Source: Desulfonatronospira thiodismutans ASO3-1 (GTDB lineage: Bacteria > Desulfobacterota > Desulfovibrionia > Desulfovibrionales > Desulfonatronovibrionaceae). Taken from it: 64,000 nucleotides of DNA. The stretch covers positions 1,229,658 to 1,293,657 of the forward strand of contig NZ_ACJN02000001.1 of the NCBI RefSeq assembly GCF_000174435.1. The letters run 5' to 3'. A program made the translations under genes and the position numbers. Shown one piece after another: positions 1 through 64,000 of this stretch (position 1 is the first letter of the stretch; each line of letters starts with the position of its first letter). The notes beneath the pieces were generated by a model. That model was not told the origin of the DNA and did no database searches. It saw nothing but the letters and a program-made list of their open reading frames with translations.

Positions 1-116
1 AGCCCGGCAAAGGTAACCCTGTTGGGGGTGAAGCCTCTGTTTTTTATAAAAGGCAAGACAGCATTTTCCAGTCCTCGATAGTACAGCCTCCCAGGGCTGC
101 TGTCTCTCAATGACAT
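1..116 (-). CDS. CDP-alcohol phosphatidyltransferase family protein (N-terminal part only)
   Basis: The first 38 codons of a gene that runs off the left edge. ATG at 116 follows a strong GGAGG ribosome site 8 bases away. The peptide contains LPFIKNRGFTPNRVTFAG, the 'x-TPNxVTxxG' entry of CDP-alcohol phosphatidyltransferases, which join a CDP-linked lipid to an alcohol at the inner membrane. The catalytic CDP-binding motif (DGxxAR...) lies outside the window, so the substrate cannot be named. It is divergent from nadC. Confidence 0.6.
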   Translation of the reverse strand, partial: MSLRDSSPGRLYYRGLENAVLPFIKNRGFTPNRVTFAG

Positions 117-308
117 CCTGACAACCTCCTCTTGTGCAAACAGTTGAACGGGCAACCAACCTGTCCGGAAACGAAGAATGAAGACTTTGTAACCTCGAGT
201 TATTTTTTTTACAAGCTTTACATACCCGCCCGGCATGCATAGAAGTTACGGGGTTATCAACAGGATATTGTCAACTATTGCCGTGGGCAGATATAGGGGC
301 AGGCACTT

Positions 309-1178
309 ATGAAAAAACAAAACGACTTTGAAAACTTTTTTCACGCCGGGATCATGGATCACCTGGAGGCCCTGATCAGACTCGCCCTTCAGGAAGATGG
401 ACAGGATCTGACCTCCATGGCCGTATTCAGTCCAGAAGACAAATGCCTGGCTGTCATCAAGGCCAGACAGAAGACCCTGGTTGCAGGACTCCCCCTGGTC
501 CAGATCATACTGAACAAAATAGCCGGTGAAAGCCGGCCGGAATTTATGGTCCAGGAAGGAGACCTTGTGGACCCGAACACCCCGGTGGTGAACATCAGGG
601 GCGGCACATGCAAAATCCTTCGGGCTGAGAGAATAATTCTGAACTTCATGGCCAGACTTTCGGGGATCGCCAACCTTACCCGGGCCTATATCCAGAAAAT
701 CCAAGATACTGATGTCAAACTCCTGGATACCAGGAAAACCACCCCCGGGCATCGCTACCTGGAAAAGTACGCCGTACGCCTGGGCGGAGGCATGAACCAT
801 CGCATGGACCTGGAAGAAATGCTCATGCTCAAGGACAACCATATCGACCAGGCCGGGAGCATAGAAAAGGCTGTGCAGATACTCCGCAATACTTACCAGC
901 CTTGTCCGCCTGTAGAAGTGGAATGCCGCAGTGTGGATGACGTGCGCGAGGCGGTCAGGGCTGGATCAGATAGAATCATGCTGGACAACATGGGTATGGA
1001 TGAAATAAGATTCTCACTTAAAATAACCAGGCAGGCCGGGGTGGAAAGCGAGATCAGCGGAGGCGTAAACCTGGACAATATACGGGATCTGGCCCTTCTT
1101 GGCCCAACATACATATCCGTGGGCGCCCTGACCCACTCGGCCGTTGCCGCGGATTTCAGCATGAATATGGAAATCTGA
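309..1178 (+). CDS. nadC: Nicotinate-nucleotide pyrophosphorylase (carboxylating), quinolinate phosphoribosyltransferase
   Basis: Converts quinolinate and PRPP to nicotinate mononucleotide, CO2 and PPi in de novo NAD synthesis in the cytosol. The 289-aa protein has the usual family length. It shows the N-terminal alpha/beta domain and then the barrel with the active-site strings RKTTPGHR (residues 142-149), GGGMNHR (159-165) and KDNH (175-178), which bind quinolinate and PRPP. Near the end, EVEC and the EISGGVNLDNI stretch line the phosphate-binding strand. nadB follows 52 bases downstream on the same strand, so the two probably form an operon for consecutive parts of one pathway. No nadA (quinolinate synthase) is present in this window. 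Confidence 0.97.
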   Translation: MKKQNDFENFFHAGIMDHLEALIRLALQEDGQDLTSMAVFSPEDKCLAVIKARQKTLVAGLPLVQIILNKIAGESRPEFMVQEGDLVDPNTPVVNIRGGTCKILRAERIILNFMARLSGIANLTRAYIQKIQDTDVKLLDTRKTTPGHRYLEKYAVRLGGGMNHRMDLEEMLMLKDNHIDQAGSIEKAVQILRNTYQPCPPVEVECRSVDDVREAVRAGSDRIMLDNMGMDEIRFSLKITRQAGVESEISGGVNLDNIRDLALLGPTYISVGALTHSAVAADFSMNMEI

Positions 1179-1230
1179 TTGATCATGCAGCATATCTCCC
1201 CTTACAAACAGATAAACAAGGACTGATTAT

Positions 1231-2811
1231 ATGTCGGATACCACTCTGGAAACCCGGGTACTGATCATCGGTTCCGGTATAGCCGGATGCACTGCAGCCC
1301 TTCACCTGGCACGCAAAGGGCGGGATGTCCTGCTGGTCTGCTCCGGCTTATCCATGGATGACGGCAACTCTGCACTGGCCCAGGGAGGGATAGTCTACAA
1401 GGCCCCTGAAGACACCCCTGACCTCATGGAAAACGACATTCTTACGGCTGGATGGAATTACAATCACCTCCAGGCGGTCCGCTACCTGTGTCTTAGAGGC
1501 CCGGAAGTGGTGCAAAAAATTCTCATCGAGGACCTGCAGGTGCCCTTTGACAGCCTGAACGGTTCTTTTCATCTTACCCGTGAAGGAGGGCACAGCCTGG
1601 CCAGGGTCCTTCACTGCGCCGACTATACCGGCCGGGCCATAATGGACGCCTATATCAAGGCCGTAAAAAAGGAGCCCAATATAAAGGTGCTTACCGGTCA
1701 TACCGCAGTTGACCTGCTCACCACTCATCACCACTGCACCCGCAAGGAAATCAGGTACCATCTGAACAACCGGTGCATGGGGGCTTATGTCCTGGAGCAG
1801 GCCACCGGCAATGTTCTCAAGGTCCTGGCGGACTACACCATTCTGGCCTCCGGAGGTATGGGCCAGATCTATCTCAATACCACCAACTGCAGGCTTTCCC
1901 TGGGTTCAGCCGTATCCATGGGCCACCGGGCCGGGGCCAGAATGATGAACCTGGAGTTCATCCAGTTCCACCCCACTGCCCTTTTTCACCGCGGACCTCG
2001 CAAATTTCTCATTACAGAAGCCCTGCGCGGCGAGGGTGCATTCCTGGTCAATGCCCGCGGAGAACCCTTTATGCACAAGTACGATTCCCGAAAAGACCTG
2101 GCTCCCAGGGATATCGTCACCAGGGCCATTGTGGATGAAATGCTCGCCACACACGAGGATATGGTTTTCCTGGATGCTGCAACGCACATTCAGAACCCGG
2201 ACAAGAGATTTCCCACCATTCACAAGAAATGCCTGGAACTGGGCATAGACATACGCGATCAGCTTATCCCTGTGGTGCCAGCGGCCCATTATTTCTGCGG
2301 GGGAATCCTGGTGGACACAACAGGAAGAACAACCATAGAAAGGCTTTTTGCCGCCGGCGAATGCGCCTGTACCGGGGTACACGGTGCCAATCGCCTGGCC
2401 AGCACCTCCCTTCTGGAAGCCCTGCTCTGGGGTCAGACCATCGCCGAAACCATAGCCTCCAGGCTTGGCGCAAGATCCAGGCTAAGCCAGAAAACAAAGG
2501 CCTCTGTGCCGGACTGGAAGTTTCTGGGCAACAAGCAGAACGAAGATCCGGTACTCATTGCCCAGGACTGGGCCACCATCAAGAATACCATGTGGAATTA
2601 TGTGGGAATAAACAGGACCAGGCCCAGGCTGCAGCGAGGCTTTGAGGACATGCGCAACCTGAACAAGAGACTGCACGATTTCTACAGGGAAACACCAATT
2701 TCACAGCCCCTGGTGGAGCTTTTCCACGGGTGTTACTCAGCTTATCTCATAACCACCGCGGCCCTGCGCAACAAGCAGAGCCTGGGCTGTCATCAGAGAA
2801 ACGAGGAGTAA
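1231..2811 (+). CDS. nadB: L-aspartate oxidase
   Basis: FAD enzyme that oxidises L-aspartate to iminoaspartate, the first step of de novo NAD synthesis. Anaerobes usually pass the electrons to fumarate. The 526-aa length is normal for the family. Visible marks are the N-terminal dinucleotide fold GSGIAG (residues 14-19), the substrate-site HPTAL and EALRGEGAFLVN segments shared with fumarate reductases, and the C-terminal FAD motif around LFAAGECACTGVHGANRLAS. The start ATG is preceded by an AAGGA site. It lies just after nadC and converges on the flavoprotein gene that begins to be read from the other strand at 3924, with only 6 bases between the two stop codons. Confidence 0.97.
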   Translation: MSDTTLETRVLIIGSGIAGCTAALHLARKGRDVLLVCSGLSMDDGNSALAQGGIVYKAPEDTPDLMENDILTAGWNYNHLQAVRYLCLRGPEVVQKILIEDLQVPFDSLNGSFHLTREGGHSLARVLHCADYTGRAIMDAYIKAVKKEPNIKVLTGHTAVDLLTTHHHCTRKEIRYHLNNRCMGAYVLEQATGNVLKVLADYTILASGGMGQIYLNTTNCRLSLGSAVSMGHRAGARMMNLEFIQFHPTALFHRGPRKFLITEALRGEGAFLVNARGEPFMHKYDSRKDLAPRDIVTRAIVDEMLATHEDMVFLDAATHIQNPDKRFPTIHKKCLELGIDIRDQLIPVVPAAHYFCGGILVDTTGRTTIERLFAAGECACTGVHGANRLASTSLLEALLWGQTIAETIASRLGARSRLSQKTKASVPDWKFLGNKQNEDPVLIAQDWATIKNTMWNYVGINRTRPRLQRGFEDMRNLNKRLHDFYRETPISQPLVELFHGCYSAYLITTAALRNKQSLGCHQRNEE

Positions 2812-2817
2812 GAGGTT

Positions 2818-3924
2818 TTACCTTTTATGTATCATGTGCTCCAGGCGGGGCAGGATAAAATCAAGGCAGGGACGCAGGGAGCGTAACTGCAGCAGGGGCA
2901 GCAGCCCCAGACCGGCCTTGCGCATGAACCATTTAATACGCATATCCCTGATTATATCCGACAGCAGGCTGGAATACACATCCGCAGTCCTGTCATTCCT
3001 GGACCAGCACTCCTCAACGGCCCTGGCTGCCAGCCCGCCTGTGGCGTGTGCATAGTAAATCCCTTCCCCCAGGAGGGGATCAGCCATTCCGGCTGCATCT
3101 CCCAGGAGCAGAATATTCTGAAATCCAGGGGTCTTTTCATAGTCCCCGTAAGGCAGGACATGCCCCCTGATTTCCTTTTCATCCAGATGAACTCCTTGCC
3201 CGGCAAGCAGATCCAGCATAATCTTTCTGAGCTCGCGGCCGTCCTTGACCACAGCCGAGCAGATGCCCAATCTCTGCCTTGAGGCCCCGGGAAAGGACCA
3301 GGCATAGCCATCCGGGACAATGCCTGTAAAAAGCTCCGGAAAATCGGGAAAGCCTGCCTGTTGCCTGGATACAAAAGTCTCTAAGGCCAGGGCTGAGCCT
3401 TTGCTCCAGGGAGGACGGACCACCTTTTCCAGGGCCAGGGTCTTGCGCACCCGGCTGGATCCGCCGTCCGCACCCAGGATGAAACGTCCCCTGAACACCC
3501 TGCCGTTTTTGGCAGTAACCCGGGATTCAGGAATGTCCACCCGGACGATCTGTTCCCTGTATACAGAAGCCCCTGTTTCCCTGACCTTTTCATGCCACAG
3601 CTGGTCATAGCTTTCCCTGTCCACCAGGACGTAGGAATACTTAGAACTGCCTGTGTATAAGCGTTTTTTCCCAGTACTTATGGCATACTGACTGGAAACA
3701 TGTCTTATGATATCCCTCTTTTTAAGCTCATGAGCAAGTTCAGGATAAAATAAGCTGCACTGGTCAAGGGTCTTTTGGGTGAGCATGCCGGCGCAGAGCT
3801 TGAACCTGGGAAAGGATTTCTTGTCCAGGACGGCGACATCCATTCCCTTTGCGGCCAGCAACAGCGCAGCAGTGGCTCCAGCGGGGCCGCAGCCGATAAT
3901 TATGACGTCATACAGTTTGCTCAT
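2818..3924 (-). CDS. Geranylgeranyl reductase family FAD-dependent oxidoreductase
   Basis: A 368-aa flavoprotein of the GGR/digeranylgeranylglycerophospholipid reductase family, which reduces isoprenoid double bonds or related lipid substrates. The N-terminus carries GCGPAGATAA (dinucleotide fold, residues 11-20), followed by CAGMLTQKT and the second FAD motif GDAAGMADPLLGEGI near residue 280. I place the start at ATG 3924 (MSKLYDVIIIG). The frame stays open further upstream, but that extension reads through a palindromic repeat (4016-4040) and lacks family resemblance. The substrate is unknown; menaquinone side chains or lipids are both possible. No obvious operon partner. Confidence 0.85.
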   Translation of the reverse strand: MSKLYDVIIIGCGPAGATAALLLAAKGMDVAVLDKKSFPRFKLCAGMLTQKTLDQCSLFYPELAHELKKRDIIRHVSSQYAISTGKKRLYTGSSKYSYVLVDRESYDQLWHEKVRETGASVYREQIVRVDIPESRVTAKNGRVFRGRFILGADGGSSRVRKTLALEKVVRPPWSKGSALALETFVSRQQAGFPDFPELFTGIVPDGYAWSFPGASRQRLGICSAVVKDGRELRKIMLDLLAGQGVHLDEKEIRGHVLPYGDYEKTPGFQNILLLGDAAGMADPLLGEGIYYAHATGGLAARAVEECWSRNDRTADVYSSLLSDIIRDMRIKWFMRKAGLGLLPLLQLRSLRPCLDFILPRLEHMIHKR

Positions 3925-4015
3925 GGCTTTATTCTGATTTTGGAAGCTTCTTATCCTAACGAGGTCAATGCCCGCAAACCAATGGCATAGAGTGGGGCTT
4001 AACTCTTCTCTTATC

Positions 4016-4040
4016 GTTCCCACGCTCTGCGTGGGAACGT
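4016..4040. repeat. REP-like palindrome (GTTCCCACGC family)
   Basis: Near-perfect palindrome, CGTTCCCACGCT-CTG-CGTGGGAACG, in the intergenic space. The same family occurs at 15402-15424 and 15475-15497, with different centre bases (CTC, AGA). Confidence 0.75.
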
Positions 4041-4047
4041 TTTTTGA

Positions 4048-4113
4048 TCCAGCACTCACTTTTGACAATGAAGAATTACCAAGTAAATAATAGTATTCAA
4101 AGTGAGTGCTGGA
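4048..4113. repeat. Hairpin element, TCCAGCACTCAC family, copy 1
   Basis: A 66-bp element whose ends TCCAGCACTCACTTTT and AAAGTGAGTGCTGGA are inverted repeats around an AT-rich loop. Further copies are at 7405-7474 and 14171-14221. The stem differs between copies at matched positions, so pairing is preserved. Confidence 0.75.
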
Positions 4114-4267
4114 TAAAAACTGAAACTACCCATTTTGAGTTTGACTTGAATTGGGTAAAAAGTTTTGCTCAATCCCGAGAATTTATCTTTTAGTCTGCAA
4201 AAGAGCAAGTCCCGAGACCACCACCCCAGCCAAGAGTTTAAACTTGCCACTGCTTTTTTAAAATATT

Positions 4268-4670
4268 AGACAGTGACTTACTCTTGAAACCCTGCTTGTC
4301 ATGCCGTTGGCGTGATAAATCTTCTTCCAATACACTGGGGTCATAAAAAACAAGAAAAATTTTGAACCGCGCAAACCACGCCAGGCGCGTGGCAGGCCAG
4401 GCGCTAAGTACACAAAATTAAAGACGCGAAGCAGATCTATTATCCAAAACCGGGACACGGTATTTTACAAGGCCGCCTTCCTTTGCGCTTTACCTGCCCC
4501 GCTAAACAGGCGTTATTCTCCTTTACTAACTGGTTTAACCGGGGCATCTTTAGTGAGTCTTTTTACCCAGTTGAATACACGAAGTGTAGGCGCAGCCATT
4601 CAACATGGGCGAACAGGCGGTTAAGGTGTCTTTTTTTGGGTTGCGGGCATAGCCCGCTTCAGGCAAAGCT
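4268..4670 (+). repeat. Dispersed ~300-bp intergenic repeat, copy 1
   Basis: This gene-free stretch matches 47325-47636 on the same strand and 51965-52160 on the opposite strand. Shared blocks in the same order are CAGTGACTTACT, CAAGAAAAATTTGAACCGC, GCTAAGTAC, TTAAAGACGCGAAGCAG, CCAAAACCGGGACACGG, GGCGGTTAAGGT and TTGCGGGC-TAGCCCGC. It contains two stem-loops of the CCCCGTTAAAC family (4496-4545 and 4566-4610). Short open frames here are not convincing genes. Confidence 0.7.
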
Positions 4671-4725
4671 CTATTTCATGATAAACAGCAATAAGATACC
4701 CGGGTTTTAAAAGGAGGATTTTCCC

Positions 4726-5295
4726 GTGAGCCAAAAAGCAGACAGACACAAGAATCTACCCCATCCCATGCGCATAACCAACCAGGTCCTCTCCCGCCGC
4801 AGTCTATTGCGCACCGGAGCCGGGGCCCTGGGCATTTTCCTGGCCGCCCCCGGTCTGACCTGGGCCTCACCAGGTGACACCAGGCAATCTGAAGAGGCCA
4901 TAGAGCTCATGATTCTCGCCCTGCAGCATGAACACGGAGCCTTTGTCCAGTACGCCAACCACGCTGCCCTGCTGTCCATGTGGCTGGAAGAGGACCTCAC
5001 CCGGACCTATGAGACAATCATAGCCGACGAAGTAAGCCATGCCATCTCCCTGGTCACAGCTCTTAAAAAGTCCGGGGCTGAACCCACTCTTGCTGTCTGG
5101 CCCGCCAGAAGCGGGGACGATCCCGGAACCCTTCTTCGCCAGGACATTGCCGCAGAAGAAAACGCAGTGGAAATCTACCGGCGGATCATTGACCTGGACA
5201 TTTCCTCCGGGCTGCGCACTGAGCTGGAGAAAATCCTGAAAGCTGAGAAGGCCCACCAGGAAGTCTTTGAAGAACTTCTGAGCCGGGCCGGGTAG
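4726..5295 (+). CDS. Tat-exported ferritin-like domain protein
   Basis: A 189-aa protein with a twin-arginine signal (SRRSLLRTGAGALGIFLAAP, cleavage near WAS, residue ~45), so it should be folded with its metal before export to the periplasm. The mature part is a four-helix ferritin-like bundle. Candidate diiron ligands are the Glu of LQHEHGAFVQY, Glu/His of ADEVSHA, Glu of AEENAVEIY and Glu/His of KAEKAHQEVF. The likely role is periplasmic iron binding or oxygen/peroxide handling. The start follows an AAGGAGG site. A histidine kinase gene starts 33 bases downstream, so the kinase may be co-transcribed. Confidence 0.8.
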   Translation: MSQKADRHKNLPHPMRITNQVLSRRSLLRTGAGALGIFLAAPGLTWASPGDTRQSEEAIELMILALQHEHGAFVQYANHAALLSMWLEEDLTRTYETIIADEVSHAISLVTALKKSGAEPTLAVWPARSGDDPGTLLRQDIAAEENAVEIYRRIIDLDISSGLRTELEKILKAEKAHQEVFEELLSRAG

Positions 5296-5328
5296 ACATT
5301 CAGGGCCGGGCACTATACAAATCCATCC

Positions 5329-7155
5329 ATGAAAAACACCCCGGAAGCTGAAAACACCGGCCTGCGCAACTCCCTGCGCTCCCGCATGGCCATCTGGATA
5401 GCCGCCCTGGCCTGCCTCTTTGCCCTGGCCGGCGCGGGGATAAGCCTGGCTGTGGGCTTTAACCTTCTGGACCGCGACTTCCAGCGCAATGTCCGTTCTC
5501 ATATGCAGCTGGCCTCCATCTCCCTTAAAGCCCCGGTGCGGCAGATAGATTACCTGGAACTGCGCGACCAGGTCCAGGCCATCCTGGATTACCAGGGTAT
5601 AACCGGGGTGCGCATCATGGACCACAACCGGGAAATACTCCATGAAGACGGAGAGTTCACCCGGACCATCCTCCAGGAGGACATAACCTCCGGACAGGAA
5701 ACCCTTGGATACATAGAAGTCTCCTTTTCCCGGGACAGCCTTCTCTCCAACATGCTGTTCATTTTCTACACCGGCCTGGGCCTGCTTTTACTTCTGGTCC
5801 CCGGTTTCATCTTCCTGACATGGAGGCTCAGCGGTTACTATCTGCAGGATCTGTCCCACCTCACCCGCTGCATCAAGGAGAACACCTGCCAGGAACTTCC
5901 CCAGTACCCGGGACTGCAGAGAAAAGACGAGGTGGGCCTTCTGGCCTGGGCCCTCAAACACCGGGACCAGGACCTGACCAGATACCACCTGGAACTGGAC
6001 AATTACAAAAACCACCTGGAAGACATGGTGGAAAAGCGCACCCAGGAGCTCAAGCGCTCCCAGATGCTTAAGCAGACCATTCTAAACAGCATCCCCGACG
6101 CCATAGCCCTGATAAATACCGCAGATCTGACCATCCAGGACGTAAACACCGCGTTTCTGGAGCGCTTCGGCCTGGAGCGCAGCCAGGTCCTGGGCAGGCA
6201 CTGCTACAATATCATGTACGGCTATCAGGAGCCCTGCCACCACTACGACATGCTCTGCCCCATAAATGAATACGTACAGCACGGCAAACCCTGTGTCACC
6301 GAACATCGCCACTACAATCACAAAAACGAGATCATACACGTTGAGGTTGCGGCCTGGCCGGTTTTTGAGGAAAACGGGCACGTGGAGCAACTGGTCCATG
6401 TCAGCCGGGACATTACCCAGAAAAAGAAAGTAGAAGAATTAAGAGAGGATGTGGAGCGCATTGTCCGTCATGACCTCAAGACCCCGCTAAACGGTGTCAT
6501 CGGCATGGCCGAACTTTTAACCGAAGATGAGGACATGAATTCAGAGCAGCGCGAGTTTGCAGGTCATATCCTGGAATCAGGCAGACGAATGCTGCACATG
6601 ATCAATCACTCCCTGGATCTTTACAAAATGGAGGAAGGCACCTACCAGATGCGGCCTGAAAGCTTTGATCTGCAGGAACTACTCCAGCACCTCAGGCAGG
6701 AAACCTCCAGAATCAGGAAATACAAAGACCTGCAGCTGAACTTTTTTCTCAACGGCGAACCACTGCAAGAAGACCGGCAAATCCCGGTATTAGGAGAAAA
6801 GACCAATATACAGTCCATGCTGGCCAATCTGATTACCAACGCCATAGAGGCCGCTCCGGAAAGTTCGCAGGTAACTGTAAGCATCCAGCAGTATGCGGAG
6901 TATATGCATATAGACATCCACAATTACGGAACAGTACCTCAAGAGATCCGGGAGAGATTCTTTGAACGTTACGCCACTTCCGGCAAAACCAAGGGCACCG
7001 GTCTGGGCACCTTCAGTGCCAGGCTCATCGCCCGCTCCCACGGTGGAGATATTGATTTCAGCACTTCAGAGGACAAAGGCACCCATGTCCGGGTCAAGCT
7101 GCCATTAACCCCCCTTGACCATCAGCTGGACAGGACTGCAGACATGATACAGTGA
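5329..7155 (+). CDS. Membrane-bound PAS sensor histidine kinase
   Basis: A 608-aa kinase with two membrane segments (about residues 20-44 and 143-165) enclosing a ~100-residue periplasmic sensor. It continues with a HAMP-like stretch, a coiled coil around 225-245 (MVEKRTQELKRS), a PAS domain (~250-365), HisKA with phospho-acceptor His381 in VRHDLKTPLNG, and HATPase with ITNAIEAA (N box) and GLGT (G box). No response regulator gene is adjacent. The periplasmic input and the position behind a periplasmic ferritin-like gene suggest that it senses a redox or metal signal, which is an inference. Confidence 0.9.
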   Translation: MKNTPEAENTGLRNSLRSRMAIWIAALACLFALAGAGISLAVGFNLLDRDFQRNVRSHMQLASISLKAPVRQIDYLELRDQVQAILDYQGITGVRIMDHNREILHEDGEFTRTILQEDITSGQETLGYIEVSFSRDSLLSNMLFIFYTGLGLLLLLVPGFIFLTWRLSGYYLQDLSHLTRCIKENTCQELPQYPGLQRKDEVGLLAWALKHRDQDLTRYHLELDNYKNHLEDMVEKRTQELKRSQMLKQTILNSIPDAIALINTADLTIQDVNTAFLERFGLERSQVLGRHCYNIMYGYQEPCHHYDMLCPINEYVQHGKPCVTEHRHYNHKNEIIHVEVAAWPVFEENGHVEQLVHVSRDITQKKKVEELREDVERIVRHDLKTPLNGVIGMAELLTEDEDMNSEQREFAGHILESGRRMLHMINHSLDLYKMEEGTYQMRPESFDLQELLQHLRQETSRIRKYKDLQLNFFLNGEPLQEDRQIPVLGEKTNIQSMLANLITNAIEAAPESSQVTVSIQQYAEYMHIDIHNYGTVPQEIRERFFERYATSGKTKGTGLGTFSARLIARSHGGDIDFSTSEDKGTHVRVKLPLTPLDHQLDRTADMIQ

Positions 7156-7300
7156 CCAGTTTATGCCTTGCCCGGTCCTTGACAAAGCTGCCTTTTCTGT
7201 GACAAATTTATTGTTTGCATTTAAGGATGCACTTTCTTAAACTGTTTTCTTAACATGCCTCTTGCTTCACCATTTCCCTGCCATGCTTCAAGCAGGAAAA

Positions 7301-7396
7301 CCAGGAGGGAAGCCGGGCGGCAGGGACACTGCCAATCCCGTCAGGCCCGAAAGGGAGCAGCGGTAACAGCTGGACCTGGGTGCCCGGCTTCCCTGG
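7301..7396 (+). ncRNA. ffs: Small signal recognition particle RNA (4.5S type)
   Basis: A ~96-nt RNA with the universal SRP domain IV: GTCAGG-CCC-GAAA-GGG-AGCAGC (about 7340-7361), a GNRA tetraloop (GAAA) flanked by the Ffh-binding asymmetric loops. The ends pair as AGCCGGGC (7310-7317) with GCCCGGCT (7382-7389). The RNA works with Ffh to target membrane proteins. A terminator-like stem with a T-run follows directly. Exact 5' and 3' ends are estimated from pairing. Confidence 0.88.
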
Positions 7397-7489
7397 CAGG
7401 GGCGTCCAGCACTTACTTTTAGACTGAGGCTTTAGATCAGAGCAGTTAAATTAAAACTAAAAGTAAGTGCTGGACGCCCCTGCTTTTTT
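7396..7489 (+). terminator. SRP RNA terminator with a hairpin element in its loop
   Basis: GCAGGGGCG (7396-7404) pairs with CGCCCCTGC (7475-7483) and is followed by six T residues, a normal intrinsic terminator for ffs. The space that should be a short loop holds a 70-bp hairpin element (7405-7474), so the total stem is about 26 bp. Confidence 0.75.
7405..7474. repeat. Hairpin element, TCCAGCACTTAC family, copy 2
   Basis: Inverted ends TCCAGCACTTACTTTTAG and CTAAAAGTAAGTGCTGGA. Compared with copy 1 (4048-4113), a C-G pair has become T-A on both arms. It sits exactly inside the loop of the ffs terminator stem. Confidence 0.8.
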
Positions 7490-7518
7490 ATCCCCCCTAC
7501 CTTAAAGGAGAATATCCC

Positions 7519-7902
7519 ATGGAACTCAAGGAATACTTCGAAAACACCAAAGGGACCGGTGTGTTGTCCACCGCAGACAGCCAGGGTAATGTGGACTGTG
7601 CCATCTATGCCAGGCCACATGTGATGCAGGACGGCAACATCGCCCTGATCATGCGCCACCGCCTTTCCCGGCAGAACCTGCAGTCCAACCCCAGGGCAGC
7701 TTACATGTTTATCGAGCAGGGACCTGGATACAAAGGCAAGCGTTTTTTTCTCACCAAAACCGGCGAAGAGCAGGATCAGGAGAAAATCCAGTCCATGAGC
7801 AGGCGCTCCTCCCACGCCGATCAGGACCTGAACCCCGAGCCCAGGTCTCTGGTATATTTCCGCATTGAAAAGGAATTGCCCCTGGTGGGTTCCGGCGAAT
7901 AA
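7519..7902 (+). CDS. Pyridoxamine 5'-phosphate oxidase-fold protein
   Basis: A 127-aa protein with the split-barrel flavin-binding fold: GTGVLSTADSQGNVDCAIYARPH at residues 13-35, then NPRAAYMFIE. Such proteins bind FMN, F420 or haem and are often small reductases; the reaction here is unknown. An AAAGGAGAA ribosome site precedes ATG 7519. It lies 18 bases ahead of the SDR gene, so the two are probably co-transcribed. Confidence 0.85.
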   Translation: MELKEYFENTKGTGVLSTADSQGNVDCAIYARPHVMQDGNIALIMRHRLSRQNLQSNPRAAYMFIEQGPGYKGKRFFLTKTGEEQDQEKIQSMSRRSSHADQDLNPEPRSLVYFRIEKELPLVGSGE

Positions 7903-7920
7903 GTCTACAAGGAGGTGATC

Positions 7921-9456
7921 ATGGACCAGGCACAGACGCAAAAGGTCCTGGTGCTGGGTGCCAGTGGCTACGTAGGGGGCAGGCTGGTCCCCCTTCTTCT
8001 GGAAAAAGGCTTTCAGGTCCGGGCCGCCGCCAGGAACACGGACAAGCTCTCCTGCAGGGATTATGCTTCTCACCCGGGCTTTGAGCCCTTCAGGGTGGAC
8101 GTCATGGACCAGGACAGCCTGGATAAGGCCTGCCAGGGCTGCCGGGCGGCGTTTTACCTGGTGCACTCCATGGGCCCGGACAAGGACAAAAAAAGCGACT
8201 TCGAGTCCAAAGACAGGCAGGCCGCCCGCAACATGGTGGCCGCCTCTGAAAAGGCCGGCCTGAAGCAGATCATCTACCTTGGCGGCCTGGGCGAGGACGA
8301 CGAAGACCTTAGCCACCACCTCAAGTCCAGGCTGGAAGTGGGCCGGATCCTGCAGGACTCCAGTGTTCCCCTCACCTTTCTCAAGGCCGCCATGATCCTT
8401 GGTTCCGGCAGCGCCTCCTTTGAAATCATGCGCTACCTGGTGGAGCGCCTGCCGGTGATGATCACCCCCACCTGGGTGCATACCGACTGCCAGCCCATCG
8501 CCATAACCAACGTCCTGGGCTACCTGGCCGGAAGCCTGGACAACCCGGACGCCATGGGCAAAAGCTTTGACATCGGCGGACCGGATATCCTGAGCTATGC
8601 CAAGCTCTTTCAGATTTACGCCGGGGAAGCCGGCCTGGCCCCCAGGCTGATAATCCCGGTACCCGTCCTGAGCCCCAGACTCAGTTCCTACTGGATTCAC
8701 CTGGTTACCCCGGTCCCCGCAAGCATTGCCGCTCCCCTGGCCCAAGGGCTGAAAAACACCGTTGTCTGCCGGGAAAACACCATCCGGGAAGTCATCCCCC
8801 AGGAGCTTGTCTCCTGCAGGGAAGCCATAAAAAGGGCCCTGGAGCATTCCGGACGGGACCGGGACAGTACCTGCTGGCGCGACGCCGGGGAAATAAGTGT
8901 TCCCGAATGGACCACCTGCTCGGATTCCCGGTATGCCGGCGGAAGCATTTATGAAATCGCCTACCAGGTGCACCTTGGTGCTCCCCCTGAAAAAGTCTGG
9001 CCGGTAATCGAGGGCATCGGAGGGGAAAACGGCTGGTACTACGCCAATTCTTTGTGGCGCTTAAGGGGATTGGCGGACAAGATTATGGGCGGCTCAGGCT
9101 ACCGTAAGGGACGCCGGTCCCGGGAAGAACTACGCTTCGGAGACACGGTGGACTTCTGGAAGGTCATCCAGGTGCAGAAAAACGAGCATCTGAAACTTTT
9201 GGCGGAAATGAAAATGCCCGGGGAAGCCACGCTGGAGTTTGAACTCCAGCCCGAGGGAACCAGCCGGAGCATCCTGGTGCAGAGAACCAGGTTTTACCCC
9301 AGAGGACTTCCAGGCATCGCCTACTGGAAAAGTCTGGTACCCTTTCACAACCAGCTTTTTAAAGGCATGCTCAGGGGCATATCCAGAAAAACCGGGGCAC
9401 GCATCATAAAAGGCCCCATTCGGGCTGGAAAAAAGGACAGCTGCCGCATTCAGTGA
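7921..9456 (+). CDS. SDR-family NAD(P)-binding protein with C-terminal DUF2867 domain
   Basis: A 511-aa two-domain protein. The N-terminal ~300 residues form an atypical short-chain dehydrogenase of the NmrA/YwnB style (VLVLGASGYVGGRLV, a GxxGxxG nucleotide site). The C-terminal ~160 residues match DUF2867, a lipid-binding START-like fold (PPEKVWPVIEGIGG...DFWKVIQV). I start at ATG 7921 because AAGGAGG ends 6 bases before it; an upstream GTG at 7915 lies within that site. Its stop overlaps the rlmH stop on the other strand by 7 bases. The substrate is not known. Confidence 0.85.
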   Translation: MDQAQTQKVLVLGASGYVGGRLVPLLLEKGFQVRAAARNTDKLSCRDYASHPGFEPFRVDVMDQDSLDKACQGCRAAFYLVHSMGPDKDKKSDFESKDRQAARNMVAASEKAGLKQIIYLGGLGEDDEDLSHHLKSRLEVGRILQDSSVPLTFLKAAMILGSGSASFEIMRYLVERLPVMITPTWVHTDCQPIAITNVLGYLAGSLDNPDAMGKSFDIGGPDILSYAKLFQIYAGEAGLAPRLIIPVPVLSPRLSSYWIHLVTPVPASIAAPLAQGLKNTVVCRENTIREVIPQELVSCREAIKRALEHSGRDRDSTCWRDAGEISVPEWTTCSDSRYAGGSIYEIAYQVHLGAPPEKVWPVIEGIGGENGWYYANSLWRLRGLADKIMGGSGYRKGRRSREELRFGDTVDFWKVIQVQKNEHLKLLAEMKMPGEATLEFELQPEGTSRSILVQRTRFYPRGLPGIAYWKSLVPFHNQLFKGMLRGISRKTGARIIKGPIRAGKKDSCRIQ

Positions 9457-9914
9457 TGATACGGATGCCCCCTGCTTATGCACTGAGCCCGGTAAATCTG
9501 CTCCATTAATACCACTGCAGCCAGCTCATGGGGCAAGGTCATGGGTCCCAGGCCAATGAGCCTGTCCGCCCTGGAGCGCACGTTTTCAGACAGCCCATAA
9601 GCCCCGCCCACTACGAAGCAGGGCACACATCCGGGATCTTCCTCCCATCTGCTCAGTTCCCGGGCCATGGAACCGGACCCAAGGGCTGTGCCTTTTTCAT
9701 CCATGACCAGAAGCAAATCCCTGGGACCTAACCTGGCCAGGATATTTTCGCCTTCCTTTTGCATGCGCAGGTCTGGATCCCTGTGCCGCACCTCTTTTAC
9801 CTCCACCACTTCCGCCTGGGTCACTTTCCTGACCCGCTGGAGATAAAAGTCAAAGGCCTCCCGGAAAAATCCCTTTTGAAACCTGCCCACCAGCACAATT
9901 TTAATCCCGCGCAT
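9450..9914 (-). CDS. rlmH: 23S rRNA (pseudouridine1915-N3)-methyltransferase RlmH
   Basis: Methylates pseudouridine 1915 in helix 69 of 23S rRNA on assembled ribosomes, using SAM. At 154 aa it is the usual size of this SPOUT methylase. The knot region shows FVVGGAYGLSENV (SAM loop) and the end MTLPHELAAVVLMEQIYRA...RGHPYHH, which is diagnostic. It starts 13 bases after the ligase fusion gene and is probably co-transcribed with it. Confidence 0.96.
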   Translation of the reverse strand: MRGIKIVLVGRFQKGFFREAFDFYLQRVRKVTQAEVVEVKEVRHRDPDLRMQKEGENILARLGPRDLLLVMDEKGTALGSGSMARELSRWEEDPGCVPCFVVGGAYGLSENVRSRADRLIGLGPMTLPHELAAVVLMEQIYRAQCISRGHPYHH

Positions 9915-9927
9915 ATTCCCGGAGGCC

Positions 9928-12006
9928 TTACAGAACCTTTTCCACCATTGCAGGTATGGAGGCCAGATCAGGGCAGATGGTTATGCCGCATTCATGCATG
10001 ACCTGCAGCTTGGCCCGGATCCCGCCGGAGTGCTCATCCAGGATGGCCCCGGCATGGCCCAGCCTTTTGCCCGGAGGAGCCGTCTGCCCGGCCACAAAGC
10101 CCAGTACCGGTTTGTCGAATCCCATCTCGTCCAGCTCCCGGGCCAGGTCCTCCTCGGCTGTACCCCCGATCTCCCCCAGCACCAGTACGGCCCGGCAGGC
10201 CGGGTCTCTTTGCAGCAGGGGAAAAATATCCCTGAAATCCAGGCCCACGTACGGGTCCCCGCCCACACCCAGGCACATGCACTGCCCCATGCCGGCGCTG
10301 GTCAGAGACTGGACGCACTCATAGGTCAGGGTGCCGCTTCTGGATAAAATCGCCACCGGCCCCCGGGAAAAGATGGAGGCCGGCATGATGCCCAGCTTGG
10401 TCTGTCCCGGAACCATTATCCCCGGAGTATTGGGGCCCACCAGCCTGGTGCCGGACCTGCGGATGGCCGGCAACAGTCTCATCATATCCTGCTGCGGGAT
10501 GCCCTCGGTGATGCACACCACCCAGGGGATGTGCATGTCCACGGCTTCCATGACAGCATCCGCAGCCGCTGCTCCGGGGACAAATATAACCGAGGCCTGG
10601 ATATCATGCTCCATACAGGCCTTGTGCACACTGTCAAAGACCGGCACACCCTCCACATGGCTTCCGCCCTTGAAGGGGGTAACCCCGGCCACTATCCTGG
10701 TGCCGAAGTTCTGCATTTCCCGGGCATGCAGCATGCCCTCACGCCCGGTTATGCCCTGAACCAGCACCGGGGTATTTTTGTTCAGGGGAAAAGGCGCAGG
10801 CTCATTTTTTTTCGGAGTTCTCTTTTTTTCCTGTGCAGGGGGAAACTCAATGCGCTGGAACTTCTGCCCGCCCCCCGGGCTGGAACTTAGTTCTTTCAAA
10901 GCTTCCAGGGCCCGGGCAAGATCCTGGACATAATAAATATTGTCTGCATTCAGCCCCTGGATGATCCTGCCCGCCTCCCGGGCCTTGAAACCGGAAAAAC
11001 GAACCACCATGGGCCTGGCAACGGATGCCTCCTCCAGGGCTGCAGCCAGGGCCAGAGCCACTTTTTCACAGGAAAGAATGCCGCCGAAAATATTTATAAA
11101 GACCAGTTCCACCCCGGGATCATTAAAAAGAATATCCAGGGCCCTGGATATGCGCTCCTGGTCGGCCCCTCCACCCAGATCCAGAAAATTGGCCGCCGGA
11201 ACACCGGAAAAATTGAGTAAATCCATGGTGGCCATGGCCAGTCCGGCACCGTTGACCACCATGCCCACCCTGCCGTCCAGCCTGTGGTAGCTGAGTCCTG
11301 CTTCCCCGGCCAGTCTTTCCTGCTCTCCCAGGTGTTCCGGGACATGATAACCCAGAAGCCCCCTGTTTATCTGCACGTAGTTGTCGTCCAGCTCCACCTT
11401 GCCGTCTAAGGCTGTGAGCTCTTGTCCGCCGGTGAGTACCAGGGGGTTTATCTCCGCCAGCAGCAGGCGGTTCCTGGTGAAGGCCGTGTATAGATTTTTC
11501 AGAAGCCCGGAAAAGGATCTAAACATGCTCTTGTCCAGATCCAGGTGAAAAAAGACCCGGCGTATCTGAAAGTCATGCAGCCCCAGGCCCGGATCCAGGG
11601 TCAGGGACAGGATATTGTCCCTGCCGCTGGACTCGATATCCACCCCGCCGGTGCGCCCGGCGGTGAGCACCAGGCTTTTTTGCTGCCTGTCCAGGGTCAT
11701 GGACAGATACATTTCCCGCTGGATATGGCTGGCCGGCTCCACCCGGACAAAGGGCACGCTTTCGCCCTTTATCTGCATCCCCAGAATCTGCCGGGCAGCA
11801 GTCTCGAATTCCTCCCGGTTTTGCACAACTCTGACTCCCCCGGCCTTGCCCCGTCCACCGGTGAGAACCATGGCCTTGACCACCCAGGGAAATTCAAATT
11901 CCGGGGCAAAATCCCTTATATCTCCGGGCCCGATCATCTCCCCCCGGGGCACCAGAATCCCGGCCCCCTTCAACAGCTCTTTGCTCATATGTTCATTGAG
12001 CTTCAT
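9928..12006 (-). CDS. Succinyl-CoA-synthetase-like ligase, beta and alpha subunits fused
   Basis: A 692-aa NDP-forming acyl-CoA ligase. Residues ~1-380 resemble SucC (ATP-grasp: KLNEHMSKELLKGAGI, KAMVLTGGRGKAGGV, NGAGLAMATMDLL, NIFGGILSCEKVA). After a Pro/Lys-rich linker (PPAQEKKRTPKKNEP), residues ~400-690 resemble SucD (VQGITGREG, FKGGSHVEGVPVF, GPNTPGIM), with the phospho-histidine in GHAGAI near residue 650. In the usual enzyme the subunits are separate and the order is sucC-sucD; here that order is retained in one chain. I start at ATG 12006 (GGAG 6 bases upstream) rather than an upstream TTG. The substrate could be succinate, acetate or another acid. Confidence 0.85.
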   Translation of the reverse strand: MKLNEHMSKELLKGAGILVPRGEMIGPGDIRDFAPEFEFPWVVKAMVLTGGRGKAGGVRVVQNREEFETAARQILGMQIKGESVPFVRVEPASHIQREMYLSMTLDRQQKSLVLTAGRTGGVDIESSGRDNILSLTLDPGLGLHDFQIRRVFFHLDLDKSMFRSFSGLLKNLYTAFTRNRLLLAEINPLVLTGGQELTALDGKVELDDNYVQINRGLLGYHVPEHLGEQERLAGEAGLSYHRLDGRVGMVVNGAGLAMATMDLLNFSGVPAANFLDLGGGADQERISRALDILFNDPGVELVFINIFGGILSCEKVALALAAALEEASVARPMVVRFSGFKAREAGRIIQGLNADNIYYVQDLARALEALKELSSSPGGGQKFQRIEFPPAQEKKRTPKKNEPAPFPLNKNTPVLVQGITGREGMLHAREMQNFGTRIVAGVTPFKGGSHVEGVPVFDSVHKACMEHDIQASVIFVPGAAAADAVMEAVDMHIPWVVCITEGIPQQDMMRLLPAIRRSGTRLVGPNTPGIMVPGQTKLGIMPASIFSRGPVAILSRSGTLTYECVQSLTSAGMGQCMCLGVGGDPYVGLDFRDIFPLLQRDPACRAVLVLGEIGGTAEEDLARELDEMGFDKPVLGFVAGQTAPPGKRLGHAGAILDEHSGGIRAKLQVMHECGITICPDLASIPAMVEKVL

Positions 12007-12120
12007 ATATTTCTCCAAAAACAAGTTATCTGCTAATCAGGTCCTGATGATCTTAGAAACAGTTGATGACTGCTCATTTCTGTGCTCAAAAAATAAGGGT
12101 GAGGTAAAAAACTGATTATC

Positions 12121-12731
12121 GAACCACCCCCAACCCCTCCTTAACCAAGGAGGGGAGCAGATCGAGGCATGGAAACACTCTGTCGCAAGCATCTGTCTAA
12201 ATACTCCGTCTGGATCTTGATCAAACTTCCACCACCCAAATAGTCCAAGCCACGGTACAACTCCCCTCCTTAGCCAAGGAGGGGACGGGGGTGGTTGTAT
12301 GAGATCCCTTCCTTATAAACATTCCAGAAGCCCACCAACCAAGTAAATCCAGGCCACGGTACAACTCCCCTCCTTAGCCAAGGAGGGGTCGGGGGTGGTT
12401 GTATGAACTCCCTTCCCTATATACATTCCATAAGCCCGCCGCCCAAGCAAGTCCAAGCCACGGTACAACTCCCCTCCTTAGCCAAGGAGGGGTCGGGGGT
12501 GGTTGTATGAGATCCCTTCCTTATAAACATTCCAGAAGCCCACCAACCAAGTAAATCCAGGCCACGGTGCAGCTCCCCTCCTTAGCCAAGGAGGGGACGG
12601 GGGTGGTTGTATGAGATCCCTTCCTTATAAACATTCCAGAAGCCCACCAACCAAGTAAATCCAGGCCACGGTGCAGCTCCCCTCCTTAGCCAAGGAGGGG
12701 TCGGGGGTGGTTGTATGAGATCCCTTCCTTT
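12121..12731. repeat. Tandem array, five copies of a 104-bp hairpin unit
   Basis: Copies of a unit recognised by CCACGGT begin 104 bases apart, at 12251, 12355, 12459, 12563 and 12667. Each carries the hairpin CCCCTCCTTAGCCAAGGAGGGG followed by CGGGGGTGGTTGTATGA and a CCCTTCCTTATAAACATTCC segment. The last unit runs into the stop codon of lysA. A diverged half copy lies at 12122-12155. The units have no unique spacers, so this is not a CRISPR array. The same unit recurs at 20395-21325 and the hairpin alone at ~15680-15720. Confidence 0.9.
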
Positions 12732-13977
12732 AAAAACACTGCTCTTCCAGCTGCAGGAGATCAAAGTAGACTTCCCTGCGCCTGGCCAGTACGGCTTGGT
12801 CATTGTCCACTAAGACCTCGGCCGGGCGGGGCCTGGAGTTGTACTGCGAGGCCATGGTGAACCCGTAAGCCCCGGCCGAATGCACAGCCAGGAGGTCGTC
12901 CTGTTCGAGCCGTGGAAGTTCCCTGCCCTGGGCCAGAAAATCCCCGGTCTCGCAGATGGGTCCCACCACGTCCGCGGTATAAAGACGTCCGCTTTTTTCC
13001 TGTACCGGCTCTATACGGTGGTATGAACCATACAATGACGGCCGCATCAGATCGTTCATGGCGGCATCCACAATTACAAAATTCTTGGAAGGCGTTCCCT
13101 TGGTATAGAGCACCCTGGTGACCATGATCCCGGCATTACCGGCAATGACCCGTCCCGGCTCCAGGATCAGGGTCAGGTCCGTGTCTTTTAGGCTTTCCTT
13201 TACCGCGCGGCCGAATTCCGCCGGGTGAGGAGGTTCTTCCTGGTCATAGGTAATGCCCAGGCCGCCGCCCAGGTCCAGATACTTTATATCAAGCCCCAGC
13301 TCCTGAAGCCGGCCATAAAAAGACTTGATGCGCTCCAGGGCCTCCAGGAAAGGTTCCACGCTGGTAAGCTGGGAACCGATATGGCAGTCGATTCCCACCG
13401 GCTCAATATTGGAAAGCTCTCTGGCCAGCTTGTAGGACTCCCAGGCCTGTTCCAGTTCCAGGCCGAACTTGTTCTTCTTGAGCCCGGTGGAGATATAGGG
13501 ATGCGTCTGCGGATCCACGTCCGGATTGATGCGCAGGCTGATTCTGGCCTGCACTTCCATTTCCGAAGCCACCTGGTTGATCCTTTCCAGTTCCTGCCTG
13601 GACTCCACGTTGAACATAAGGATGTTGGAAAGCAGGGCTTCCCGGATTTCGTGCTCCCTTTTGCCCACCCCGGAATAAACTATCTTCTGCGGATCTATCC
13701 CGGCCTTGAGAGCCCGGAAAAGCTCTCCTCCGGAGACTATATCCACGCCTGCACCCATCTGACCCAAGAGCTTTAGTACGCAGATATTGGAATTTGCCTT
13801 GACCGAAAAACAGGTCATGTGTCTTGTGCCTTCAAAGGCGGAATCAAAGGCCTCGTAATGCCGACGCAGGGTCTTGGCGGAATAGACATAAAGCGGGGTG
13901 TCAAACTCCTGCACCAGTTCCTTGATACTTATATCCTCTGCATAAAGCTCGCCGTTTCTGTATTCAAAAAAATTCAT
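12730..13977 (-). CDS. lysA: Diaminopimelate decarboxylase
   Basis: PLP enzyme that makes L-lysine from meso-diaminopimelate, the last step of the DAP pathway. At 415 aa it has the family length. The PLP lysine is Lys60 in TCFSVKAN. Further marks are HIGSQ, the phosphate-binding GGGLGI, EPGR (ILEPGRVIAG) and the substrate-site CETGDFLA with SAGAYGF. The start ATG 13977 follows GGAGAGA. The stop codon lies inside the last unit of the 104-bp repeat array, so the repeat has replaced the native downstream sequence. Confidence 0.97.
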   Translation of the reverse strand: MNFFEYRNGELYAEDISIKELVQEFDTPLYVYSAKTLRRHYEAFDSAFEGTRHMTCFSVKANSNICVLKLLGQMGAGVDIVSGGELFRALKAGIDPQKIVYSGVGKREHEIREALLSNILMFNVESRQELERINQVASEMEVQARISLRINPDVDPQTHPYISTGLKKNKFGLELEQAWESYKLARELSNIEPVGIDCHIGSQLTSVEPFLEALERIKSFYGRLQELGLDIKYLDLGGGLGITYDQEEPPHPAEFGRAVKESLKDTDLTLILEPGRVIAGNAGIMVTRVLYTKGTPSKNFVIVDAAMNDLMRPSLYGSYHRIEPVQEKSGRLYTADVVGPICETGDFLAQGRELPRLEQDDLLAVHSAGAYGFTMASQYNSRPRPAEVLVDNDQAVLARRREVYFDLLQLEEQCF

Positions 13978-14445
13978 TCTCTCTCCTGACTAAGTTTTTT
14001 AAAAATTTAGTGTAACTATTCAACCTCTGCTGAAGCTGAACTATATAAGGCGGGCATTGCCCGCAACCCAATAAAGAAAAGAGCTATTTGACAGGATTAA
14101 CAGGATTAAGAGATGGATTAAGAGAAAAGTCATTTTGTCCTGGCCGGAAGCCAGGCCAAAAGGTTATCACTCCAGCACTCACTTTCTTCCGGCACTCATG
14201 AAGAAGAAAGTGAGTGCTGGATGGTTAATGCAATCTGCGGCTTCCGGCTTGCCCTGTGAAATTCCGCAGGACAGCGCAGCTGATTTCACCGGGGCCGCTG
14301 ATTGCTTATCCTGTCAATCTATGCCTGCCACGCTTCTTTGGCGTGGTTAATCCTGTCTAAGGCCTGCCACGCGCAGCGCGTGGTTCTTATTTTTTGTGAC
14401 ATGGTCTCAGGATTAAGTCTAAACGTCATGGTTAATAATTACGCC
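13978..14445. repeat. Intergenic region packed with hairpin elements
   Basis: No gene is seen. It holds a GCGGGCATTGCCCGC palindrome (14050-14064), a GACAGGATTAACAGGATTAA motif (14090-14109), copy 3 of the TCCAGCACTCAC hairpin (14171-14221), a GTGAAAT/ATTTCAC stem-loop (14251-14295), and two CCACGC/GCGTGG hairpins (~14326-14346 and ~14366-14385). Confidence 0.7.
14171..14221. repeat. Hairpin element, TCCAGCACTCAC family, copy 3
   Basis: A 51-bp element with ends TCCAGCACTCACTTTC and GAAAGTGAGTGCTGGA. The innermost pair is C-G, where copies 1 and 2 have T-A. Confidence 0.75.
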
Positions 14446-14865
14446 TCAGTAAAGCTCTTTCACACTGGAGTGTACATCACCCAGATCCCGGTAAACATTC
14501 ACCCCCGTGAGCCTCACCCTGTTGTACTTTTCCGGATCAAAACCGCAAAGGCTTACCTGCAGCAGGTCACCCTCCATGTGCACCTCTTGAGCACCCGGAG
14601 GCAGAACCTCACTAAAGGTAGCCATGAAAGGACACCCCGGGCAGGGTACAACTGACTCCTCCACCTCCAGGATCACCCCGGCCAGGTTCTGGTAGTTACC
14701 CTTCAATCGGGCCTGGATATGCAGGCACTCACCCTCAAGACGGGCCTGTTCAATCTTGATCTCAAAGCGTTCATCATCTGCTTCCGGCTCCGGCCAGACC
14801 TTCTTGCCGCATCCCGCACCCAGCACCAGAAGCACAACCAGACCCCAGTATATATATTTTTTCAT
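14446..14865 (-). CDS. Putative lipoprotein, unknown function
   Basis: A 139-aa protein with a lipoprotein signal: MKKYIYWGLVVLLVLGAGC, with the lipobox LGAGC at Cys19. The mature part has a Cys-Pro-Gly-Cys-Pro (CPGCP) motif around residue 80 and looks beta-rich. I recognise no family. The start is ATG 14865; the upstream extension has no membrane character. The first ~12 codons and the upstream bases are repeated at 15507-15548, beyond the next gene. Confidence 0.65.
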   Translation of the reverse strand: MKKYIYWGLVVLLVLGAGCGKKVWPEPEADDERFEIKIEQARLEGECLHIQARLKGNYQNLAGVILEVEESVVPCPGCPFMATFSEVLPPGAQEVHMEGDLLQVSLCGFDPEKYNRVRLTGVNVYRDLGDVHSSVKELY

Positions 14866-14915
14866 GCCGCTTGTCCTTCTGAAACGCCTTTTTAAAACTG
14901 TTATGCCAGGCAAGC

Positions 14916-15146
14916 CTATACATCACTTCTCAAAAGATCTTTTCTAAGATCCTGCAGCGTTCCAAACTCAGACTTTTTTTCCCGGACAGCATGAAGCGTT
15001 TCTGCTGCGTTGGCTGCTATCTGCTCCCGTCTTTCTTCAGCCATACGCAATCTCAGAAGCTCAATGACTTCCCTTCTGTCCTCTATGGGCAAGGCCTCAA
15101 TTGCATCTATTGCTGTTTGATAAGGAGTTTCTGAATAACTGGACAT
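14916..15146 (-). CDS. Small antitoxin-like protein
   Basis: A 76-aa, charged, probably helical protein (ALPIEDRREVIELLRLRMAEERR) resembling a widespread group of orphan small proteins that often accompany toxin genes. ATG 15146 follows GGAG by 8 bases. No toxin partner is adjacent: downstream is the lipoprotein gene and upstream is repeat sequence. Its function is unknown and it could be a solitary antitoxin. Confidence 0.55.
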   Translation of the reverse strand: MSSYSETPYQTAIDAIEALPIEDRREVIELLRLRMAEERREQIAANAAETLHAVREKKSEFGTLQDLRKDLLRSDV

Positions 15147-15781
15147 AGCCAAATCTCCTGTTGCAAATATAAGGATTTTTAAACTTCTATGGACCGCTTG
15201 TACTTTTTTCTCGGATCAGCGGGAACTAAAGTTCTGTAAACAAAACAACGTAACTAATCAGCACCTGCTAAAGCTGGACAATCTAAGCGCTCTTTGCGGT
15301 TCCATGGCCCGGGGGCTTTGCAAACTGGGCGTAAACTGTTTGAGCAACGCTTCCTTGGAGCTCGCCCTGTTAAACACCGCATAGCGGTCCTGCTTCTTAT
15401 TGTTCCCACGCTCCGCGTGGGAACAATCTTCGGACGCTCCGCGTCCAAAATGACCGCAGGAGCGGTCGAAAAACGTTCCCACGCAGAGCGTGGGAACGAT
15501 AAAAAACCAGACCCCAGTATATATATTTTTTCATGACGCTTGTCCTGCCGGGTAAAAATGTTATCAGTAATTGGTTATCTGCTTTTTACCTGATTACAAA
15601 TAACTTCCAAGTAACCAGACTTTTTCCTCTACCCTGCGCGATAAAAGAGGCCCGCTCGGGACAATTTCATACAGCACGGTCTACTCCCCTCCTTGGTTAA
15701 GGAGGGGCCGGGGGTGGTTCGTTCTAAATGATCACTTCCTTATCCAGTTAGCCACAGGTTCGGCTGGAACACTGACCCTCT
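15147..15781. repeat. Intergenic region with REP-like palindromes and a partial duplication
   Basis: Two GTTCCCACGC...GCGTGGGAAC palindromes (15402-15424, 15475-15497) are followed by a ~42-base near-copy of the lipoprotein gene start (15507-15548 versus 14837-14878) and a CCCCTCCTTGGTTAAGGAGGGG hairpin near 15690. I see no coding sequence. Confidence 0.65.
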
Positions 15782-18484
15782 TCACCCAGCCTCTTTCTTC
15801 AACTCAGCCAGCAGGTTCAACGCCTCCAGCGGAGTCATGCTGTTGATATCCAGGCCGGCCAGCCTGCTCACCACCGGATGCTCTTCACCCTTTTTAACAC
15901 CGTGCTTATCGTCATTATCCCCTGTATACTGCCCACTCTGCACATCCTCTTTGACCTTCTGCGCCGGCCCCATGGACATGCCCTGCTCAAACATGGTCTT
16001 TCTCTGTTCCCGGACCACAGACTTGCGTTCCTTCTGCCTCTCCAGGTCCTCCAGGATATTTCTGGCCCGGTCCACCACCCGATCCGGCACCCCGGCCAGC
16101 CTGGCCACCTCTATCCCGTAACTCTTGTCCGCCGGGCCCGGCACCAGGCGGCGCAGAAAAACTATTTCTTTTTTCCACTCCTTGACCGCGATATTGTAAT
16201 TCTTGAGTACTGAAAATTCCTGCTCCAGCTTAGTCAGTTCATGGTAGTGAGTGGCAAACAGGGTCCTTATGCCCTCGTGCTTGCGGGCCAGTTCCTCCAC
16301 CACGGCCCAGGCCAGGGCCAGGCCGTCATAGGTACTTGTACCCCGGCCGATCTCATCCAGGATGACTAAGCTTCTCCTGGTGGCCTGCCTGAGTATCCTG
16401 GCTGTCTCAGTCATTTCTACCATGAAAGTGCTCTGGCCCTGAGCCAGGTTGTCCGAAGCCCCCACCCGGGAGAATATCCTGTCACAAAGCCCGATACTTG
16501 CTTCTCTGGCCGGCACGAAAGAACCCATCTGGGCCAGGATGGCGATAATGGCCGTCTGCCTGAGCACTGTGGACTTGCCCGCCATATTGGGGCCGGTAAT
16601 GAGCAGTATCCTGGTCGGATCCTCCAGGTACATATCATTGGGCACGTACCCGGAACGCCCCTGAATGGCCTCAATGGCCGGATGCCTGCCTTTTTTTATC
16701 TGCATGCCTATGTCTTTACTAAGCACCGGCCTGCTCCAGTTCCACTCCCGGGCCGCACTGGCCAGACCCTGCCAGTAGTCTATACGGGCCAGACAGGCGG
16801 ACATCTTCTTCATCCTGCTTCCATGACCGGCCACAAACTGCCTGAGTTCACCGAAAAGATCCATTTCCCTGGACTTTCGCTGCTCTGCTGCGCTCAACAT
16901 GCTGTTTTCCAGGTCTTTTAACTCCGGAGTCAGGTAGCGCTCCGAAGAAGCCAGGGTCTGACGGCGCTGGAAATGCTCCGGAACACTGTCCTTCACCGCC
17001 CTGGACAATTCGAAATAATAGCCGAACACCCGGTTATAGCCCAGCTTGAGCTTGGGCAGGTCATTTTGGGTGCGCTCTTTCTCCAGCAGTTCCTTGAGCT
17101 TGGATTCGCCGTGGTCCGTAAGCTCGATTAATTCGTCTAAGCGTGAATCATAACCGGATCTAAAAATACCGCCTTCGGTTATGAGGTGCGGGGGATTCTC
17201 CACTAAGGCCTTTTCCAGGGTAAAACAAAGGTCCTGCATGTCATCCCAGTTTTCCAGGGTCTTATTTACCAGGCCTGGCTTGTCCTGCATCCCCTGCAGG
17301 GCCTTTTTAATCCCCGGCAGGATCTGCAAAGAACGAAGCAGAGCCGCCAGGTCCTTGGGGTTGCACCTGTTCAGGGCAATGCGGGTGTTGAGCCTTTCCA
17401 GGTCGTAGGCCTGATCCAGCTCCAGGCGCAGCAGTTCGCGCAGGTTGTTGTCTTTGTAAAGACAGTCAACAGTTTGCTGGTTGTCATTTATAGGACCTGG
17501 CTCTTTCCAGGGCTGGCGCAGCCTGGTCTGAAGATATCTGGCCCCCATGGGGGTAAGAGTGCGGTCCAGGACATGCAGCAGAGTGCCCGGGCCTTTTTGC
17601 CCTCCCAGGGTCCGGAAAAGCTCCAGGTTGCGGATGGTCACCTCGTCCAGGTAAAGATACCTGGTCAGATTCATGGGCTTGAATGAAGCCAGGTGGGTCA
17701 GCTCTTTCTTGTGGGTCTGGACCATGTACATGAGGATGGCCCCGCAGGCCCGCACCAGGCAGGGCTTGTCCTCCAGGTCCAGCACCTGAAGAGAAACCGC
17801 CTGCTGTGAGCGAAGTATCATCTCCCTGGCCGAGCGCGGCTCAAAATATGAGCCTGCAGGGACAAAATTTATCCTGGGCTGCAGGCCCACATGGGCCCTG
17901 GGCGGTTCATATCCCTGGGCAACAAGTATTTCCGAAGGATTTATCTTCTGCAGCCACTGCCAGAGTTCGTCCTCATTTTTAAGCTCCAGCCCGGTCCATT
18001 CACCGGTGGAAAACTCGGCCCAGGCCAGCCCTCCCCTGCCCCTGGATGTATCCCAGAAAAGGGCTCCCAGGTAGTTGTTCTCCCGGGCCTCCAGGCTGCT
18101 GTCCTCCACCACCGTTCCCGGGGTGAGCACCCTGGTGACCTCCCTTTTGACCAGTCCTTTGGCCGCACCGGGGTCTTCCACCTGGTCGCAGACCGCCACT
18201 TTGTGTCCCTTTTCCAGGAGCTGGCGCAGGTATTCCTCGCAGGCATGATAAGGCACCCCGCACATGGGGACCTTTAACTCGGCATTGGGGTTGCGGGCGG
18301 TGAGGGTTATCTGGAGTTCCCGGGCAGCTGTTTCGGCATCTTCAAAAAAAAGCTCGTAAAAATCCCCCATGCGGAAAAAAAGCAGGCAGTCTGGATAGTC
18401 CTGCTTGATCTGCATATACTGCTCCAGCATTGGAGTCAGCTTTACGTTTTCAGGTATATTTTTCCAGCCGGATACTTGGGGCAT
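15782..18484 (-). CDS. mutS: DNA mismatch repair protein MutS
   Basis: Recognises mismatches and small loops and licenses MutL. The 900-aa length and domain order are canonical: mismatch-binding Phe-x-Glu in MGDFYELFF near residue 45, connector, lever and clamp, then the ATPase with Walker A GPNMAGKST, Walker B DEIGRGTSTYDG and the TFMVEMTE signature; the C-terminal tail has the NSMTPLEALNLLAELK tetramerisation/HTH element. It starts 20 bases after lapB on the same strand, so translation of an lapB-mutS message is likely. Confidence 0.98.
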   Translation of the reverse strand: MPQVSGWKNIPENVKLTPMLEQYMQIKQDYPDCLLFFRMGDFYELFFEDAETAARELQITLTARNPNAELKVPMCGVPYHACEEYLRQLLEKGHKVAVCDQVEDPGAAKGLVKREVTRVLTPGTVVEDSSLEARENNYLGALFWDTSRGRGGLAWAEFSTGEWTGLELKNEDELWQWLQKINPSEILVAQGYEPPRAHVGLQPRINFVPAGSYFEPRSAREMILRSQQAVSLQVLDLEDKPCLVRACGAILMYMVQTHKKELTHLASFKPMNLTRYLYLDEVTIRNLELFRTLGGQKGPGTLLHVLDRTLTPMGARYLQTRLRQPWKEPGPINDNQQTVDCLYKDNNLRELLRLELDQAYDLERLNTRIALNRCNPKDLAALLRSLQILPGIKKALQGMQDKPGLVNKTLENWDDMQDLCFTLEKALVENPPHLITEGGIFRSGYDSRLDELIELTDHGESKLKELLEKERTQNDLPKLKLGYNRVFGYYFELSRAVKDSVPEHFQRRQTLASSERYLTPELKDLENSMLSAAEQRKSREMDLFGELRQFVAGHGSRMKKMSACLARIDYWQGLASAAREWNWSRPVLSKDIGMQIKKGRHPAIEAIQGRSGYVPNDMYLEDPTRILLITGPNMAGKSTVLRQTAIIAILAQMGSFVPAREASIGLCDRIFSRVGASDNLAQGQSTFMVEMTETARILRQATRRSLVILDEIGRGTSTYDGLALAWAVVEELARKHEGIRTLFATHYHELTKLEQEFSVLKNYNIAVKEWKKEIVFLRRLVPGPADKSYGIEVARLAGVPDRVVDRARNILEDLERQKERKSVVREQRKTMFEQGMSMGPAQKVKEDVQSGQYTGDNDDKHGVKKGEEHPVVSRLAGLDINSMTPLEALNLLAELKKEAG

Positions 18485-18504
18485 CTGGTATTATTGCCTT
18501 TGTT

Positions 18505-19623
18505 TCATTCACCAAGCTGCGTTCTGAAGGAAATGGAATGCCAGCTGTAGCACCTGGGACAGTTGAAAAACAGCTGCTCCCTCTTGAGACCGCACCTCTG
18601 GCATACAAAACGTTTTACACTGTTTGCCCTGCGGGTGAAAAACATAAGCTGTGCTTTGAAACTTTCTGTCAGAACCTGATGGTCCAGGCTCAGCTCCAGC
18701 ATCTCCAGCCTGGCCGGCCAGAAGTCAGGACCAAGAACCAGGGTTTTTTCCAGCCACTCCAGGCACTCGGTGTATCTGCCGCACTGCTTCATGAAAATCG
18801 CGCAATAGTAGCACAGCACCATATCCTGCTCCAGCTCGGAAACGGTGTTGACCACGATGCTGGAACACTCGAACTGCTCCTGCAGGTTGTCGCCTGCAGA
18901 TGACCTGGCTGCAATGAATTGAAAAAGACCCTCCAGCAGTACAAAGCGCAATTCGCGTTGAACATTCTGCAGGCCGCTTTTCAGGTCAAAACGCAGATTC
19001 GTCCAGTTCTGATGCCGGTAATCCCTGCAGACTATTTCAACCCAGGCCTCTACTGAACCCGGGTAAACCTTCAAGGCCTTTTCAATGAGTTTATAGCCGG
19101 CCCGGTCATCTTTGGACTTTTCCTCCTCCTGCCTGGCGGCCCTTACCAGATAGTGGGCCTGGGGCAGGGGCTGCTCCAGCAGGGCGTAGTACTGAGCCGC
19201 TGTGCTGAAATTGGTGGAATCAGCGGCCAGCCTGGCCATTTCCTTGATAACCGCCGGATCGTCACCGGTTATCTCATGGGCCTGTTCCAGGGCTGCCTGG
19301 GCACGGTCCAGTATACCGGCCCTCTTGTAGTCCAGGCCCAGTTCATACCAGGCCCTGGCCTTGAACTGCGCCTCCAGGTGGGGGCGGGCGATGAGATTGG
19401 TCCTTATCTGGATGGCTCGCTCTATCTCGCCCTGGGAACGAAAAAGATTGCCCAGGGCCAGATAAATTTCCACGGCATCGGGATTGTTGCGGACTACGCG
19501 GCTCAGCTCCCCTATGGCTGCAAAAGTGTCCTGGGAAGGAGGCAGAAAACCTTCATGCGGGTAAATTATCGAGGCATGCTGTTCTTTGATCTTGCGCCTT
19601 AAGCTGTGCAGCCACTTTACCAT
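18505..19623 (-). CDS. lapB: LapB-like TPR protein with C-terminal zinc ribbon
   Basis: In E. coli, LapB (YciM) brings LpxC to the FtsH protease and so tunes lipopolysaccharide synthesis. This 372-aa protein has the same plan: TPR repeats through most of the chain (e.g. AVEIYLALGNLFRSQGEIERA) and a rubredoxin-type metal site at the C-terminus, CQRCG...CPRCYSWHS. It lacks the strong N-terminal membrane helix of E. coli LapB (KWLHSLRRKIKEQ instead), so membrane docking may rely on LapA. ATG 19623 follows GAGG; a perfect GGCCCTGC-loop-GCAGGGCC hairpin (19635-19655) lies just upstream. Confidence 0.85.
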   Translation of the reverse strand: MVKWLHSLRRKIKEQHASIIYPHEGFLPPSQDTFAAIGELSRVVRNNPDAVEIYLALGNLFRSQGEIERAIQIRTNLIARPHLEAQFKARAWYELGLDYKRAGILDRAQAALEQAHEITGDDPAVIKEMARLAADSTNFSTAAQYYALLEQPLPQAHYLVRAARQEEEKSKDDRAGYKLIEKALKVYPGSVEAWVEIVCRDYRHQNWTNLRFDLKSGLQNVQRELRFVLLEGLFQFIAARSSAGDNLQEQFECSSIVVNTVSELEQDMVLCYYCAIFMKQCGRYTECLEWLEKTLVLGPDFWPARLEMLELSLDHQVLTESFKAQLMFFTRRANSVKRFVCQRCGLKREQLFFNCPRCYSWHSISFRTQLGE

Positions 19624-19632
19624 CAAAAAACC

Positions 19633-19657
19633 TCAAAGGCCCTGCCTTAAGCAGGGC
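19633..19657 (-). promoter_or_regulatory. Stem-loop just upstream of lapB
   Basis: GGCCCTGC and GCAGGGCC form an 8-bp GC-rich stem with a short loop, 10 bases before the lapB start and partly followed by T residues on the minus strand. It could be an attenuator or terminator that reduces read-through from lapA. Its function is inferred from structure only. Confidence 0.4.
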
Positions 19658-19845
19658 CCTGAAAATGAATAAAGACTACAGATGCAATGGAAAAACTCTG
19701 AAACCAGTAAAGTCAGGCTTTCAGCCGAAACGCCTTAGAGCAGTGGCACCAAAGCATCCCAGGGTCTGCTTGTCCTCCCGGGTTCTCTACTGCTGAACTT
19801 TTTCAGGCCTGCAATCAACCGGAGTCCAGAGCTTTTCCTGTGGGG

Positions 19846-20205
19846 CTAACGGCTTTCCTGCTCTTCCTGAGAAGAGGTATTCAGGCCCAGACTGTCATCT
19901 TCAAGGGGCATATTGCGCAACGAGGTGATCTCTTTTTCAAGATCGGCAATCTTGGCTTTGCACCGCTTGACTTCGCCGTTCATTCTTATTTTTTCTCCCA
20001 GCAGATATATCAGGGCGATAAAACCGCCGGCCAGAAAACCAAGCAGAACAATCAGGTAGTAGGGGATATCAGTGCTTGTGAATTCAGCCCCAAAAATTTC
20101 CAGGTGCAGCTTGACGGTTTTGGACAGCAGTTCATGGTTCTGCACGAAAAAAAGCATGGCAAAGAAAAACAACAGAATCAGCAGGGCCACCCTTAAATAA
20201 CGCAT
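19846..20205 (-). CDS. lapA: LapA-domain membrane protein (DUF1049)
   Basis: A 119-aa protein with two membrane helices (residues ~5-25 and ~47-70), the signature VQNHELLSKTVKLHLEIFG between them, and a cytosolic coiled coil (KRCKAKIADLEKEITSLR). This is the LapA/YciS layout. In E. coli LapA and LapB act together at the inner membrane in lipopolysaccharide control. It lies 222 bases upstream of lapB on the same strand, which supports both names. Confidence 0.85.
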   Translation of the reverse strand: MRYLRVALLILLFFFAMLFFVQNHELLSKTVKLHLEIFGAEFTSTDIPYYLIVLLGFLAGGFIALIYLLGEKIRMNGEVKRCKAKIADLEKEITSLRNMPLEDDSLGLNTSSQEEQESR

Positions 20206-20394
20206 GGCTATCTCCTTTCTCAGGTATAGGTTTCAAAATGTGCTCTCAGTCGATCATACGCAGCAGACAATTATCCGGCATGACCGAAGTATCGCTCATT
20301 ACTGCCATAAATGAAAAATCTCGTATCTGTTTCCAAGCAACTACAATTCCAGTTCAGTTATTTCAGCATGTAGCTCTCACCCAGGTTTGTCATT

Positions 20395-21325
20395 TTATGC
20401 TTACACCACCCAAGTAAATCCAGGCCACGGTGCAACTCCCCTTCCTCAGGAAGAAAGTATGGGTGTATCCATGTGTGGGTGTAAAGATCTTTTGACTCCC
20501 ATACGCCCCTACTCCCATACGCCCATACTTCTTAACCCCGGGGGTGGTTGTATGAGCTCCCTTCCTTATAAAAATTCCAAAAGCCCACCACCCAAGTAAC
20601 TCCAAGTCACGGTATAGCTCCCCTCCTTAGCCAAGGAGGGGCCGGGGGTGGTTGTATGAACTCCCTTCCTTATAAAAATTCCAGAAACCCACCACCCAGG
20701 TAAATCCAGGCCACGGTGCAACTCCCCTTCCTCAGGAAGAAAGTATGGGTGTATGGGTGTATCCATGTGTGGGTGTAAAGATCTTTTGACTCCCATACGC
20801 CCCTACTCCCATACGCCCATACTTCTTAACCCCGGGGTGGTTGTATGAATTCCCTTCCTTATAAAAATTCCAGAAACCCACCACCCAAGCAAGTCCAAGC
20901 CACGGTACAACTCCCCTCCTTAGCCAAGGAGGGGCCGGGGGTGGTTGTATGAGATCCCTTCCTTATAAAAATTCCAGAAACCCACCACCCAGGTAAATCC
21001 AGGCCACGGTGCAACTCCCCTTCCTCAGGAAGAAAGTATGGGTGTATGGGTGTATCCATGTGTGGGTGTAAAGATCTTTTGACTCCCATACGCCCCTACT
21101 CCCATACGCCCATACTTCTTAACCCCGGGGTGGTTGTATGAATTCCCTTCCTTATAAAAATTCCAGAAACCCACCACCCAAGCAAGTCCAAGCCACGGTG
21201 CAACTCCCCTCCCTTTGGAAGAAGGTATGGGTGTATGGGGGTATCCATGTGTGGGTGTAAAGATCTTTTGACTCCCATACGCCCCTACTCCCATACGCCC
21301 ATACTTCTTAACCCCGGGGGTGCTT
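20395..21325. repeat. Second array of the 104-bp unit, some copies with an 85-bp palindromic insert
   Basis: CCACGGT starts are at 20426, 20608, 20712, 20901, 21005 and 21194. Plain 104-bp units (from 20608 and 20901) alternate with longer units of about 182-189 bp. The longer ones carry an ~85-bp segment with inverted ends AAGTATGGGTGTATGGG and CCCATACGCCCATACTT, placed where the hairpin loop of the plain unit would be. Open frames across the array repeat with the units and are not genes. Between 21326 and 21690 I see no further structure. Confidence 0.88.
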
Positions 21326-21751
21326 CGTATTAGATGATCTTTTTCTTATTTAAATCAGATCTGCAGAATACGCATTTTCCGGCTTTGGAACCCGGGATAT
21401 GCTCTATCCTCAAGGGAGCCAAAAGGTTTTTCATAAATTTACTAGCCCCTACAGAAAACAATTATCGTTTATTCTCGCATGGTTACAAATACTCTTTTGA
21501 GCCACAAAATCATTGTGGCAACACATAAACAATAAATATTTCCTTGTAAAGCAGTCAGTGTGATAGTAGTGAAATGCTGTTTCCAGGTCAAGGCTGGAAA
21601 GCAGGGCATGGGTTTCGGAATTGACTTTTTGCTTTGCTCTGTTTAATCCGGAAACTTCGGAACTAATGTACCTCAATTCCCGTTTCTCCAGTGAATACCG
21701 TTTATTATCGGGTTGTGACCAGGCAAAGTTATCAAGAAGGTTTTATTCAGT

Positions 21752-22228
21752 ATGGATCAAAAAGTACAGAAGGTAATCAAAACATTTGTGGGTTCGGTGA
21801 TAAATGTCCTTGGAACCATGGCCATGGTCGATGCCAAGCCGGGCAAGGCTTACGTCAAGAAAGACAACACCGCCCGGGGGGACATCTCCGGGGTCATAGG
21901 CTTCTCCAGTCCCAACGGGAAAAACAAGGGGACCATGTCGGTGAGCTTCACCCAGTCTTCTGTTCTGGGCATAATCAACAATATGCTCGGTGAGAACTAC
22001 AAGGAAGTAACCAACGAGGTCACCGATGCCGTGGGGGAGTTGACCAACATGATTTCCGGCCAGGCCAGAAAAGGTCTGGCTGAGATCGGGATGCAGTTTG
22101 AAGGTGCAATACCCACCGTGGTCACAGGCAAGGACCATTCCATAAGACATGTCTCGTCCTCGGCCATCCTGGCCATCCCCTTCGACACCGACGGCGGTCC
22201 CCTGACCGTGGAGATATGCATCAGCTGA
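21752..22228 (+). CDS. cheX: CheX-like chemotaxis phosphatase
   Basis: A 158-aa protein of the CheC/CheX/FliY phosphatase family, which dephosphorylates CheY-P in the cytosol. The catalytic helix is visible as EVTDAVGELTNMISGQAR (residues ~89-106), carrying the conserved Glu and Asn. A single such helix fits CheX, which works as a dimer. The gene stands alone, with repeats on both sides and no chemotaxis neighbours. Confidence 0.85.
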   Translation: MDQKVQKVIKTFVGSVINVLGTMAMVDAKPGKAYVKKDNTARGDISGVIGFSSPNGKNKGTMSVSFTQSSVLGIINNMLGENYKEVTNEVTDAVGELTNMISGQARKGLAEIGMQFEGAIPTVVTGKDHSIRHVSSSAILAIPFDTDGGPLTVEICIS

Positions 22229-22691
22229 GCGAACCATTCAGGGAGTACCAACAATTGCTACCGAGAATAGACTTGAGGCATACTCCCCAGCCGTGAGCGG
22301 CAAAGCCGCCCGCTCGCCCCGTGAAACAGACTTTTGTCTCCGCGCAGCGGGTTTCACCGGGGTGAGCAACGAAGTTGCCCGTGCCAAAAAAATTTTATTA
22401 GGCACGGAAAGCCTTCAGGCTTCACACGGGTGCTCCGCACACACGGTTTTGAAGAATAAATATCCCCAGCAAGGCATTACCCGCCTGGCAGACAGGTAAA
22501 TTGGCATATCTCCCCCCTGAAGGGTTACGCTGAGCGAACTATTCAGGCTGTGCTGCAATCGGCCAGCAGTTACCACCCTGGAGTCCCTGAATGGTTAAAA
22601 CTCAAGTGCAGGCAAAAAGGGCCGCCTTAAAGCAGCCTCTTTTTTGCCTGCGATTGCGGCTTGCATCCGGAAAACCTTTCGACCGGTCAAC
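22229..22691. repeat. Repeat-rich intergenic region after cheX
   Basis: It contains a composite element (22290-22460) with a GTGAAAC/GTTTCAC stem-loop (22317-22363) and a GGCACGG...CCGCACACACGGTTTTGAAG segment, related in inverted order to 62415-62550. Imperfect AACTATTCAGG/CCCTGAATGGTTA ends lie at 22533-22600. A bidirectional terminator-like hairpin GCAGGCAAAAA/TTTTTTGCCTGC lies at 22611-22651. Confidence 0.6.
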
Positions 22692-23387
22692 CTAAAGGTC
22701 GATGCTTTCTCCGGGCTGCATGGCCAACAGCTCTGTACCAGGAGCTCTGGCCTGAAGCTCTTTTTTGTAATTCTCTGTATTCTGTTCCAGCACCGGAAAA
22801 GATCCCCAGTGCATGGGTACTGTCTTTTTGCATCCAAGAAGCCTGCAGGCCAGGGCCGCCTGCCTGGGATCCATGGTGAACACCCCGCCTATGGGCAGAA
22901 TGGCTACGTCAATATCATAGAGTTCCCCCCAGAGCTGCATGGTGGCGAAAATTCCGGTATCCCCTGCATGATAGAGACAGGGGCCGCCTCCGGGCAGCGT
23001 TACAATAAAGCCTACACATGAGCCCTGATCCGCGGAATGATCAGCCTGGGTCATGGTGACCTGAACCCCTTCAAAGTCGATGGTCCCACCGATGTTGAAC
23101 CCGATGCCGTTTACTATCTTACCCGGGTCTACCCCCATGGACTTGCATTTGCCGGCCACCTCCACAATGGCTCCCAGGTATGCCCCGGTTTTCTGGCAAA
23201 TATCCACAGCCTGACCGATATGATCAGCATGGTCGTGGGTAACCAGCACCAGGTCGGCCTTCTTGACATCCCCTGAAGCTGAACCTGCTGACGGGTTGCC
23301 TTCAAACCAGGGATCGATGAGGATATTCAACCCGGAGGTCACAATCTCAAAATTCGCATGCCCGTGCCAGATAAGTTTGCTGGACAT
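22692..23387 (-). CDS. Metallo-beta-lactamase-fold hydrolase, UPF0173 family
   Basis: A 231-aa cytosolic protein with the two-metal motif H51-D-H53-A-D55-H56 (THDHADHIG), later His residues in QADHSAD and YHAGDTGIF, and the terminal PMHWGSFP. These define the UPF0173/UlaG-like hydrolases, whose substrates are mostly unknown. The start is ATG 23387 with AAGGAG upstream. No operon partner is visible. Confidence 0.9.
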
Positions 23388-23708
23388 AAAAAATACTCCT
23401 TTCTTGTTAAGCTTCTCATGTTTACCCCGCTTGACTTGTGAAACCTTCTATCATTTCACTGGGTGAACCCCAGTGCATTGGAGGAAAATGTACGGGACAG
23501 GCAAGGCAAACAGCCCAAAGGACTCCCTGTCAAGGACAAAGGTTTCACTGGTACCCCATGCCCCATGCCCTCTTCCCCATGTTTACCCCGTGAAATATAC
23601 GAAGTATCAGCGCAGCGAATTTCACCGGGACCCCATGCCCGCCTCATGCGCCATGCCCCATGCCCTATGCTTTCTTGCCCCATGCGCCATGCCCTATGCC
23701 CTCTGCCC
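23388..23708. repeat. Low-complexity ATGCCC-type repeat and stem-loop beside a toxin pair
   Basis: Degenerate short tandem units such as CCCCATGCCCTATGC run from about 23548 to 23710. They contain a GTGAAAT/ATTTCAC stem-loop (23585-23629). A block (CCCTATGCTTTCTTGCCCC and flanks, 23650-23705) recurs at 24592-24652, on the other side of the toxin-antitoxin pair. Confidence 0.7.
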
Positions 23709-24134
23709 TTAAACTTCATTCAAAAAATCCATAAACTCTCTTGGGGACATGATGCGGATATGGAAATATTTTTTCAGCTTTTTCAAATGCTGGTCTCCAG
23801 AAATGATAAATCCGGCGTCCAGGGCAATAGCGCATTCCAGAAATTTATCATCCCCTGAATCCTCCTGAATAACACTGAGGTCAGGAGTGACCCCCGCATA
23901 AAGACAGTTCCATCCCCTCGCGAACAGCCCGGACAGATCCTCCAGGCTTTTTTTATCCGTTACACCCAGTCTGATCAGCACCTCCATGTATTCTTCCACA
24001 ATATCCTGAGAAAGACACAGGATAATCTGTCCATTTTTCCAGAGATCTATGGTTTGACGGGGGAGACCGCCGAAAAAAGAGGACACAAAAACATTTGTGT
24101 CTATGACAACTTTATATGTTTTTTTCCCTGACAT
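23709..24134 (-). CDS. PIN-domain toxin, putative ribonuclease
   Basis: A 141-aa PIN protein of the 'putative toxin-antitoxin system toxin component, PIN family'. Acidic metal ligands are visible in VVIDTNVFVS (Asp12), DIVEEYMEV and EDSGDDKFLECAI. Such toxins cut RNA. The preceding antitoxin gene overlaps its start by 23 bases, so the pair is translated together. ATGCCC-type direct repeats flank the module on both sides. Confidence 0.85.
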   Translation of the reverse strand: MSGKKTYKVVIDTNVFVSSFFGGLPRQTIDLWKNGQIILCLSQDIVEEYMEVLIRLGVTDKKSLEDLSGLFARGWNCLYAGVTPDLSVIQEDSGDDKFLECAIALDAGFIISGDQHLKKLKKYFHIRIMSPREFMDFLNEV

Positions 24135-24357
24135 CCTGTACTGCTTTTTCTATGTCAGACAATGCCGCTTGGCTGGAAAGCTGCCTGCCGATCCTGTCCC
24201 ACAGGTCATCAATGTGGGCACTCATGTCTCTTTCGTTAATATATTTGATAAGCAGTTCCCTTACCAGCTCACTCAGATTTTTTCCTTCCTGCCTGGCCAA
24301 TTGGCCCGCATGGTCTTTAAGACCTGGATCAATCCTGACAATCATCTGTGTGGACAT
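24112..24357 (-). CDS. Antitoxin of PIN pair, ribbon-helix-helix type
   Basis: An 81-aa protein with an N-terminal RHH-like strand-helix (MSTQMIVRIDPGLKDHAGQLARQEGKN) for DNA binding and a C-terminal part likely to wrap the toxin. ATG 24357 is chosen because GGAGG lies 5 bases upstream. The order antitoxin-toxin and the 23-base overlap fit an autoregulated module. Confidence 0.8.
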   Translation of the reverse strand: MSTQMIVRIDPGLKDHAGQLARQEGKNLSELVRELLIKYINERDMSAHIDDLWDRIGRQLSSQAALSDIEKAVQDVREKNI

Positions 24358-24591
24358 TTTATCCTCCATTGTATATACAAATGTATAAGCTGATTTTTCT
24401 CCAATGAGTACCTGCTTAGACTTTTAAGGAAGCTGGGGACCAGTTCATAAGCATCATGCAAAATGCTGAACAGATATTCCAAAGACACGCTTCAAAACAG
24501 CTTGATTTAAAACTTATGTATAAACAATTTATATAGTTTCCAGCACAAGGTCAAGCCCAGTTCAACCCAGCTCTCCTCTCTTGTTCTCCCT

Positions 24592-24653
24592 GCCCCATGC
24601 CCCATGCCCTATGCCCTATGCTTTCTTGCCCCATGCGCCATGCCCCATGCGTC
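24592..24653. repeat. ATGCCC-type repeat, right-hand copy
   Basis: Shares the block CCCTATGCTTTCTTGCCCC and its neighbours with 23650-23705 in the same orientation. The PIN toxin pair lies between the two copies. Confidence 0.7.
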
Positions 24654-25211
24654 CTACCCTCCCTCCCAACGCCTGGACACACTGTTCTCTATGCCCAGCG
24701 AATCCATAATCCGGGCGGCTATATGCCGGATGAGATCCTGCATCTCTTGGGGCTTGTTGTAAAATCCCGGACACGGGGGCAGAATAACCGCGCCTGCATC
24801 CCTGGCCGCGAGCATATTCTGCAGGTGCACCCTGTTCAGGGGGGTCTCTCTGGGCACCAGGACCAGTCTGCGGTTCTCCTTGAGGGTGACATCCGCGGCC
24901 CTGTGTATGAGATTGCTGCCCAGCCCCTGTGCTATGGCAGCCAGAGAAGCCATGGAGCAGGGACAGACCACCATCCCCCCATGCTGAAAAGAACCGCTGG
25001 CCATAGGGGCACCCAGGTCATCCTGGCGATATATGTTCTCAACAAGACTCAAGGTTGCTTCATATCCGGGAGATTCCAGCTGAAGAACCTTGTATGCAGC
25101 ACTGGAGACCACTAAGTGCAGCTCAATATCAAGACTGATAAGCTCCTGGACCAGGGTCAGGGCATAAGGCATCCCGCTGGCCCCGGTAATGGCCATAACA
25201 ATTTTATTCAT
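24654..25211 (-). CDS. ubiX: UbiX-family flavin prenyltransferase
   Basis: Makes prenylated FMN, the cofactor of UbiD-type decarboxylases, from FMN and dimethylallyl phosphate. The 185-aa length fits. Motifs seen: ITGASGMPYALTL (FMN loop, GASG at 10-13), VVCPCSMASLAAIAQGLGSNLIHRAADV, RRLVLVPRETPLNRVHLQNM and PPCPGFYN. No ubiD partner is nearby. The short ATGCCC-type repeat ends at its stop codon. Confidence 0.95.
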   Translation of the reverse strand: MNKIVMAITGASGMPYALTLVQELISLDIELHLVVSSAAYKVLQLESPGYEATLSLVENIYRQDDLGAPMASGSFQHGGMVVCPCSMASLAAIAQGLGSNLIHRAADVTLKENRRLVLVPRETPLNRVHLQNMLAARDAGAVILPPCPGFYNKPQEMQDLIRHIAARIMDSLGIENSVSRRWEGG

Positions 25212-25286
25212 AACCTATCCTTTTTAATGACATAACTGGTGAACATACGCCAGATGAAGGGTGATATTATTTCAAAGACAACAGCC

Positions 25287-25315
25287 TTGACTTTTGAACC
25301 TTTGCAACATAACAT
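25287..25315 (+). promoter_or_regulatory. Promoter of tRNA-Arg
   Basis: TTGACT (25287-25292) and TAACAT (25310-25315) are separated by 17 bases and lie 12 bases before the tRNA. Confidence 0.55.
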
Positions 25316-25327
25316 TATTTTCTTAAC

Positions 25328-25404
25328 GGGCAATTAGCTCAGTAGGATAGAGCGCCAGCCTCCGGAGCTGGAGGCCGCAGGTTCGAATCCTGCATTGCCC
25401 ACCA
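25328..25404 (+). tRNA. tRNA-Arg (anticodon CCG)
   Basis: A complete 77-nt cloverleaf. Acceptor arm GGGCAAT/ATTGCCC, D arm GCTC/GAGC, anticodon arm CCAGC/GCTGG with loop CTCCGGA (anticodon CCG at 25362-25364), T arm GCAGG-TTCGAAT-CCTGC, discriminator A and encoded CCA. Its 3' end faces the defence island, a usual place for island integration, though no integrase or duplicated 3' end was found. Confidence 0.97.
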
Positions 25405-25459
25405 CCAAAAAATCAGCACTCATCCCATCAGATCAAATAGTCCTGAAGTATCAACATGT

Positions 25460-26598
25460 TTAAGTCTTTATTCGTTTAAAATAAACGTCAAAATCCTCAG
25501 CCATCCACAATTTCTTTGAGTCATTTTTTGAGTTAGAAGTCTTTTCTGAATAAAGCCTGTCCGAAAGTTCAAGGATTTTTTCCTTCATAGCCAGTTTTTC
25601 AGTCCAGTGCGGGGGGATGCCGTCAAAGCCGTAATATGCCCCGGCCAGCTGACCGCAGACAGCCGCTGTGGTGTCTGCATCATCTCCTAAGATTAGCGGC
25701 CCGCAGGACTGCATCTCTAAACGAAACGGACCTGGCAAAACACCACAGGGCCGCTTCCAGGCTCTGGACCACGTATCCGGTTCCATAAAGATCCGACTCA
25801 TCTTTTTCCAGGTACCCTGCCCTGGCAATGGCTGTAATTTTCTTACTTCCCCGAAAAGAGTCCCTGTCCGCCAGGAGTATTTCTTCTTTGCTCCGCCCTG
25901 ATAAAGCCCTGACCGTCATCCTGGCCAAGAGTCTGCAAGCATCGATGCATTCCTCTGCCCCGTGGGTTGTCCTGGAGCTTTGCCCGGCCATGCTCTCAGC
26001 CAGATCCATATCAGGAAAGTACTTCATGGGTACTGGTGCCAGGCGCATAATGGAGCCGTTGCCTGCCGACCTGGGATGGGTTGAACCGGAGTAAGGCTCA
26101 CCGGTTTTCAGGTATATTTGCAAAGCCGAAGCCACGGTACTGCCGATATCAAAGCAGGACCCGGTGCTGCTCAGGTATCCGGTTTCCATCCACCTGCAGT
26201 ATCTTTCCATCTGGTCCCGGACGTCAAACCCGCCCTTTTCAGTCAGGCTCTCTGCCAGGCACAGGGCCATGGTAACCATTCAGGGGGGTCTCGGTGGTGG
26301 CTACTGGCACCAGGCCTGGGGACTGTCCCGCACTTATTTTTCCAACGCCAACAGCCAAAAATTGTCCATCAGAAAAAAAATAAGTGCGGGACTGTCCCCC
26401 GGGACGTTTCCTGCGCCCCCTGAATGGTTACGAGGTATCATCAGTCCACTGACCCGGACGCAGATTAAACGGTCCTCCACCGACCATATCTCTGAGCGGC
26501 TCAAAGCTGCCCCTGGGCATAAACTCCACGGTGGTGCCCACGGCATCACCGGCAGCCAGGCCGGCGAGGCAGCCCCGGAATCTGTCTTGTGTGGTCAA
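25460..26598 (-). pseudogene. ADP-ribosylglycohydrolase (DraG-type), split by a mobile repeat and frameshifted
   Basis: Three pieces make one gene. Piece 1 (26598-26432) starts at a TTG and gives [19 protein letters not shown]...WTDDTS. Piece 2 (26271-25689) continues as MALCLAESLTEKGGF...[12 protein letters not shown]. Piece 3 (25687-25460) has [21 protein letters not shown] 160-bp inverted-repeat element (26272-26431) sits inside the conserved WTDDTSMAL motif, and removing it restores the motif in frame. One extra base at 25688 breaks the frame just before GDDADT, the second metal-binding motif. Family members remove ADP-ribose from proteins or DNA. It begins 9 bases after the UvrD-like gene and was probably the last gene of the defence operon. 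Confidence 0.88.
26272..26431. mobile_element. 160-bp inverted-repeat element (GTAACCATTCAGGGGG ends), inside the glycohydrolase
   Basis: The 16-bp ends GTAACCATTCAGGGGG and CCCCCTGAATGGTTAC are perfect inverted repeats. The centre is a second long hairpin (GGGACTGTCCCGCACTTA.../...TAAGTGCGGGACTGTCCC). No open frame. It is nearly identical to the element at 28794-28952. No target duplication is visible here: the flanks join exactly to restore the host codons. Confidence 0.88.
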
Positions 26599-26607
26599 AA
26601 CTCTGTT

Positions 26608-28734
26608 CTACAAAGCAATAAATGGACTCTGTCTGCCATAGCTGGTGACCACCAGTTCCTGTCTTGCCCGGGTTGCTGCCACATAGAACAAGGCTCTTTC
26701 CCTCAGTTCCCGGTCATCTCTTTCCGCTGCATCATCCGTGGACTCTAAGGAGTTGCGCAGGGGCATGACCCCGTCGTTGACCCCGGCCAGGATCATGGTC
26801 TCGAATTCCAGGCCTTTGACCCGGTGCAAGGTAGCCAGTCTAAGGCCCGGGGCGTTTCTGTCCTCTGCTGCATCGTGGCTGATGGCATATACCGGCACTG
26901 CGTTATCCTGCATTACCTGCTGGTAGCGCTTGAGCATGGATTTGGTCCTGACCGCCAGACAAGTACGGGCCAATGCGCCTTCTGCGTCCTTTTGCCGGGC
27001 CAGCTGCACCAGGTATTTCTTTTCCTCCTCAAAGGAAACAAAATGCTTTATATCCGGCTCCAGGCCCCGCAGTAGGGATGTGGTGCCCTTAGTGTCGTCA
27101 CGGCCTTCATCCAGATCATCGATGACAAGGTCTTCAAGTACACTTGTAGCCCAGCGTCTGGTCTCCTCGGTGGTCCGGTAATTGACCCGCAGTTTGCGGC
27201 TTCGACCCACAATCTTTATACCGCACTGCCCCAGGATTACCTTGTGCCGGTAAATTCGCTGGTGGCCATCACCTACAATAAAAAGGTCGTCTGGACCTTC
27301 CGGAACCATCTGCCGCAAAAGCCTGAAGGCCTGGGTGCCCATGTCCTGGGCCTCATCCACCACAATGGACTTATATGGCAGCCTGAGTCCCTGCACCTCC
27401 AGTATATTCCGGGCATCGCGCATGGCATCATCCGGTTCGCGCCACCCGTTCTCATTCAAAAGCAGCCGGTATTCTTCAAAAACCGGCCAGATTGTCTTGC
27501 GCGCCTTGCGGTTCAGAGCCACACCGCGCCCTTTGCGCGAGGCTTTGCTGTACTCTTCAAAACTGGCCACTCCCTGGGGCTGGAGCACGTTGGACCACTC
27601 CTCCCGGTAAAAAGATTCCGGCAGAGCCGGTTCTTCCGGGGCGGCAGCCATGGCCTGCTCCCACAGCTCATCTGTCTTGTGGGAGTAGATGATACTGTAT
27701 GAATAGCCTGAACGTTTCAAAAAATCCGAAACCCACTTATCCAGATTGACCACTTCTATTCTAGCCTGCTCTTCCGGAGAACAGATGGTCTGCAGGTTGG
27801 ACTGGATGTCCGCAGCCAGGTTCCGGGTAAAAGTGGTCATAAGAATCCAGTCATGCTCCCCGGTAAATATCTCCCTGGCCAGCCACCTGGCCCGGTGCAT
27901 GGCTGCCACTGTCTTACCGGTGCCTGCCTCCCCCAGAACCCGGACAGGTCCGTTCCAGCTGCGCTGCACAAGCTTGCGCTGGGTGGGATGCAGAAATACC
28001 CGCCACTTCTCTAAGGGGGCCTGCAGCATGGTCTGCAGTTCCAGGTCATCAGTGATAACATGGAAACGCTGCTGGGAATCGGGCTGATCCAAGGCAGTTT
28101 TGATGTCGCTGGTATCCACCTCTTTTTCCGTCTCTGTCTTGCCGGTCTGATCAAAGACCTCCTGCAGCGAAAACCCTTGAGCCAGAAAAAATAAAGCCTC
28201 GTAAGCCTCCTGGGGCAAAGAGCCAAGCATTTCATCCAGCTCTTCCTCTCTGGTGATTTTTCTGACCCTGGCCAGCATCTCCCGGGGGACTCCCAGCTGC
28301 ACAAGGTGCCTGTCGCGAAACTCATCAAACAGACCCGACACAGCTGCGCTGCTTACTTCCTGCTGCTGGACCTCATGGCCTGAGACCTCCATTACGTCAA
28401 AAATCTGCAGACTCCCGGTATCGGGATGGACCGCGCATTTTTTGCGCCTGGCCCAGGCATAGGCCTCATCGTGCTGGTCCACCCACAAAAGAACATACAC
28501 GTTGTCGCTGTCAGGTTTAAGTACAATACCCCGGTAATCGTCCCCGATACGCACCGAGCGAAACCCCGGGTGTGCAGCGTCATGGATCTTTTCATAATTT
28601 ATACCGGGAATCTCAGGATTCTGGCGGAACTTGGAGACGAAGCTTATGGCCTTGTTCTGGACTTTTTTGGGCAGGCTGGCAAAAGCATTGAAAAAATCAC
28701 TGGAAATGGCCACAGTGGGTTGGTTCTGGGACAT
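26608..28734 (-). CDS. UvrD-like superfamily 1 helicase with N-terminal ParE/RelE-like domain
   Basis: A 708-aa protein. Residues ~1-90 (FFNAFASLPKKVQNKAISFVSKF...NVYVLLWVDQHDEAYAWARRK) resemble the RelE/ParE toxin fold. The rest is a UvrD/Rep helicase with Walker A GEAGTGKTVAAMHRA, Walker B VVDEAQDMG, QRIYRH, and motif V/VI LHRVKGLEFETMILAG with VAATRARQELVV. The start ATG follows GGGAG. The gene lies downstream of the large helicase in the defence operon; a mobile repeat separates the two. It may process DNA ends or clear proteins during phage defence. Whether the toxin-like domain cleaves RNA, inhibits gyrase or is structural cannot be told from sequence. Confidence 0.85.
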   Translation of the reverse strand: MSQNQPTVAISSDFFNAFASLPKKVQNKAISFVSKFRQNPEIPGINYEKIHDAAHPGFRSVRIGDDYRGIVLKPDSDNVYVLLWVDQHDEAYAWARRKKCAVHPDTGSLQIFDVMEVSGHEVQQQEVSSAAVSGLFDEFRDRHLVQLGVPREMLARVRKITREEELDEMLGSLPQEAYEALFFLAQGFSLQEVFDQTGKTETEKEVDTSDIKTALDQPDSQQRFHVITDDLELQTMLQAPLEKWRVFLHPTQRKLVQRSWNGPVRVLGEAGTGKTVAAMHRARWLAREIFTGEHDWILMTTFTRNLAADIQSNLQTICSPEEQARIEVVNLDKWVSDFLKRSGYSYSIIYSHKTDELWEQAMAAAPEEPALPESFYREEWSNVLQPQGVASFEEYSKASRKGRGVALNRKARKTIWPVFEEYRLLLNENGWREPDDAMRDARNILEVQGLRLPYKSIVVDEAQDMGTQAFRLLRQMVPEGPDDLFIVGDGHQRIYRHKVILGQCGIKIVGRSRKLRVNYRTTEETRRWATSVLEDLVIDDLDEGRDDTKGTTSLLRGLEPDIKHFVSFEEEKKYLVQLARQKDAEGALARTCLAVRTKSMLKRYQQVMQDNAVPVYAISHDAAEDRNAPGLRLATLHRVKGLEFETMILAGVNDGVMPLRNSLESTDDAAERDDRELRERALFYVAATRARQELVVTSYGRQSPFIAL

Positions 28735-28793
28735 AAAAAATCTCCCTATGGTTTTGAAGGGCAGGTGCCCTTTTATTCATCCAGGGTGTAAAC

Positions 28794-28952
28794 GTAACCA
28801 TTCAGGGGGTCCTGGTTGGTGATTACTGGCACCAGGCCTGGGGACTGTCCCGCACTTATTTTTCCAACGCCAACAGCCAAAAATTGTCCATCAGAAAAAA
28901 ATAAGTGCGGGACTGTCCCCGGGCCGGTTCCGGCGTCTACCTGAATGTTTAC
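28794..28952. mobile_element. 159-bp inverted-repeat element with 8-bp target duplication, at the 3' end of the large helicase gene
   Basis: Ends GTAACCATTCAGGGGG and CTACCTGAATGTTTAC, with the same central hairpin as 26272-26431. GTGTAAAC is duplicated on both sides (28786-28793 and 28953-28960), a clear 8-bp target duplication. The insertion supplies the TAA that now ends the helicase gene; the original last codons can still be read beyond the element. Confidence 0.9.
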
Positions 28953-31900
28953 GTGTAAACAGTCCATCCATGTTCCTGCAGAATTTCTGCGTCCTTTTTT
29001 TGCTCATGAGTAAGGCAGGCAATCTTCTGTTCCGGCCAGGCCAGCTCTGCCTCGGCAAGCACCCTGCCCCCGGCATGCAGTTCAAAACCAACTTCAGGGG
29101 CAGGCCAGCCCTGGCTGCGCATCTGTGACAGGCGCTCATGCAGTTCAAGACCGGCAAGCTCAAAGGCCTCCTGCCACTCAGGATCGTCTTCCCGGGCAAC
29201 TAAAGCATGAGATGCCCCTGCATCCTGATCTGAAAAACTCTCAATGAGCTGGTCATACATGCCCTGCCTGAGTCCCTGCCGGGTGCAGAAAAAGGCTCTG
29301 GGCAAAAACTGGAAGATATTATACAGGCGCAGGAAATTAATCCAGCTGCGCTCAAACCCTGTTTTCTCCTGGGCTTCTTCTGTATCATCCAGGCAGCAGA
29401 ACAGGCGCACACCCGAAGGATCCGCACTTTTCAAGGCATTCCTGGAGGCCAGGACAAACAGGTTAACCGGCCCAGGGTTCAGGCTGCCGATCAGAGACTC
29501 GTGCACCCGGGCATCCAGCTCCTGCAGTAAAATATCCGGGACCACATGGTCCACCGCCTGCAGCCACTCATCTCTTGCATCCTGGGAAGGGCTCATGTCC
29601 AAGAGGCTTACAGCCTGGGCCAGGGCATAATTCTGCATATCCTTTGCCCGTAAATCAGCCAGAAAATGTGCCAGCAGGGAGAAATTGTCCCTGGTATGCA
29701 GTTCCCGGCATCCTTCCAGGTCAAGCTGGCTTAGCAGCTGCACGAACTTCTGCCGGCCCATGGGACTGTCCCCCGGATGCAGAAGATCCGCCACCTTTTC
29801 CTGTCTCTGCCTGACCTGTCCGTGGATATCCTTCCAGGTCAGGCTCCAGGTGTGAAAGCGCCCACTTTGCACCAGGGCCATACGCTGAGCCATATCCTGG
29901 CCCATGCGCTGCCTGTGAAAGGCCAGTCCATCGGCGTAAACAGCCACAGGTCTGCCGGCCTGCCTGCTCCGGGCTGAACGGATAACAAAATCCGCCCGGC
30001 TTGGTATCACCACTGCCTGTGCCTGTCCAAGCTCCACCTGGGGTTCCACCTCGTAGGCCTGCGCCCTTAGTCGCAGAAACCTCCCCGGTTTGCCCCGGAT
30101 GACCTCTTTGCGCAGCTCCACTGTCCAGCCCTGTCTGTCCAGACTCTGCAGACCTTCCAGGAAAAGCACCTCAAGCTCGCTTTCCCCCAGGCCTTCCACC
30201 CGGATCTGCTGCAGATTGTCCACCTGGCGCAGGGTATCGCGGTGGGACAGAATTGTGGACAGCACTTCCTGGGCTGTCTGCCTGGAAGTGGTGGGCATAA
30301 GGTAGCTGTGACGATAGGCCAGAAGACAGTTGTAGCAGCCGTCACGGTCCGGGTCTTTGTGACAGGAGCAGTTGGTCAGGGCCTGCATGGCCTTTTCCAG
30401 GACAGTAAGCATGGTTTCGGAGCGCATGAGCTGCTTTAAAAAGCCGGTGCCCCCGGGCACAGTGTCGTACAGAACTAAGTACTGCTTACGCAGGCTGGAA
30501 TCCGGCACCGGTTCCTGGCTCAAAGTGGTCTGGAGATGGTCTATGGCATAGGCTGAACCACCGAAGTGATGCCGAAGACCCAGCTGCAGTGCGGCCACAA
30601 AGGAATCCAGCCGCTTTTTGGAGGCCTCTATACCAGTAACCGGCACCAGGATCTTGATGGCTTCCGAGGTAAACTCCCGGTACAGAAAAACACTTTTGAC
30701 AAAATTGGCCTCGCTGTCTTTATCCTTGGCTGGACAGCCAAAGGCATGCTTTATCCGGCCGTCACGCTTCTGGACTTTGCCGCAGTGCCTGCACAGCACA
30801 AAGCCCGCCCCCTCCAGGTCTTCTCCAGCCACCTGCATGGACCGGCTGTTTTGTCCCTGGGGACCGAAATTGATGTCTCGAAATACCGCCCTGGAGATAA
30901 ACTCAAAACCAAAGGGGTGCTGCGGGTGTTCAATCTGGTAAGCATCCCTGATGGCCGCATTATCCACATCCACCAGGAGCTGGGTGCTGTAAAAGGCCGG
31001 GTCCCGCTGATCCGACTCGTCTGTTATGCGGCTGTCCCAGTCCGGGGCATTGGCCATGACCTGCCTGACCCGGACAAGTTCCTGCTTCCTGCCCTGGTCT
31101 GTCCACATGGGACTTGCGCACCTGGGACAGACTGCTGAACCGCCGGCCCTGGCCTCGGGCTCGCAATGGGGGCAGTTGCTGCAAAGTCTCCAGGTCTCCA
31201 GCCCTGCCGTGCGCAGGTCCACCTGGTCCACTTCCACCCGCCTGCCTTCGGCGTAAAAACGATTACCCGGGGCCAGTTCCCGCAGGCCGCTGGAGGCTGG
31301 ACGCTCGTACTCAAAATTCAGGGTCTCGTACCTGCCCTGCCCTTTCTGCTGAATTTTCCTGCGGCGATAGATTATGGACTGCAGTAAAATCCCCTGTTCT
31401 GGAAAGGCATAGTTGGGCAGAAGCCCCTCGTCTGTTAGAAAATTGTAGGTGTCCCTGGAGTTGATATTGCGTATGAGGGCCATGAGCCCGGAGCGCTCCT
31501 GGCGCAGGCTGTCCATTTCATCCTCATGGTTCTTGTCCCGGACCGGGCTGTTCTCCCGGCGTTTTATCTCCCGGTACAGCCGGTCCACCTGGGTTTTTAG
31601 GCCCTTTCTTTCCTTTTGCAGGTCATACAGACGCAGCAGGATGCGATAGCCAAGTCCGGGATGCTCCTGGCTGTCTCCAAACACGAACTGCTTCAGATGA
31701 TTAATGGAGTCCTGGCTTAGCTCCTGGTGAAAAAGACCTGCAAAATCGTCAAAAAGCCGGGTCTGTCTGGTCTGGATATACTCCATGAAGTTATGGGGAA
31801 AAACCTGTCTGTCCTGGCGTTGAAAGGTGTCCAGCACAGTGCTCAGGCGTGAAGGCACCGGGTCGGTTCCGGGACTGGCCTGCACCCAGCGGTCCAGGCA

Positions 31901-34900
31901 AAAGGCTGTAAACTGCCTCTCCAGAACTGCCGAGGCATCTAGATACACTCCCGGAGGATGTACGTAACCAGAGATCATCTCTAAGGGCCGGGCAAAAAAG
32001 TACAGGTCATGGGCCTGACCGGCAGCCACGGTCAGATTCAGGGCATTGCCGTCCTTGCGGCCGCTGCGGCCGGTTCTCTGGACATAATTGGCCTGCCCCG
32101 GAGGCACGGAACATTGCAGCGTGGCGGAAAGACTGCCGATATCAATGCCCATCTCCAGGGTGGGGGTACTGGACAGCAGGTTCGGATACCAGGGTTTTCG
32201 CTGTGCATCCGGGGTCTTGAATTTCTGCTCCAGCTCTTCCCTTGTGTCCCGGTCAAGCAGCCCTGTATGCTCCCTGGCCACCACCCGGTTGATTCTGCCC
32301 CGGATGTACAGCCGGCCATAGTAGTCCGCCCCTCTTTCTGCCGGGTCGAAAATCCCCTGACACCCCCGGCGCAGACAGGACATGCTGCTCCAGACCTCAT
32401 GATCCGCCGCTGCCCCGGAAAGGCTGAAACCACAGATGCTGCACCTGAATTGCTGCACCTGGTTGGTGATCTGCAGGGCATCCGGCTGCAGGCCGTAAAT
32501 ATGGTGTCCGTCCTGGAAGCGGTCCTGAACCAGCCCGTGTTTGTTCAGAGAAGCAAAGACCAGGTTGTAAAACCGCTGGGCAAGCCCGGGCTGGCGCATG
32601 GCCAGGTTTGGAAAATAGTTGAAGGCCCACCACTCATACCAGCTGTTGCGGCTGCCGCTGTGAGTAATCTGAGGGAAACGGTCCATACCCGCCCTGGTGG
32701 TTACAAATCCCGGAGTGCGGGTCTTGGGACCGAATCCCGGCATCCAGTGCTTCCGCCTCTGGCTGATATAGTACTCTTTGCCCCAGTTTTTGACGTACTC
32801 CTCTAAGTCCGGGTCAAAGATGCCCCCCTGGTTTTTAATCTGGACAGTGAGGCCCATTAAAAAGGAGGCCAGTGCATTATTATTGATGCTCTGGCCTGAA
32901 GTGTCCCCTGAGTTCCCTGCAGTGCCCTGGGGCATCCGCAACTCTTCCATTTCGTTTTGCAGGATCATTTTCAGTTCTTCAATCACCAGGCCCATTCGCT
33001 CCGGGTCAGGTCTGGCCACAGAGGCCCCGGACTTTTCCAGAGTCCGTCCAATACGGCTGCTGAATCCATATTCTGACACGGTTTCAAAACGCAGGCGGCG
33101 GGCAATGAGGCTTCCAAGATCCGACCCTGATGGCAGGCAGTCATGCTTTTCTAAGTGTTCTGCATCATGCAGCCAGGTCATGTTGGAGGGCATAAAGGTA
33201 GCGGCGAAGTTTTCAGCATCCATCCGGCTCTGCATATAAGCCGGCATCTCCCGGGAAATACGCTGCAGGCTGTGGCCTTCGGCCCTGTCCTGTACATACT
33301 GCTGCAAAGCAGCCCTGAAGGTAAAACGAAACGTCCTGGCTCCGAAAAACCCGGCCCGGTGTGCAGCATCCTGGACATTATCCGAGAAGGCTATGCACTT
33401 GGGATCAAAATTGTAACTGGAAGACATGAACTGACCAATCATCACGCTGGTCAGGCTGGCGGCCCGAGAACCCAGCAGGGTCAGGCTGTTGTGAGCCCCG
33501 CAGGATGGGCAGTGCTTGACTGCAGATTCCGGCACCAGAACTGCTATGGTACCGGTCTGCCCGCACCCCCTGCATTCGTCTCCTGACTTATTTCCCAGGT
33601 GCAGGCACCAGGGGCAGAGCTGCATGCTGTGCCCGGGAAAAAAGGAAGATCTGCTGCCCTGCTCCTGGGGAAAAATACTGGTCAGTCTCTGGGAGGGCTT
33701 TTTGCTGAAAAAATCCACGTAGATGGCTTTCAAATCGCTTTGCAGGCCGGCACCATGCAGAGGAAGCCTGCCCAGCCAGCCCATCTGGCCGCATTCACGG
33801 CAATGCAGCAGAGGCAGATGCCGGTTTCTTTGATCCTGGGTCAGGTCATCTGAAAAGCGAATCTCCGGAGAAGAGCCTACTGAACAGACCATGCGCCTTA
33901 GTTCCCTGTACCAGTGCTGTACCCGGACATGGATAAAGGGCCGCAGTTCTTCCTGGTCCAGGCTTTTAGCGGTTGAAATGCAGGCCAGCAGACTTGACAG
34001 CAGAAGACTTGCGTACTCAGGTCCGCCGGATTTGACCTGGGGCGAGGCCTTGCCCCCGAGTTCGTCTAAGATGTGCTGCATGCTGCGCACCTGTCCGTCC
34101 ACCACCCGCAACAGGTTGTGCACAAATACATGGCTTTTCAGAGCCTGGCCCAGGTCCACCCGCCACTGGCTCTTATCCGGTTCAGCCTGCAGATCCAGAC
34201 CCGTCCACAACTGGATCTGGGCCTCCAGAAAATCCCTTGGGGTATCATACTTCTCCGGCTTTAAAGCATCCATATCCCGTGGTGCCGGTATGTCCACCCG
34301 GCTTATGAGCTCACCGCGCAAGAAATCATCCGCATTCAGGCGGCTCTCTGTAATGAGTGCCTCATGGTCAAAGTCCTGACCGAAGATTTTGCCGGCGTAC
34401 CGGATCAACTGATCTGTGGAGTCGTCACCCCCCAGAGTGGCCGAGGTGCCGATGGGGCACAGGTATCCGGCAGGAGTACCCAGCCTGGACTGCAGGCGGC
34501 GGAGCAGGCAGGCCAGGTCCGTACCCTGGGCACCGTCAAAGGTGTGAAGTTCGTCCACCACTATATAGCGCAGGGTCTCGGGAGTGTTGGCGGCCCACAG
34601 TGCGGCGTCCCTGGCCCGGAGCAGCAGGTAGTCCAGCATCTTGTAGTTGGTGAGCAGTATATCCGGCGGGCTTTGCCTCAAAAGGTCCTTATCCGTTATA
34701 ATGTGATCCTCGCCCATGGTGGAACTGGGATCAGCGGTGCTTTGTCCCACAAAAAGCCCGGCAGTTACCCGGCCCCGAAGCCCGGGATTTTTCCAGATGG
34801 TAGCCGCCAGCCTGGAAGCCTGGTCAAAGGCCAGGGCGTTCATGGGATAGAGAAGGATGGCCTTGATGCCTGGGGTACCGGAATTGACGCGGCAATATTC

Positions 34901-35233
34901 CAGGATGGGCTGGTTGTAGCACTCGGTCTTGCCCGAGCCGGTCCCGGTGGCAATAAGAGTCCCCCGGGGCTTCGGCCCTGAGAGCCTGGCAAAGGCCTTT
35001 TCCTGGTGCCTGTAAGGAGTGTAGCCAAGGGGTACATGGGGAAAATATTCCTGGTCGCCGCCTTTTTCAAAGGGCAGCTGCAGTGAAATGTACGGACCCT
35101 TGTTTAGACTTCCATCGGTACTTAGAAACTTTTCCAGTACACCATGGAAAAAGGGGTTGGTGCTCTGAAAGGTGGTTGCCAGGAAATCCTTCAGACCCTG
35201 GTGTATTTGTCTGGAAAGGATGGAAGGGATCAT
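28949..35233 (-). CDS. Large YprA/DruE-like DEAD-box helicase with zinc ribbon, DUF1998 and C-terminal nuclease-like region
   Basis: A 2094-aa protein. N-terminal helicase: Walker A ATGTGSGKTE (motif at 97-103), DELHTFDGAQGTD (227-239), SATLGG (~264-269). A Cys cluster follows (CRECG, CPWCLHL, CRGCG, CPSCG; residues ~480-560). The second helicase lobe has EMGIDIGSLSATL and QRTGRSGRKDG. The DUF1998 region shows YDTVPGGTGFLKQL and CYNCLLAYRHSY. The last ~300 residues contain ADFVI...RPVAVYADGLAFH, resembling a PD-(D/E)XK nuclease core. Size and layout match DruE of Druantia and the YprA helicases of DISARM-related systems. The last three codons (Leu-Asp-Glu) were lost to a mobile repeat insertion. 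Confidence 0.88.
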   Translation of the reverse strand: MIPSILSRQIHQGLKDFLATTFQSTNPFFHGVLEKFLSTDGSLNKGPYISLQLPFEKGGDQEYFPHVPLGYTPYRHQEKAFARLSGPKPRGTLIATGTGSGKTECYNQPILEYCRVNSGTPGIKAILLYPMNALAFDQASRLAATIWKNPGLRGRVTAGLFVGQSTADPSSTMGEDHIITDKDLLRQSPPDILLTNYKMLDYLLLRARDAALWAANTPETLRYIVVDELHTFDGAQGTDLACLLRRLQSRLGTPAGYLCPIGTSATLGGDDSTDQLIRYAGKIFGQDFDHEALITESRLNADDFLRGELISRVDIPAPRDMDALKPEKYDTPRDFLEAQIQLWTGLDLQAEPDKSQWRVDLGQALKSHVFVHNLLRVVDGQVRSMQHILDELGGKASPQVKSGGPEYASLLLSSLLACISTAKSLDQEELRPFIHVRVQHWYRELRRMVCSVGSSPEIRFSDDLTQDQRNRHLPLLHCRECGQMGWLGRLPLHGAGLQSDLKAIYVDFFSKKPSQRLTSIFPQEQGSRSSFFPGHSMQLCPWCLHLGNKSGDECRGCGQTGTIAVLVPESAVKHCPSCGAHNSLTLLGSRAASLTSVMIGQFMSSSYNFDPKCIAFSDNVQDAAHRAGFFGARTFRFTFRAALQQYVQDRAEGHSLQRISREMPAYMQSRMDAENFAATFMPSNMTWLHDAEHLEKHDCLPSGSDLGSLIARRLRFETVSEYGFSSRIGRTLEKSGASVARPDPERMGLVIEELKMILQNEMEELRMPQGTAGNSGDTSGQSINNNALASFLMGLTVQIKNQGGIFDPDLEEYVKNWGKEYYISQRRKHWMPGFGPKTRTPGFVTTRAGMDRFPQITHSGSRNSWYEWWAFNYFPNLAMRQPGLAQRFYNLVFASLNKHGLVQDRFQDGHHIYGLQPDALQITNQVQQFRCSICGFSLSGAAADHEVWSSMSCLRRGCQGIFDPAERGADYYGRLYIRGRINRVVAREHTGLLDRDTREELEQKFKTPDAQRKPWYPNLLSSTPTLEMGIDIGSLSATLQCSVPPGQANYVQRTGRSGRKDGNALNLTVAAGQAHDLYFFARPLEMISGYVHPPGVYLDASAVLERQFTAFCLDRWVQASPGTDPVPSRLSTVLDTFQRQDRQVFPHNFMEYIQTRQTRLFDDFAGLFHQELSQDSINHLKQFVFGDSQEHPGLGYRILLRLYDLQKERKGLKTQVDRLYREIKRRENSPVRDKNHEDEMDSLRQERSGLMALIRNINSRDTYNFLTDEGLLPNYAFPEQGILLQSIIYRRRKIQQKGQGRYETLNFEYERPASSGLRELAPGNRFYAEGRRVEVDQVDLRTAGLETWRLCSNCPHCEPEARAGGSAVCPRCASPMWTDQGRKQELVRVRQVMANAPDWDSRITDESDQRDPAFYSTQLLVDVDNAAIRDAYQIEHPQHPFGFEFISRAVFRDINFGPQGQNSRSMQVAGEDLEGAGFVLCRHCGKVQKRDGRIKHAFGCPAKDKDSEANFVKSVFLYREFTSEAIKILVPVTGIEASKKRLDSFVAALQLGLRHHFGGSAYAIDHLQTTLSQEPVPDSSLRKQYLVLYDTVPGGTGFLKQLMRSETMLTVLEKAMQALTNCSCHKDPDRDGCYNCLLAYRHSYLMPTTSRQTAQEVLSTILSHRDTLRQVDNLQQIRVEGLGESELEVLFLEGLQSLDRQGWTVELRKEVIRGKPGRFLRLRAQAYEVEPQVELGQAQAVVIPSRADFVIRSARSRQAGRPVAVYADGLAFHRQRMGQDMAQRMALVQSGRFHTWSLTWKDIHGQVRQRQEKVADLLHPGDSPMGRQKFVQLLSQLDLEGCRELHTRDNFSLLAHFLADLRAKDMQNYALAQAVSLLDMSPSQDARDEWLQAVDHVVPDILLQELDARVHESLIGSLNPGPVNLFVLASRNALKSADPSGVRLFCCLDDTEEAQEKTGFERSWINFLRLYNIFQFLPRAFFCTRQGLRQGMYDQLIESFSDQDAGASHALVAREDDPEWQEAFELAGLELHERLSQMRSQGWPAPEVGFELHAGGRVLAEAELAWPEQKIACLTHEQKKDAEILQEHGWTVYT

Positions 35234-35272
35234 GTTTAGGCACTCTTTTCTGGGTTGCGGGCACAGCCCGCG

Positions 35273-35533
35273 TTAGCTATATCGTCTATACATATGCTCA
35301 AGGTTACGCCAGAAAGAAGCATCAATTCCCAAAACAACCTCCAGCTTTAGGACGATGTCCTCTGTAAGTACGGCCTTACCTTTGATAACTTCATTGATAT
35401 GATCCTCAGGTACGCCCATCCTGTGAGCCAGCTGGTCCCGGGTCATGCCTATGGCTTCAATAGTCTCCAGAATGGTATCCCCAGGAGGAAATACATAGAC
35501 AGGCCAGTATTCATTTGTCCTTACTTTTTCCAT
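35273..35533 (-). pseudogene. HigA/VapI-type antitoxin fragment
   Basis: An 86-aa N-terminal piece: YVFPPGDTILETIEAIGM, the helix-turn-helix RDQLAHRMGVPEDHINEVIKGK, then VLGIDASFWRNLEHMYR. Full members continue, sometimes to a C-terminal metallopeptidase domain. Here the frame ends inside a GCGGGC-CA-AGCCCGC palindrome that lies between it and the large helicase gene, suggesting truncation. No toxin partner is adjacent. It could instead be a complete short antitoxin. Confidence 0.65.
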
Positions 35534-35592
35534 GAGAATCCTCTATTTTTTATGTTTGGCTGGACTTCTGGGTTGTCTTGGGAATTAAATTT

Positions 35593-36096
35593 TCAAATCT
35601 GACTCTTCCTGAAGAACCAAAACCCATCAGATAAATTATTCGGATACTGTACTGAAATATTTTTATCCGGGTTTGAATCTCTGTTACCGGTTATAGTCTT
35701 AATGGTCTCAGGATAATCGTTCAATATGCGCATGAGCCAGTCTAAGTATCTGCTTTGTGGACTGACCCCGGTTTCATAGCGGGCAAAATTCTTCTCCCCG
35801 ACCTTGAGCAGTCTGGCAAAACTGGTCTGGTTATATCCAAGCTTTTCCCTGATAGACCTTATTTCATCAGGAGTAAGCAGACCGTCAACTTTTCGCTGAA
35901 AGGCGGTCAACTCCTTATCAAAAAGCCTGGAATCTTCTGCAGAAACAAATTCCTCTTCACAAGCGTCGCAAATAAGCAGGGGATAGTCGTCGATAATCTT
36001 CGCCTGGCCCTTATATTCAAATTCTTCCCGCTTGAGATGCCTCTGAATATAGCCTTTGCCGCAAACAGGGCAGGACATGCCATTTGCAAAACTCAT
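35593..36096 (-). CDS. mqsA: MqsA-family antitoxin
   Basis: A 167-aa antitoxin with the MqsA layout. The N-terminal zinc domain carries CPVCG and CDACEEEF; the C-terminal helix-turn-helix is TPDEIRSIREKLGYNQTSFARLLKVGEKNFARYETG. The last ~35 residues are an extra tail without family resemblance. Its ATG overlaps the toxin stop (ATGA at 36093-36096). It should neutralise MqsR and bind the palindrome upstream of the toxin gene. Confidence 0.88.
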   Translation of the reverse strand: MSFANGMSCPVCGKGYIQRHLKREEFEYKGQAKIIDDYPLLICDACEEEFVSAEDSRLFDKELTAFQRKVDGLLTPDEIRSIREKLGYNQTSFARLLKVGEKNFARYETGVSPQSRYLDWLMRILNDYPETIKTITGNRDSNPDKNISVQYPNNLSDGFWFFRKSQI

Positions 36097-36416
36097 ATCT
36101 CTCCTCCCTGGTCTTCCTTAAATGACAGGACCAGCAGATGTTCTTCTTTGTTTTCAGTGATCTTCCACTTCACATAAAGACGGTGACCATCATAGCAGGT
36201 CTTATATGCATCCTGCCAATGCCCCTTAATCTGCCAGTCTTCCTCTGATTTGCTGAAATCAGAAGGCTTGATGTTCAGCAACACATCTTTTATTCTTTGT
36301 TCGTTAAAGTTTAGCTTGAAAGCTGTTGTTTTTGCAGACTTCACAATGATATATTTATCTGAATCAATTAAACTTTTAGATTTTTTCAGATCATAGTGAG
36401 GTTTCCATTTAGCCAA
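36093..36416 (-). CDS. mqsR: MqsR-family toxin, mRNA interferase
   Basis: A 107-aa toxin. The MqsR signature is clear in the second half: PSDFSKSEEDWQI...WQDAYKTCYDGHRLYVKWKI then LLVLSFKED. E. coli MqsR cleaves mRNA at GCU. The start is a TTG at 36416, supported by GGAGG 5 bases before it; no ATG fits. The toxin gene precedes the antitoxin, as in E. coli. The module sits inside the defence operon, between the methylase and large helicase genes, with its own promoter. Confidence 0.85.
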   Translation of the reverse strand: MAKWKPHYDLKKSKSLIDSDKYIIVKSAKTTAFKLNFNEQRIKDVLLNIKPSDFSKSEEDWQIKGHWQDAYKTCYDGHRLYVKWKITENKEEHLLVLSFKEDQGGEI

Positions 36417-36435
36417 ACCAGCCTCCAGCCAATTG

Positions 36436-36470
36436 CAGTATCATTATGATACTGATTGTTGTTTTGTCAA
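36436..36470 (-). promoter_or_regulatory. mqsRA promoter with palindromic operator
   Basis: On the minus strand, TTGACA (36470-36465) and CATAAT (36448-36443) are 16 bases apart. The perfect 19-bp palindrome CAGTATCAT-T-ATGATACTG (36436-36454) covers the -10 element, fitting autorepression by MqsA. Confidence 0.7.
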
Positions 36471-36519
36471 GAAAGAGTGTTTCAATCTGTATGTGTCTGT
36501 TTTCATGGCCTTAATGAGA

Positions 36520-39500
36520 TCACCGGGGATAATTATCCTGAAATCTTCTTTCAAACTCTTCCCAGACTACCTCATAGTCCTCTTCCCTGTCACACTTATC
36601 AAAAGGCGGCAGGTACTCCATGGTTTTTTCGTATGGGCCGGTGGGCAGGGTGTTGTCTGTGAATGTACGGGTCAGGGGCCGGCCGGATTTGGATATGCGG
36701 ATGATCCGGCCCTGGTCATTTTTGGTTTCTTGGGTAAGCTCATTCCATTCAGGTCTGGAGAATCCCACTCCGGTCAGGCCTTTGGAGTTGGTGAATGCTA
36801 TACGGCCGTTCTGGTCATACCATGTGTCAGCTTCGTATTGACGCATGACCGGGAACTGAACCCTGTATATGGTTTTGAGTTCTTCCAAAGTCATCCCCAG
36901 GGCCTGAGCAGTGAGCACGTCGATCTCCACCAGGGCCTGGCGTCTGGCATAGTCTGTGCGCAGGGCGCAGTCACGATGCCATTTGGGTCTCAGGCTGCGG
37001 AAAAATGAATCGGGCAGCCGCGGATCTGATTTTGCCCAGGAATCAGCAGTGAAAGAGTCCTGCCAGCAGGAGGACCAGAGAGAGGCGTAGTGGTTGGTGA
37101 GGCAGGATAGTGTTAATCCGAATAATAATATCTTATCGGATGAATCAAAAATAGGAAAATTGTACCATGTGAAATGCAAATTGCTTCTTCCCGTAGTTTT
37201 TACAAAGAAATCAGCGGTTAAGCTCATCCCATAAGCAGCAGAAGTTACAAGTTGTTGAGAGGCTATAAAGGCTGTTGTCTGTACGCCATGCGTATGACCA
37301 ACATTCTTTGTAACTATCGACCCAACTAATGTTCTCTCAGCAGATGGTCCAATCATTCCTCTATAGGCCAACCGATAATAATCAGTCACCGGCCTCCCAT
37401 CCCAAGGCACTTTTGGAGTGCGGCGGTGGTATTCTTCTTGGGAGCAATTGGGGACATAGTTGGTCCGGGGCAGATAATCGTCAGGAAGGTCGGTCAGATC
37501 CAGGATGTCATAGTCTGCGTTTTTGGTGCATTCCGCCCTGGGCGTCTTGTAAAAAGGATTGCCCACAAAGAAGTGTGGCCCTGATAAAACCCACTCCTCC
37601 GCCGTATCCGGGAACTGAGTGTCGCGGCGTATGGTCCCATCATTTTGTGAATTGGTCTCATGCCACATTTCTGTAGAAAAATATTCCCCCTGCATGTCTC
37701 CCAGCTTAATGGGCTGGGCCGCAAATTTTTCCAGAACCTGCACAAGTTCCTTAGAATGAATAGCAGGCAGACGGGCCTGCAATGCCGGAGTACCCTCAGG
37801 ATCGTACAGCCTGGCAAACAACTGCAGTTCCTTTTCTGTGACGGGTATCAGGCGGGAAGCATGACCATGAACATTCCACTTGTTATGTTCATCTTTTATT
37901 CCTGGAATCTGGCCATGACCACTATGTTCAAAGCAATTATCAACGGTTTTGGGCACATATAGATTTGCAGTATGGATAAAGCTGACTGTATCGCCCCAGT
38001 ACCTGTAGATATTGACGCTAAAGGAATTGTGATGGTCTATATCAGAGAATAATTTCAACTCATTCACAAACTGAAAATGATACCTCAATCTGGGATATAT
38101 TTCCTCCCGCAACCTGCCACCCTTGGGATCATCATACACTCCTTCAGGATGCAAGAAACCAGATACGCCATTCTGCTTCCCATATCGCCAGGCCTGGGGC
38201 AGGAAGCACTTGTAAAGGTTGGATTGCATTCTGTGCAGGGCCGGGTAGTTCTGCCTGGCATTGAGAAACATCTGCGTGCCTTCTGATTCTTCGTAAGCCT
38301 GCAGGTAGGACGGGGTCAGATTCAGTTTTTCCAGGGTCTGTTCACGCAGCCTGGCCAGTTCCGGGGCGCTTTTTTTCCTGAGCACAAAAAGAGGCTCATG
38401 GTCGCCCATGACTTCGCCCTCTTCCCATTGCACCTTTATCCACGGCGGATTACCCAGAATAAGGTCAAACCCTCCCCTGTCCTCGATGATGTCGGCAAAT
38501 TCCAGTTCCCAGTGCAGAAAGCGGTACTTCTCAGCCAAATCACGGGCCAGCTTCAGACGTTCCAGCTTGTCGCACAGGCCGTCCACATTCACCCGGCCCA
38601 GGTTTTCATCTGCGGCAGGTTTGGCCTGCTGTTCCGGTATTTCGATTCCCGGCATCCTGGGACGTCCGTGCTTATCCGTGACATTGGTAGCCTCATAGAC
38701 CTCTCCCTGAAGAATCAGGGACATCTCTAAGAGAAAGGCCTCTCTCGAGGGCAGCAGGTCTGTCTGCTCCAAGGGCCAGAACCACAGGGCGCACCAGTAG
38801 TCCATGGCCAGTTTGAGGCGCTTGAAAGGCGTGGAGTGCCTAAGTCCTTCAGCCCACTGTTCCTGGCGCAGGATGCGGTCCTTGTTCCTGACCGGGGTCT
38901 GGTCCTTTTCTTCCATTGCATGGCCAAAGAAGGACAAGGGATCCCTGGTGCTCTGGCGTAGCCTGCGCTGCCTGGCCACATGCTCCGCCCATAGCTCATC
39001 CACTGCCTGGGAGAGCTTTTGCAGCTGCTTTATATCCTCCTGGCTGAAAGGCCTGGTAAAATTTTTTTTCCATTCCTTTAAAGCCTGGAAGGAGTCAGGC
39101 ACCAGCTTCTTTACGTTTTTGTCCGAATATGCGGCCATATTCTTGTCCGGCAGCAGGAAATGGTACACTGTCCCCCGGGGACGCCGGGCTCCCGGCTGGA
39201 TACGTTCAGGCACACTGTCTAACCACAGGGGATCGCTTTTGGACTTTTTTCTCAAAAGGTTTGGCTGGAATACATCCCTGCGGGCTCCCACCAAGGAATT
39301 GCCGCAGACCAGCTGGTTGCCGAACCAGGGTACATAACCCCCGGCGTAGATGGTGTTCAGCCACAGGGAAACCTCGGCCAGCTCCACTGCCACGGGATTG
39401 AGGTCCACTCCAAAGACATTGTTGTCCGCCAGGTAGGTCTTGACCTTCTGCTTTTCCCGGGCCAGCTCCTCTACGCTCAACCTGGTGTCCAGCTCGTTCT

Positions 39501-41406
39501 GTTTCCTGTCGAGATAGGCCTGGGCCAGCTGGTTTACGGCTTCGTTCAAAAAAGCAGCCGAGCCCATGGCCGGCTCGCATATGGTGAGTTCCAGGATATC
39601 GTCAGCCTTTTTGCCCTGCAAAAGCTCCTGCAGGGAATATTTCACCAGGCACTGGGTCAGGGATTCGGGGGTATAGTAGGATGCTGATTGCTGCCTGTCC
39701 CGCCCGGACATGCGGTAAATAAAAGTTCCCTTAGTATAATGGGTCAGGCTGCCGTCCTGATTGTAGACCAGTTCGTCCTGGGAGTATTCAGGCAGTTCAT
39801 CCTCTTTGACAAAATAGGCTATGTCGAGAGTATTCCAGGCCTCACCGGATTTTTTCACCTCGTACAGGCCGCCTTCGTTCTGGACGAAAAAACCCCGGTA
39901 GGACAAAAGGCCTTCATACACTGCTCCCAGCTGGTTTATGCCCAGCTGGGCATAAGAGATGCGTCCCCGGCGCTGGTTGCGCCCCCTGGCCTCCCTGGTC
40001 AGGGACATGAGCCGGATGATTCTTTGCAGGACCTTGTTTCTGATTTTGACCTTTTTGAGAATTGGAGTGCGCTCCTGATCAAAAAGGTGCGAGCGCAAGG
40101 GAGGAATGCAGAAGGTATTGTGCAGGGATTCATCCTGCATCATCTGCTGCTGTTCCTTAGCGCTGCCGGCCTGGGGATAGCCGTTGTAGACCAGTTCAAA
40201 AAGAAGCTGCAGGGAATCGTGGATGTAATAGCCCTCCTGGGATTCGGTACTGGTCAGGGGCACCATTTCCAGCTCCCGCAGGCTTTCTAAGCTGTAGCCG
40301 CTGCGGTAAGCCCCGGACTGCATGGGCACATAACCCAGATCCGGTCTGGCTTCGATGTAAAACAGAAACAACAGCCGGTACATGTAGCGCAGGCATTCCT
40401 TAGAGAGCCAGGCCGGGTCCAGGTCTTCATCTCCGGAAAAAAGTCGCTGGTGCAGCTTGTGACGCAAATACCAGACCGCTTCATTGCCCAGCAGCTCAAT
40501 ACATTCGCGCAGGGCATACTTGAGGTCTTCGGACACGGCATAGGCGTGCTTGTGGGAGTTTTCCTCCAGGGTGTCCAACAGGGGGATGCCGTCCCGGGGG
40601 CAGACACTTTCCCTATGTAAAAGAGCAGCCATGGCCTTGAGGGTGGAATCCTCTCTGCGGCCCAGAATATCGTTTAAGTCAAAACGCAGCAGGCGTTTCT
40701 GGGGCCATTTGGCCCTGTCCAGCAGCAATATCTGGGAAGTGCCGGCCAGAATCACCCATCGCGGCGGTTCCTCCCTGGCAAAAACTGACTTGGTAAGCAG
40801 GGTCTGCCAGTCCAGGTCTGAACAGGCGGCATCATTTTCATTTGAGGACAGTGTGTCATGGGTATCAGGGGAATGCTTGTCCCTGTCTTCTGGGGTGGAA
40901 GATATCCAGGCTGCCCCTGGTCTGGATTCACAGGGCCGGGAGTTATGGTCATTGGAAGGAGAGCAAAACTGGCCGGGTAGAGGGCTCAGTTCCAGAGGGT
41001 CCACTTCTTCCCGGCCGAATTCATCCATAACAGGCAGTATCCACAGCTCCGGGGCACCGGAACCCTTCTGGATCTCCCCGGCTATGGGAAACTGCCTGCC
41101 TCCGGGGCCTTCGCCTGTCCCGGGCTCAAAGGGATAACCCAGGGCGGATATGAGCTTTTCAAGAAACTCTTCCTGGATGAGCTGCCTGGCACCAGGATCT
41201 TTTGCCTGGAACAGATCGTTTCGCAGGCGGAAGTAATCACGGGACAGGCCGCTGATGATCGATGCCGGCGTGGGGATCTTTTCTTCCTTTTGCCTGCGGT
41301 TCCACTCCTTGAACAGATCCTTCAGGTCATTCTCCAGAATGGCTGTGAGATAGTGGTGCGTGTAAAATTCATTTTCGTTGCTTATGCCGGTCAGGTCGAG
41401 GGGCAT
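36520..41406 (-). CDS. Eco57I/PglX-like adenine-specific DNA methyltransferase, DISARM-type
   Basis: A 1628-aa class I SAM-dependent methylase. Motif I is CEPAMGSAAF (~residue 610), followed by FGVDLNPVAVELAEVSLWL, and the catalytic motif IV is NPPW (LILGNPPWIKVQW, ~residue 985), typical for N6-adenine. The long N-terminal third has no motif I can name. Length and companions resemble the methylase subunits of class 1 DISARM (DrmMI) and BREX PglX; self-marking of host DNA is the expected role. It follows the DrmD-like gene, with a 185-bp mobile repeat between. The start is ATG 41406. Confidence 0.85.
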   Translation of the reverse strand: MPLDLTGISNENEFYTHHYLTAILENDLKDLFKEWNRRQKEEKIPTPASIISGLSRDYFRLRNDLFQAKDPGARQLIQEEFLEKLISALGYPFEPGTGEGPGGRQFPIAGEIQKGSGAPELWILPVMDEFGREEVDPLELSPLPGQFCSPSNDHNSRPCESRPGAAWISSTPEDRDKHSPDTHDTLSSNENDAACSDLDWQTLLTKSVFAREEPPRWVILAGTSQILLLDRAKWPQKRLLRFDLNDILGRREDSTLKAMAALLHRESVCPRDGIPLLDTLEENSHKHAYAVSEDLKYALRECIELLGNEAVWYLRHKLHQRLFSGDEDLDPAWLSKECLRYMYRLLFLFYIEARPDLGYVPMQSGAYRSGYSLESLRELEMVPLTSTESQEGYYIHDSLQLLFELVYNGYPQAGSAKEQQQMMQDESLHNTFCIPPLRSHLFDQERTPILKKVKIRNKVLQRIIRLMSLTREARGRNQRRGRISYAQLGINQLGAVYEGLLSYRGFFVQNEGGLYEVKKSGEAWNTLDIAYFVKEDELPEYSQDELVYNQDGSLTHYTKGTFIYRMSGRDRQQSASYYTPESLTQCLVKYSLQELLQGKKADDILELTICEPAMGSAAFLNEAVNQLAQAYLDRKQNELDTRLSVEELAREKQKVKTYLADNNVFGVDLNPVAVELAEVSLWLNTIYAGGYVPWFGNQLVCGNSLVGARRDVFQPNLLRKKSKSDPLWLDSVPERIQPGARRPRGTVYHFLLPDKNMAAYSDKNVKKLVPDSFQALKEWKKNFTRPFSQEDIKQLQKLSQAVDELWAEHVARQRRLRQSTRDPLSFFGHAMEEKDQTPVRNKDRILRQEQWAEGLRHSTPFKRLKLAMDYWCALWFWPLEQTDLLPSREAFLLEMSLILQGEVYEATNVTDKHGRPRMPGIEIPEQQAKPAADENLGRVNVDGLCDKLERLKLARDLAEKYRFLHWELEFADIIEDRGGFDLILGNPPWIKVQWEEGEVMGDHEPLFVLRKKSAPELARLREQTLEKLNLTPSYLQAYEESEGTQMFLNARQNYPALHRMQSNLYKCFLPQAWRYGKQNGVSGFLHPEGVYDDPKGGRLREEIYPRLRYHFQFVNELKLFSDIDHHNSFSVNIYRYWGDTVSFIHTANLYVPKTVDNCFEHSGHGQIPGIKDEHNKWNVHGHASRLIPVTEKELQLFARLYDPEGTPALQARLPAIHSKELVQVLEKFAAQPIKLGDMQGEYFSTEMWHETNSQNDGTIRRDTQFPDTAEEWVLSGPHFFVGNPFYKTPRAECTKNADYDILDLTDLPDDYLPRTNYVPNCSQEEYHRRTPKVPWDGRPVTDYYRLAYRGMIGPSAERTLVGSIVTKNVGHTHGVQTTAFIASQQLVTSAAYGMSLTADFFVKTTGRSNLHFTWYNFPIFDSSDKILLFGLTLSCLTNHYASLWSSCWQDSFTADSWAKSDPRLPDSFFRSLRPKWHRDCALRTDYARRQALVEIDVLTAQALGMTLEELKTIYRVQFPVMRQYEADTWYDQNGRIAFTNSKGLTGVGFSRPEWNELTQETKNDQGRIIRISKSGRPLTRTFTDNTLPTGPYEKTMEYLPPFDKCDREEDYEVVWEEFERRFQDNYPR

Positions 41407-41442
41407 AGGTTGTGTCCTTTGTCTGGAGGGCAGGATTCATTA

Positions 41443-41627
41443 GTTTTCATCCGGAAACGGTTCTTTTTCCCTTTGGCGGCGTCAATCTGCACAATTATTC
41501 GTCAACGTATTAAGATACGCCTCCTCATAATTGCTTGATTTCCTTGCCAAAATAAAAAAACTCCTCGTTTCCGGAAAGAAAACCATCAGTTTCAGCATCC
41601 GGAAATAAAAAATTTCCGGATGGAAAC
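41443..41627. mobile_element. 185-bp miniature inverted-repeat element, left copy
   Basis: Inverted ends GTTTTCATCCGGAAA and TTTCCGGATGGAAAC, flanked by a 6-bp duplication TCATTA (41437-41442 and 41628-41633). No coding capacity. A nearly identical copy lies in inverse orientation at 46166-46348. Confidence 0.93.
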
Positions 41628-41642
41628 TCATTACCTGCTGTT

Positions 41643-44510
41643 TCATCCCTGCAATACCGCCGCTACTTTGATGCTGGAATGCTCTTCGGTGGTCATGGTG
41701 TCCTCAATCCATTCCATGTATTCGGCAAACAGATTTTCCACCTCCCGCATACGCTCGTCCCTGCGCCTGGACTTTACATTCTCGGGCATGTATTTCTCAT
41801 CAAAATAAAGCTGTATTTCGCGTCTGTGCCTGCCCTTCAACTGTTCCAGCTTTTCCAGGTGAGCATTGAGCTGAGGATTGACCCGGTTTTCAAATTCTCT
41901 GCGCACTTCGTTCATCCATTTCATGGCTTTCTGGACTACATCCGGCAGCATCTCTTCAGCCTGGCGGCTGACCTTCATGTTGCCGGGGTTGGAAAAGGTG
42001 CTGCTTCCAAGGCCGGTGCGCTCCAGAATTTTTTCTAAGGGCTCCATCCCCTTGAAGGCCCGGCCGGACACAGTGACCCCGAACCAGTTCTGAATAAGGG
42101 GCTGTCCCTTGCGGTTGGGAATGATTCCCGTGAGAATGTATATTATTTCCTCCGGCTTTAGAGAAGGCAGGGTAAGCACGGGAGCTTCGTTGCGTCCGAA
42201 ACTGGTCTGTACCCGGTCATTGAGCCATTGCAGGACCGGATGGAGTGGCCACAGGTAGTGAAGCTCAGGCCAGGCCTGCTCATCCTTGCGGCAGCGTCTG
42301 ATCTCCTCCTGCATGGTGTCTTTGTCGTCTGTAAACTTGAGTCGTCCGTTGCGGGGCTGGATTTCCCGGGGCAGAAATGCGAAACGGTGCAGGAGGTCCC
42401 CGGGCACATTCATATCCAGCACCCTCAGGCTCTCGTCAATATCCGGTGAAAGGTCATTGTCCTGATCCAGCCGGTTCAGGCCCAGGCGAACATATTCAAA
42501 ATCATCTGCAAAAAGGGCAGGCATTTGTCCCAGGCGCTGCCGGGCTGATGTATCACTGCTTTTCTCCTGGCCCTCTTCCAGAAAGGCCAGCAGATCCAGC
42601 GGGCCGTCCTGTGGGGCGGACAGGTCCCGGGCGGCAAAATCATCCGGGGAGAGCCCCTGTTCTAAGGCTCCAGCAGTTCTGGCTTCTTCTGCCTCCACAT
42701 CATAGACGCCCATGAGGGCCGAAGGATCCCCGATATTTTTAATGGCTTCTTCATCCTTGCTGATTAAAAGCTCCAGGATGCGCATATCCCCGTGGATTTT
42801 GGGCTCCCGGCTCTGGATGGCCAGGTAACTGATCAATGGAGTCCTCTCCTGGCCATAGCGGTCTATGCGGCCGTTTCGCTGCTGAAAGACCATCAGGGAC
42901 CAGGGGATGTCAAAGTGGATAAGGCGGTGACACAGGTAGTGCAGGTTGATCCCTTCGGAAGCCACATCCGAGGCGATAAGCAGACGCAGGGGCGATTCGT
43001 CCCGGCCGAAATCCTCCACCACCCGCTGCTGTTCAATGTCCGAGAGACCACCGTGCAGTCGTTCCACATGCCTGTCCTTGAGTCCAAGTGCCGGTGGCAG
43101 ATGTCGATATAAAAACTCTAAGGTGGCAATGCGCTCGGTAAAGATGACTAACCTGTCCAGTGGATCTTTGCCGGTCCAGTGCAGTTCGCTGGAGGGACTG
43201 CTGAGCAGGTCCACCAGTTTTTGAAAACGGCTGAAACTCTCAGAAGTTATCTCTGCCACTGCACTTCGCAATTCCTTTAGAGACTGCACATCCCCGACAT
43301 AGTCTGCCTGAGGTTCTCTTTGCAGTTGACGCAGCCTGGCATCAATGGTCTCCAAGCAGGCTGCAGGACTGGAGAACAGGGCCTTTTCCAGGGTGGTCTG
43401 AAACAGTTGGCCTCCGGTGCGCTTGTTGTTCAGGCTATGCAGGTTGAGTCCGGCCAGGCCTGCAAAGGCTCTTTCCTCCTGCTCAGTGGCCGGGATATGG
43501 CAGGTGCTGATGCGCCTTTCCTGAAATGAGCCCTTGACCTGATGCTGGATATCCTTTTTAAAACGGCGGATAAACAGGCCCTTTATGTCATCAGGTCCAT
43601 AATCGTCCTGGTTGGCAATGGCTGTTGGGTCCAGCATGTTCATAAGGCTGGCGAAACTTCTGGCCCGGCCGTCATGGGGTGTGGCCGAGAGCATAATCAG
43701 AGAATCCGACTGCCTGGACAAGAGCCTGGCCAGACGCGCCCGCTGGGTGCGTCCATGTCCTCTTTCGGCCACGTTGTGAGCTTCATCTATGACAATCACA
43801 TCCCAGGTCGCCTTTTCCAGATGCACCCTGAACTCATTGTCCTGCTTCAGGGTGTCCATGGAGATGATGGATTTATCAAAATAATAGAAAGGGTTATGAT
43901 TGGTGGGAATCCTGGAACGTACCCGCTGCAGCCCTATGGAGTCCAGCCTGGTCAGGGGTATGGTAAACCTGGTCCAGAGCTCTTTTTGAAACTGGGTGAG
44001 CATGCTCTTCATGGTCACCACCAGGATGCGCTTGCCTCTTCCCCGGCGTATGAGTTCGCTCAGAAGCACCCCTGCTTCCAGGGTCTTGCCCAGTCCCACG
44101 GAATCGGCAATAAGAATGCGCTGTCTGGGCTTTTCCAGAGCCTGCAGGGCTGGATCCAGCTGGTACGGAACAAAATCCATGGCCGCCTGATGGCCTGTGT
44201 AAAGTCTGGAATCAGTAGGAGGTGTCTGGCGCAGCAGGCTTTCAAGATAGAGCAGGCTGTCCTGGTATTGGTTGGAAGAATCAGCAACAAGCCTGGTTCG
44301 GGCCGGGTCCAGGCTTTTGACAGGACTGTGCAGGGCCTCCAGATCTGTAAGGAATGTGGCTTCCCTGTCCCGGACCAGTTCAGACAGGCCGACACAGGTC
44401 AGGGCCTGTCCCCCTGTGGATGCACGGTCCACCCGTCTCACTAACCACTCAGCGTCCCGAACCAGCACCCTGGATCCCGGAGCCAGGGTCGAGGCGGATT
44501 TTTGAGACAT
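41643..44510 (-). CDS. drmD: DrmD-like SNF2-family helicase
   Basis: A 955-aa superfamily 2 ATPase: Walker A IADSVGLGKTLEAG (~137-150), DEAH in VIVIDEAHNVAERGHG (~243), MLSATPHDGRARSF, then the second lobe with ASDVASEGINLHYLCHRLIHFDIPW and QQRNGRIDRYGQ. Its sequence style and size match the SNF2-like helicase DrmD of class 1 DISARM. An upstream TTG adds two codons, but ATG 44510 has AAGG at a good distance. It appears to be the first gene of the defence operon. The gene name is by resemblance. Confidence 0.82.
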   Translation of the reverse strand: MSQKSASTLAPGSRVLVRDAEWLVRRVDRASTGGQALTCVGLSELVRDREATFLTDLEALHSPVKSLDPARTRLVADSSNQYQDSLLYLESLLRQTPPTDSRLYTGHQAAMDFVPYQLDPALQALEKPRQRILIADSVGLGKTLEAGVLLSELIRRGRGKRILVVTMKSMLTQFQKELWTRFTIPLTRLDSIGLQRVRSRIPTNHNPFYYFDKSIISMDTLKQDNEFRVHLEKATWDVIVIDEAHNVAERGHGRTQRARLARLLSRQSDSLIMLSATPHDGRARSFASLMNMLDPTAIANQDDYGPDDIKGLFIRRFKKDIQHQVKGSFQERRISTCHIPATEQEERAFAGLAGLNLHSLNNKRTGGQLFQTTLEKALFSSPAACLETIDARLRQLQREPQADYVGDVQSLKELRSAVAEITSESFSRFQKLVDLLSSPSSELHWTGKDPLDRLVIFTERIATLEFLYRHLPPALGLKDRHVERLHGGLSDIEQQRVVEDFGRDESPLRLLIASDVASEGINLHYLCHRLIHFDIPWSLMVFQQRNGRIDRYGQERTPLISYLAIQSREPKIHGDMRILELLISKDEEAIKNIGDPSALMGVYDVEAEEARTAGALEQGLSPDDFAARDLSAPQDGPLDLLAFLEEGQEKSSDTSARQRLGQMPALFADDFEYVRLGLNRLDQDNDLSPDIDESLRVLDMNVPGDLLHRFAFLPREIQPRNGRLKFTDDKDTMQEEIRRCRKDEQAWPELHYLWPLHPVLQWLNDRVQTSFGRNEAPVLTLPSLKPEEIIYILTGIIPNRKGQPLIQNWFGVTVSGRAFKGMEPLEKILERTGLGSSTFSNPGNMKVSRQAEEMLPDVVQKAMKWMNEVRREFENRVNPQLNAHLEKLEQLKGRHRREIQLYFDEKYMPENVKSRRRDERMREVENLFAEYMEWIEDTMTTEEHSSIKVAAVLQG

Positions 44511-44705
44511 TTTCAAGCCTTGCAGGTCAAAATTTTGCGGGAATAAGTAACTTGCGCCCTGGAGGTCCAGGCCGGATCTGCAGATACAAAACCCGGGGAT
44601 AATGGCTCAAGATATAACCCTTGAACATTACATAGAAATTTAAGTACCGCATACCTCAAGGCGGACTAAAGGTCAACGAACAGACTCAAGTGCAGTATCT
44701 TTTTT

Positions 44706-44873
44706 TCACCACTCCCCGTCACGCACCTCCCGCACCAGGCGCAGGACTGCATGGTCGGGCATGTTTTTCAGTTTTTTTATAAGTTCGGCAAAGAGCTCGG
44801 GGCGGCTGCGGATGACTTCCTGGACCTCGGAGGAGACCTTGCCGGCCAGGACCAGGCAGGGTAAGACGGCCAT
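44706..44873 (-). CDS. Short ORF, possible C-terminal fragment
   Basis: A 55-codon frame upstream of drmD on the same strand (AGKVSSEVQEVIRSRPELFA, ending LVREVRDGEW). It reads like a natural amphipathic protein rather than random sequence, but no ribosome site precedes its ATG and a stop lies 12 codons upstream. It may be the tail of a decayed gene. No function proposed. No clear promoter for the defence operon was identified in 44511-44705. Confidence 0.35.
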   Translation of the reverse strand: MAVLPCLVLAGKVSSEVQEVIRSRPELFAELIKKLKNMPDHAVLRLVREVRDGEW

Positions 44874-44933
44874 GACAACACGCCTGAATCATTTGCATAT
44901 GTGCTGCTCATAAATGATCCTTAATCGATATGG

Positions 44934-44968
44934 TTGACAATCATCTGGTATCATATATAATACCTGAA
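44934..44968 (+). promoter_or_regulatory. Strong promoter, apparently leaderless, with overlapping palindrome
   Basis: TTGACA (44934-44939), 16-base spacer, TATAAT (44956-44961). The start codon of the PIN toxin is at 44968, where transcription should begin. The GGTAT...ATACC symmetry at 44948-44965 spans the -10 element and may be the antitoxin operator. Confidence 0.7.
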
Positions 44969-45393
44969 TGAACCTGAATCAAATCGTCATTGACACCAAT
45001 GTGATAGTTTCGTCCTTGAAATCAAGGCGTGGAGCTTCGTTCAGACTGATATCCCTGATCGGCTCCGGCCGGTTTGAAATCAATCTGTCGGTTCCCGTGA
45101 TCATGGAATACGAGGATGTGCTTACCAGGAATCAGGACCAGCTCGTGTTTTCCAGGGCGGACATTGAAAATTTTCTCGACTACCTTTGCAGCCAGGCCAG
45201 GCACCATGATATTTATTTTCTGTGGCGGCCGGTTCTCAAAGATCCAGGTGACGACATGATCCTGGAACTGGCCGTCACCTCAAATTCTGACTGCATTGTC
45301 ACCTTCAACAAGCAGGATTTTGCCCAAGCATCAAAATTCAGCATTTATACAGCAACCCCAAAAGAATATTTAAAGTCAAGGAGGATGATATGA
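44968..45393 (+). CDS. PIN-domain toxin, putative ribonuclease
   Basis: A 141-aa PIN toxin (QIVIDTNVIVSSL with the first Asp at ~8; YEDVLTRNQ; PVLKDPGDDMILELAV; IVTFNKQDF). It probably cleaves RNA. Toxin comes first, and its stop overlaps the antitoxin start (ATGA, 45390-45393). There is no Shine-Dalgarno sequence; the ATG coincides with the predicted transcription start, so the message may be leaderless. Confidence 0.85.
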   Translation: MNLNQIVIDTNVIVSSLKSRRGASFRLISLIGSGRFEINLSVPVIMEYEDVLTRNQDQLVFSRADIENFLDYLCSQARHHDIYFLWRPVLKDPGDDMILELAVTSNSDCIVTFNKQDFAQASKFSIYTATPKEYLKSRRMI

Positions 45394-45626
45394 GTACCCT
45401 GAGTATCCGTCTGCCGGATTCCCTCCATGAACGTCTCAAACAGATGGCCGAAAAAGAAGGAGTCTCCATGAACCAGTTCATAGCTTTGGCCTTGTCGGAA
45501 AAGATCTCGGCCCTGCACACCCTGGATTATCTCAAAGAACGTGCAGCCAGGGGCGAGCGCCGGGAGTTCGAAGCCATTCTGTCCAGGGTGCCGGATGTGG
45601 AGCCGGAAGAACAGGACAGGCTTTAG
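45390..45626 (+). CDS. RHH-type antitoxin of PIN pair
   Basis: A 78-aa protein with the ribbon-helix-helix STLSIRLPDSLHERLKQMAEKEGVSMNQFIALAL at residues 2-35, as in HicB/CopG-like antitoxins. The acidic tail (VPDVEPEEQD) probably contacts the toxin. It is translationally coupled to the toxin by a 4-base overlap and likely represses the promoter at 44934. Confidence 0.85.
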   Translation: MSTLSIRLPDSLHERLKQMAEKEGVSMNQFIALALSEKISALHTLDYLKERAARGERREFEAILSRVPDVEPEEQDRL

Positions 45627-46165
45627 GATTCACCCCGGATCTCTTGCCCCCTGCCGGGGCCATCCTGGATTCCAGTTCACCTTGAGAATGCTTATGTATT
45701 GGACAAAACACCCCTGTCACACCAACCACGCTGGAGGAGGTGCATCAACATGCAAAAGAAGCATACATTGATCATAGACGAAAATAAGCCCGGTGGCATT
45801 GTTTCTGTCCTTTTTATATCAAACTAAACCGGCTGAGGCCCTTTTGCCTGAACCCCTTTACTTGCTCCTCCTAGGCCTGCAAAGCCTGGTTGATCACGTT
45901 CTGCGAAAGCTGAATATTTATTGTATATTCGCTTAGCATTTGTTATGTATCCTCAAAACGGCTTTCCAGGACTTTGAACATCTTTTTCATATTGCCCCCC
46001 TGCCCTGTTTGACCAACAAAAATACGGCTATACTCGGGCATTGAAAATCCATAATGTACTGCCTGCCAACTCCATCCCTGGCCTTCCCAGGTCTAAGCTG
46101 GTTACTCCAGTCCCAGATAAACTCTCGGGCCATGTCCCAGGTAACAAGGGCTTGTTTGTTACCTG
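45627..46165. other. Intergenic region, no confident gene
   Basis: A GGAGGAGG site at ~45733 precedes a 25-codon ATG frame (45751-45828), but nothing identifies it as real. The rest shows no clear structure until the mobile repeat at 46166. Confidence 0.4.
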
Positions 46166-46348
46166 GTTTCCATCCGGAAATTCTTTATTTCCGGATGCTG
46201 AAACTGATGGTTTTCTTTCCGGAAACGAGGAGTTTTTCTTTTGGCAAGGAAATCAAGCAATTATGAGGAGGCGTATCTTAATACGTTGACGAATAATTGT
46301 GCAGATTGACGCCGCCAAAGGGAAAAAGAACCGTTTCCGGATGAAAAC
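46166..46348. mobile_element. 183-bp miniature inverted-repeat element, right copy
   Basis: Inverse copy of 41443-41627. The ends GTTTCCATCCGGAAA and TTTCCGGATGAAAAC are flanked by a TACCTG duplication (46160-46165 and 46349-46354). Its different target shows independent insertion. Confidence 0.93.
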
Positions 46349-46649
46349 TACCTGGGACAAAGTTTACTATATGCGCTTTTTACAGAGAGTTTATAGCGTG
46401 CAGCGCAGCTGCACGCTATGGAGCAACAATGCTCTTTTGGGCCGGCAACATAGGCCCGTGGGAAAACAAATAAACAAGGCAGGCAATGAGTGGGCAGGCT
46501 GTCAAAAGATCTGGGACAACAATATATGGCAGGCACTGCAATGTGAAACGGAATGGTACGATGAAGCAAAGCGCAGACTTGACTGACAACAATCCCCGTG
46601 CAAAAAGTTCCATCCATTATCCCGAATTATCACTGAACAGGCCAACCCA

Positions 46650-47063
46650 ATGAAAATTACTGAGAACCTGTCCATAAAAGAATCGGAAATAGATCTCCAG
46701 GCGGTCCGGGCCAGCGGCCCCGGCGGCCAGAAAGTCAACAAAACGGCTTCAGCGGTTCAGCTGTTTTTTGATATCAAGGCCTCTTCATTGCCGCAAATCT
46801 ACAAGGAAAGGCTTCTGAACCTGAACGATCAGCGCATTACCCGGGATGGAGTTATTGTCATAAGGGCCGAAAGGAGCAGATCCCAGGCAAAAAACAAAAA
46901 AGAGGCCCTAAAAAAGCTACAACTGCTTATCCAGCAAGCCACTGTCGAGCCTGAGCCCCGAAAACCAACACGTCCCTCCAGGTCGGCCAAGCAAAGACGT
47001 CTGGCGGAAAAGGCCAGAAGAAGCCGGATCAAAGAGATGAGAAAGCCTGTTCATCAGGAATAA
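46650..47063 (+). CDS. arfB: Alternative ribosome-rescue factor B (peptidyl-tRNA hydrolase)
   Basis: A 137-aa protein with the release-factor catalytic loop RASGPGGQKVNKTASAV (GGQ at 25-27) and the basic C-terminal tail RPSRSAKQRRLAEKARRSRIKEMRK, which slides into the empty mRNA channel of stalled ribosomes. Both parts are diagnostic of ArfB/YaeJ. It stands alone. Confidence 0.96.
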   Translation: MKITENLSIKESEIDLQAVRASGPGGQKVNKTASAVQLFFDIKASSLPQIYKERLLNLNDQRITRDGVIVIRAERSRSQAKNKKEALKKLQLLIQQATVEPEPRKPTRPSRSAKQRRLAEKARRSRIKEMRKPVHQE

Positions 47064-47127
47064 AGATACCTGATGCAGGCGTAGCACACCCCCTGTCGTG
47101 GGCATGAATTCCCAAGGTTAATTTGCA

Positions 47128-47310
47128 CCATGCGAGTTTACAGAGTATTGCGCCATACCGCATCAATTTTATCGGATCAAGTGGCCAAAGTTGGAAGAAG
47201 CAGTAAGGATTATATGTGGCCGTAATGATTTTGCGTTTCATGATTCACTTGCAGACTGTTATGCCGTACTTGAAATTTTGAAGATTATGGGTAATGATGG
47301 GGACACATAC
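47128..47310 (+). pseudogene. 3'-5' exonuclease, C-terminal fragment
   Basis: The frame containing FYRIKWPKLEEAVRI and FAFHDSLADCYAVLEILKIM resembles the end of DnaQ-type exonucleases, with the His...Asp of the last catalytic motif in HDSLADC. It has no proper start and runs into copy 2 of the ~300-bp dispersed repeat. Confidence 0.5.
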
Positions 47311-47324
47311 AAAGGCCAAAGATG

Positions 47325-47636
47325 GTCAGTGACTTACTCCTCAGACCCTGTCACAAAAAACAAGAAAAATTTGAACCGCAAAGCCGCTAAGTACGCAAAG
47401 TTAAAGACGCGAAGCAGGGGTATTGTCCAAAACCGGGACACGGTTTTGGACAAGGCTGCCTTTTCATTTGCCGCCTGCCCCGTTAAACGCGAAGCCTGTT
47501 TAACCGGGGTACACCCGGCAAATGAAAAAAAACCTTCCTGCCTTCCTTTGCGACCTTTGCGTCTTGAGTGAGTCTTCGAACGGGCGGTTAAGGTTTCTTT
47601 ATTTCTTGGGTTGCGGGCGTAGTCCGCGTTAGATTA
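47325..47636 (+). repeat. Dispersed ~300-bp intergenic repeat, copy 2
   Basis: Same blocks and order as 4268-4670, with a GTTAAAC/GTTTAAC stem-loop (47478-47509) and a TTGCGGGCGTAGTCCGCG palindrome near its end. Confidence 0.75.
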
Positions 47637-47719
47637 TTTCGACAAACTGTATGCATAAGTTCTGGAGAAAAGACCATCACATATAGCATAGCATGAAACT
47701 AACCAAGGAGAATTATTAA

Positions 47720-48139
47720 ATGGAAGATCACGTCAAACAAGCTCTGGAAATCGTGAAGGCCCAGGCCAGTGTACGGAACATGACAGAAGAAGAAATCAAC
47801 TCCATGATTAAATCCCTGTCCGAGGGCATACAAAAGGCTTCACAAGAGGTAGCCGAGCCACAGGCCGAACAGGAGCAGCAACCGGCAACAGATCCCAAAA
47901 AGGCTATCCGGGAAAAAAGTATTCTTTGCCTTGAATGTGGCAAGTCTTTCAAGGTTCTTACCAAGAAGCATTTTGCCAAACACGATATGACTACAGAAGA
48001 ATACAAGGAAAAGTGGGGTTATAAGAAGAATCAATCTCTGGTGTGCAAATCCCTGGCCCGGGAGCGTAAGAAAAAAATGCAGGAGATGGAACTGTGGAAG
48101 AAGAGGGAAATGAAGCCGAAGGGTAAAATTTTGGGGTAG
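47720..48139 (+). CDS. MucR/Ros-family transcriptional regulator
   Basis: A 139-aa regulator with an N-terminal helical, acidic part (oligomerisation in this family) and a C-terminal C2H2-type zinc finger: CLECGKSFKVLTKKHFAKH, followed by the MucR signature TTEEYKEKWGYKKNQSLVCKSLARERKKKM. Such proteins bind AT-rich DNA and often silence many genes. AGGAG precedes the ATG. A TetR gene begins 8 bases downstream, so the two form an operon. Confidence 0.92.
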   Translation: MEDHVKQALEIVKAQASVRNMTEEEINSMIKSLSEGIQKASQEVAEPQAEQEQQPATDPKKAIREKSILCLECGKSFKVLTKKHFAKHDMTTEEYKEKWGYKKNQSLVCKSLARERKKKMQEMELWKKREMKPKGKILG

Positions 48140-48147
48140 AGAAATCT

Positions 48148-48735
48148 ATGGCCAAAAACAAGAAGAAAAAGATTCTGGAAGCTGCCGCAGATCTGTTTGC
48201 ATCCCATGGCTTTGACAATACGACCACCATGCAGATCGCCAAGGGGGCCAGTGTCACTGAGCCCCTTCTCTATTATCATTTCAAGGGCAAAGAAGACATT
48301 TTCTCCACCATCATAGAAGAGGTATTTCAGAAATACTCTGAACTTCTCAGCGAATTACCCAAGGATACCGAAACAGAGTTTGAAAAGATCGCCAACCTCA
48401 TCAGGCTTCATTCGCGAATAGCTGAAGATCATCCCCAAAGTGCCAGGCTGTTTCTTTCCAACTGCCCGAGTAAACTGATGCATGAGCAGCATACCTGCCG
48501 GGATATCCTGGAAAAACAACAGCAGATGGTGTCGTCCTATATCCAGGACTGCCTGGAAGCCGGCAATGCTAAAAAAGAGTTTGACGCCCACCCTGTGGAG
48601 CACATGACCCTTATTTTATTATGTCTGTTCAACGAGTTCATGCGCATGAAAACCACGAGTGAGAAGAGATACCAGCCCGACATGCAGGCTACAATAGAAC
48701 TCTGCCGGCGAGCTCTGGTGGGATCTCATTCATAG
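48148..48735 (+). CDS. TetR/AcrR-family transcriptional regulator
   Basis: A 195-aa regulator with an N-terminal TetR helix-turn-helix (KKKILEAAADLFASHGFDNTTTMQIAKGASVTEPLLYYHFKGKEDIFSTI, residues 4-53) and a helical ligand-binding domain. The ligand and targets are unknown. It is encoded directly after the MucR-like regulator and probably co-transcribed with it. Confidence 0.93.
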   Translation: MAKNKKKKILEAAADLFASHGFDNTTTMQIAKGASVTEPLLYYHFKGKEDIFSTIIEEVFQKYSELLSELPKDTETEFEKIANLIRLHSRIAEDHPQSARLFLSNCPSKLMHEQHTCRDILEKQQQMVSSYIQDCLEAGNAKKEFDAHPVEHMTLILLCLFNEFMRMKTTSEKRYQPDMQATIELCRRALVGSHS

Positions 48736-49043
48736 CTGCTGCACCATTAAATACCGTTTGTAGTCTGCACCTAAGGGCTTGAGGACTATGGCACGTTATG
48801 TCCTCAATTGACTGGTACTCAAAAACATGCAACTTGAATATAGTGAATATTCGCCGGAGGAAATGAATGGCCCCTTTGGTGCTTCGTTTTGAGGGCTTAA
48901 AATTCTTTTTTTATTCAAACTTCTGCTTGGGCAGGGAGATTTGACCTTGAGACTTTGAAAGGATTATTTGATGGGAGGCTGGGACTACCTTAAATACCAC
49001 AGCCAAACTCTACTCTCTGGCCGGAATACAAGAATCTTTCAGC
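48736..49043. other. Intergenic region, nothing recognised
   Basis: No gene, clear promoter or repeat is seen between the tetR stop and the inverted-repeat element at 49044. Confidence 0.5.
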
Positions 49044-49194
49044 GTATCTGTTTAGCGCTTTGCATGTGGCATGGGGACTGGCTCTTCCGGGACCCACTTG
49101 TCCCAAAAAATGAGATATTTTAAGCACAAAATGATGCTCAAGTGGGTCCCGGAGTGCCTGTCCCCTGCTTTCCTTAAAAGCGCTAAACAGATAC
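49044..49194. mobile_element. 151-bp inverted-repeat element with 8-bp target duplication
   Basis: Ends GTATCTGTTTAGCGCTTT and AAAAGCGCTAAACAGATAC, an inner hairpin CCGGGACCCACTTG/CAAGTGGGTCCCGG, and flanking duplication CTTTCAGC (49036-49043 and 49195-49202). A half copy (one end and half of the inner hairpin) lies at 60822-60882. Confidence 0.9.
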
Positions 49195-49300
49195 CTTTCA
49201 GCCGGGAATATAACAGCAAATTTGTGCGGAATGTGGCTGTGGTGGCGTCGGGGAAAGTTTTTAGCGGTGGAGCGCGGGGAAGGAAAAATATTGGAAAGAA

Positions 49301-49388
49301 TTGCACGAATCGCGTCCGGCGCGAAACGTGCAAAACAGGACGGGCATGGGCGTAAGTTTACACAACGCGTCCGGCGCGAAGTGTGAAC
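49301..49388 (+). repeat. Two REP hairpins upstream of the RAYT gene
   Basis: REP1 (49301-49334) has stem TTGCACG/CGTGCAA around CGCG-TCCGG-CGCG. REP2 (49356-49388) has the same core with stem GTTTACAC/GTGTGAAC. Both point the same way. Confidence 0.85.
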
Positions 49389-49406
49389 TTAGAACGGCAG
49401 TTTGAT

Positions 49407-50312
49407 ATGGAGACGATGCCAGCAGGTAACGAACAGCGTGTATTTCGGGCCAGGTATAAGATCGATACACCTGGTCTGATTTCGCATATTACCCAGCGGG
49501 CAGCAGGCAAAGAGCCTTTATTTCTGGATGACAGAGATTATCTGACTATGCTGGGGCTCTTCAAGGAAAGCTCGGAAAAGTTCAGTCTTGATTATTATGC
49601 CTTGTGTCTCATGCCCAACCACACACACGCTCTTTTAAAGCCAAAGGAAAGGAATCTGGCCGTGGCCATGCGCTCAATATTTTCCAGGTACGCAGCCAAA
49701 TTCAACCGCAGGTACGAACGTCGTGGACATCTTTTTGGGGGTCGCTATCGTCAGTCCGTGTGCCTTGACGACACTTACCTGTTGACCGCATCGGTTTACA
49801 TACATCTAAATCCTGTCCGCGCCGGTCTGGTAGACGATGCACTTCAGTACAGGTGGACTTCAAGTGCTCTTTACTGCCAGGATAATCCCAAGGAATCCTT
49901 TATTGACCCGGGACCGATTCTTGAACTGGTGGATGATGACGGACAAAAGGCCCGCAGGAAATACCGGCGTATTCTGAAGAAAGCCAGGGGAGAGGAGCCT
50001 GAGAACGCCCTGGAGCACCAGGGGGCCATTGAAAGATTCTGTATTCGCCTTTCAGAGATTTTTCCTGGTTTGTTCAAAAGGCTTGGCGGGAAAAAAGATG
50101 CAGGTCAGGACCATACGCCTTCTTTGCTTGAACTGACCGAACTGGAGCAAAGGCTGCAGGACCTTGGCAATGCCCGTGCCCGCAACGAGGAAAGCAAAAT
50201 GGTCAGGAAATATATTGTGGAACAGCTTATTGCCCGGGGTTACAAAAAGACTGAGATCGCTGAGAAGCTGGGGATATCGCTCAGGAATGTTTATTATATC
50301 CTTAACTCATAG
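49407..50312 (+). CDS. REP-associated tyrosine transposase (RAYT, TnpA-REP)
   Basis: A ~301-aa Y1/HUH single-strand nuclease. Visible are HITQRAAGKEPLFLDDRDY, the HUH motif in LMPNHTHALL, the SIFSRYAAKFNRRYERRGHLFGGRYRQ block, and the candidate tyrosine region YLLTASVYIHLNPVRAGLV. It carries an extra C-terminal helix-turn-helix (KKTEIAEKLGISLRNVYYIL), as in the longer RAYTs. The start is uncertain: a GTG at 49383 lies inside REP2, while ATG 49407 lies outside it; neither has a good ribosome site. REP hairpins on both sides are its probable substrates. Confidence 0.88.
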   Translation: METMPAGNEQRVFRARYKIDTPGLISHITQRAAGKEPLFLDDRDYLTMLGLFKESSEKFSLDYYALCLMPNHTHALLKPKERNLAVAMRSIFSRYAAKFNRRYERRGHLFGGRYRQSVCLDDTYLLTASVYIHLNPVRAGLVDDALQYRWTSSALYCQDNPKESFIDPGPILELVDDDGQKARRKYRRILKKARGEEPENALEHQGAIERFCIRLSEIFPGLFKRLGGKKDAGQDHTPSLLELTELEQRLQDLGNARARNEESKMVRKYIVEQLIARGYKKTEIAEKLGISLRNVYYILNS

Positions 50313-50331
50313 AGGGGCTGAGCTGAATAAA

Positions 50332-50477
50332 TTGCACGAAACGCGTCCGGCGCGAAACGTGCAAAAACAGCTCAAGGCCGCCAGTTGTGCTGCATGCTGC
50401 CTGGTTTCTTTGTTTGATCTGGTCAAAATCATTGGCTTCTAATCAAATATAAAAACGCTCCGGCGGGAAATGTAAAT
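50332..50477 (+). repeat. REP hairpins downstream of the RAYT gene
   Basis: REP3 (50332-50365) is almost identical to REP1. A degenerate REP4 (about 50447-50477, CGCTCCGGCGGGAAA core) follows. Confidence 0.8.
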
Positions 50478-50487
50478 AAGAATAAGA

Positions 50488-50835
50488 ATGGTCACGTTTG
50501 TAAAACGCAAAATCCACAACCTCGTCTCAGACAAGAAATTCTCCGAGATACTGCGGAACTCTGTTTGGGCGCTGGGGGCAAAAGTGCTGGCCGCTGTGCT
50601 TGGGATGGTGACCTACATCATAATCGCCAGATGGTATGGTGCTGATGTCCTGGGCATCGTGGCTGTGCTGCAGTCTTTCCTCATGCTGGCCACGATATTC
50701 ACGGTCTTGGGTACGAATACCTCCATCCTGCGGCTGACTCCGGAGCATCTGGCCAAGTACCCCCCTACCTCGGCCTTTAAAGTCTACCGCAAGACCCAGT
50801 ACCTGGTGCTGGGGGTTTCCCTGGTAACTGTTTGA
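50488..50835 (+). pseudogene. Polysaccharide flippase (Wzx/MATE-like), N-terminal fragment
   Basis: A 115-codon piece with NSVWALGAKVLAAVLGMVTYIIIARWYGADVLGIVAVLQSFLMLATIFTVLGTN, the first two membrane helices of an oligosaccharide flippase that normally spans ~450 residues. It stops at a TGA just after GVSLVTV, and the rest is absent. Confidence 0.75.
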
Positions 50836-50955
50836 GCTTATAACCCAACTGATTCCAAGCTGCATTCAAGATGATTTTAATGCAGGGATTCAGGCTGCTC
50901 ATGCGAAGAGGCTTCGATTTATTCTCGGTCGGCTAAATGCAGCGACAGTGAGCCC

Positions 50956-51282
50956 ATGATTAAGACTGTAATCCGCAATTTCCTGTTTGATGCCATTAAA
51001 TTTACCCCTCGCGGGGGAAGAATCATGATTCTATCCAGTCAGGATGGACGCCATGCTGTTGTATCCGTTCAAGCCAACGGCATTGGTATGGTTCAGGAGA
51101 TATTGTCTTCAATCTTTTCCGTTAAAAAGAAGCAATGGCAGATAGTAACTGAGGGAGAGAAGGGCACAGGTCTGGGTTTGATTCTGTGCAAACAGTTTAT
51201 TGAACAGCATGGCGAAAAGATCTGGATTGAAAGTGAGCCAGGCCAGGGAACAACAGTCAGCTTTACGTTGCTTCTGGCATGA
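50956..51282 (+). pseudogene. Histidine kinase C-terminal (HATPase) fragment
   Basis: 108 codons: IRNFLFDAIKFTPRGG (N box), a decayed ANGIGM in place of DDGIGM, GTGLGLILCKQFIEQHG and the ending SEPGQGTTVSF. It closely parallels the end of the large kinase at 52444-56067 and may be an old partial duplication. The catalytic His domain is missing. Confidence 0.75.
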
Positions 51283-51314
51283 ATGGTTCAGGCTTTGTAT
51301 CAGGCAGGATGGTA

Positions 51315-51563
51315 CTAAGCGGCCTTGTGCAGTTTGCAGCTCTGATAGAGTTTGGCTGGCGACAATTCCAGCCCATGAGGCCAGCTCAGAGCTCCAGAGT
51401 CTACAAAAAAACGTTGAAAAAAGAGCTCATCATTTAATGGTTTCAGTAAAGGACCGCTTCTTTTTAAAAGGGATTTTCCGTCAAAAATTCCGGTCATTCC
51501 ATCAGAAAATGACAGCTCAACCTGGTAGTCGCCAAGATATCTGGCCTGAGTAATTCTAATCAT
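51315..51563 (-). CDS. DUF2442 protein
   Basis: An 82-aa protein with RITQARYLGDYQVELSFSDGMTGIFDG and the end GLELSPAKLYQ, as in DUF2442. Such genes commonly follow DUF4160 genes and the two may form a toxin-antitoxin-like pair; this is an inference from linkage. ATG 51563 overlaps the end of the DUF4160 gene by 8 bases. Confidence 0.8.
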   Translation of the reverse strand: MIRITQARYLGDYQVELSFSDGMTGIFDGKSLLKRSGPLLKPLNDELFFQRFFVDSGALSWPHGLELSPAKLYQSCKLHKAA

Positions 51564-51825
51564 CGAAGTCAGCTCCCTGTATACGTTCCAAGGGTTCAAA
51601 ACGTTGTGCCCTTTCCCAGTTTTCAAGCAGTTCAGCCTGATGTACAAGACACCATTCTCTAACAATTTTTGCTGCTTTATTCGGGAGGTATCCATCGGTT
51701 ATGGTGCCTGTTTTGATTTCAATCAAGGCCTCGAATCCCTGATAAGCAGCGTGTATGTGTGGAGGGGGATGGTCATCATGTCTCATCCTTATAATGATGC
51801 CGAAAAATATTGATAAAACAGGCAT
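51556..51825 (-). CDS. DUF4160 protein
   Basis: An 89-aa protein with the DUF4160 marks FFGIIIRMRHDDHPPPHIHA and KAAKIVREWCLVHQAELLENW. The function is unknown. It is translationally coupled to the DUF2442 gene. Confidence 0.85.
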   Translation of the reverse strand: MPVLSIFFGIIIRMRHDDHPPPHIHAAYQGFEALIEIKTGTITDGYLPNKAAKIVREWCLVHQAELLENWERAQRFEPLERIQGADFDD

Positions 51826-51964
51826 TTCTTGATCTCAGGCATATTTATGGGCCAGCAGGTCTTTGAGTTATTTTTGCTGCGTACTTATTGAATATAGTCC
51901 TGGAGTTGGTCTTTGTCAAAACCCTCTGTGTCAAGTTCCGCCTGGATAAAGCTAAAGGGACAGC

Positions 51965-52160
51965 TAACGCGGGCCTTGGCCCGCAACCCAAGAAATAAAG
52001 AAACCTTAACCGCCCGCTCTCCCGCCCATAGCAGGATCGCTCAAGACGCAAAGGTCGCAAAGGAAGGCAGGAAGTTTTTTTTCATTTGCCACGCGTCCTG
52101 CCACGCTTCATAGCGTGGTTCTTGTTTTTTATGATAGTGTTTCACTGGTAAGCCACTGAC
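51965..52160 (-). repeat. Dispersed ~300-bp repeat, copy 3 (inverted, shorter)
   Basis: On the minus strand it reads like 47325-47636: CAGTG-CTTACC, AACCACGC hairpin, CCTTCCTTTGCGACCTTTGCGTCTTGAG, GGGCGGTTAAGGTTTCTTTATTTCTTGGGTTGCGGGC. No gene is seen from here to 52443, which is AT-rich and may hold the promoter of the multi-PAS kinase. Confidence 0.7.
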
Positions 52161-52443
52161 ATGATTGACTGCAATTCCAATAAAAAAGGTATGTTTTTAT
52201 AAAAGATAATTCAGTCTTAGAATCCTTTTATATTACCAGTTGATATATAACATCTTTTTTGTAAAATTTTGCATTTTGCCAGATGCATGACAAAAAAATT
52301 GTAGAAATCTTAAATCGGTTATGGCATTCAGTTTAGCAACAAAGTGCAGACACAAATATAATGTTGCTAATGGGTGGGCTTTAATACTGCTTGAAAGATA
52401 TTAATCCTGCCTTGTCTCAATTACTCAATCCAGGGAGCTTGTT

Positions 52444-55400
52444 ATGTCCCAAAAGACCTCCCCGCCAACGGACCAAGGCTCAATCGAGCCACCTGTCTTT
52501 GAGAATCCTCAAGGCATCCTGATGAATGCCCCTGTGTGTATTTTTACCACCACGCCTGACGGACGCTATTTATCCGTCAACAACACCCTTGCCCGGATGC
52601 ACGGCTATGATTCTCCCCGCCAGCTTATGGACTCCGTTACAGACATAGCAACCCAGATCTATGCAGACCCTGCTGATCGGGATAAACTGAAAAGTATGCT
52701 GGAACAATACGGCCAGGTCACCAACTTTGAGTGCCGGTTGCGGCACAGAAGCGGCAGAATTTTCTGGGTGTCTGAAAACATCAGTGTGATTAAGGATAAA
52801 GACGGAAATATCACTGCCTACCAGGGCTTTAATCAGGCCATCACCGAGCGCAAACAGACAGAACTGGCGCTTCATAAGAGCGAGGAACGCTTTTCACTGG
52901 CTATGCAGGCAACCAGAGACGGACTGTGGGACTGGGATGTGACCACTGGAGAGGTTTATTTCAGTCCGGGGTATGCTCGGATGTTAGGGTATGATTCCAC
53001 TGAAGTGCCTCCCCATGTACAAACATGGCTGGATCTTATTCACCCAGAAGACAAAGAGAAAGCCTACCAGGCCAATCTGGACTGCATAAACAACCTGGTG
53101 GACTCTTTTGAAGTCGAGTTTCGCATGCAGGCCAAAAATAGAGACTGGGTCTGGATTCTGGGCCGGGGCAGTGCAGTCAGAAGAGATGAGTCCGGCAAGG
53201 CCCTGCGCATGATCGGGACGCACACGGACATCACCAATCGCAAGCAGGCGGAAGAAGCAAGAATTGCAAGTGAACAGAAATTTAAAAACCTCATCGAGAA
53301 ATGTCCTGCCTCTGTTATGCTGCTTGACCATCAGGGCCGGGTAGAATTTGTTAATGACTGGCATATAGAAAAATTTGCCAACAACAAGCTGGGCAAGGAA
53401 TATTTTCTGGGCAGGTCCATACACGAGCTTCCCGGCCTGGTTAATGCCGGAGTGGATACAGAGATTTCCCGAGTTTTCCAGGGGGACGATGTTGAACTGG
53501 AAAATGTATATTTTCCCGAGTTTGCTGTGGGAGGTTCCGGATGGGTCAACATCAGAGCGGTGCCTGTTTATCAGGGGGGCCGGGTTGCAGGCGGAGTTCT
53601 GCTCCGGGAAAATATTACTGCACGAAAAAAAATGGAAACTGCTCTACAGCAAAGTCAGCAAAAGTTCAGATCGCTGGTGGAAAATACCCAGGACGTTATA
53701 TACTCTCATACACCTGAAGGGCATTTTACTTATCTTTCTCCTCAGGTATCAGATCTTTTAGGCTACGAAGTCCAGGAGCTATTAGGCAAAAACTTTCAAG
53801 ACCTTGTTCATCCCCAGGATCTGCCGGTGGTGCAGAGGGGGTTGGATAACGCTCTTAAAACCGATCAAAACCATGGCGAAGTAGAATATCGCCTGCTGCA
53901 CAAAGACGGCCATTATCGCTGGTTTCATGTACGTGTTTCTTTTCAGCGAAACTCTGAAGGAGAGATTGAGTCGGTATTGGGAGTGGCCCGGGATATTACT
54001 GAACGTAAGCAGGCAGAGGAGCTTCTGCGGGAATCAGAAGAGCGCACCCGGCATTTGAATGCAGTGCTGAAGGCCTATAACCAGGTCAATGAGGTGATTT
54101 TCAATGCCGGGGATATAACCCCTCTGCTGCAGGAGGTTTGTCAGGCTCTGATTTCCACCAGGGGATATTATAATGCCTGGATCATCCTTCTGGACAAAAA
54201 CAAAAATGTCACACATTTCGGCCAGGCAGGTCTTGATGATGAGTTCCAGGAACTTATTGACGGCTTTCAATATGGAAAGAAGCCTGCATGCGCTCTAAAC
54301 GTATCAACCTCGCCAGGCCTGCAGGTTGTCATGGATCCGGGCACTGATTGCGAGGGCTGCCCTTTGGCTGAACAATATTCAGACAGATCCGGCTTCTCTG
54401 CACGCCTGGAGGTTGAAGGGTTTGTCCTTGGGCTGATCACAGTTTCAATCCCTGCAAACCTGGCCGGAGATTTAGAGGAGCAGGATTTGTTCAACAGCCT
54501 GGCCTGGACCATAGCCCAGGGAATTCAGAGAATCCGCCTGGAAAAGATCCGCCGCAGTCAAAGAGAACGCCTGAAGAATTATGAGCGGATCATCTCCAGG
54601 ATCAATGATGGTATGGCTATAGTGGCTCCTGACTACAGGTATATAATTGTCAACGATGCTTACCAGCGGGAATTCGGCAAGCCACGTGAAGAGATTGAAG
54701 GACATACCGTGGAGGAACTGGTCGGGAAAGAAGTATTTTACAGCAAGATCAAGCCTCGTCTGGATACCGCATTCGCAGGTGAAGAGGTGGTCTCCGAGGA
54801 CAGTTTTCCGGGACTGGACGGTGTTTTGAAGTATAAGGTGATGAACTATTATCCTTTCTATGAAAAGGACGGGAGTGTCGCCGGAGTCGTGGCAACGGGT
54901 AAAGATTTTACTGAGCAGAAAAAGGCCGAGGATGCTCTCAGGGAAAGTGAGGAGCTGTTACGGACTGTCAATGAGACAGTAGGCGAGGGAATAGTTCTTA
55001 AAGATGCCTCGGACAGGTTCGTCCACTGGAATAAAACCGCTTCAGATATTTTCGGACTGGATATTGAACATGCCAGAGGTCAAACTCCAGAGGTGTTTGA
55101 TATAAAGTTCATTCACGAAGATGGAACCGAGTATGCTGGAGACGATTTCCCTTCTCAACACACATTACGCACTGGAGAACCTTGTAACAATGTAATCATG
55201 GGGATCAAGCGCAACAATCAGTCCACAACATGGCTGAAAATAAACACCCGTCCGATTTTTACGCCTGGCGAGGCAAAACCGTATCTTGTTGTCGTTTCTT
55301 TCTCGGATATCACTGAACGAAAGCATGCTGAAGAAAAACTCAAGAGCATGAATCAGCAACTTCAAAAGTCCAATGCAGAAAAGGATGAGCTTTTTTCATT

Positions 55401-56067
55401 TGTGGCCCATGATCTCAAGGCTCCCATTGCAGGGTTCTTGAGCTTAACCGAAGTACTGAACAAGTATTTCGATGATTTTTCCATGGACGAGTTAAGGGAG
55501 ATGCTCAGTGAAATGCATAAGAGTTCGGAAGGTCTGCATGCTCTCCTGGAAGACCTCCTGCAATGGGCTCGAGTCAAAAAAGGGATGCTTGTATATACAC
55601 CAGAATCAGTCTGCCTGAATGATCTTGTAACTGCCGGCATTTCTCTTGCCAGGAGTGTGGCTGACCAGAAGGATATCAATCTCTGGAATAACGTTCCCAG
55701 GGGGATGAACCTGTATGCAGATCAGAAAATGATATACTCTGTCATTCGCAATCTGCTTTTCAATGCACTCAAATTCACTTATCAGGGTGGAAACGTGTCC
55801 ATCCACGCCCATAAGCAAGGCTCCATGGTCAAGATCATGATACATGATGATGGAATGGGCATGGACCAGGACACAGCGGCCAGGGTGTTTGCCATCGATA
55901 AAAGAAAGTCTGTCAAAGGTACTGATGGTGAAAAAGGAACCGGCCTGGGCCTTGCTCTGTGCAAAGAGTTTGTGGAGCAGCACGGAGGACGGATATGGAT
56001 AGACAGCGAGCCTGGCCAGGGCACCACTGTGTATTTTACAGTGCCAGGCAACGGTGAAGTTGATTAG
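52444..56067 (+). CDS. Cytosolic multi-PAS/GAF sensor histidine kinase
   Basis: A 1207-aa kinase without membrane segments. Tandem PAS/PAC modules span about 20-140, 145-270, 275-395 and 400-530. A GAF-like domain follows (~535-710, with AYNQVNEVIFNAGDITPLLQEVCQAL and the CEGCPLAEQY cysteines), then two more PAS domains (~715-970). HisKA has His989 in FVAHDLKAPIAGF, and HATPase shows IRNLLFNALKFT, DDGMGMDQD and GTGLGLALCKEF. An AGGGAG site precedes the ATG. A receiver-domain remnant lies just downstream (56183-56338), which may mark its lost partner. Confidence 0.93.
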   Translation: MSQKTSPPTDQGSIEPPVFENPQGILMNAPVCIFTTTPDGRYLSVNNTLARMHGYDSPRQLMDSVTDIATQIYADPADRDKLKSMLEQYGQVTNFECRLRHRSGRIFWVSENISVIKDKDGNITAYQGFNQAITERKQTELALHKSEERFSLAMQATRDGLWDWDVTTGEVYFSPGYARMLGYDSTEVPPHVQTWLDLIHPEDKEKAYQANLDCINNLVDSFEVEFRMQAKNRDWVWILGRGSAVRRDESGKALRMIGTHTDITNRKQAEEARIASEQKFKNLIEKCPASVMLLDHQGRVEFVNDWHIEKFANNKLGKEYFLGRSIHELPGLVNAGVDTEISRVFQGDDVELENVYFPEFAVGGSGWVNIRAVPVYQGGRVAGGVLLRENITARKKMETALQQSQQKFRSLVENTQDVIYSHTPEGHFTYLSPQVSDLLGYEVQELLGKNFQDLVHPQDLPVVQRGLDNALKTDQNHGEVEYRLLHKDGHYRWFHVRVSFQRNSEGEIESVLGVARDITERKQAEELLRESEERTRHLNAVLKAYNQVNEVIFNAGDITPLLQEVCQALISTRGYYNAWIILLDKNKNVTHFGQAGLDDEFQELIDGFQYGKKPACALNVSTSPGLQVVMDPGTDCEGCPLAEQYSDRSGFSARLEVEGFVLGLITVSIPANLAGDLEEQDLFNSLAWTIAQGIQRIRLEKIRRSQRERLKNYERIISRINDGMAIVAPDYRYIIVNDAYQREFGKPREEIEGHTVEELVGKEVFYSKIKPRLDTAFAGEEVVSEDSFPGLDGVLKYKVMNYYPFYEKDGSVAGVVATGKDFTEQKKAEDALRESEELLRTVNETVGEGIVLKDASDRFVHWNKTASDIFGLDIEHARGQTPEVFDIKFIHEDGTEYAGDDFPSQHTLRTGEPCNNVIMGIKRNNQSTTWLKINTRPIFTPGEAKPYLVVVSFSDITERKHAEEKLKSMNQQLQKSNAEKDELFSFVAHDLKAPIAGFLSLTEVLNKYFDDFSMDELREMLSEMHKSSEGLHALLEDLLQWARVKKGMLVYTPESVCLNDLVTAGISLARSVADQKDINLWNNVPRGMNLYADQKMIYSVIRNLLFNALKFTYQGGNVSIHAHKQGSMVKIMIHDDGMGMDQDTAARVFAIDKRKSVKGTDGEKGTGLGLALCKEFVEQHGGRIWIDSEPGQGTTVYFTVPGNGEVD

Positions 56068-56182
56068 GCGGTAAGTTCTCAATAGTTCCGGGCAATGGGT
56101 CAAAACGGTTACAGTTTATGAGCAAAGTTGGTCAGAGGTCGGATATCGGAGCCCGGATGTCGGATATCGGACATCGGGCAAC

Positions 56183-56338
56183 ATTCCCACCATCGCGTTA
56201 ACCGCTCATACCCGGCCTGGTGACCGGGAGAGGTTTCTGGAGGCCGGAATGGATGGCTACATAGTCAAGCCGGTGAATCACGAGGATTTTCAGAGGGTAT
56301 TCAGTAAGTTTTTTGGAGAGAAGGAAATACAGGCCTGA
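56183..56338 (+). pseudogene. Response-regulator receiver domain, C-terminal fragment
   Basis: 51 codons reading PTIALTAHTRPGDRERFLEAGMDGYIVKPVNHEDFQRVF: the Thr/Ala of strand 4 and the conserved Lys-Pro of strand 5 in a receiver domain. The phospho-Asp half is missing. Upstream (56130-56178) lies a short CGGATATCGGA-type repeat at the break point. It belongs logically to the multi-PAS kinase. Confidence 0.75.
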
Positions 56339-56414
56339 CTTTCAACAATCCGGCTATAGGGCTGTGTAGTCCGGTATCAGATTTGAGTGACAGGGTGAAA
56401 CTTTGCAATTACTT

Positions 56415-56421
56415 GTTAGGT
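56415..56421 (+). other. 5' recombination boundary of integron-like cassette
   Basis: GTTAGGT matches the GTTRRRY core cut by integron integrases. The gene start is 21 bases further on, as in typical cassettes. Confidence 0.55.
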
Positions 56422-56441
56422 GTTAAGAGAAGGAGTTGGTC

Positions 56442-56945
56442 ATGGCTATCTCAAGAACGGTGATTACGGGTGGCAACTCTGTCTGTATCGTGCTGATGGC
56501 GTTGCTTTTCCTACAACCATTTATCGTGAATGCTGATGATTCGAAACCAATCGAGTGGCGAGAAGCCTTCGTTACTGTCGATGTGGATATTCGAGAGATT
56601 GAAGGGCATAAGGATCATGCTGTCGGGCTTATGCAACAGCGAGGTTTTGCCTTTTATGAAGATGAAGAGGTAGCAACGGTAAGTACCTGGCTTACTTTCG
56701 AGCGATCCGGTGCAAAAACGAATTACCGTGGATATGCGATTTACGCATTCCCCGACGGAGCTACCAAGATCGGCAGTTTTATCGGTACTGGAGATCCACG
56801 AGGCGAGCAAGCGGGGCAGTTCACTCTGGAGGGTGGAACGGGTCGTTACGAAGGTATCACCGGGCAAGGCAGCTTTTCGGGACAGGGGTTCCCTCCCCAT
56901 GGGGATATATACTTGGATGTCAGCGGAACCTACTCACTTCAATAG
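56442..56945 (+). CDS. Secreted beta-barrel-like protein, unknown, in integron-like cassette
   Basis: A 167-aa protein with a signal peptide (hydrophobic residues ~13-27, cleavage near VNA-DD). The mature part ends in GGTGRYEGITGQGSFSG...DVSGTYSL, which resembles allene-oxide-cyclase/dirigent-like barrels; the match is a pattern, not proof. ATG 56442 has AAGGAG 6 bases upstream. It lies between GTTAGGT (56415) and an attC-like site (56955-57014), so it appears to be a mobile gene cassette. Confidence 0.7.
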   Translation: MAISRTVITGGNSVCIVLMALLFLQPFIVNADDSKPIEWREAFVTVDVDIREIEGHKDHAVGLMQQRGFAFYEDEEVATVSTWLTFERSGAKTNYRGYAIYAFPDGATKIGSFIGTGDPRGEQAGQFTLEGGTGRYEGITGQGSFSGQGFPPHGDIYLDVSGTYSLQ

Positions 56946-56954
56946 GGCGGGATT

Positions 56955-57014
56955 GCTCAACAATTCCATCCAACCGACGTTAGTTCCTTTCGTGGCTGAA
57001 GGATAGCGTTAGCT
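56955..57014 (+). other. attC recombination site (59-base element)
   Basis: 60 bp running from GCTCAAC (R'') to GTTAGCT (R'). The left half CAACAATTCCATCCAACCG is very close to the TAACAATTC-ATCAAGCCG of classical attC sites. The right half CGTGGCTGAAGGATAGCGTTAG pairs imperfectly with it, leaving a short central loop. It starts 10 bases after the cassette gene stop. Confidence 0.7.
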
Positions 57015-57144
57015 CAGACTACGGCCATGGCATAGTCCTTTCCATTTATTCTGAAGACTGCCGGAAGAAAGCTTGAACCGGTCAATTCATGTGCTGCCTG
57101 CATCAGTCATGTCATTTGCTCCTGACACTCCCTGGCATAATGCC

Positions 57145-57180
57145 TTGACATCTATAATGGACCTCATCATAATATAATAT
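57145..57180 (+). promoter_or_regulatory. higBA promoter, possibly leaderless
   Basis: TTGACA (57145-57150), 17 bases, CATAAT (57168-57173). The toxin ATG is at 57181, with no Shine-Dalgarno sequence between. Confidence 0.55.
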
Positions 57181-57474
57181 ATGATAAGGACCTTTAAATC
57201 CGCCGACACAGAGGATATTTTTGATGGAGTGGCATCACAGGCAGCTCGAAGATGCTGTCCTCAAAACATCTGGCCGGTTACCCGCCGGAAACTGGATCAA
57301 ATCAACAGAGTTCGGGATGTCAATGAACTTAAATTGCCTCCTGGAAATCGACTGGAACGCTTGAAAGGTGATCGGGAGAATCAATACAGCATTCGCATTA
57401 ACCAACAATATCGCATTTGTTTTATATGGGAGGAAGGCGATGCCTATGAAATCGAAATCACAGATTGCCACTGA
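57181..57474 (+). CDS. higB: HigB/RelE-type toxin
   Basis: A 97-aa toxin: MIRTFKSADTEDIFDG, RRKLDQINRVRDVNELKLPPGNRLERLKGDRENQYSIRINQQYRICF and the acidic end. This is the HigB fold, a ribosome-dependent mRNA endonuclease. The toxin precedes its antitoxin and overlaps it by 35 bases. Confidence 0.93.
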   Translation: MIRTFKSADTEDIFDGVASQAARRCCPQNIWPVTRRKLDQINRVRDVNELKLPPGNRLERLKGDRENQYSIRINQQYRICFIWEEGDAYEIEITDCH

Positions 57475-57802
57475 TGCTGAGAGGCGGTTGCCAAGAAATC
57501 GTCCGCCGACACATCCAGGGGAGATGCTTTTTGAGGAATTCGTTAAGCCACTTGGGCTTACTCAAGTAGAACTGGCACGTTGTCTTGGTGTTTCTTACCC
57601 TCGTCTCAACGAAATTATCAAAGGCAAACGTTCAGTAACACCGGATACGGCATTGCGGCTTTCCCGGGTGTTGGGCATGTCCCCGGACTTTTGGCTTGGC
57701 CTGCAACAGGATTGGGACCTCTGGCATGTCATGAACAGCCCTGAAGCAGAAAATATCAATCGTCTGAAACCAATCCCCAGGAACCAACATTCTTTTGCAT
57801 AA
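57440..57802 (+). CDS. higA: HigA antitoxin
   Basis: A 120-aa XRE-type antitoxin: PPTHPGEMLFEEFVKPLGLTQVELARCLGVSYPRLNEIIKGKRSVTPDTALRL, then FWLGLQQDWDLW. ATG 57440 is chosen because GGAGG lies 7 bases before it, inside the toxin gene. It neutralises HigB and likely represses the promoter. Confidence 0.93.
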   Translation: MPMKSKSQIATDAERRLPRNRPPTHPGEMLFEEFVKPLGLTQVELARCLGVSYPRLNEIIKGKRSVTPDTALRLSRVLGMSPDFWLGLQQDWDLWHVMNSPEAENINRLKPIPRNQHSFA

Positions 57803-58160
57803 CCTTTTTCAGCATTTGCTATATGTTCAGATAACACTTGATGGCTGTAAGTAAGAATAATGTTGGCTCAGCCTGCGGCTATGATCAGGCAGTAGTCTAA
57901 TTCAATTATGTTCAAGACTGACACAACAAAGCTTGACCATTCAAGTTGGCTTAAACTTATCTAAGGGCATGAACGTAGCCTTGCACACCACAGGGTGATT
58001 TTTCAGTTTCCCAGCGCTAGAACCGACAAATAATGTGTTTACTGCCAAACCGTCCACCAACGCGTATGCAGCAGACAATCCCGTCGACAAGCAGGCTTGC
58101 CTCCGGTCTTGCTCCTGATCAGCCGCACATTATGCCAAAAATCATTGGACTTTTTTGGGC
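57803..58160. repeat. Intergenic region with degenerate spacer repeat
   Basis: 57863-57990 resembles 57008-57110 and 59848-59960: GGCTCAGCCTGCGGCT..., TCAATTATGTTCAAGACTG, AAGCTTGA and a ...TGAACGTAGCCTTG ending. No gene seen. Confidence 0.45.
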
Positions 58161-58188
58161 TTGACATTCAAATGCAAAGGTATATATT
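58161..58188 (+). promoter_or_regulatory. vapBC promoter
   Basis: TTGACA (58161-58166), 16 bases, TATATT (58183-58188), followed by the ribosome site GGAGG before VapB. Confidence 0.65.
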
Positions 58189-58220
58189 TTATGATATAGA
58201 TCGCTAATTTGGAGGATAAA

Positions 58221-58469
58221 ATGGATACTGCAAAATTATTTTTTAATGGACGAAGTCAGGCAGTTCGTTTGCCTAAGGCTTATCGATTCGAAGGAAAGGA
58301 AGTATACATTAAAAAAGTTTCTCAAGGAATTTTAATAATACCTAAAGATAAAACAGTATGGGGTGCTTGGGAAGAAAACTTAAAAAAATATGACGAACCG
58401 TTTATGACTGACAGGAATCAGTTCGATTCTCAACAGGAGAGGGATGGTTTAAATGATCTATTTGATTGA
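58221..58469 (+). CDS. vapB: VapB antitoxin
   Basis: An 82-aa SpoVT/AbrB-type antitoxin: [31 protein letters not shown] is the swapped-hairpin DNA-binding domain. The acidic tail [16 protein letters not shown] inserts into the toxin. GGAGG lies 5 bases before ATG 58221. It overlaps vapC by 17 bases. Confidence 0.93.
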
Positions 58470-58854
58470 TACCAATATTTGTATTTATTTAATGAACCAA
58501 AAACCCTCTAAAGTAATTCAAAAATTTAAAAACACAAAAGTTGGAGAGATCGGCATATCCACGATTACAGTATCCGAGTTAAATTATGGTGTTGCAAAAA
58601 GCAATTTAAAAAAACAGAATGCCCAACGACTTGAAGAATTTCTTACCCCATTTGAAATCCTGCCGTATGATGAGGCTGCATCAAAACATTACGGAATGAT
58701 TCGCAGTGAGCTTGAATCACAGGGCAAAGTTATTGGCCCTCTTGATATGCTTATTGCTGCTCATGCGCTAAGTGAAGATTTGGTGTTAATTACAAATAAT
58801 GAAAAAGAATTTCTAAGAATTAAATCATTAAAGGTTGAAAACTGGGCTAAGTAG
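58453..58854 (+). CDS. vapC: VapC toxin, PIN-domain ribonuclease
   Basis: A 133-aa toxin with the PIN acidic residues in [37 protein letters not shown] and ITNNEKEF. VapC toxins usually cut tRNA or rRNA. It uses AT-rich codons relative to the core genes, which fits recent transfer. Confidence 0.95.
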
Positions 58855-58996
58855 AGGAATCGACACATAACAGAAAAATTTGAGGCTTCCCCCATTGGTT
58901 GGGAAAAAATAAGCTTGGTTAATGTGCAATCCGGCTATGCCTTAACAGTAGTCAGAAAGTGAGCTTGAAAGGAATACCATGCGAAAGGATCATTTG

Positions 58997-59347
58997 CTAG
59001 GAGGGTGGGACCACCTCAGTTTGCTGGTCATTGACCCAGGCATAGATAATGATCTTCGAAGCAGAGTCGTAGCGAAAAAAGAGGCGAAATCGCCTGCCTA
59101 TCCTGGCCCTGCACCAGTGTCTGTGATCCTCTCCCAAAGTGTTGCCCTGGCGGTACACGGGATGACCAGGATCGGCAGGTATGGTCCTTAACATCAGCCT
59201 TGATAGCGCATGATACAGCTTGACATTTGCATTGGCCAGCCAGCCTTCAGGGTCGGAAGACCTGGCGCGTTGGCAAGCTGCAGAAAGGCGTTTCAGCTGT
59301 TGGATCAGGCAGTCATGAAAGAGCAGCGTCCAGCCATGGCTCTGCAT
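58997..59347 (-). CDS. yhaV: YhaV-type toxin, C-terminally shortened
   Basis: A 116-aa protein matching YhaV in SHGWTLLFHDCLIQQLKRL, HPVYRQGNTLGEDHRHWCRARIGRRFRLFFRY and IIYAWVNDQQT. YhaV is normally ~154 aa and continues with a conserved TYG...DAY segment. Here the frame diverges after NDQQT and stops, so ~35 residues including catalytic-site elements are missing. It is probably inactive. It is coupled to the antitoxin gene upstream. Confidence 0.8.
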   Translation of the reverse strand: MQSHGWTLLFHDCLIQQLKRLSAACQRARSSDPEGWLANANVKLYHALSRLMLRTIPADPGHPVYRQGNTLGEDHRHWCRARIGRRFRLFFRYDSASKIIIYAWVNDQQTEVVPPS

Positions 59348-59661
59348 TACAGGTGCACATCTCCAGAGATTTCCTGATCATGGCCTTGATCGTATTCAAG
59401 GGCCGTGACCAGGCTTTTGACAAGATCGTCCGGGAGAACTGAAACATGGCGGCCGTGCGCGATGTCCTGTTCCAGCAGATTCAAAAAAGAGGCTACAGCC
59501 GGGTCATTGTGCTCATCTTCGGGGCTAATTACGATTTCATTGCCGCGGAGGGTGAAGGCCAGCCTGGACCCTGCATCAATATTCAGAGCCTTACGGATGG
59601 CTTTGGGCAGGGTCACCTGGCCCTTGGAAGACATGGTGGCCATTTCTCTAATTGTCGTCAT
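59347..59661 (-). CDS. prlF: PrlF antitoxin
   Basis: A 104-aa AbrB-type antitoxin: ATMSSKGQVTLPKAIRKALNIDAGSRLAFTLRGNEIVI, then DPAVASFLNLLEQDIAHGRHV, typical of PrlF/SohA. AGGAG precedes the ATG. Its stop codon touches the yhaV start. The palindrome GTAAGAATTATTCCTTAC upstream is a likely operator. Confidence 0.9.
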   Translation of the reverse strand: MTTIREMATMSSKGQVTLPKAIRKALNIDAGSRLAFTLRGNEIVISPEDEHNDPAVASFLNLLEQDIAHGRHVSVLPDDLVKSLVTALEYDQGHDQEISGDVHL

Positions 59662-59686
59662 GCTCGTTGCTCCTGTTTCCTGTAAA

Positions 59687-59704
59687 GTAAGAATTATTCC
59701 TTAC
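59687..59704 (-). promoter_or_regulatory. prlF-yhaV operator palindrome
   Basis: GTAAGAATTATTCCTTAC is nearly perfectly symmetric. On the minus strand, TTGACA lies just upstream and the -10 region overlaps the palindrome's edge. Confidence 0.55.
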
Positions 59705-60043
59705 CATGTCAATCATAAACATTCTTTCAAACGAAAATCAGCAAACAGTTTTAGTTGAAGCAGGCCATGGAGCCGCCCTGGCCAGAAAGGCCATAGAGGC
59801 AAAAAGCTGCAAACTTGCGTAAAATTGTTCTGAATATATGGGAAAACATCGGCTAAGCCTGTGTAGTACTTCTTCTCAATTATTCTGAAGACTGGCAAAG
59901 CAAGGCTTGATAATTCAGACAGGGTAGGACTTTTGTCAATGCATGCACGTAGTCTTGACCCTTGGCAAATATTTTTCAACGCTATAGCTATAGAGAACAT
60001 ATCCTTATCCCAGATTGACATGAGAGAATAATAGTAGCAAGTA

Positions 60044-60072
60044 TTGACATAGATCATACCTAAGGTTATACT
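60044..60072 (+). promoter_or_regulatory. mazEF promoter
   Basis: TTGACA (60044-60049), 17 bases, TATACT (60067-60072). A GGAGGAG site and the MazE start follow at normal distance. Confidence 0.65.
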
Positions 60073-60094
60073 TTTTTATCAGGAGGAGCAGTCA

Positions 60095-60349
60095 ATGAGG
60101 AGTGTTAAGACCGCAATATCAATCGAAAAACCATTGTTTGAGGAAATCGACAACTTAGCCGATGAAATGAACATGTCTCGGAGTCGTGTTTTTTCGCTGG
60201 CGGCAAAAGAGTTTATTCAACGTCATAAAAACAAAGATCTGCTGGATGCTATCAACTCTGCATATGGCGATGTCACAGACGAAAAAGAAGCATCTCTTAA
60301 AACTGTGATGCGTTCCAGGCATCGCAACATGGTTCGAGATCAATGGTAA
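60095..60349 (+). CDS. mazE: MazE-like antitoxin, RHH type
   Basis: An 84-aa antitoxin with the ribbon-helix-helix VKTAISIEKPLFEEIDNLADEMNMSRSRVFSLAAKEFI (residues 4-41) and a toxin-binding tail. GGAGGAG lies upstream. It overlaps the toxin gene by 7 bases. Confidence 0.88.
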   Translation: MRSVKTAISIEKPLFEEIDNLADEMNMSRSRVFSLAAKEFIQRHKNKDLLDAINSAYGDVTDEKEASLKTVMRSRHRNMVRDQW

Positions 60350-60708
60350 TTAATCAAGGCGACATATTCTGGATAGACCTTACGGAGCCTTCCGGATCCA
60401 AACCAGGATACCGACATCCTCATATCATTATTCAAAACAATCTTTTCAATCGTAGCCGTATCAATACCGTTACTGTTTGTCCTTTAACATCCAATCTTAA
60501 AAGGGCAGCTGTGCCGGGGAATGTCTTGCTGAAAAAGGGCGAAGCAAATTTACCCAAAAAAAGTGTGGTCAATATTTCTCAAATCTTCACAGTAAATAAA
60601 AGTGACCTATCAGAAAAAATCGGATCCTTAAAATTCGGACGGTTTCAAGAAGTTCTTCAAGGTATAAAGCTGATTACCGAACCAAGAGAAGTGGATGATA
60701 AGGAATAA
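60343..60708 (+). CDS. mazF: MazF/PemK toxin, mRNA interferase
   Basis: A 121-aa toxin with the MazF barrel marks INQGDIFWIDLTEPSGSKPGYRHPHIIIQNN, NTVTVCPLTSN and KKSVVNISQIFTVNKSDL. It cleaves single-stranded mRNA at short motifs. Translation is coupled to MazE. Confidence 0.94.
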   Translation: MVINQGDIFWIDLTEPSGSKPGYRHPHIIIQNNLFNRSRINTVTVCPLTSNLKRAAVPGNVLLKKGEANLPKKSVVNISQIFTVNKSDLSEKIGSLKFGRFQEVLQGIKLITEPREVDDKE

Positions 60709-61204
60709 AATTTGAAAAACCCAACCAACCGCATCAAAACGATCTCAAAAACCCATCCTAATGCTGGCATTATACAACAATTAATGACGGATCCATTGTA
60801 TACCTTGGCGGGGATATCAAGGTGTATCTGTTTAGCGCTTTTAAGGAAAGCAGGGGACAGGCACTCCGGGACCCAATAACTCTGTTCTGGAAGCCGACGA
60901 TATGGTTCGAGGAGCCACTGCGGTATTTCAGGAAGTGCTGGGCCTACAATGATCAGAAAGCCAGGGGCTGGGCAGGTGATTTGCCGGGTTGGGCGAGGTT
61001 TTGCCTGGTGAAGAGACAGGTGACAGGAATCCCCTGTGAAGTCCCTCAGTTAAACAAAAGAGGGTTTAACCGGGTAAAATTCGGGAATTCCAAGGAGTTG
61101 TTTCATCACGCCACAGGCGTGACAGGCAGTAAAAACAAAAAGTTGTAGAATTGGTTTGTTCCTGAATTCTTCATTTCCTGACTTTTTGCAGGTGCATTAT
61201 CCTT
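60709..61204. other. Intergenic region with truncated mobile repeat and unidentified remnant
   Basis: 60822-60882 is half of the 151-bp element seen at 49044, ending in its central hairpin. An open frame after it (WFEEPLRYFRKCWAYNDQK) does not match a family I know and has no start of its own. A CACGCCACAGGCGTG palindrome lies at ~61109-61123. Confidence 0.5.
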
Positions 61205-61876
61205 TTATGAGCAGTAATCAGATATTCTTTCAGAGTTCAGAGGATACTTGGTAATACTTTCAAATGAAACATCAGAGCACGCCCTGATGAGAATCTGCCT
61301 GTCCTGATTACTCAATTCAGAAAAATCACCTTCTTGAAAATAGGTCAAAGTCCGCACTATTTCCTGCACCGGTGCAAAAGGCCAGAGCGATAAAACGCAT
61401 GAAAGACCCTGCTCCAGTTGGAAGCCTTTTTTCAGCATACAGGCAATATCTATATAGTCTTTAGCTTCCACTCTCTGTAAAACCGTTTTAAGCTTATGGC
61501 CCATTAAATCCAGAAGTGAAGCGACAAGGACAACTTTATCATCAGTTTCCAGGGGTGATTTGACACGTCCTGTTTTAATGCCTCCAAAGAAAGAAATCTT
61601 TACAGGATCATTATCAGTTAAAACAATGGTTAAGGTGTCTTCCTGAGCCTGAAGAACCTCATAAGTTCCAAGAGAAGAAACCATATGGCACAAACGGTCA
61701 CTTTCAAAAGAGTCATGTGAGAAGAAATCAAAGTCAACTGATGATCTATGTCCCAGATGCAAAGCGATAGCCGTGCCTCCATAAAGAACAAAGTTTTTCG
61801 GAATGACTCCAAGCCTGTTCCATACGTTTCTTTGTGCTGGAGGAAGGATATTCAGATCAGGTTTAAATATATACAT
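61205..61876 (-). CDS. AbiEii/AbiGii-type nucleotidyltransferase toxin
   Basis: A 223-aa protein with the nucleotidyltransferase core LYGGTAIALHLGHRSSVDFDFFS (GG...D-x-D, residues ~32-54) and the following K-x-D region VEAKDYIDIACML. AbiEii relatives add nucleotides to tRNA and arrest growth. The stop of the preceding small gene overlaps its start by one base, a toxin-antitoxin-like arrangement. Confidence 0.85.
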   Translation of the reverse strand: MYIFKPDLNILPPAQRNVWNRLGVIPKNFVLYGGTAIALHLGHRSSVDFDFFSHDSFESDRLCHMVSSLGTYEVLQAQEDTLTIVLTDNDPVKISFFGGIKTGRVKSPLETDDKVVLVASLLDLMGHKLKTVLQRVEAKDYIDIACMLKKGFQLEQGLSCVLSLWPFAPVQEIVRTLTYFQEGDFSELSNQDRQILIRACSDVSFESITKYPLNSERISDYCS

Positions 61877-62184
61877 CAGGGTGTGACACTCTTCTGCCAG
61901 GTCCTTGTGGGCTGCTCAGGGATTTCGTTTTCATTGCCGGCTAAACCCAGTCTATAATGCCAGAAATGCCAGGCACGGGCAGTAAAAATACCAATTGGTG
62001 GATTTTTCAGGACGTCGGTCAATTCATCTCTGGTTATATTTTGCTCCAGCCAGTATGTATCTTCCAGTGTGCCAAAAGTCATAAGGGCAGCTAAAAAATG
62101 TCTTTTGTTCTGCAAAGCCTGTTCAGGACTTTTCCACCAGACATATTTCTTTGCCAGTCTGCGAAGTTGTTCATTGTCAGGCAC
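61876..62184 (-). CDS. Partner protein of AbiEii-type toxin, probable antitoxin
   Basis: A 102-aa protein with LRRLAKKYVWWKSPEQALQNKRHFLAALMTFGTLED and FTARAWHFWHYRLGL, a pattern common in small genes ahead of AbiEii-type toxins. I start at GTG 62184 because GGAG lies 7 bases before it and the residues above it are not family-like; an ATG at 62241 is possible. The role is inferred from linkage. Confidence 0.7.
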   Translation of the reverse strand: MPDNEQLRRLAKKYVWWKSPEQALQNKRHFLAALMTFGTLEDTYWLEQNITRDELTDVLKNPPIGIFTARAWHFWHYRLGLAGNENEIPEQPTRTWQKSVTP

Positions 62185-62241
62185 GATTTTTCTCCGGAAA
62201 ATATTTCTCGATGGGTTGTCAGGTTGTGAGTTGAAAGTCAT

Positions 62242-62568
62242 GAGTTTTTTCAGGAGCTGAAAAAAGTTTATGATTTAAGGGAATCAGGGGCTTAACGCAA
62301 ATTTTGGAACAATATGTTGGCGGTGAAATTTACTTTAAAATAATTTGCCAGGTAACCATTCAGGGGGGGGCCTGGTGCCAGGGACTAAAACTGAGTACCC
62401 CCTGAATGCTTAGCTTTAATCTTCAAAACCGTGTGTACGAAGCACCTGCCTGCCCGCTAAAATTCCGCAGGACAGCAAAGCGCATTTTAGTCGGGTGTAC
62501 GTCTGCAGGCTTCCCGTGCCTAAGAAGATTTTTGGCACCCCAAAGGATTCCTGCCTGACAGATGGGGA
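62242..62568. repeat. Repeat-rich intergenic region
   Basis: A short third member of the GTAACCATTCAGGGGG family (about 62352-62412, right end CCCCCTGAATGCTTA) is followed by a composite hairpin element (62415-62550) with a CTAAAAT/ATTTTAG stem-loop (62452-62496). The element is related to 22290-22460 in inverse order. Confidence 0.65.
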
Positions 62569-63525
62569 TTAGCTGTCATTCAAAACTTCGTCCATGCTCT
62601 GGGCAGTAAGGATACGTTCTGACCATTGCCTCAGTTTTTGAGAATCGGCAGACTCAATCAATCGTTGCTTGTCTTCCGGGATAGGACCAAACTTAAGGGC
62701 CAGCTGGCGCAGAAGCAGCTGGGCTTCGCCTTTTTGCATGCCCTGTTGCATGCCCTGCTGCATGCCTTTCTCTATGCCCTCCTGCATGCCCTTTTTAAGG
62801 GCGATTCTTTCTATGCTTGTTACGTATGGCATTTGATACTCCTCCTCTATTTGACGAATATCACTGAAAATTTTGGATTCCAGGTCTTCAGGTAAGGACA
62901 TCAGCCAGTCCAGCACTTTAAACAGATCCAGGATTCTCTGACGATCCCAGCCCCGGGCAAAGAGAATGCGGATCAGCCGGATCTTGGCTGCGTATCGCTC
63001 CTCTGGTTTGCCCTGGGTCTTTTTGGTCAACAGGTGCGCTGCTGTAACCAGAGCAAAAGCATTATCCGATTCAAGCAGTTGATCTATTTCCGATTCCCAG
63101 TCCAGAAGCTTGACAGCTGGGAAATCAAACCGCATCCGGCACCCGTAGAGCTCATAGCCAAAGCTGTCCGGATGCCAGCCCGGACTGGTATCAGCCAGCA
63201 CCGCAAGGCTGGCCAGGGGCTTGTCGTACTGATCAAAAAGCCGGTAATGGTAGGTGAACATCCGCCTGGCAAAAACATCCTCGGCTTCTCCCTGCACCTC
63301 AATATGTACGCAGACCCAGCCTTCATCTCCACTCAACCTGCGTACCCGCACCAGCTTGTCCACATACCTGCGTCCAAGTTCAGCATCCTTAGTCACCTGC
63401 TGTAATTCTTTGTCCAAAAAATCATACCCTGAACTCCAGTCAATGTCAGCAAAAATTCCAGGGAAATAAAACTCCTTGTTTAACTTGGTGAACCAAATCC
63501 CTGGGAGTTCCCGCAGGGGGTTCAC
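62569..63525 (-). CDS. Rpn-family recombination-promoting nuclease, altered N-terminus
   Basis: A 318-aa PD-(D/E)XK protein: ADIDWSSGYDFLDKELQQV, the catalytic VCVHIEVQGEAEDVFARRMFTYHYRLFD, and PEERYAAKIRLIRILFARG. The C-terminal tail holds repeated GMQ/GMQQ units (IALKKGMQEGIEKGMQQGM) and a DUF4351-like end. Family members usually begin with a DxxFKxLL...FF helix. Here the first ~20 residues come from a CCCTGCGGGAACTCCCAGGG hairpin region, starting at a GTG, so the true start was probably lost. Such nucleases are linked to RecA-independent recombination. Confidence 0.75.
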   Translation of the reverse strand: MNPLRELPGIWFTKLNKEFYFPGIFADIDWSSGYDFLDKELQQVTKDAELGRRYVDKLVRVRRLSGDEGWVCVHIEVQGEAEDVFARRMFTYHYRLFDQYDKPLASLAVLADTSPGWHPDSFGYELYGCRMRFDFPAVKLLDWESEIDQLLESDNAFALVTAAHLLTKKTQGKPEERYAAKIRLIRILFARGWDRQRILDLFKVLDWLMSLPEDLESKIFSDIRQIEEEYQMPYVTSIERIALKKGMQEGIEKGMQQGMQQGMQKGEAQLLLRQLALKFGPIPEDKQRLIESADSQKLRQWSERILTAQSMDEVLNDS

Positions 63526-63579
63526 CGGGGCGGACCAAGCTCTTCTCTTCTTCTTCTTTTCTTCATCAAAAGACCAGCC

Positions 63580-64000
63580 CGCGAATAACGCTAATCACAC
63601 TAATAAGATATATCCTCCCCGCCGCAGGCGATGAAGCCGTATCCCCTTTGATCAAAAGGTGATACATTCCCTTCTTCATTCTTATTCGCGAGATTTGCGT
63701 AGATTCGCGGGCAAACTTCTTCCTTCTTCCTTCCTTCCCACGAATAACGCCATCCACGCCAATAACAAATATCCTCCCCGCCGCAGGCGACGAAGCCTAT
63801 CTGCTCCGGCGACCTGCCCAGTGAAACAGGGGTCCCCTCTGGGGTATTTCACAGGGGTGAGCCGGGCAGATATTACTCCTTCTTCATTCTTATTCGTGCT
63901 CATTCGCGTCATTCGCGGGCACACTTCTTCTCTTCTCTCCCCGCGAATCACGCTAACCCACGCTAATATCAGCCATCCCCGCCTTGCGGTGAAGCCTTAT
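63580..64000. repeat. Tandem inverted-repeat elements with CGCGAATAACGC ends
   Basis: Units at about 63582-63712, 63760-63921 and 63943-64000 (cut by the window end) begin with CGCGAATAACGC- or CGCGAATCACGC-like sequence and end with ATTCGCG. Each contains TCCTCCCCGCCGCAGGCGA-GAAGCC or a variant. A GTGAAA/TTTCAC stem-loop (63815-63857) lies inside the second. Open frames here reflect repeated peptides, not genes. Confidence 0.7.

Follow-up and report, generated by a model that had tools for sequence, protein, structure and literature searches.

The window, the whole 64,000-nt stretch of Desulfonatronospira thiodismutans ASO3-1 (G000) DNA that was analysed, carries the SRP RNA gene ffs, which was found once when the whole genome was searched. 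The gene ends in an intrinsic terminator with a long palindrome between its two arms, and the following features can be assigned at the locus:

7304-7399, plus strand: SRP RNA gene ffs (full-length match to Rfam RF00169, 61.5 bits)
7396-7404, plus strand: 5' arm of the original terminator stem, GCAGGGGCG (from the sequence; the sister-genus genome G010 has the same arm)
7405-7474, no strand: 70-bp palindromic element with arms TCCAGCACTTACTTTTA, replacing the terminator tip (from the sequence, folding and repeat searches)
7475-7483, plus strand: 3' arm of the terminator stem, CGCCCCTGC, pairing with GCAGGGGCG (from the sequence)
7484-7489, plus strand: T6 tract of the intrinsic terminator (from the sequence)

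A preliminary description of this DNA had claimed a complete 70-bp hairpin element in the loop of the ffs terminator. This is borne out, as the palindrome at 7405-7474 lies inside the stem that precedes the T6 tract and belongs to a multicopy family. The insert continues the terminator stem in register and leaves the stem base and the T-tract unaltered, and from these intact parts of the sequence termination is inferred to be retained at ffs despite the element. The RNA fold of the terminator region has an energy of -58.5 kcal/mol compared to -31.0 +/- 3.7 kcal/mol in 200 shuffles (z -7.4), and the 17-nt arm of the insert has 10 matches in the window at up to 3 mismatches where 0.13 are expected. 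The shuffled folding, the excess of arm matches and the count of the paired pattern against its control (see below) rule out a chance hairpin. A search of the D. thiodismutans genome gave no second copy of the core of the ffs element.

The members of the family share conserved arms of ~14 nt (TCCNGCACTNANTT), while their cores are free to vary. The paired-arm pattern TCCNGCACTNANTT..AANTNAGTGCNGGA has 81 strict matches in the D. thiodismutans genome and the reversed control pattern has none; two sub-patterns cover 30 and 49 of the 81. These copies are 51-72 bp long, and the family is thus short, non-coding and multicopy with 14-nt terminal inverted repeats, as is typical of MITEs. The pattern is present in 10 of 61 genomes (D. 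thiodismutans included), six of them from one genus, again with no control matches. When 117 distinct copies were compared, the arms were common to all, and a simple k-mer rule placed the cores in 28 groups. In the same comparison most copies of this genus were found within a few recurrent outer repeats, so the copy number exceeds the number of insertions. Besides the ffs insert, the arm and repeat searches and the repeat comparison located these copies in the window:

4048-4113, no strand: element copy next to a GTTCCCACGC-type palindrome, outer repeat class D (arm and repeat searches)
14171-14221, no strand: element copy, outer repeat class A (arm and repeat searches)
26326-26391, no strand: element copy at the dyad of GGGGACTGTCCCC with CTG on either side, outer repeat class C (repeat comparison)
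28848-28912, no strand: second class C element copy (repeat comparison)

Class C repeats also exist without the element, which in the occupied copies sits at the dyad of GGGGACTGTCCCC between two CTG motifs. For the outer repeats B and D, comparable element-free copies carry a short, different middle in its place, and the change there therefore resembles replacement of the tip and not a clean insertion. At 15395-15506 the window has a REP-like group of GTTCCCACGC and GGACGC palindromes around a short CCGCAGGAGCGG hairpin, which corresponds to outer class D without the element.

The preliminary description had proposed to compare ffs terminators in related genomes. Loci were obtained for 30 of the 37 genomes having ffs, and the terminators of 28 of these could be parsed. 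Two contain the element (D. thiodismutans and G002, which is of the same genus), 24 have a short hairpin, one (G017) has no clear hairpin, and one, G003 of the same genus, ends in a long hairpin whose sequence is unrelated. The two unparsed terminators (G022 and G032) were judged by eye to be short. According to the preliminary description, relatives with the same long structure but unrelated sequence would refute its reading; G003 is in part such a case, and 24 of the 28 parsed terminators are short. The terminator of the sister-genus genome G010 reads GCAGGGGCG-CTTATACCAAG-CGTCCCTGC with an 11-nt tip and no element, and in G002 the element lies between the very same two arms. As the arms are identical, the element occupies the place of the 11-nt tip of the sister genus. 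The core of the G002 element is inverted relative to that at ffs in D. thiodismutans, and since the latter genome has no other copy of this core, the difference suggests an inversion in place. Two independent insertions are also possible. In the G002 locus (L061) there is a second, imperfect element between the ffs terminator and the next gene, with GCTA on both sides, as judged by eye.

Copies of the element inside structured RNAs were identified by Rfam scans of mostly element-bearing loci, in batches of 19, 18, 20, 20 and 20 (some loci repeated) after an earlier scan of five. Excluding tRNA and rRNA and counting repeated loci once, 9 of the 11 RNAs that reached the gathering score hold the element or a close form. 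These are five RNase P RNAs (L187, L202, L209, L228 and L239), one c-di-GMP-I riboswitch (L186) and three cobalamin riboswitches (L194, L258 and L008). No element was visible in the two others, a TwoAYGGAY RNA (L249) and a cobalamin match (L008) that was cut off. A further c-di-GMP-I match (L219) scored 19.2 bits, below the 35-bit threshold, and has the element aligned to the same hairpin as in L186. The cobalamin riboswitches of D. thiodismutans (L008) and of a MAG labelled as the same genus (L258, G005) have the insert in the identical terminal hairpin. Twenty stretches around element ends in two Bipolaricaulota genomes and G005 gave no Rfam RNA.

In the alignment of the RNase P RNAs, L202 has two near-identical copies in the terminal loops of P3 and P12; in L209 and L239 the element fills the terminal loop of P9 and P12, respectively. 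For L187 and L228 we place the element after P12, where P13/P14 of the model are unaligned. The helix names (P3, P9, P12, P13/P14) are those that we presume from class A RNase P RNA. None of the RNA-resident copies has flanking direct repeats, and they appear as tip-for-tip replacements.

An RNase P RNA match was found in 34 of the 41 genomes of the order, and all 34 RNAs were read. Nineteen of them contain the element hairpin when up to one mismatch is allowed in each 10-nt arm core, distributed as 11/14 in family f1, 3/4 in f2 and 5/5 in f4, with 0/11 in families f3, f5 and f6. Element hairpins were also seen in the RNase P RNAs of several MAGs from other orders. The P12 hairpins of f1, f2 and f4 may go back to a single ancestral event. 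In D. thiodismutans the RNase P RNA is 533 nt long; its P3 consists of a single element, and in P12 a second element is nested in the loop of the first (fold -83.6 kcal/mol). Among the 10 genomes in which both cores are long enough for comparison, the P3-P12 pair from within the genome is the best match in five (G013, G016, G029, G009 and G017) and not in the other five, one of which is tied. The core nearest to P3 of D. thiodismutans is that of P12 in G006. Copying between RNase P hairpins is therefore likely, though it is not uniform.

Flanking sequences were compared at 39 sites chosen as representatives. Six of these (L189, L201, L203, L225, L317 and L245) lie between exact direct repeats that are 4 bp long or longer, compared to an expectation of 39/256 = 0.15. 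Imperfect-end cases beyond the 39-site count are L312 (CTAG) and L316 (CTTG), and the outer classes C and E have 3-bp flanking repeats. The 4-bp repeats favour a transposase with a staggered cut. When judged against re-paired flanks, seven of the 39 sites (F, A, D, L167, L193, L238 and L181) have inverted flanks at or below the 5% level, and with so few we claim no general preference for palindromes. The RNA sites fail this test because their entire tip has been replaced. For some copies the observations agree with staggered-cut DNA transposition; the copies in RNA stems would have come by a second route without duplication or have been trimmed later. Single-end searches of 12 plus 10 genomes, several of them fragmented, returned short pairs only and no autonomous element or parent transposon, and the same was true of a parent transposon in 20 plus 20 stretches, most of them around element ends.

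A genome contig collection was scanned with the pattern relaxed at one end, which gave at least 80 loci. Among the matches listed, 50 full copies were read, many from Desulfonatronospira and others from MAGs labelled by their depositors as Omnitrophota, Patescibacteria, Komeilibacteria, Moraniibacteriota, Bipolaricaulota, Planctomycetota, Desulfobacterales, Peptococcaceae and others. By arithmetic, ~58 chance matches are expected in the collection for the relaxed 19-base pattern and ~1 for the full 22-base pair, so the claim of a distribution across phyla rests on the full copies and their context. The copy found in one Pacearchaeota MAG (L213) corresponds to class D of Desulfonatronospira, possibly owing to a binning error. 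Within Omnitrophota the element is rare, with a strict copy in 2 of 384 genomes. In most of ten stretches from one Omnitrophota genome (L299-L308, G066), the element forms the centre of a larger composite palindrome and has further small hairpins to its left and right. Another copy (L190, 3750-3801) is in a tRNA cluster, where a few bases separate it from the 3' end of one of the genes. Viral contigs gave no match to the paired pattern or to the stricter pair; two single-end matches had no matching second end in the stretch and were read as chance.

We consider it probable that the ffs insert is a copy of a mobile, palindromic, MITE-like family with conserved arms of ~14 nt and free cores, which is moved by a transposase in trans and favours dyad centres or hairpin tips. 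The family is multicopy, has the same arms in several phyla, is flanked by 3- or 4-bp repeats at some sites, has one copy nested in another and forms hairpin tips in RNase P RNA, the two riboswitch classes and the ffs terminator. In favour of this explanation are the 81 strict copies against none for the control, the element-free counterparts of the ffs terminator and of class C, the 4-bp repeats at six sites, the element in 9 of the 11 scanned RNAs and in 19 of the 34 RNase P RNAs, and the nested and paired copies within single RNase P RNAs. The element would move as DNA and would prefer, or survive best at, dyad centres and hairpin tips. Its stem would there prolong the host stem and keep the host fold, which at ffs is the terminator. 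Since the insert alters neither the hairpin base nor the T-tract, RNA polymerase would still terminate and the insertion would be tolerated. The same tolerance may account for residence in the peripheral helices of RNase P RNA and riboswitches, where selection on the RNA helix would preserve the arms of the element. The inverted core at ffs and the likeness between P3 and P12 cores could come from recombination or template switching between palindromes. The points against this explanation are the lack of an autonomous element, the lack of repeats at the RNA copies, the inverted flanks at only 7/39 sites, the replaced tips in several element-free counterparts, the possible common descent of the P12 hairpins and the clustering of most copies of this genus in a few outer repeats, which inflates their number relative to the insertions.

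A wider reading, which we put forward tentatively as a possibility, is that this cross-phylum mobile hairpin targets the tips of folded nucleic-acid hairpins as such. RNase P RNA (P3, P9 and P12), the cobalamin and c-di-GMP-I riboswitches and the SRP RNA terminator would then be safe harbours, where the tip is replaced, the stem is extended in register and the element is kept by selection on the host RNA. What is recognized may be a cruciform, single-stranded DNA or even RNA. The element seems to be a selfish DNA that has settled at the ends of essential folded RNAs, where it does no harm.

Hairpins could also be copied without a dedicated transposase, if a nascent strand switches to a palindrome with similar arms, copies it and returns, so that tips are exchanged during replication or repair. 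This would explain the replacement of tip for tip without flanking repeats at the RNA sites and in the outer repeats B and D, the core inverted between D. thiodismutans and G002, and the P3 and P12 cores that are most alike within the genome in 5 of 10 genomes. Six of the 39 sites have 4-bp flanking repeats, which speaks against it, however, and a terminal sequence of 14 nt that is fixed across phyla would be superfluous for a purely structural process. We therefore find this route unlikely as an explanation of the family.

The presence of the same arms in RNase P RNA, riboswitches and the ffs terminator could alternatively reflect a functional RNA hairpin motif, e.g., a protein or RNase III site, under selection in several RNAs. 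Against such a motif stand the 81 copies in one genome, mostly in dispersed repeats, and the nesting of one copy in another, and the same RNAs occur without the element in f3, f5 and f6, as do most ffs terminators. This makes a functional motif quite improbable.

The preliminary description had suggested an inserting enzyme that targets hairpin loops, as single-strand (HUH) transposases could do. The first part stands as far as insertion and residence at hairpin tips are concerned, as seen from the short tips of the sister terminators and the copies in RNase P RNA and riboswitches; the HUH transposase is not supported. Residence at tips would suit such an enzyme, and the D. thiodismutans genome has 31 Y1_Tnp matches. 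A related hairpin also lies upstream of the window's own Y1 gene (about 49383-50312):

49086-49153, no strand: related hairpin with arm TCCGGGACCCACTT, two mismatches per arm to the motif, inside another MITE (from the sequence)

Yet none of the 20 Y1 loci inspected among the 31 matches has a strict copy or end of the element, and the Y1 gene in L261 is flanked by a different inverted sequence, as judged by eye. To our knowledge, HUH enzymes make no target-site duplications, whereas exact repeats of at least 4 bp are found at 6 of the 39 sites. With the Y1 genes and their flanks searched without a strict copy and with these flanking repeats, an HUH or RAYT enzyme was rejected as the mover, and a single-strand (Y1) transposase inserting at hairpin loops is in our view very improbable. 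The MITE around the related hairpin is a separate element of ~150 bp with terminal repeats GTATCTGTTTAGCGCTTT, found at approximately 49041-49190 in the window and at ~319-472 in L023, with 8-bp flanking repeats seen by eye. The Y1/RAYT-like gene comes after it.

Finally, an ordinary long ancestral terminator, as the long terminator of unrelated sequence in G003 of the same genus might suggest, is hardly credible given that 24 of the 28 parsed terminators are short and that the insert belongs to a repeat family.

If the mobile-family explanation is true, part of the variation in peripheral-helix length of RNase P RNA and riboswitches would be the work of one mobile element. It would also represent a natural case of an insertion that spares function through RNA folding, and the target choice of hairpin-seeking mobile DNA could be tested directly. 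In the open-licence literature we found no description of one arm motif shared by the hairpin tips of several RNA classes across several phyla.

Insertion at hairpin loops or peripheral RNA helices is known for IS1397 in REP loops, the intervening sequences of 23S rRNA and the STRR of cyanobacterial RNase P RNA. IS1397 is a full insertion sequence, and the 23S intervening sequences and the STRR have other sequences than the element described here. REPINs and their RAYT transposases resemble our system in the paired inverted repeats and in the presence of Y1 genes in the same genome, but differ in that the strict motif is absent beside the 20 inspected Y1 genes and that flanking repeats are found at some sites.

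Prokaryotic MITEs, some of which insert into one another (PMC10969869), are likewise short, non-autonomous and multicopy with inverted repeats and in some cases flanking repeats. Compared to MITEs, the present element is almost wholly palindromic with a free core, resides at RNA hairpin tips and comes without a parent transposon in our searches. In organelles, the Volvox palindromes, the repetitive hairpin elements of sponges and the double-hairpin elements of Allomyces are mobile hairpins with conserved stems and free loops, often inserted in one another (PMC2670323; PMC2800124), and nested palindromes are on record for Volvox (PMC2670323). No flanking duplications are reported for the Allomyces elements (PMC2670323; PMC2800124). 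The organelle elements differ in their organelle genomes, in their sequences and in having no arm motif shared across phyla.

The nearest precedent is the Rickettsia palindromic elements, short mobile palindromic repeats that are also found inside the tmRNA and RNase P (M1) RNA genes and for which the source gives the mechanism as unknown (PMC2229807). They are described there as 105-146 bp long, confined to Rickettsia and known mainly for in-frame insertion into protein genes (PMC2229807). Size, host range and insertion into protein genes, as described in that source, set the Rickettsia elements apart from the family reported here.

Follow-up and report, generated by a model that had tools for sequence, protein, structure and literature searches.

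How does a single gene for a secreted protein come to be followed by the recombination site of an integron cassette when its genome shows no integron integrase? The gene lies in the 64-kb window analyzed here (the whole stretch of DNA studied, 64,000 nucleotides from Desulfonatronospira thiodismutans ASO3-1), and an earlier note had read it as a lone integron gene cassette. The cassette is real, lying far from any integron, and it is a kind of relic that is already known, a SALIN (single attC lacking integrase). We consider it likely that a single cassette was put by an integrase at a genomic G^TT, as in insertions of the attG type, and that the integrase was later lost.

The first line of evidence is the 60-bp site that the note had placed behind the gene. 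The site was found on the forward strand at 56955-57014, directly after the stop codon and in the sense orientation, with R'' GCTCAAC at 56955-56961, R' GTTAGCT at 57008-57014, a crossover at G57008^TT, and the R''/L''-L'/R' layout with both cores present. A structure search with an attC covariance model gave it 29.6 bits (E = 2.5e-4 in the 64 kb, filters off; E = 0.016 over the whole genome), with a runner-up at 13.8 bits. The model was trained on 17 sites, 10 from resistance-plasmid cassettes and 7 from near intI in genomes of the same order, and the window site was left out of training; because RNAalifold returned 0 pairs on the training sites, the known attC pairing was put into the model by hand. 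When all 60-mers of the window were ranked by identity with seven 60-bp attC sites from elsewhere, the same site came top (38/60 identity with attC-aadA1; next best, 33/60). Matches of similar strength in its own genome (G000) and in related genomes lie mostly in cassette contexts; those of at least 29 bits are found beside intI (G001, contig C9), in orphan clusters (G000 C2 and G022 C203), and behind genes (G000 C4 and G001 C10). The top score in three congeners that lack intI was at most 25.4 bits.

The site is like the class 1 60-bp attC sites (aadA1, qacL, and aac(6')-IIa) in its length, its R''/L'' half, and its spacing, but it differs from them in carrying an unpaired loop in place of the central stem and in the weak, incomplete complementarity of R'' and R'. 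The bottom strand takes an attC-shaped fold of -4.9 kcal/mol that is no better than that of shuffled sequences (z = -0.06). Because the fold energy is about that of shuffles and the central stem has given way to a loop, the site looks worn and may be decayed. If the gene had instead spread by homologous recombination, IS elements, or conjugation and were followed by an attC-like 60-mer by chance, the absence of a recognizable attC from most homologues would be explained, as would the IS3-type element on the flank of the G001 copy. Against this, a site of this score stands right after a stop codon, on the sense strand, at 60 bp and with both cores; no attC match at E <= 0.05 appeared in five MAG genomes without intI (~17 Mb in total); and a degenerate attC is common to the window and locus L032, with part of it also in L026. 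Given the position, orientation, and score of the site, we regard chance resemblance combined with unrelated transfer as the less likely reading and, in our estimate, a very improbable one.

The cassette gene itself, which encodes 167 amino acids from ATG to TAG at 56442-56945 on the forward strand, is conserved in ten loci. It is preceded, as the note had observed, by GTTAGGT (56415-56421) and by a ribosome-binding site, AAGGAG (56430-56435), that sits in a block conserved in L026, L029, and L032. Of the 593-bp cassette that the note had drawn from GTTAGGT to the 60-bp site, the right end held up, but the left edge at 56415 gave way to one at 56422. GTTAGGT fits the core consensus GTTRRRY fully, and GTTAAGA (56422-56428) is off at the last base; the complement of R'' GCTCAAC agrees with GTTAAGA at 5 of 7 positions and with GTTAGGT at 4 of 7. 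The block homologous to G001 spans 56422-56968, beginning at the G^TTAA core and ending within the attC, and leaves GTTAGGT outside. In G001, the homologue begins exactly behind an attC-like site (13.5 bits only), where GTTAATA at the junction aligns with GTTAAGA. Because the homology edge falls there and R'' pairs better with GTTAAGA, we prefer this sequence as the 5' core (R'). A start at 56422 is thus more likely than one at 56415 and would give a cassette of ~586 bp (56422-57008, forward strand), with crossovers at G56422^TT and G57008^TT; GTTAGGT would be an alternative start or flanking target. At the other end, an unexpected similarity between L032 (4569-4582) and the window carries on for ~14 nt after R' (GCTCA-ACTACGG; shuffle p = 0.001), which would count against a cassette end at that point.

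The flanks suggest what the cassette may have entered. To the left lie the C-terminal remnant of a response regulator (56183-56332, forward strand) and a partial repeat. To the right, on the forward strand at 57019-57116, is a dispersed repeat with copies in the same genome and in congeners, and the GTT at its left edge is the candidate target. The right junction therefore lies at the edge of a repeat like those beside the toxin-antitoxin (TA) modules, in line with the earlier description. In congeners, a regulator end of the same kind is separated from the same repeat by 60 bp in L068 and by 41 bp in L082; in the window, the distance is ~690-730 bp. Since these are paralogous loci, they display the arrangement without the insert and do not prove an empty site. 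Relatives lacking the insert, to which the note had looked for a check, are accordingly represented by analogous flanks in congeners but not by a strictly orthologous empty site, none having been found. As a candidate attG insertion, then, the locus has a G^TT target and empty arrangements that are analogous and paralogous only. The attG consensus is GWT.

As in the window, the gene in G001 is followed by TA modules, and integron arrays of hypersaline settings commonly contain TA cassettes (PMC7923331), so the locus could be the last piece of a degraded array in which HigBA, VapBC, MazEF/PemK, and AbiE were once cassettes whose attC sites have eroded. However, no site above 8 bits occurs in 57015-62600. 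Repeats like those next to the TA modules stand behind response-regulator genes as well; tried as degenerate attC sites, they received no score from the covariance model, and the left flank, tried as a second attC, reached 5.5 bits. We think an array relic of this sort unlikely.

Insertion of a single cassette by an integrase since lost, the reading we prefer, can be compared with what the rest of the genome contains. G000 comprises 4.1 Mb and is 97.7% complete, and a search with the TIGR02249 profile found no integron integrase in it; the best matches reach 88 and 65 bits, where the cut-off is 265, and resemble XerC/XerD recombinases. The note's lack of a visible integrase is borne out genome-wide, and G000 holds no complete integron, with intI either in cis or elsewhere in the genome. 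True intI was present in 9 of the 297 genomes of the order (strict search) and was absent from G000 and its six congeners.

The cassette has no companion locally but is not the only one in its genome. At G000 C2:771441-774101 (L057 6930-10101), four attC sites on one strand, scoring 27-39 bits, each stand behind an ORF; in three of these cassettes, the 5' core R' is exactly complementary to R'', and none of the four genes belongs to a Pfam family. A second lone cassette, at C4:322037-322709 (L058 4038-4710), carries a GNAT acetyltransferase gene, an attC of 29.9 bits, and exactly complementary cores (GTTATGT and R'' ACATAAC), and there is a weaker lone site (24.6 bits) at C1:1126554. Lone cassettes therefore fit this genome, which, given the four-attC cluster and the GNAT cassette, probably once met an active integrase. 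The last attC of the C2 cluster has beside it an N-terminal tyrosine recombinase fragment (PF13495), and the same fragment adjoins an attC in the congener G022 (L061 2018-2590).

The gene is rare, occurring in 4 of the 297 genomes of the order. Homologues with 60-84% protein identity are found in Desulfovibrionales, in Gamma- and Alphaproteobacteria, and in a Brocadiaceae MAG. Within the family, identity is 61% and 77% for the copies in two congeners and 84% for one in a different genus; outside the order, homologues come from MAGs named Aquisalimonas, Wenzhouxiangella, Rhodospirillales, Rhodovibrio, Ectothiorhodospiraceae, and Brocadiaceae, several of these host records being short MAG contigs that are possibly misbinned. 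Sample codes suggest that the hosts come from soda-lake sediments. The copy in congener G022 (61%) groups with those of Ectothiorhodospiraceae and Brocadiaceae, and the copy in the window falls among the remaining ones (support 87/97). The relatives carry the gene between differing flanks in unrelated hosts, as expected of a unit that moves as a whole, and a search for phage or plasmid carriage of the cassette gave no match. Judged from these comparisons, soda-lake bacteria that are unrelated to one another have exchanged the gene. G001 (same family) and an Aquisalimonas genome, both among the closest hosts, have intI plus attC. In the Aquisalimonas MAG G297, which carries a 79% homologue, intI scores 491 bits and there are several attC sites (C85:19998 and C216; L099, L106, and L107); this could possibly be the source integron.

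The note had called the cassette protein secreted and of unknown function. The N terminus indeed looks like a signal peptide, with VNA-DD at its end, and no sequence family matched in Pfam (E <= 10), NCBIfam, or PDB, but the fold can now be named. The predicted structure has one helix and eight strands (mean pLDDT, 83.9), and Foldseek retrieved 2q03 (E = 4.6e-5), dirigent proteins, barrel cyclases, and the DUF3224 protein 2ooj, with a probability of 1.00 for 2q03, 6ooc, and others at 14-17% identity. The protein is thus predicted to be a secreted eight-stranded barrel resembling the DUF3224/dirigent/allene oxide cyclase fold. It differs from those barrels in sequence, and the DUF3224 profile (PF11528) did not match, so the likeness is one of fold only. 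From the fold, we infer that it most likely acts in the periplasm as a barrel that binds a small ligand or has an isomerase-like role. The alignment of ten homologues has no internal gaps and shows a conserved motif, FPPHGDIYLDV, and dN/dS values of 0.10-0.30 for the coding sequences indicate purifying selection. By all appearances, the family is new and undescribed.

With exactly one local attC behind a gene and no integrase, the locus is like the SALINs of IntegronFinder, and the four-attC cluster of the same genome is like a CALIN. SALINs usually go unreported by default, as two attC sites are required (PMC9024848); the window case differs from the usual ones in that comparisons support both its boundaries and the transfer of its gene. 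Insertion of cassettes at attG sites, outside the platform, is reported from the work of Loot et al. 2024 (Nat Microbiol), as cited in PMC12444791 and PMC12901181. The window case is alike in the position of the cassette outside the platform and in a crossover at G^TT, but it is natural, old, and found in a soda-lake anaerobe, with the integrase absent and the event reconstructed.

In such an event, a circular cassette whose gene, for the secreted beta-barrel protein, lacks a promoter would have been inserted by an integron integrase, through the folded bottom strand of its attC, into the G^TT at the left edge of the repeat; both the integrase as agent and the exact target base are what we infer. 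The integrase may have come from a former resident integron, of which the orphan four-attC cluster would remain, or may have acted in trans. Once it was gone, the cassette would have become fixed and its attC would have begun to decay. No promoter-like site was found in or just before the cassette, and the gene would presumably be expressed by read-through from upstream.

Cassette insertion outside integrons has been shown by experiment. Natural, old cases with comparative support would indicate that such insertion leaves lasting chromosomal genes, here in lineages not known for integrons. We offer as a tentative idea, one rather more likely wrong than right, that soda-lake integrases routinely seed single cassettes into GTT sites of neighboring species and that in this way secreted beta-barrel proteins of a new family spread across phyla via integrons and were then fixed outside them. 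G000, in which at least two cassettes stand alone and one array is orphaned, provides a test of cassette survival after integrase loss, and the window cassette draws attention to a protein family that is undescribed and subject to purifying selection.

The repeat at the right junction belongs to an intergenic family of 60-100 bp, with members in the window at 57019-57116, 57866-57944, 58925-58990, 59867-59952, and 56346-56386 and with short inverted repeats (CGGCTATGGCATAGTCC...TCTGAAGACTG...AAGCTTGAA). An inverted repeat at 57782-57868, tried as an attC, fell below threshold. A dense run of TA modules (HigBA, VapBC, PrlF/YhaV-like, MazE/PemK, and AbiE) occupies 57181-62241; the intergenic repeats adjoin such modules and also follow response-regulator genes, in congeners as well as here. 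A Y1 (IS200/RAYT-like) transposase encoded at 49383-50312 might move them.
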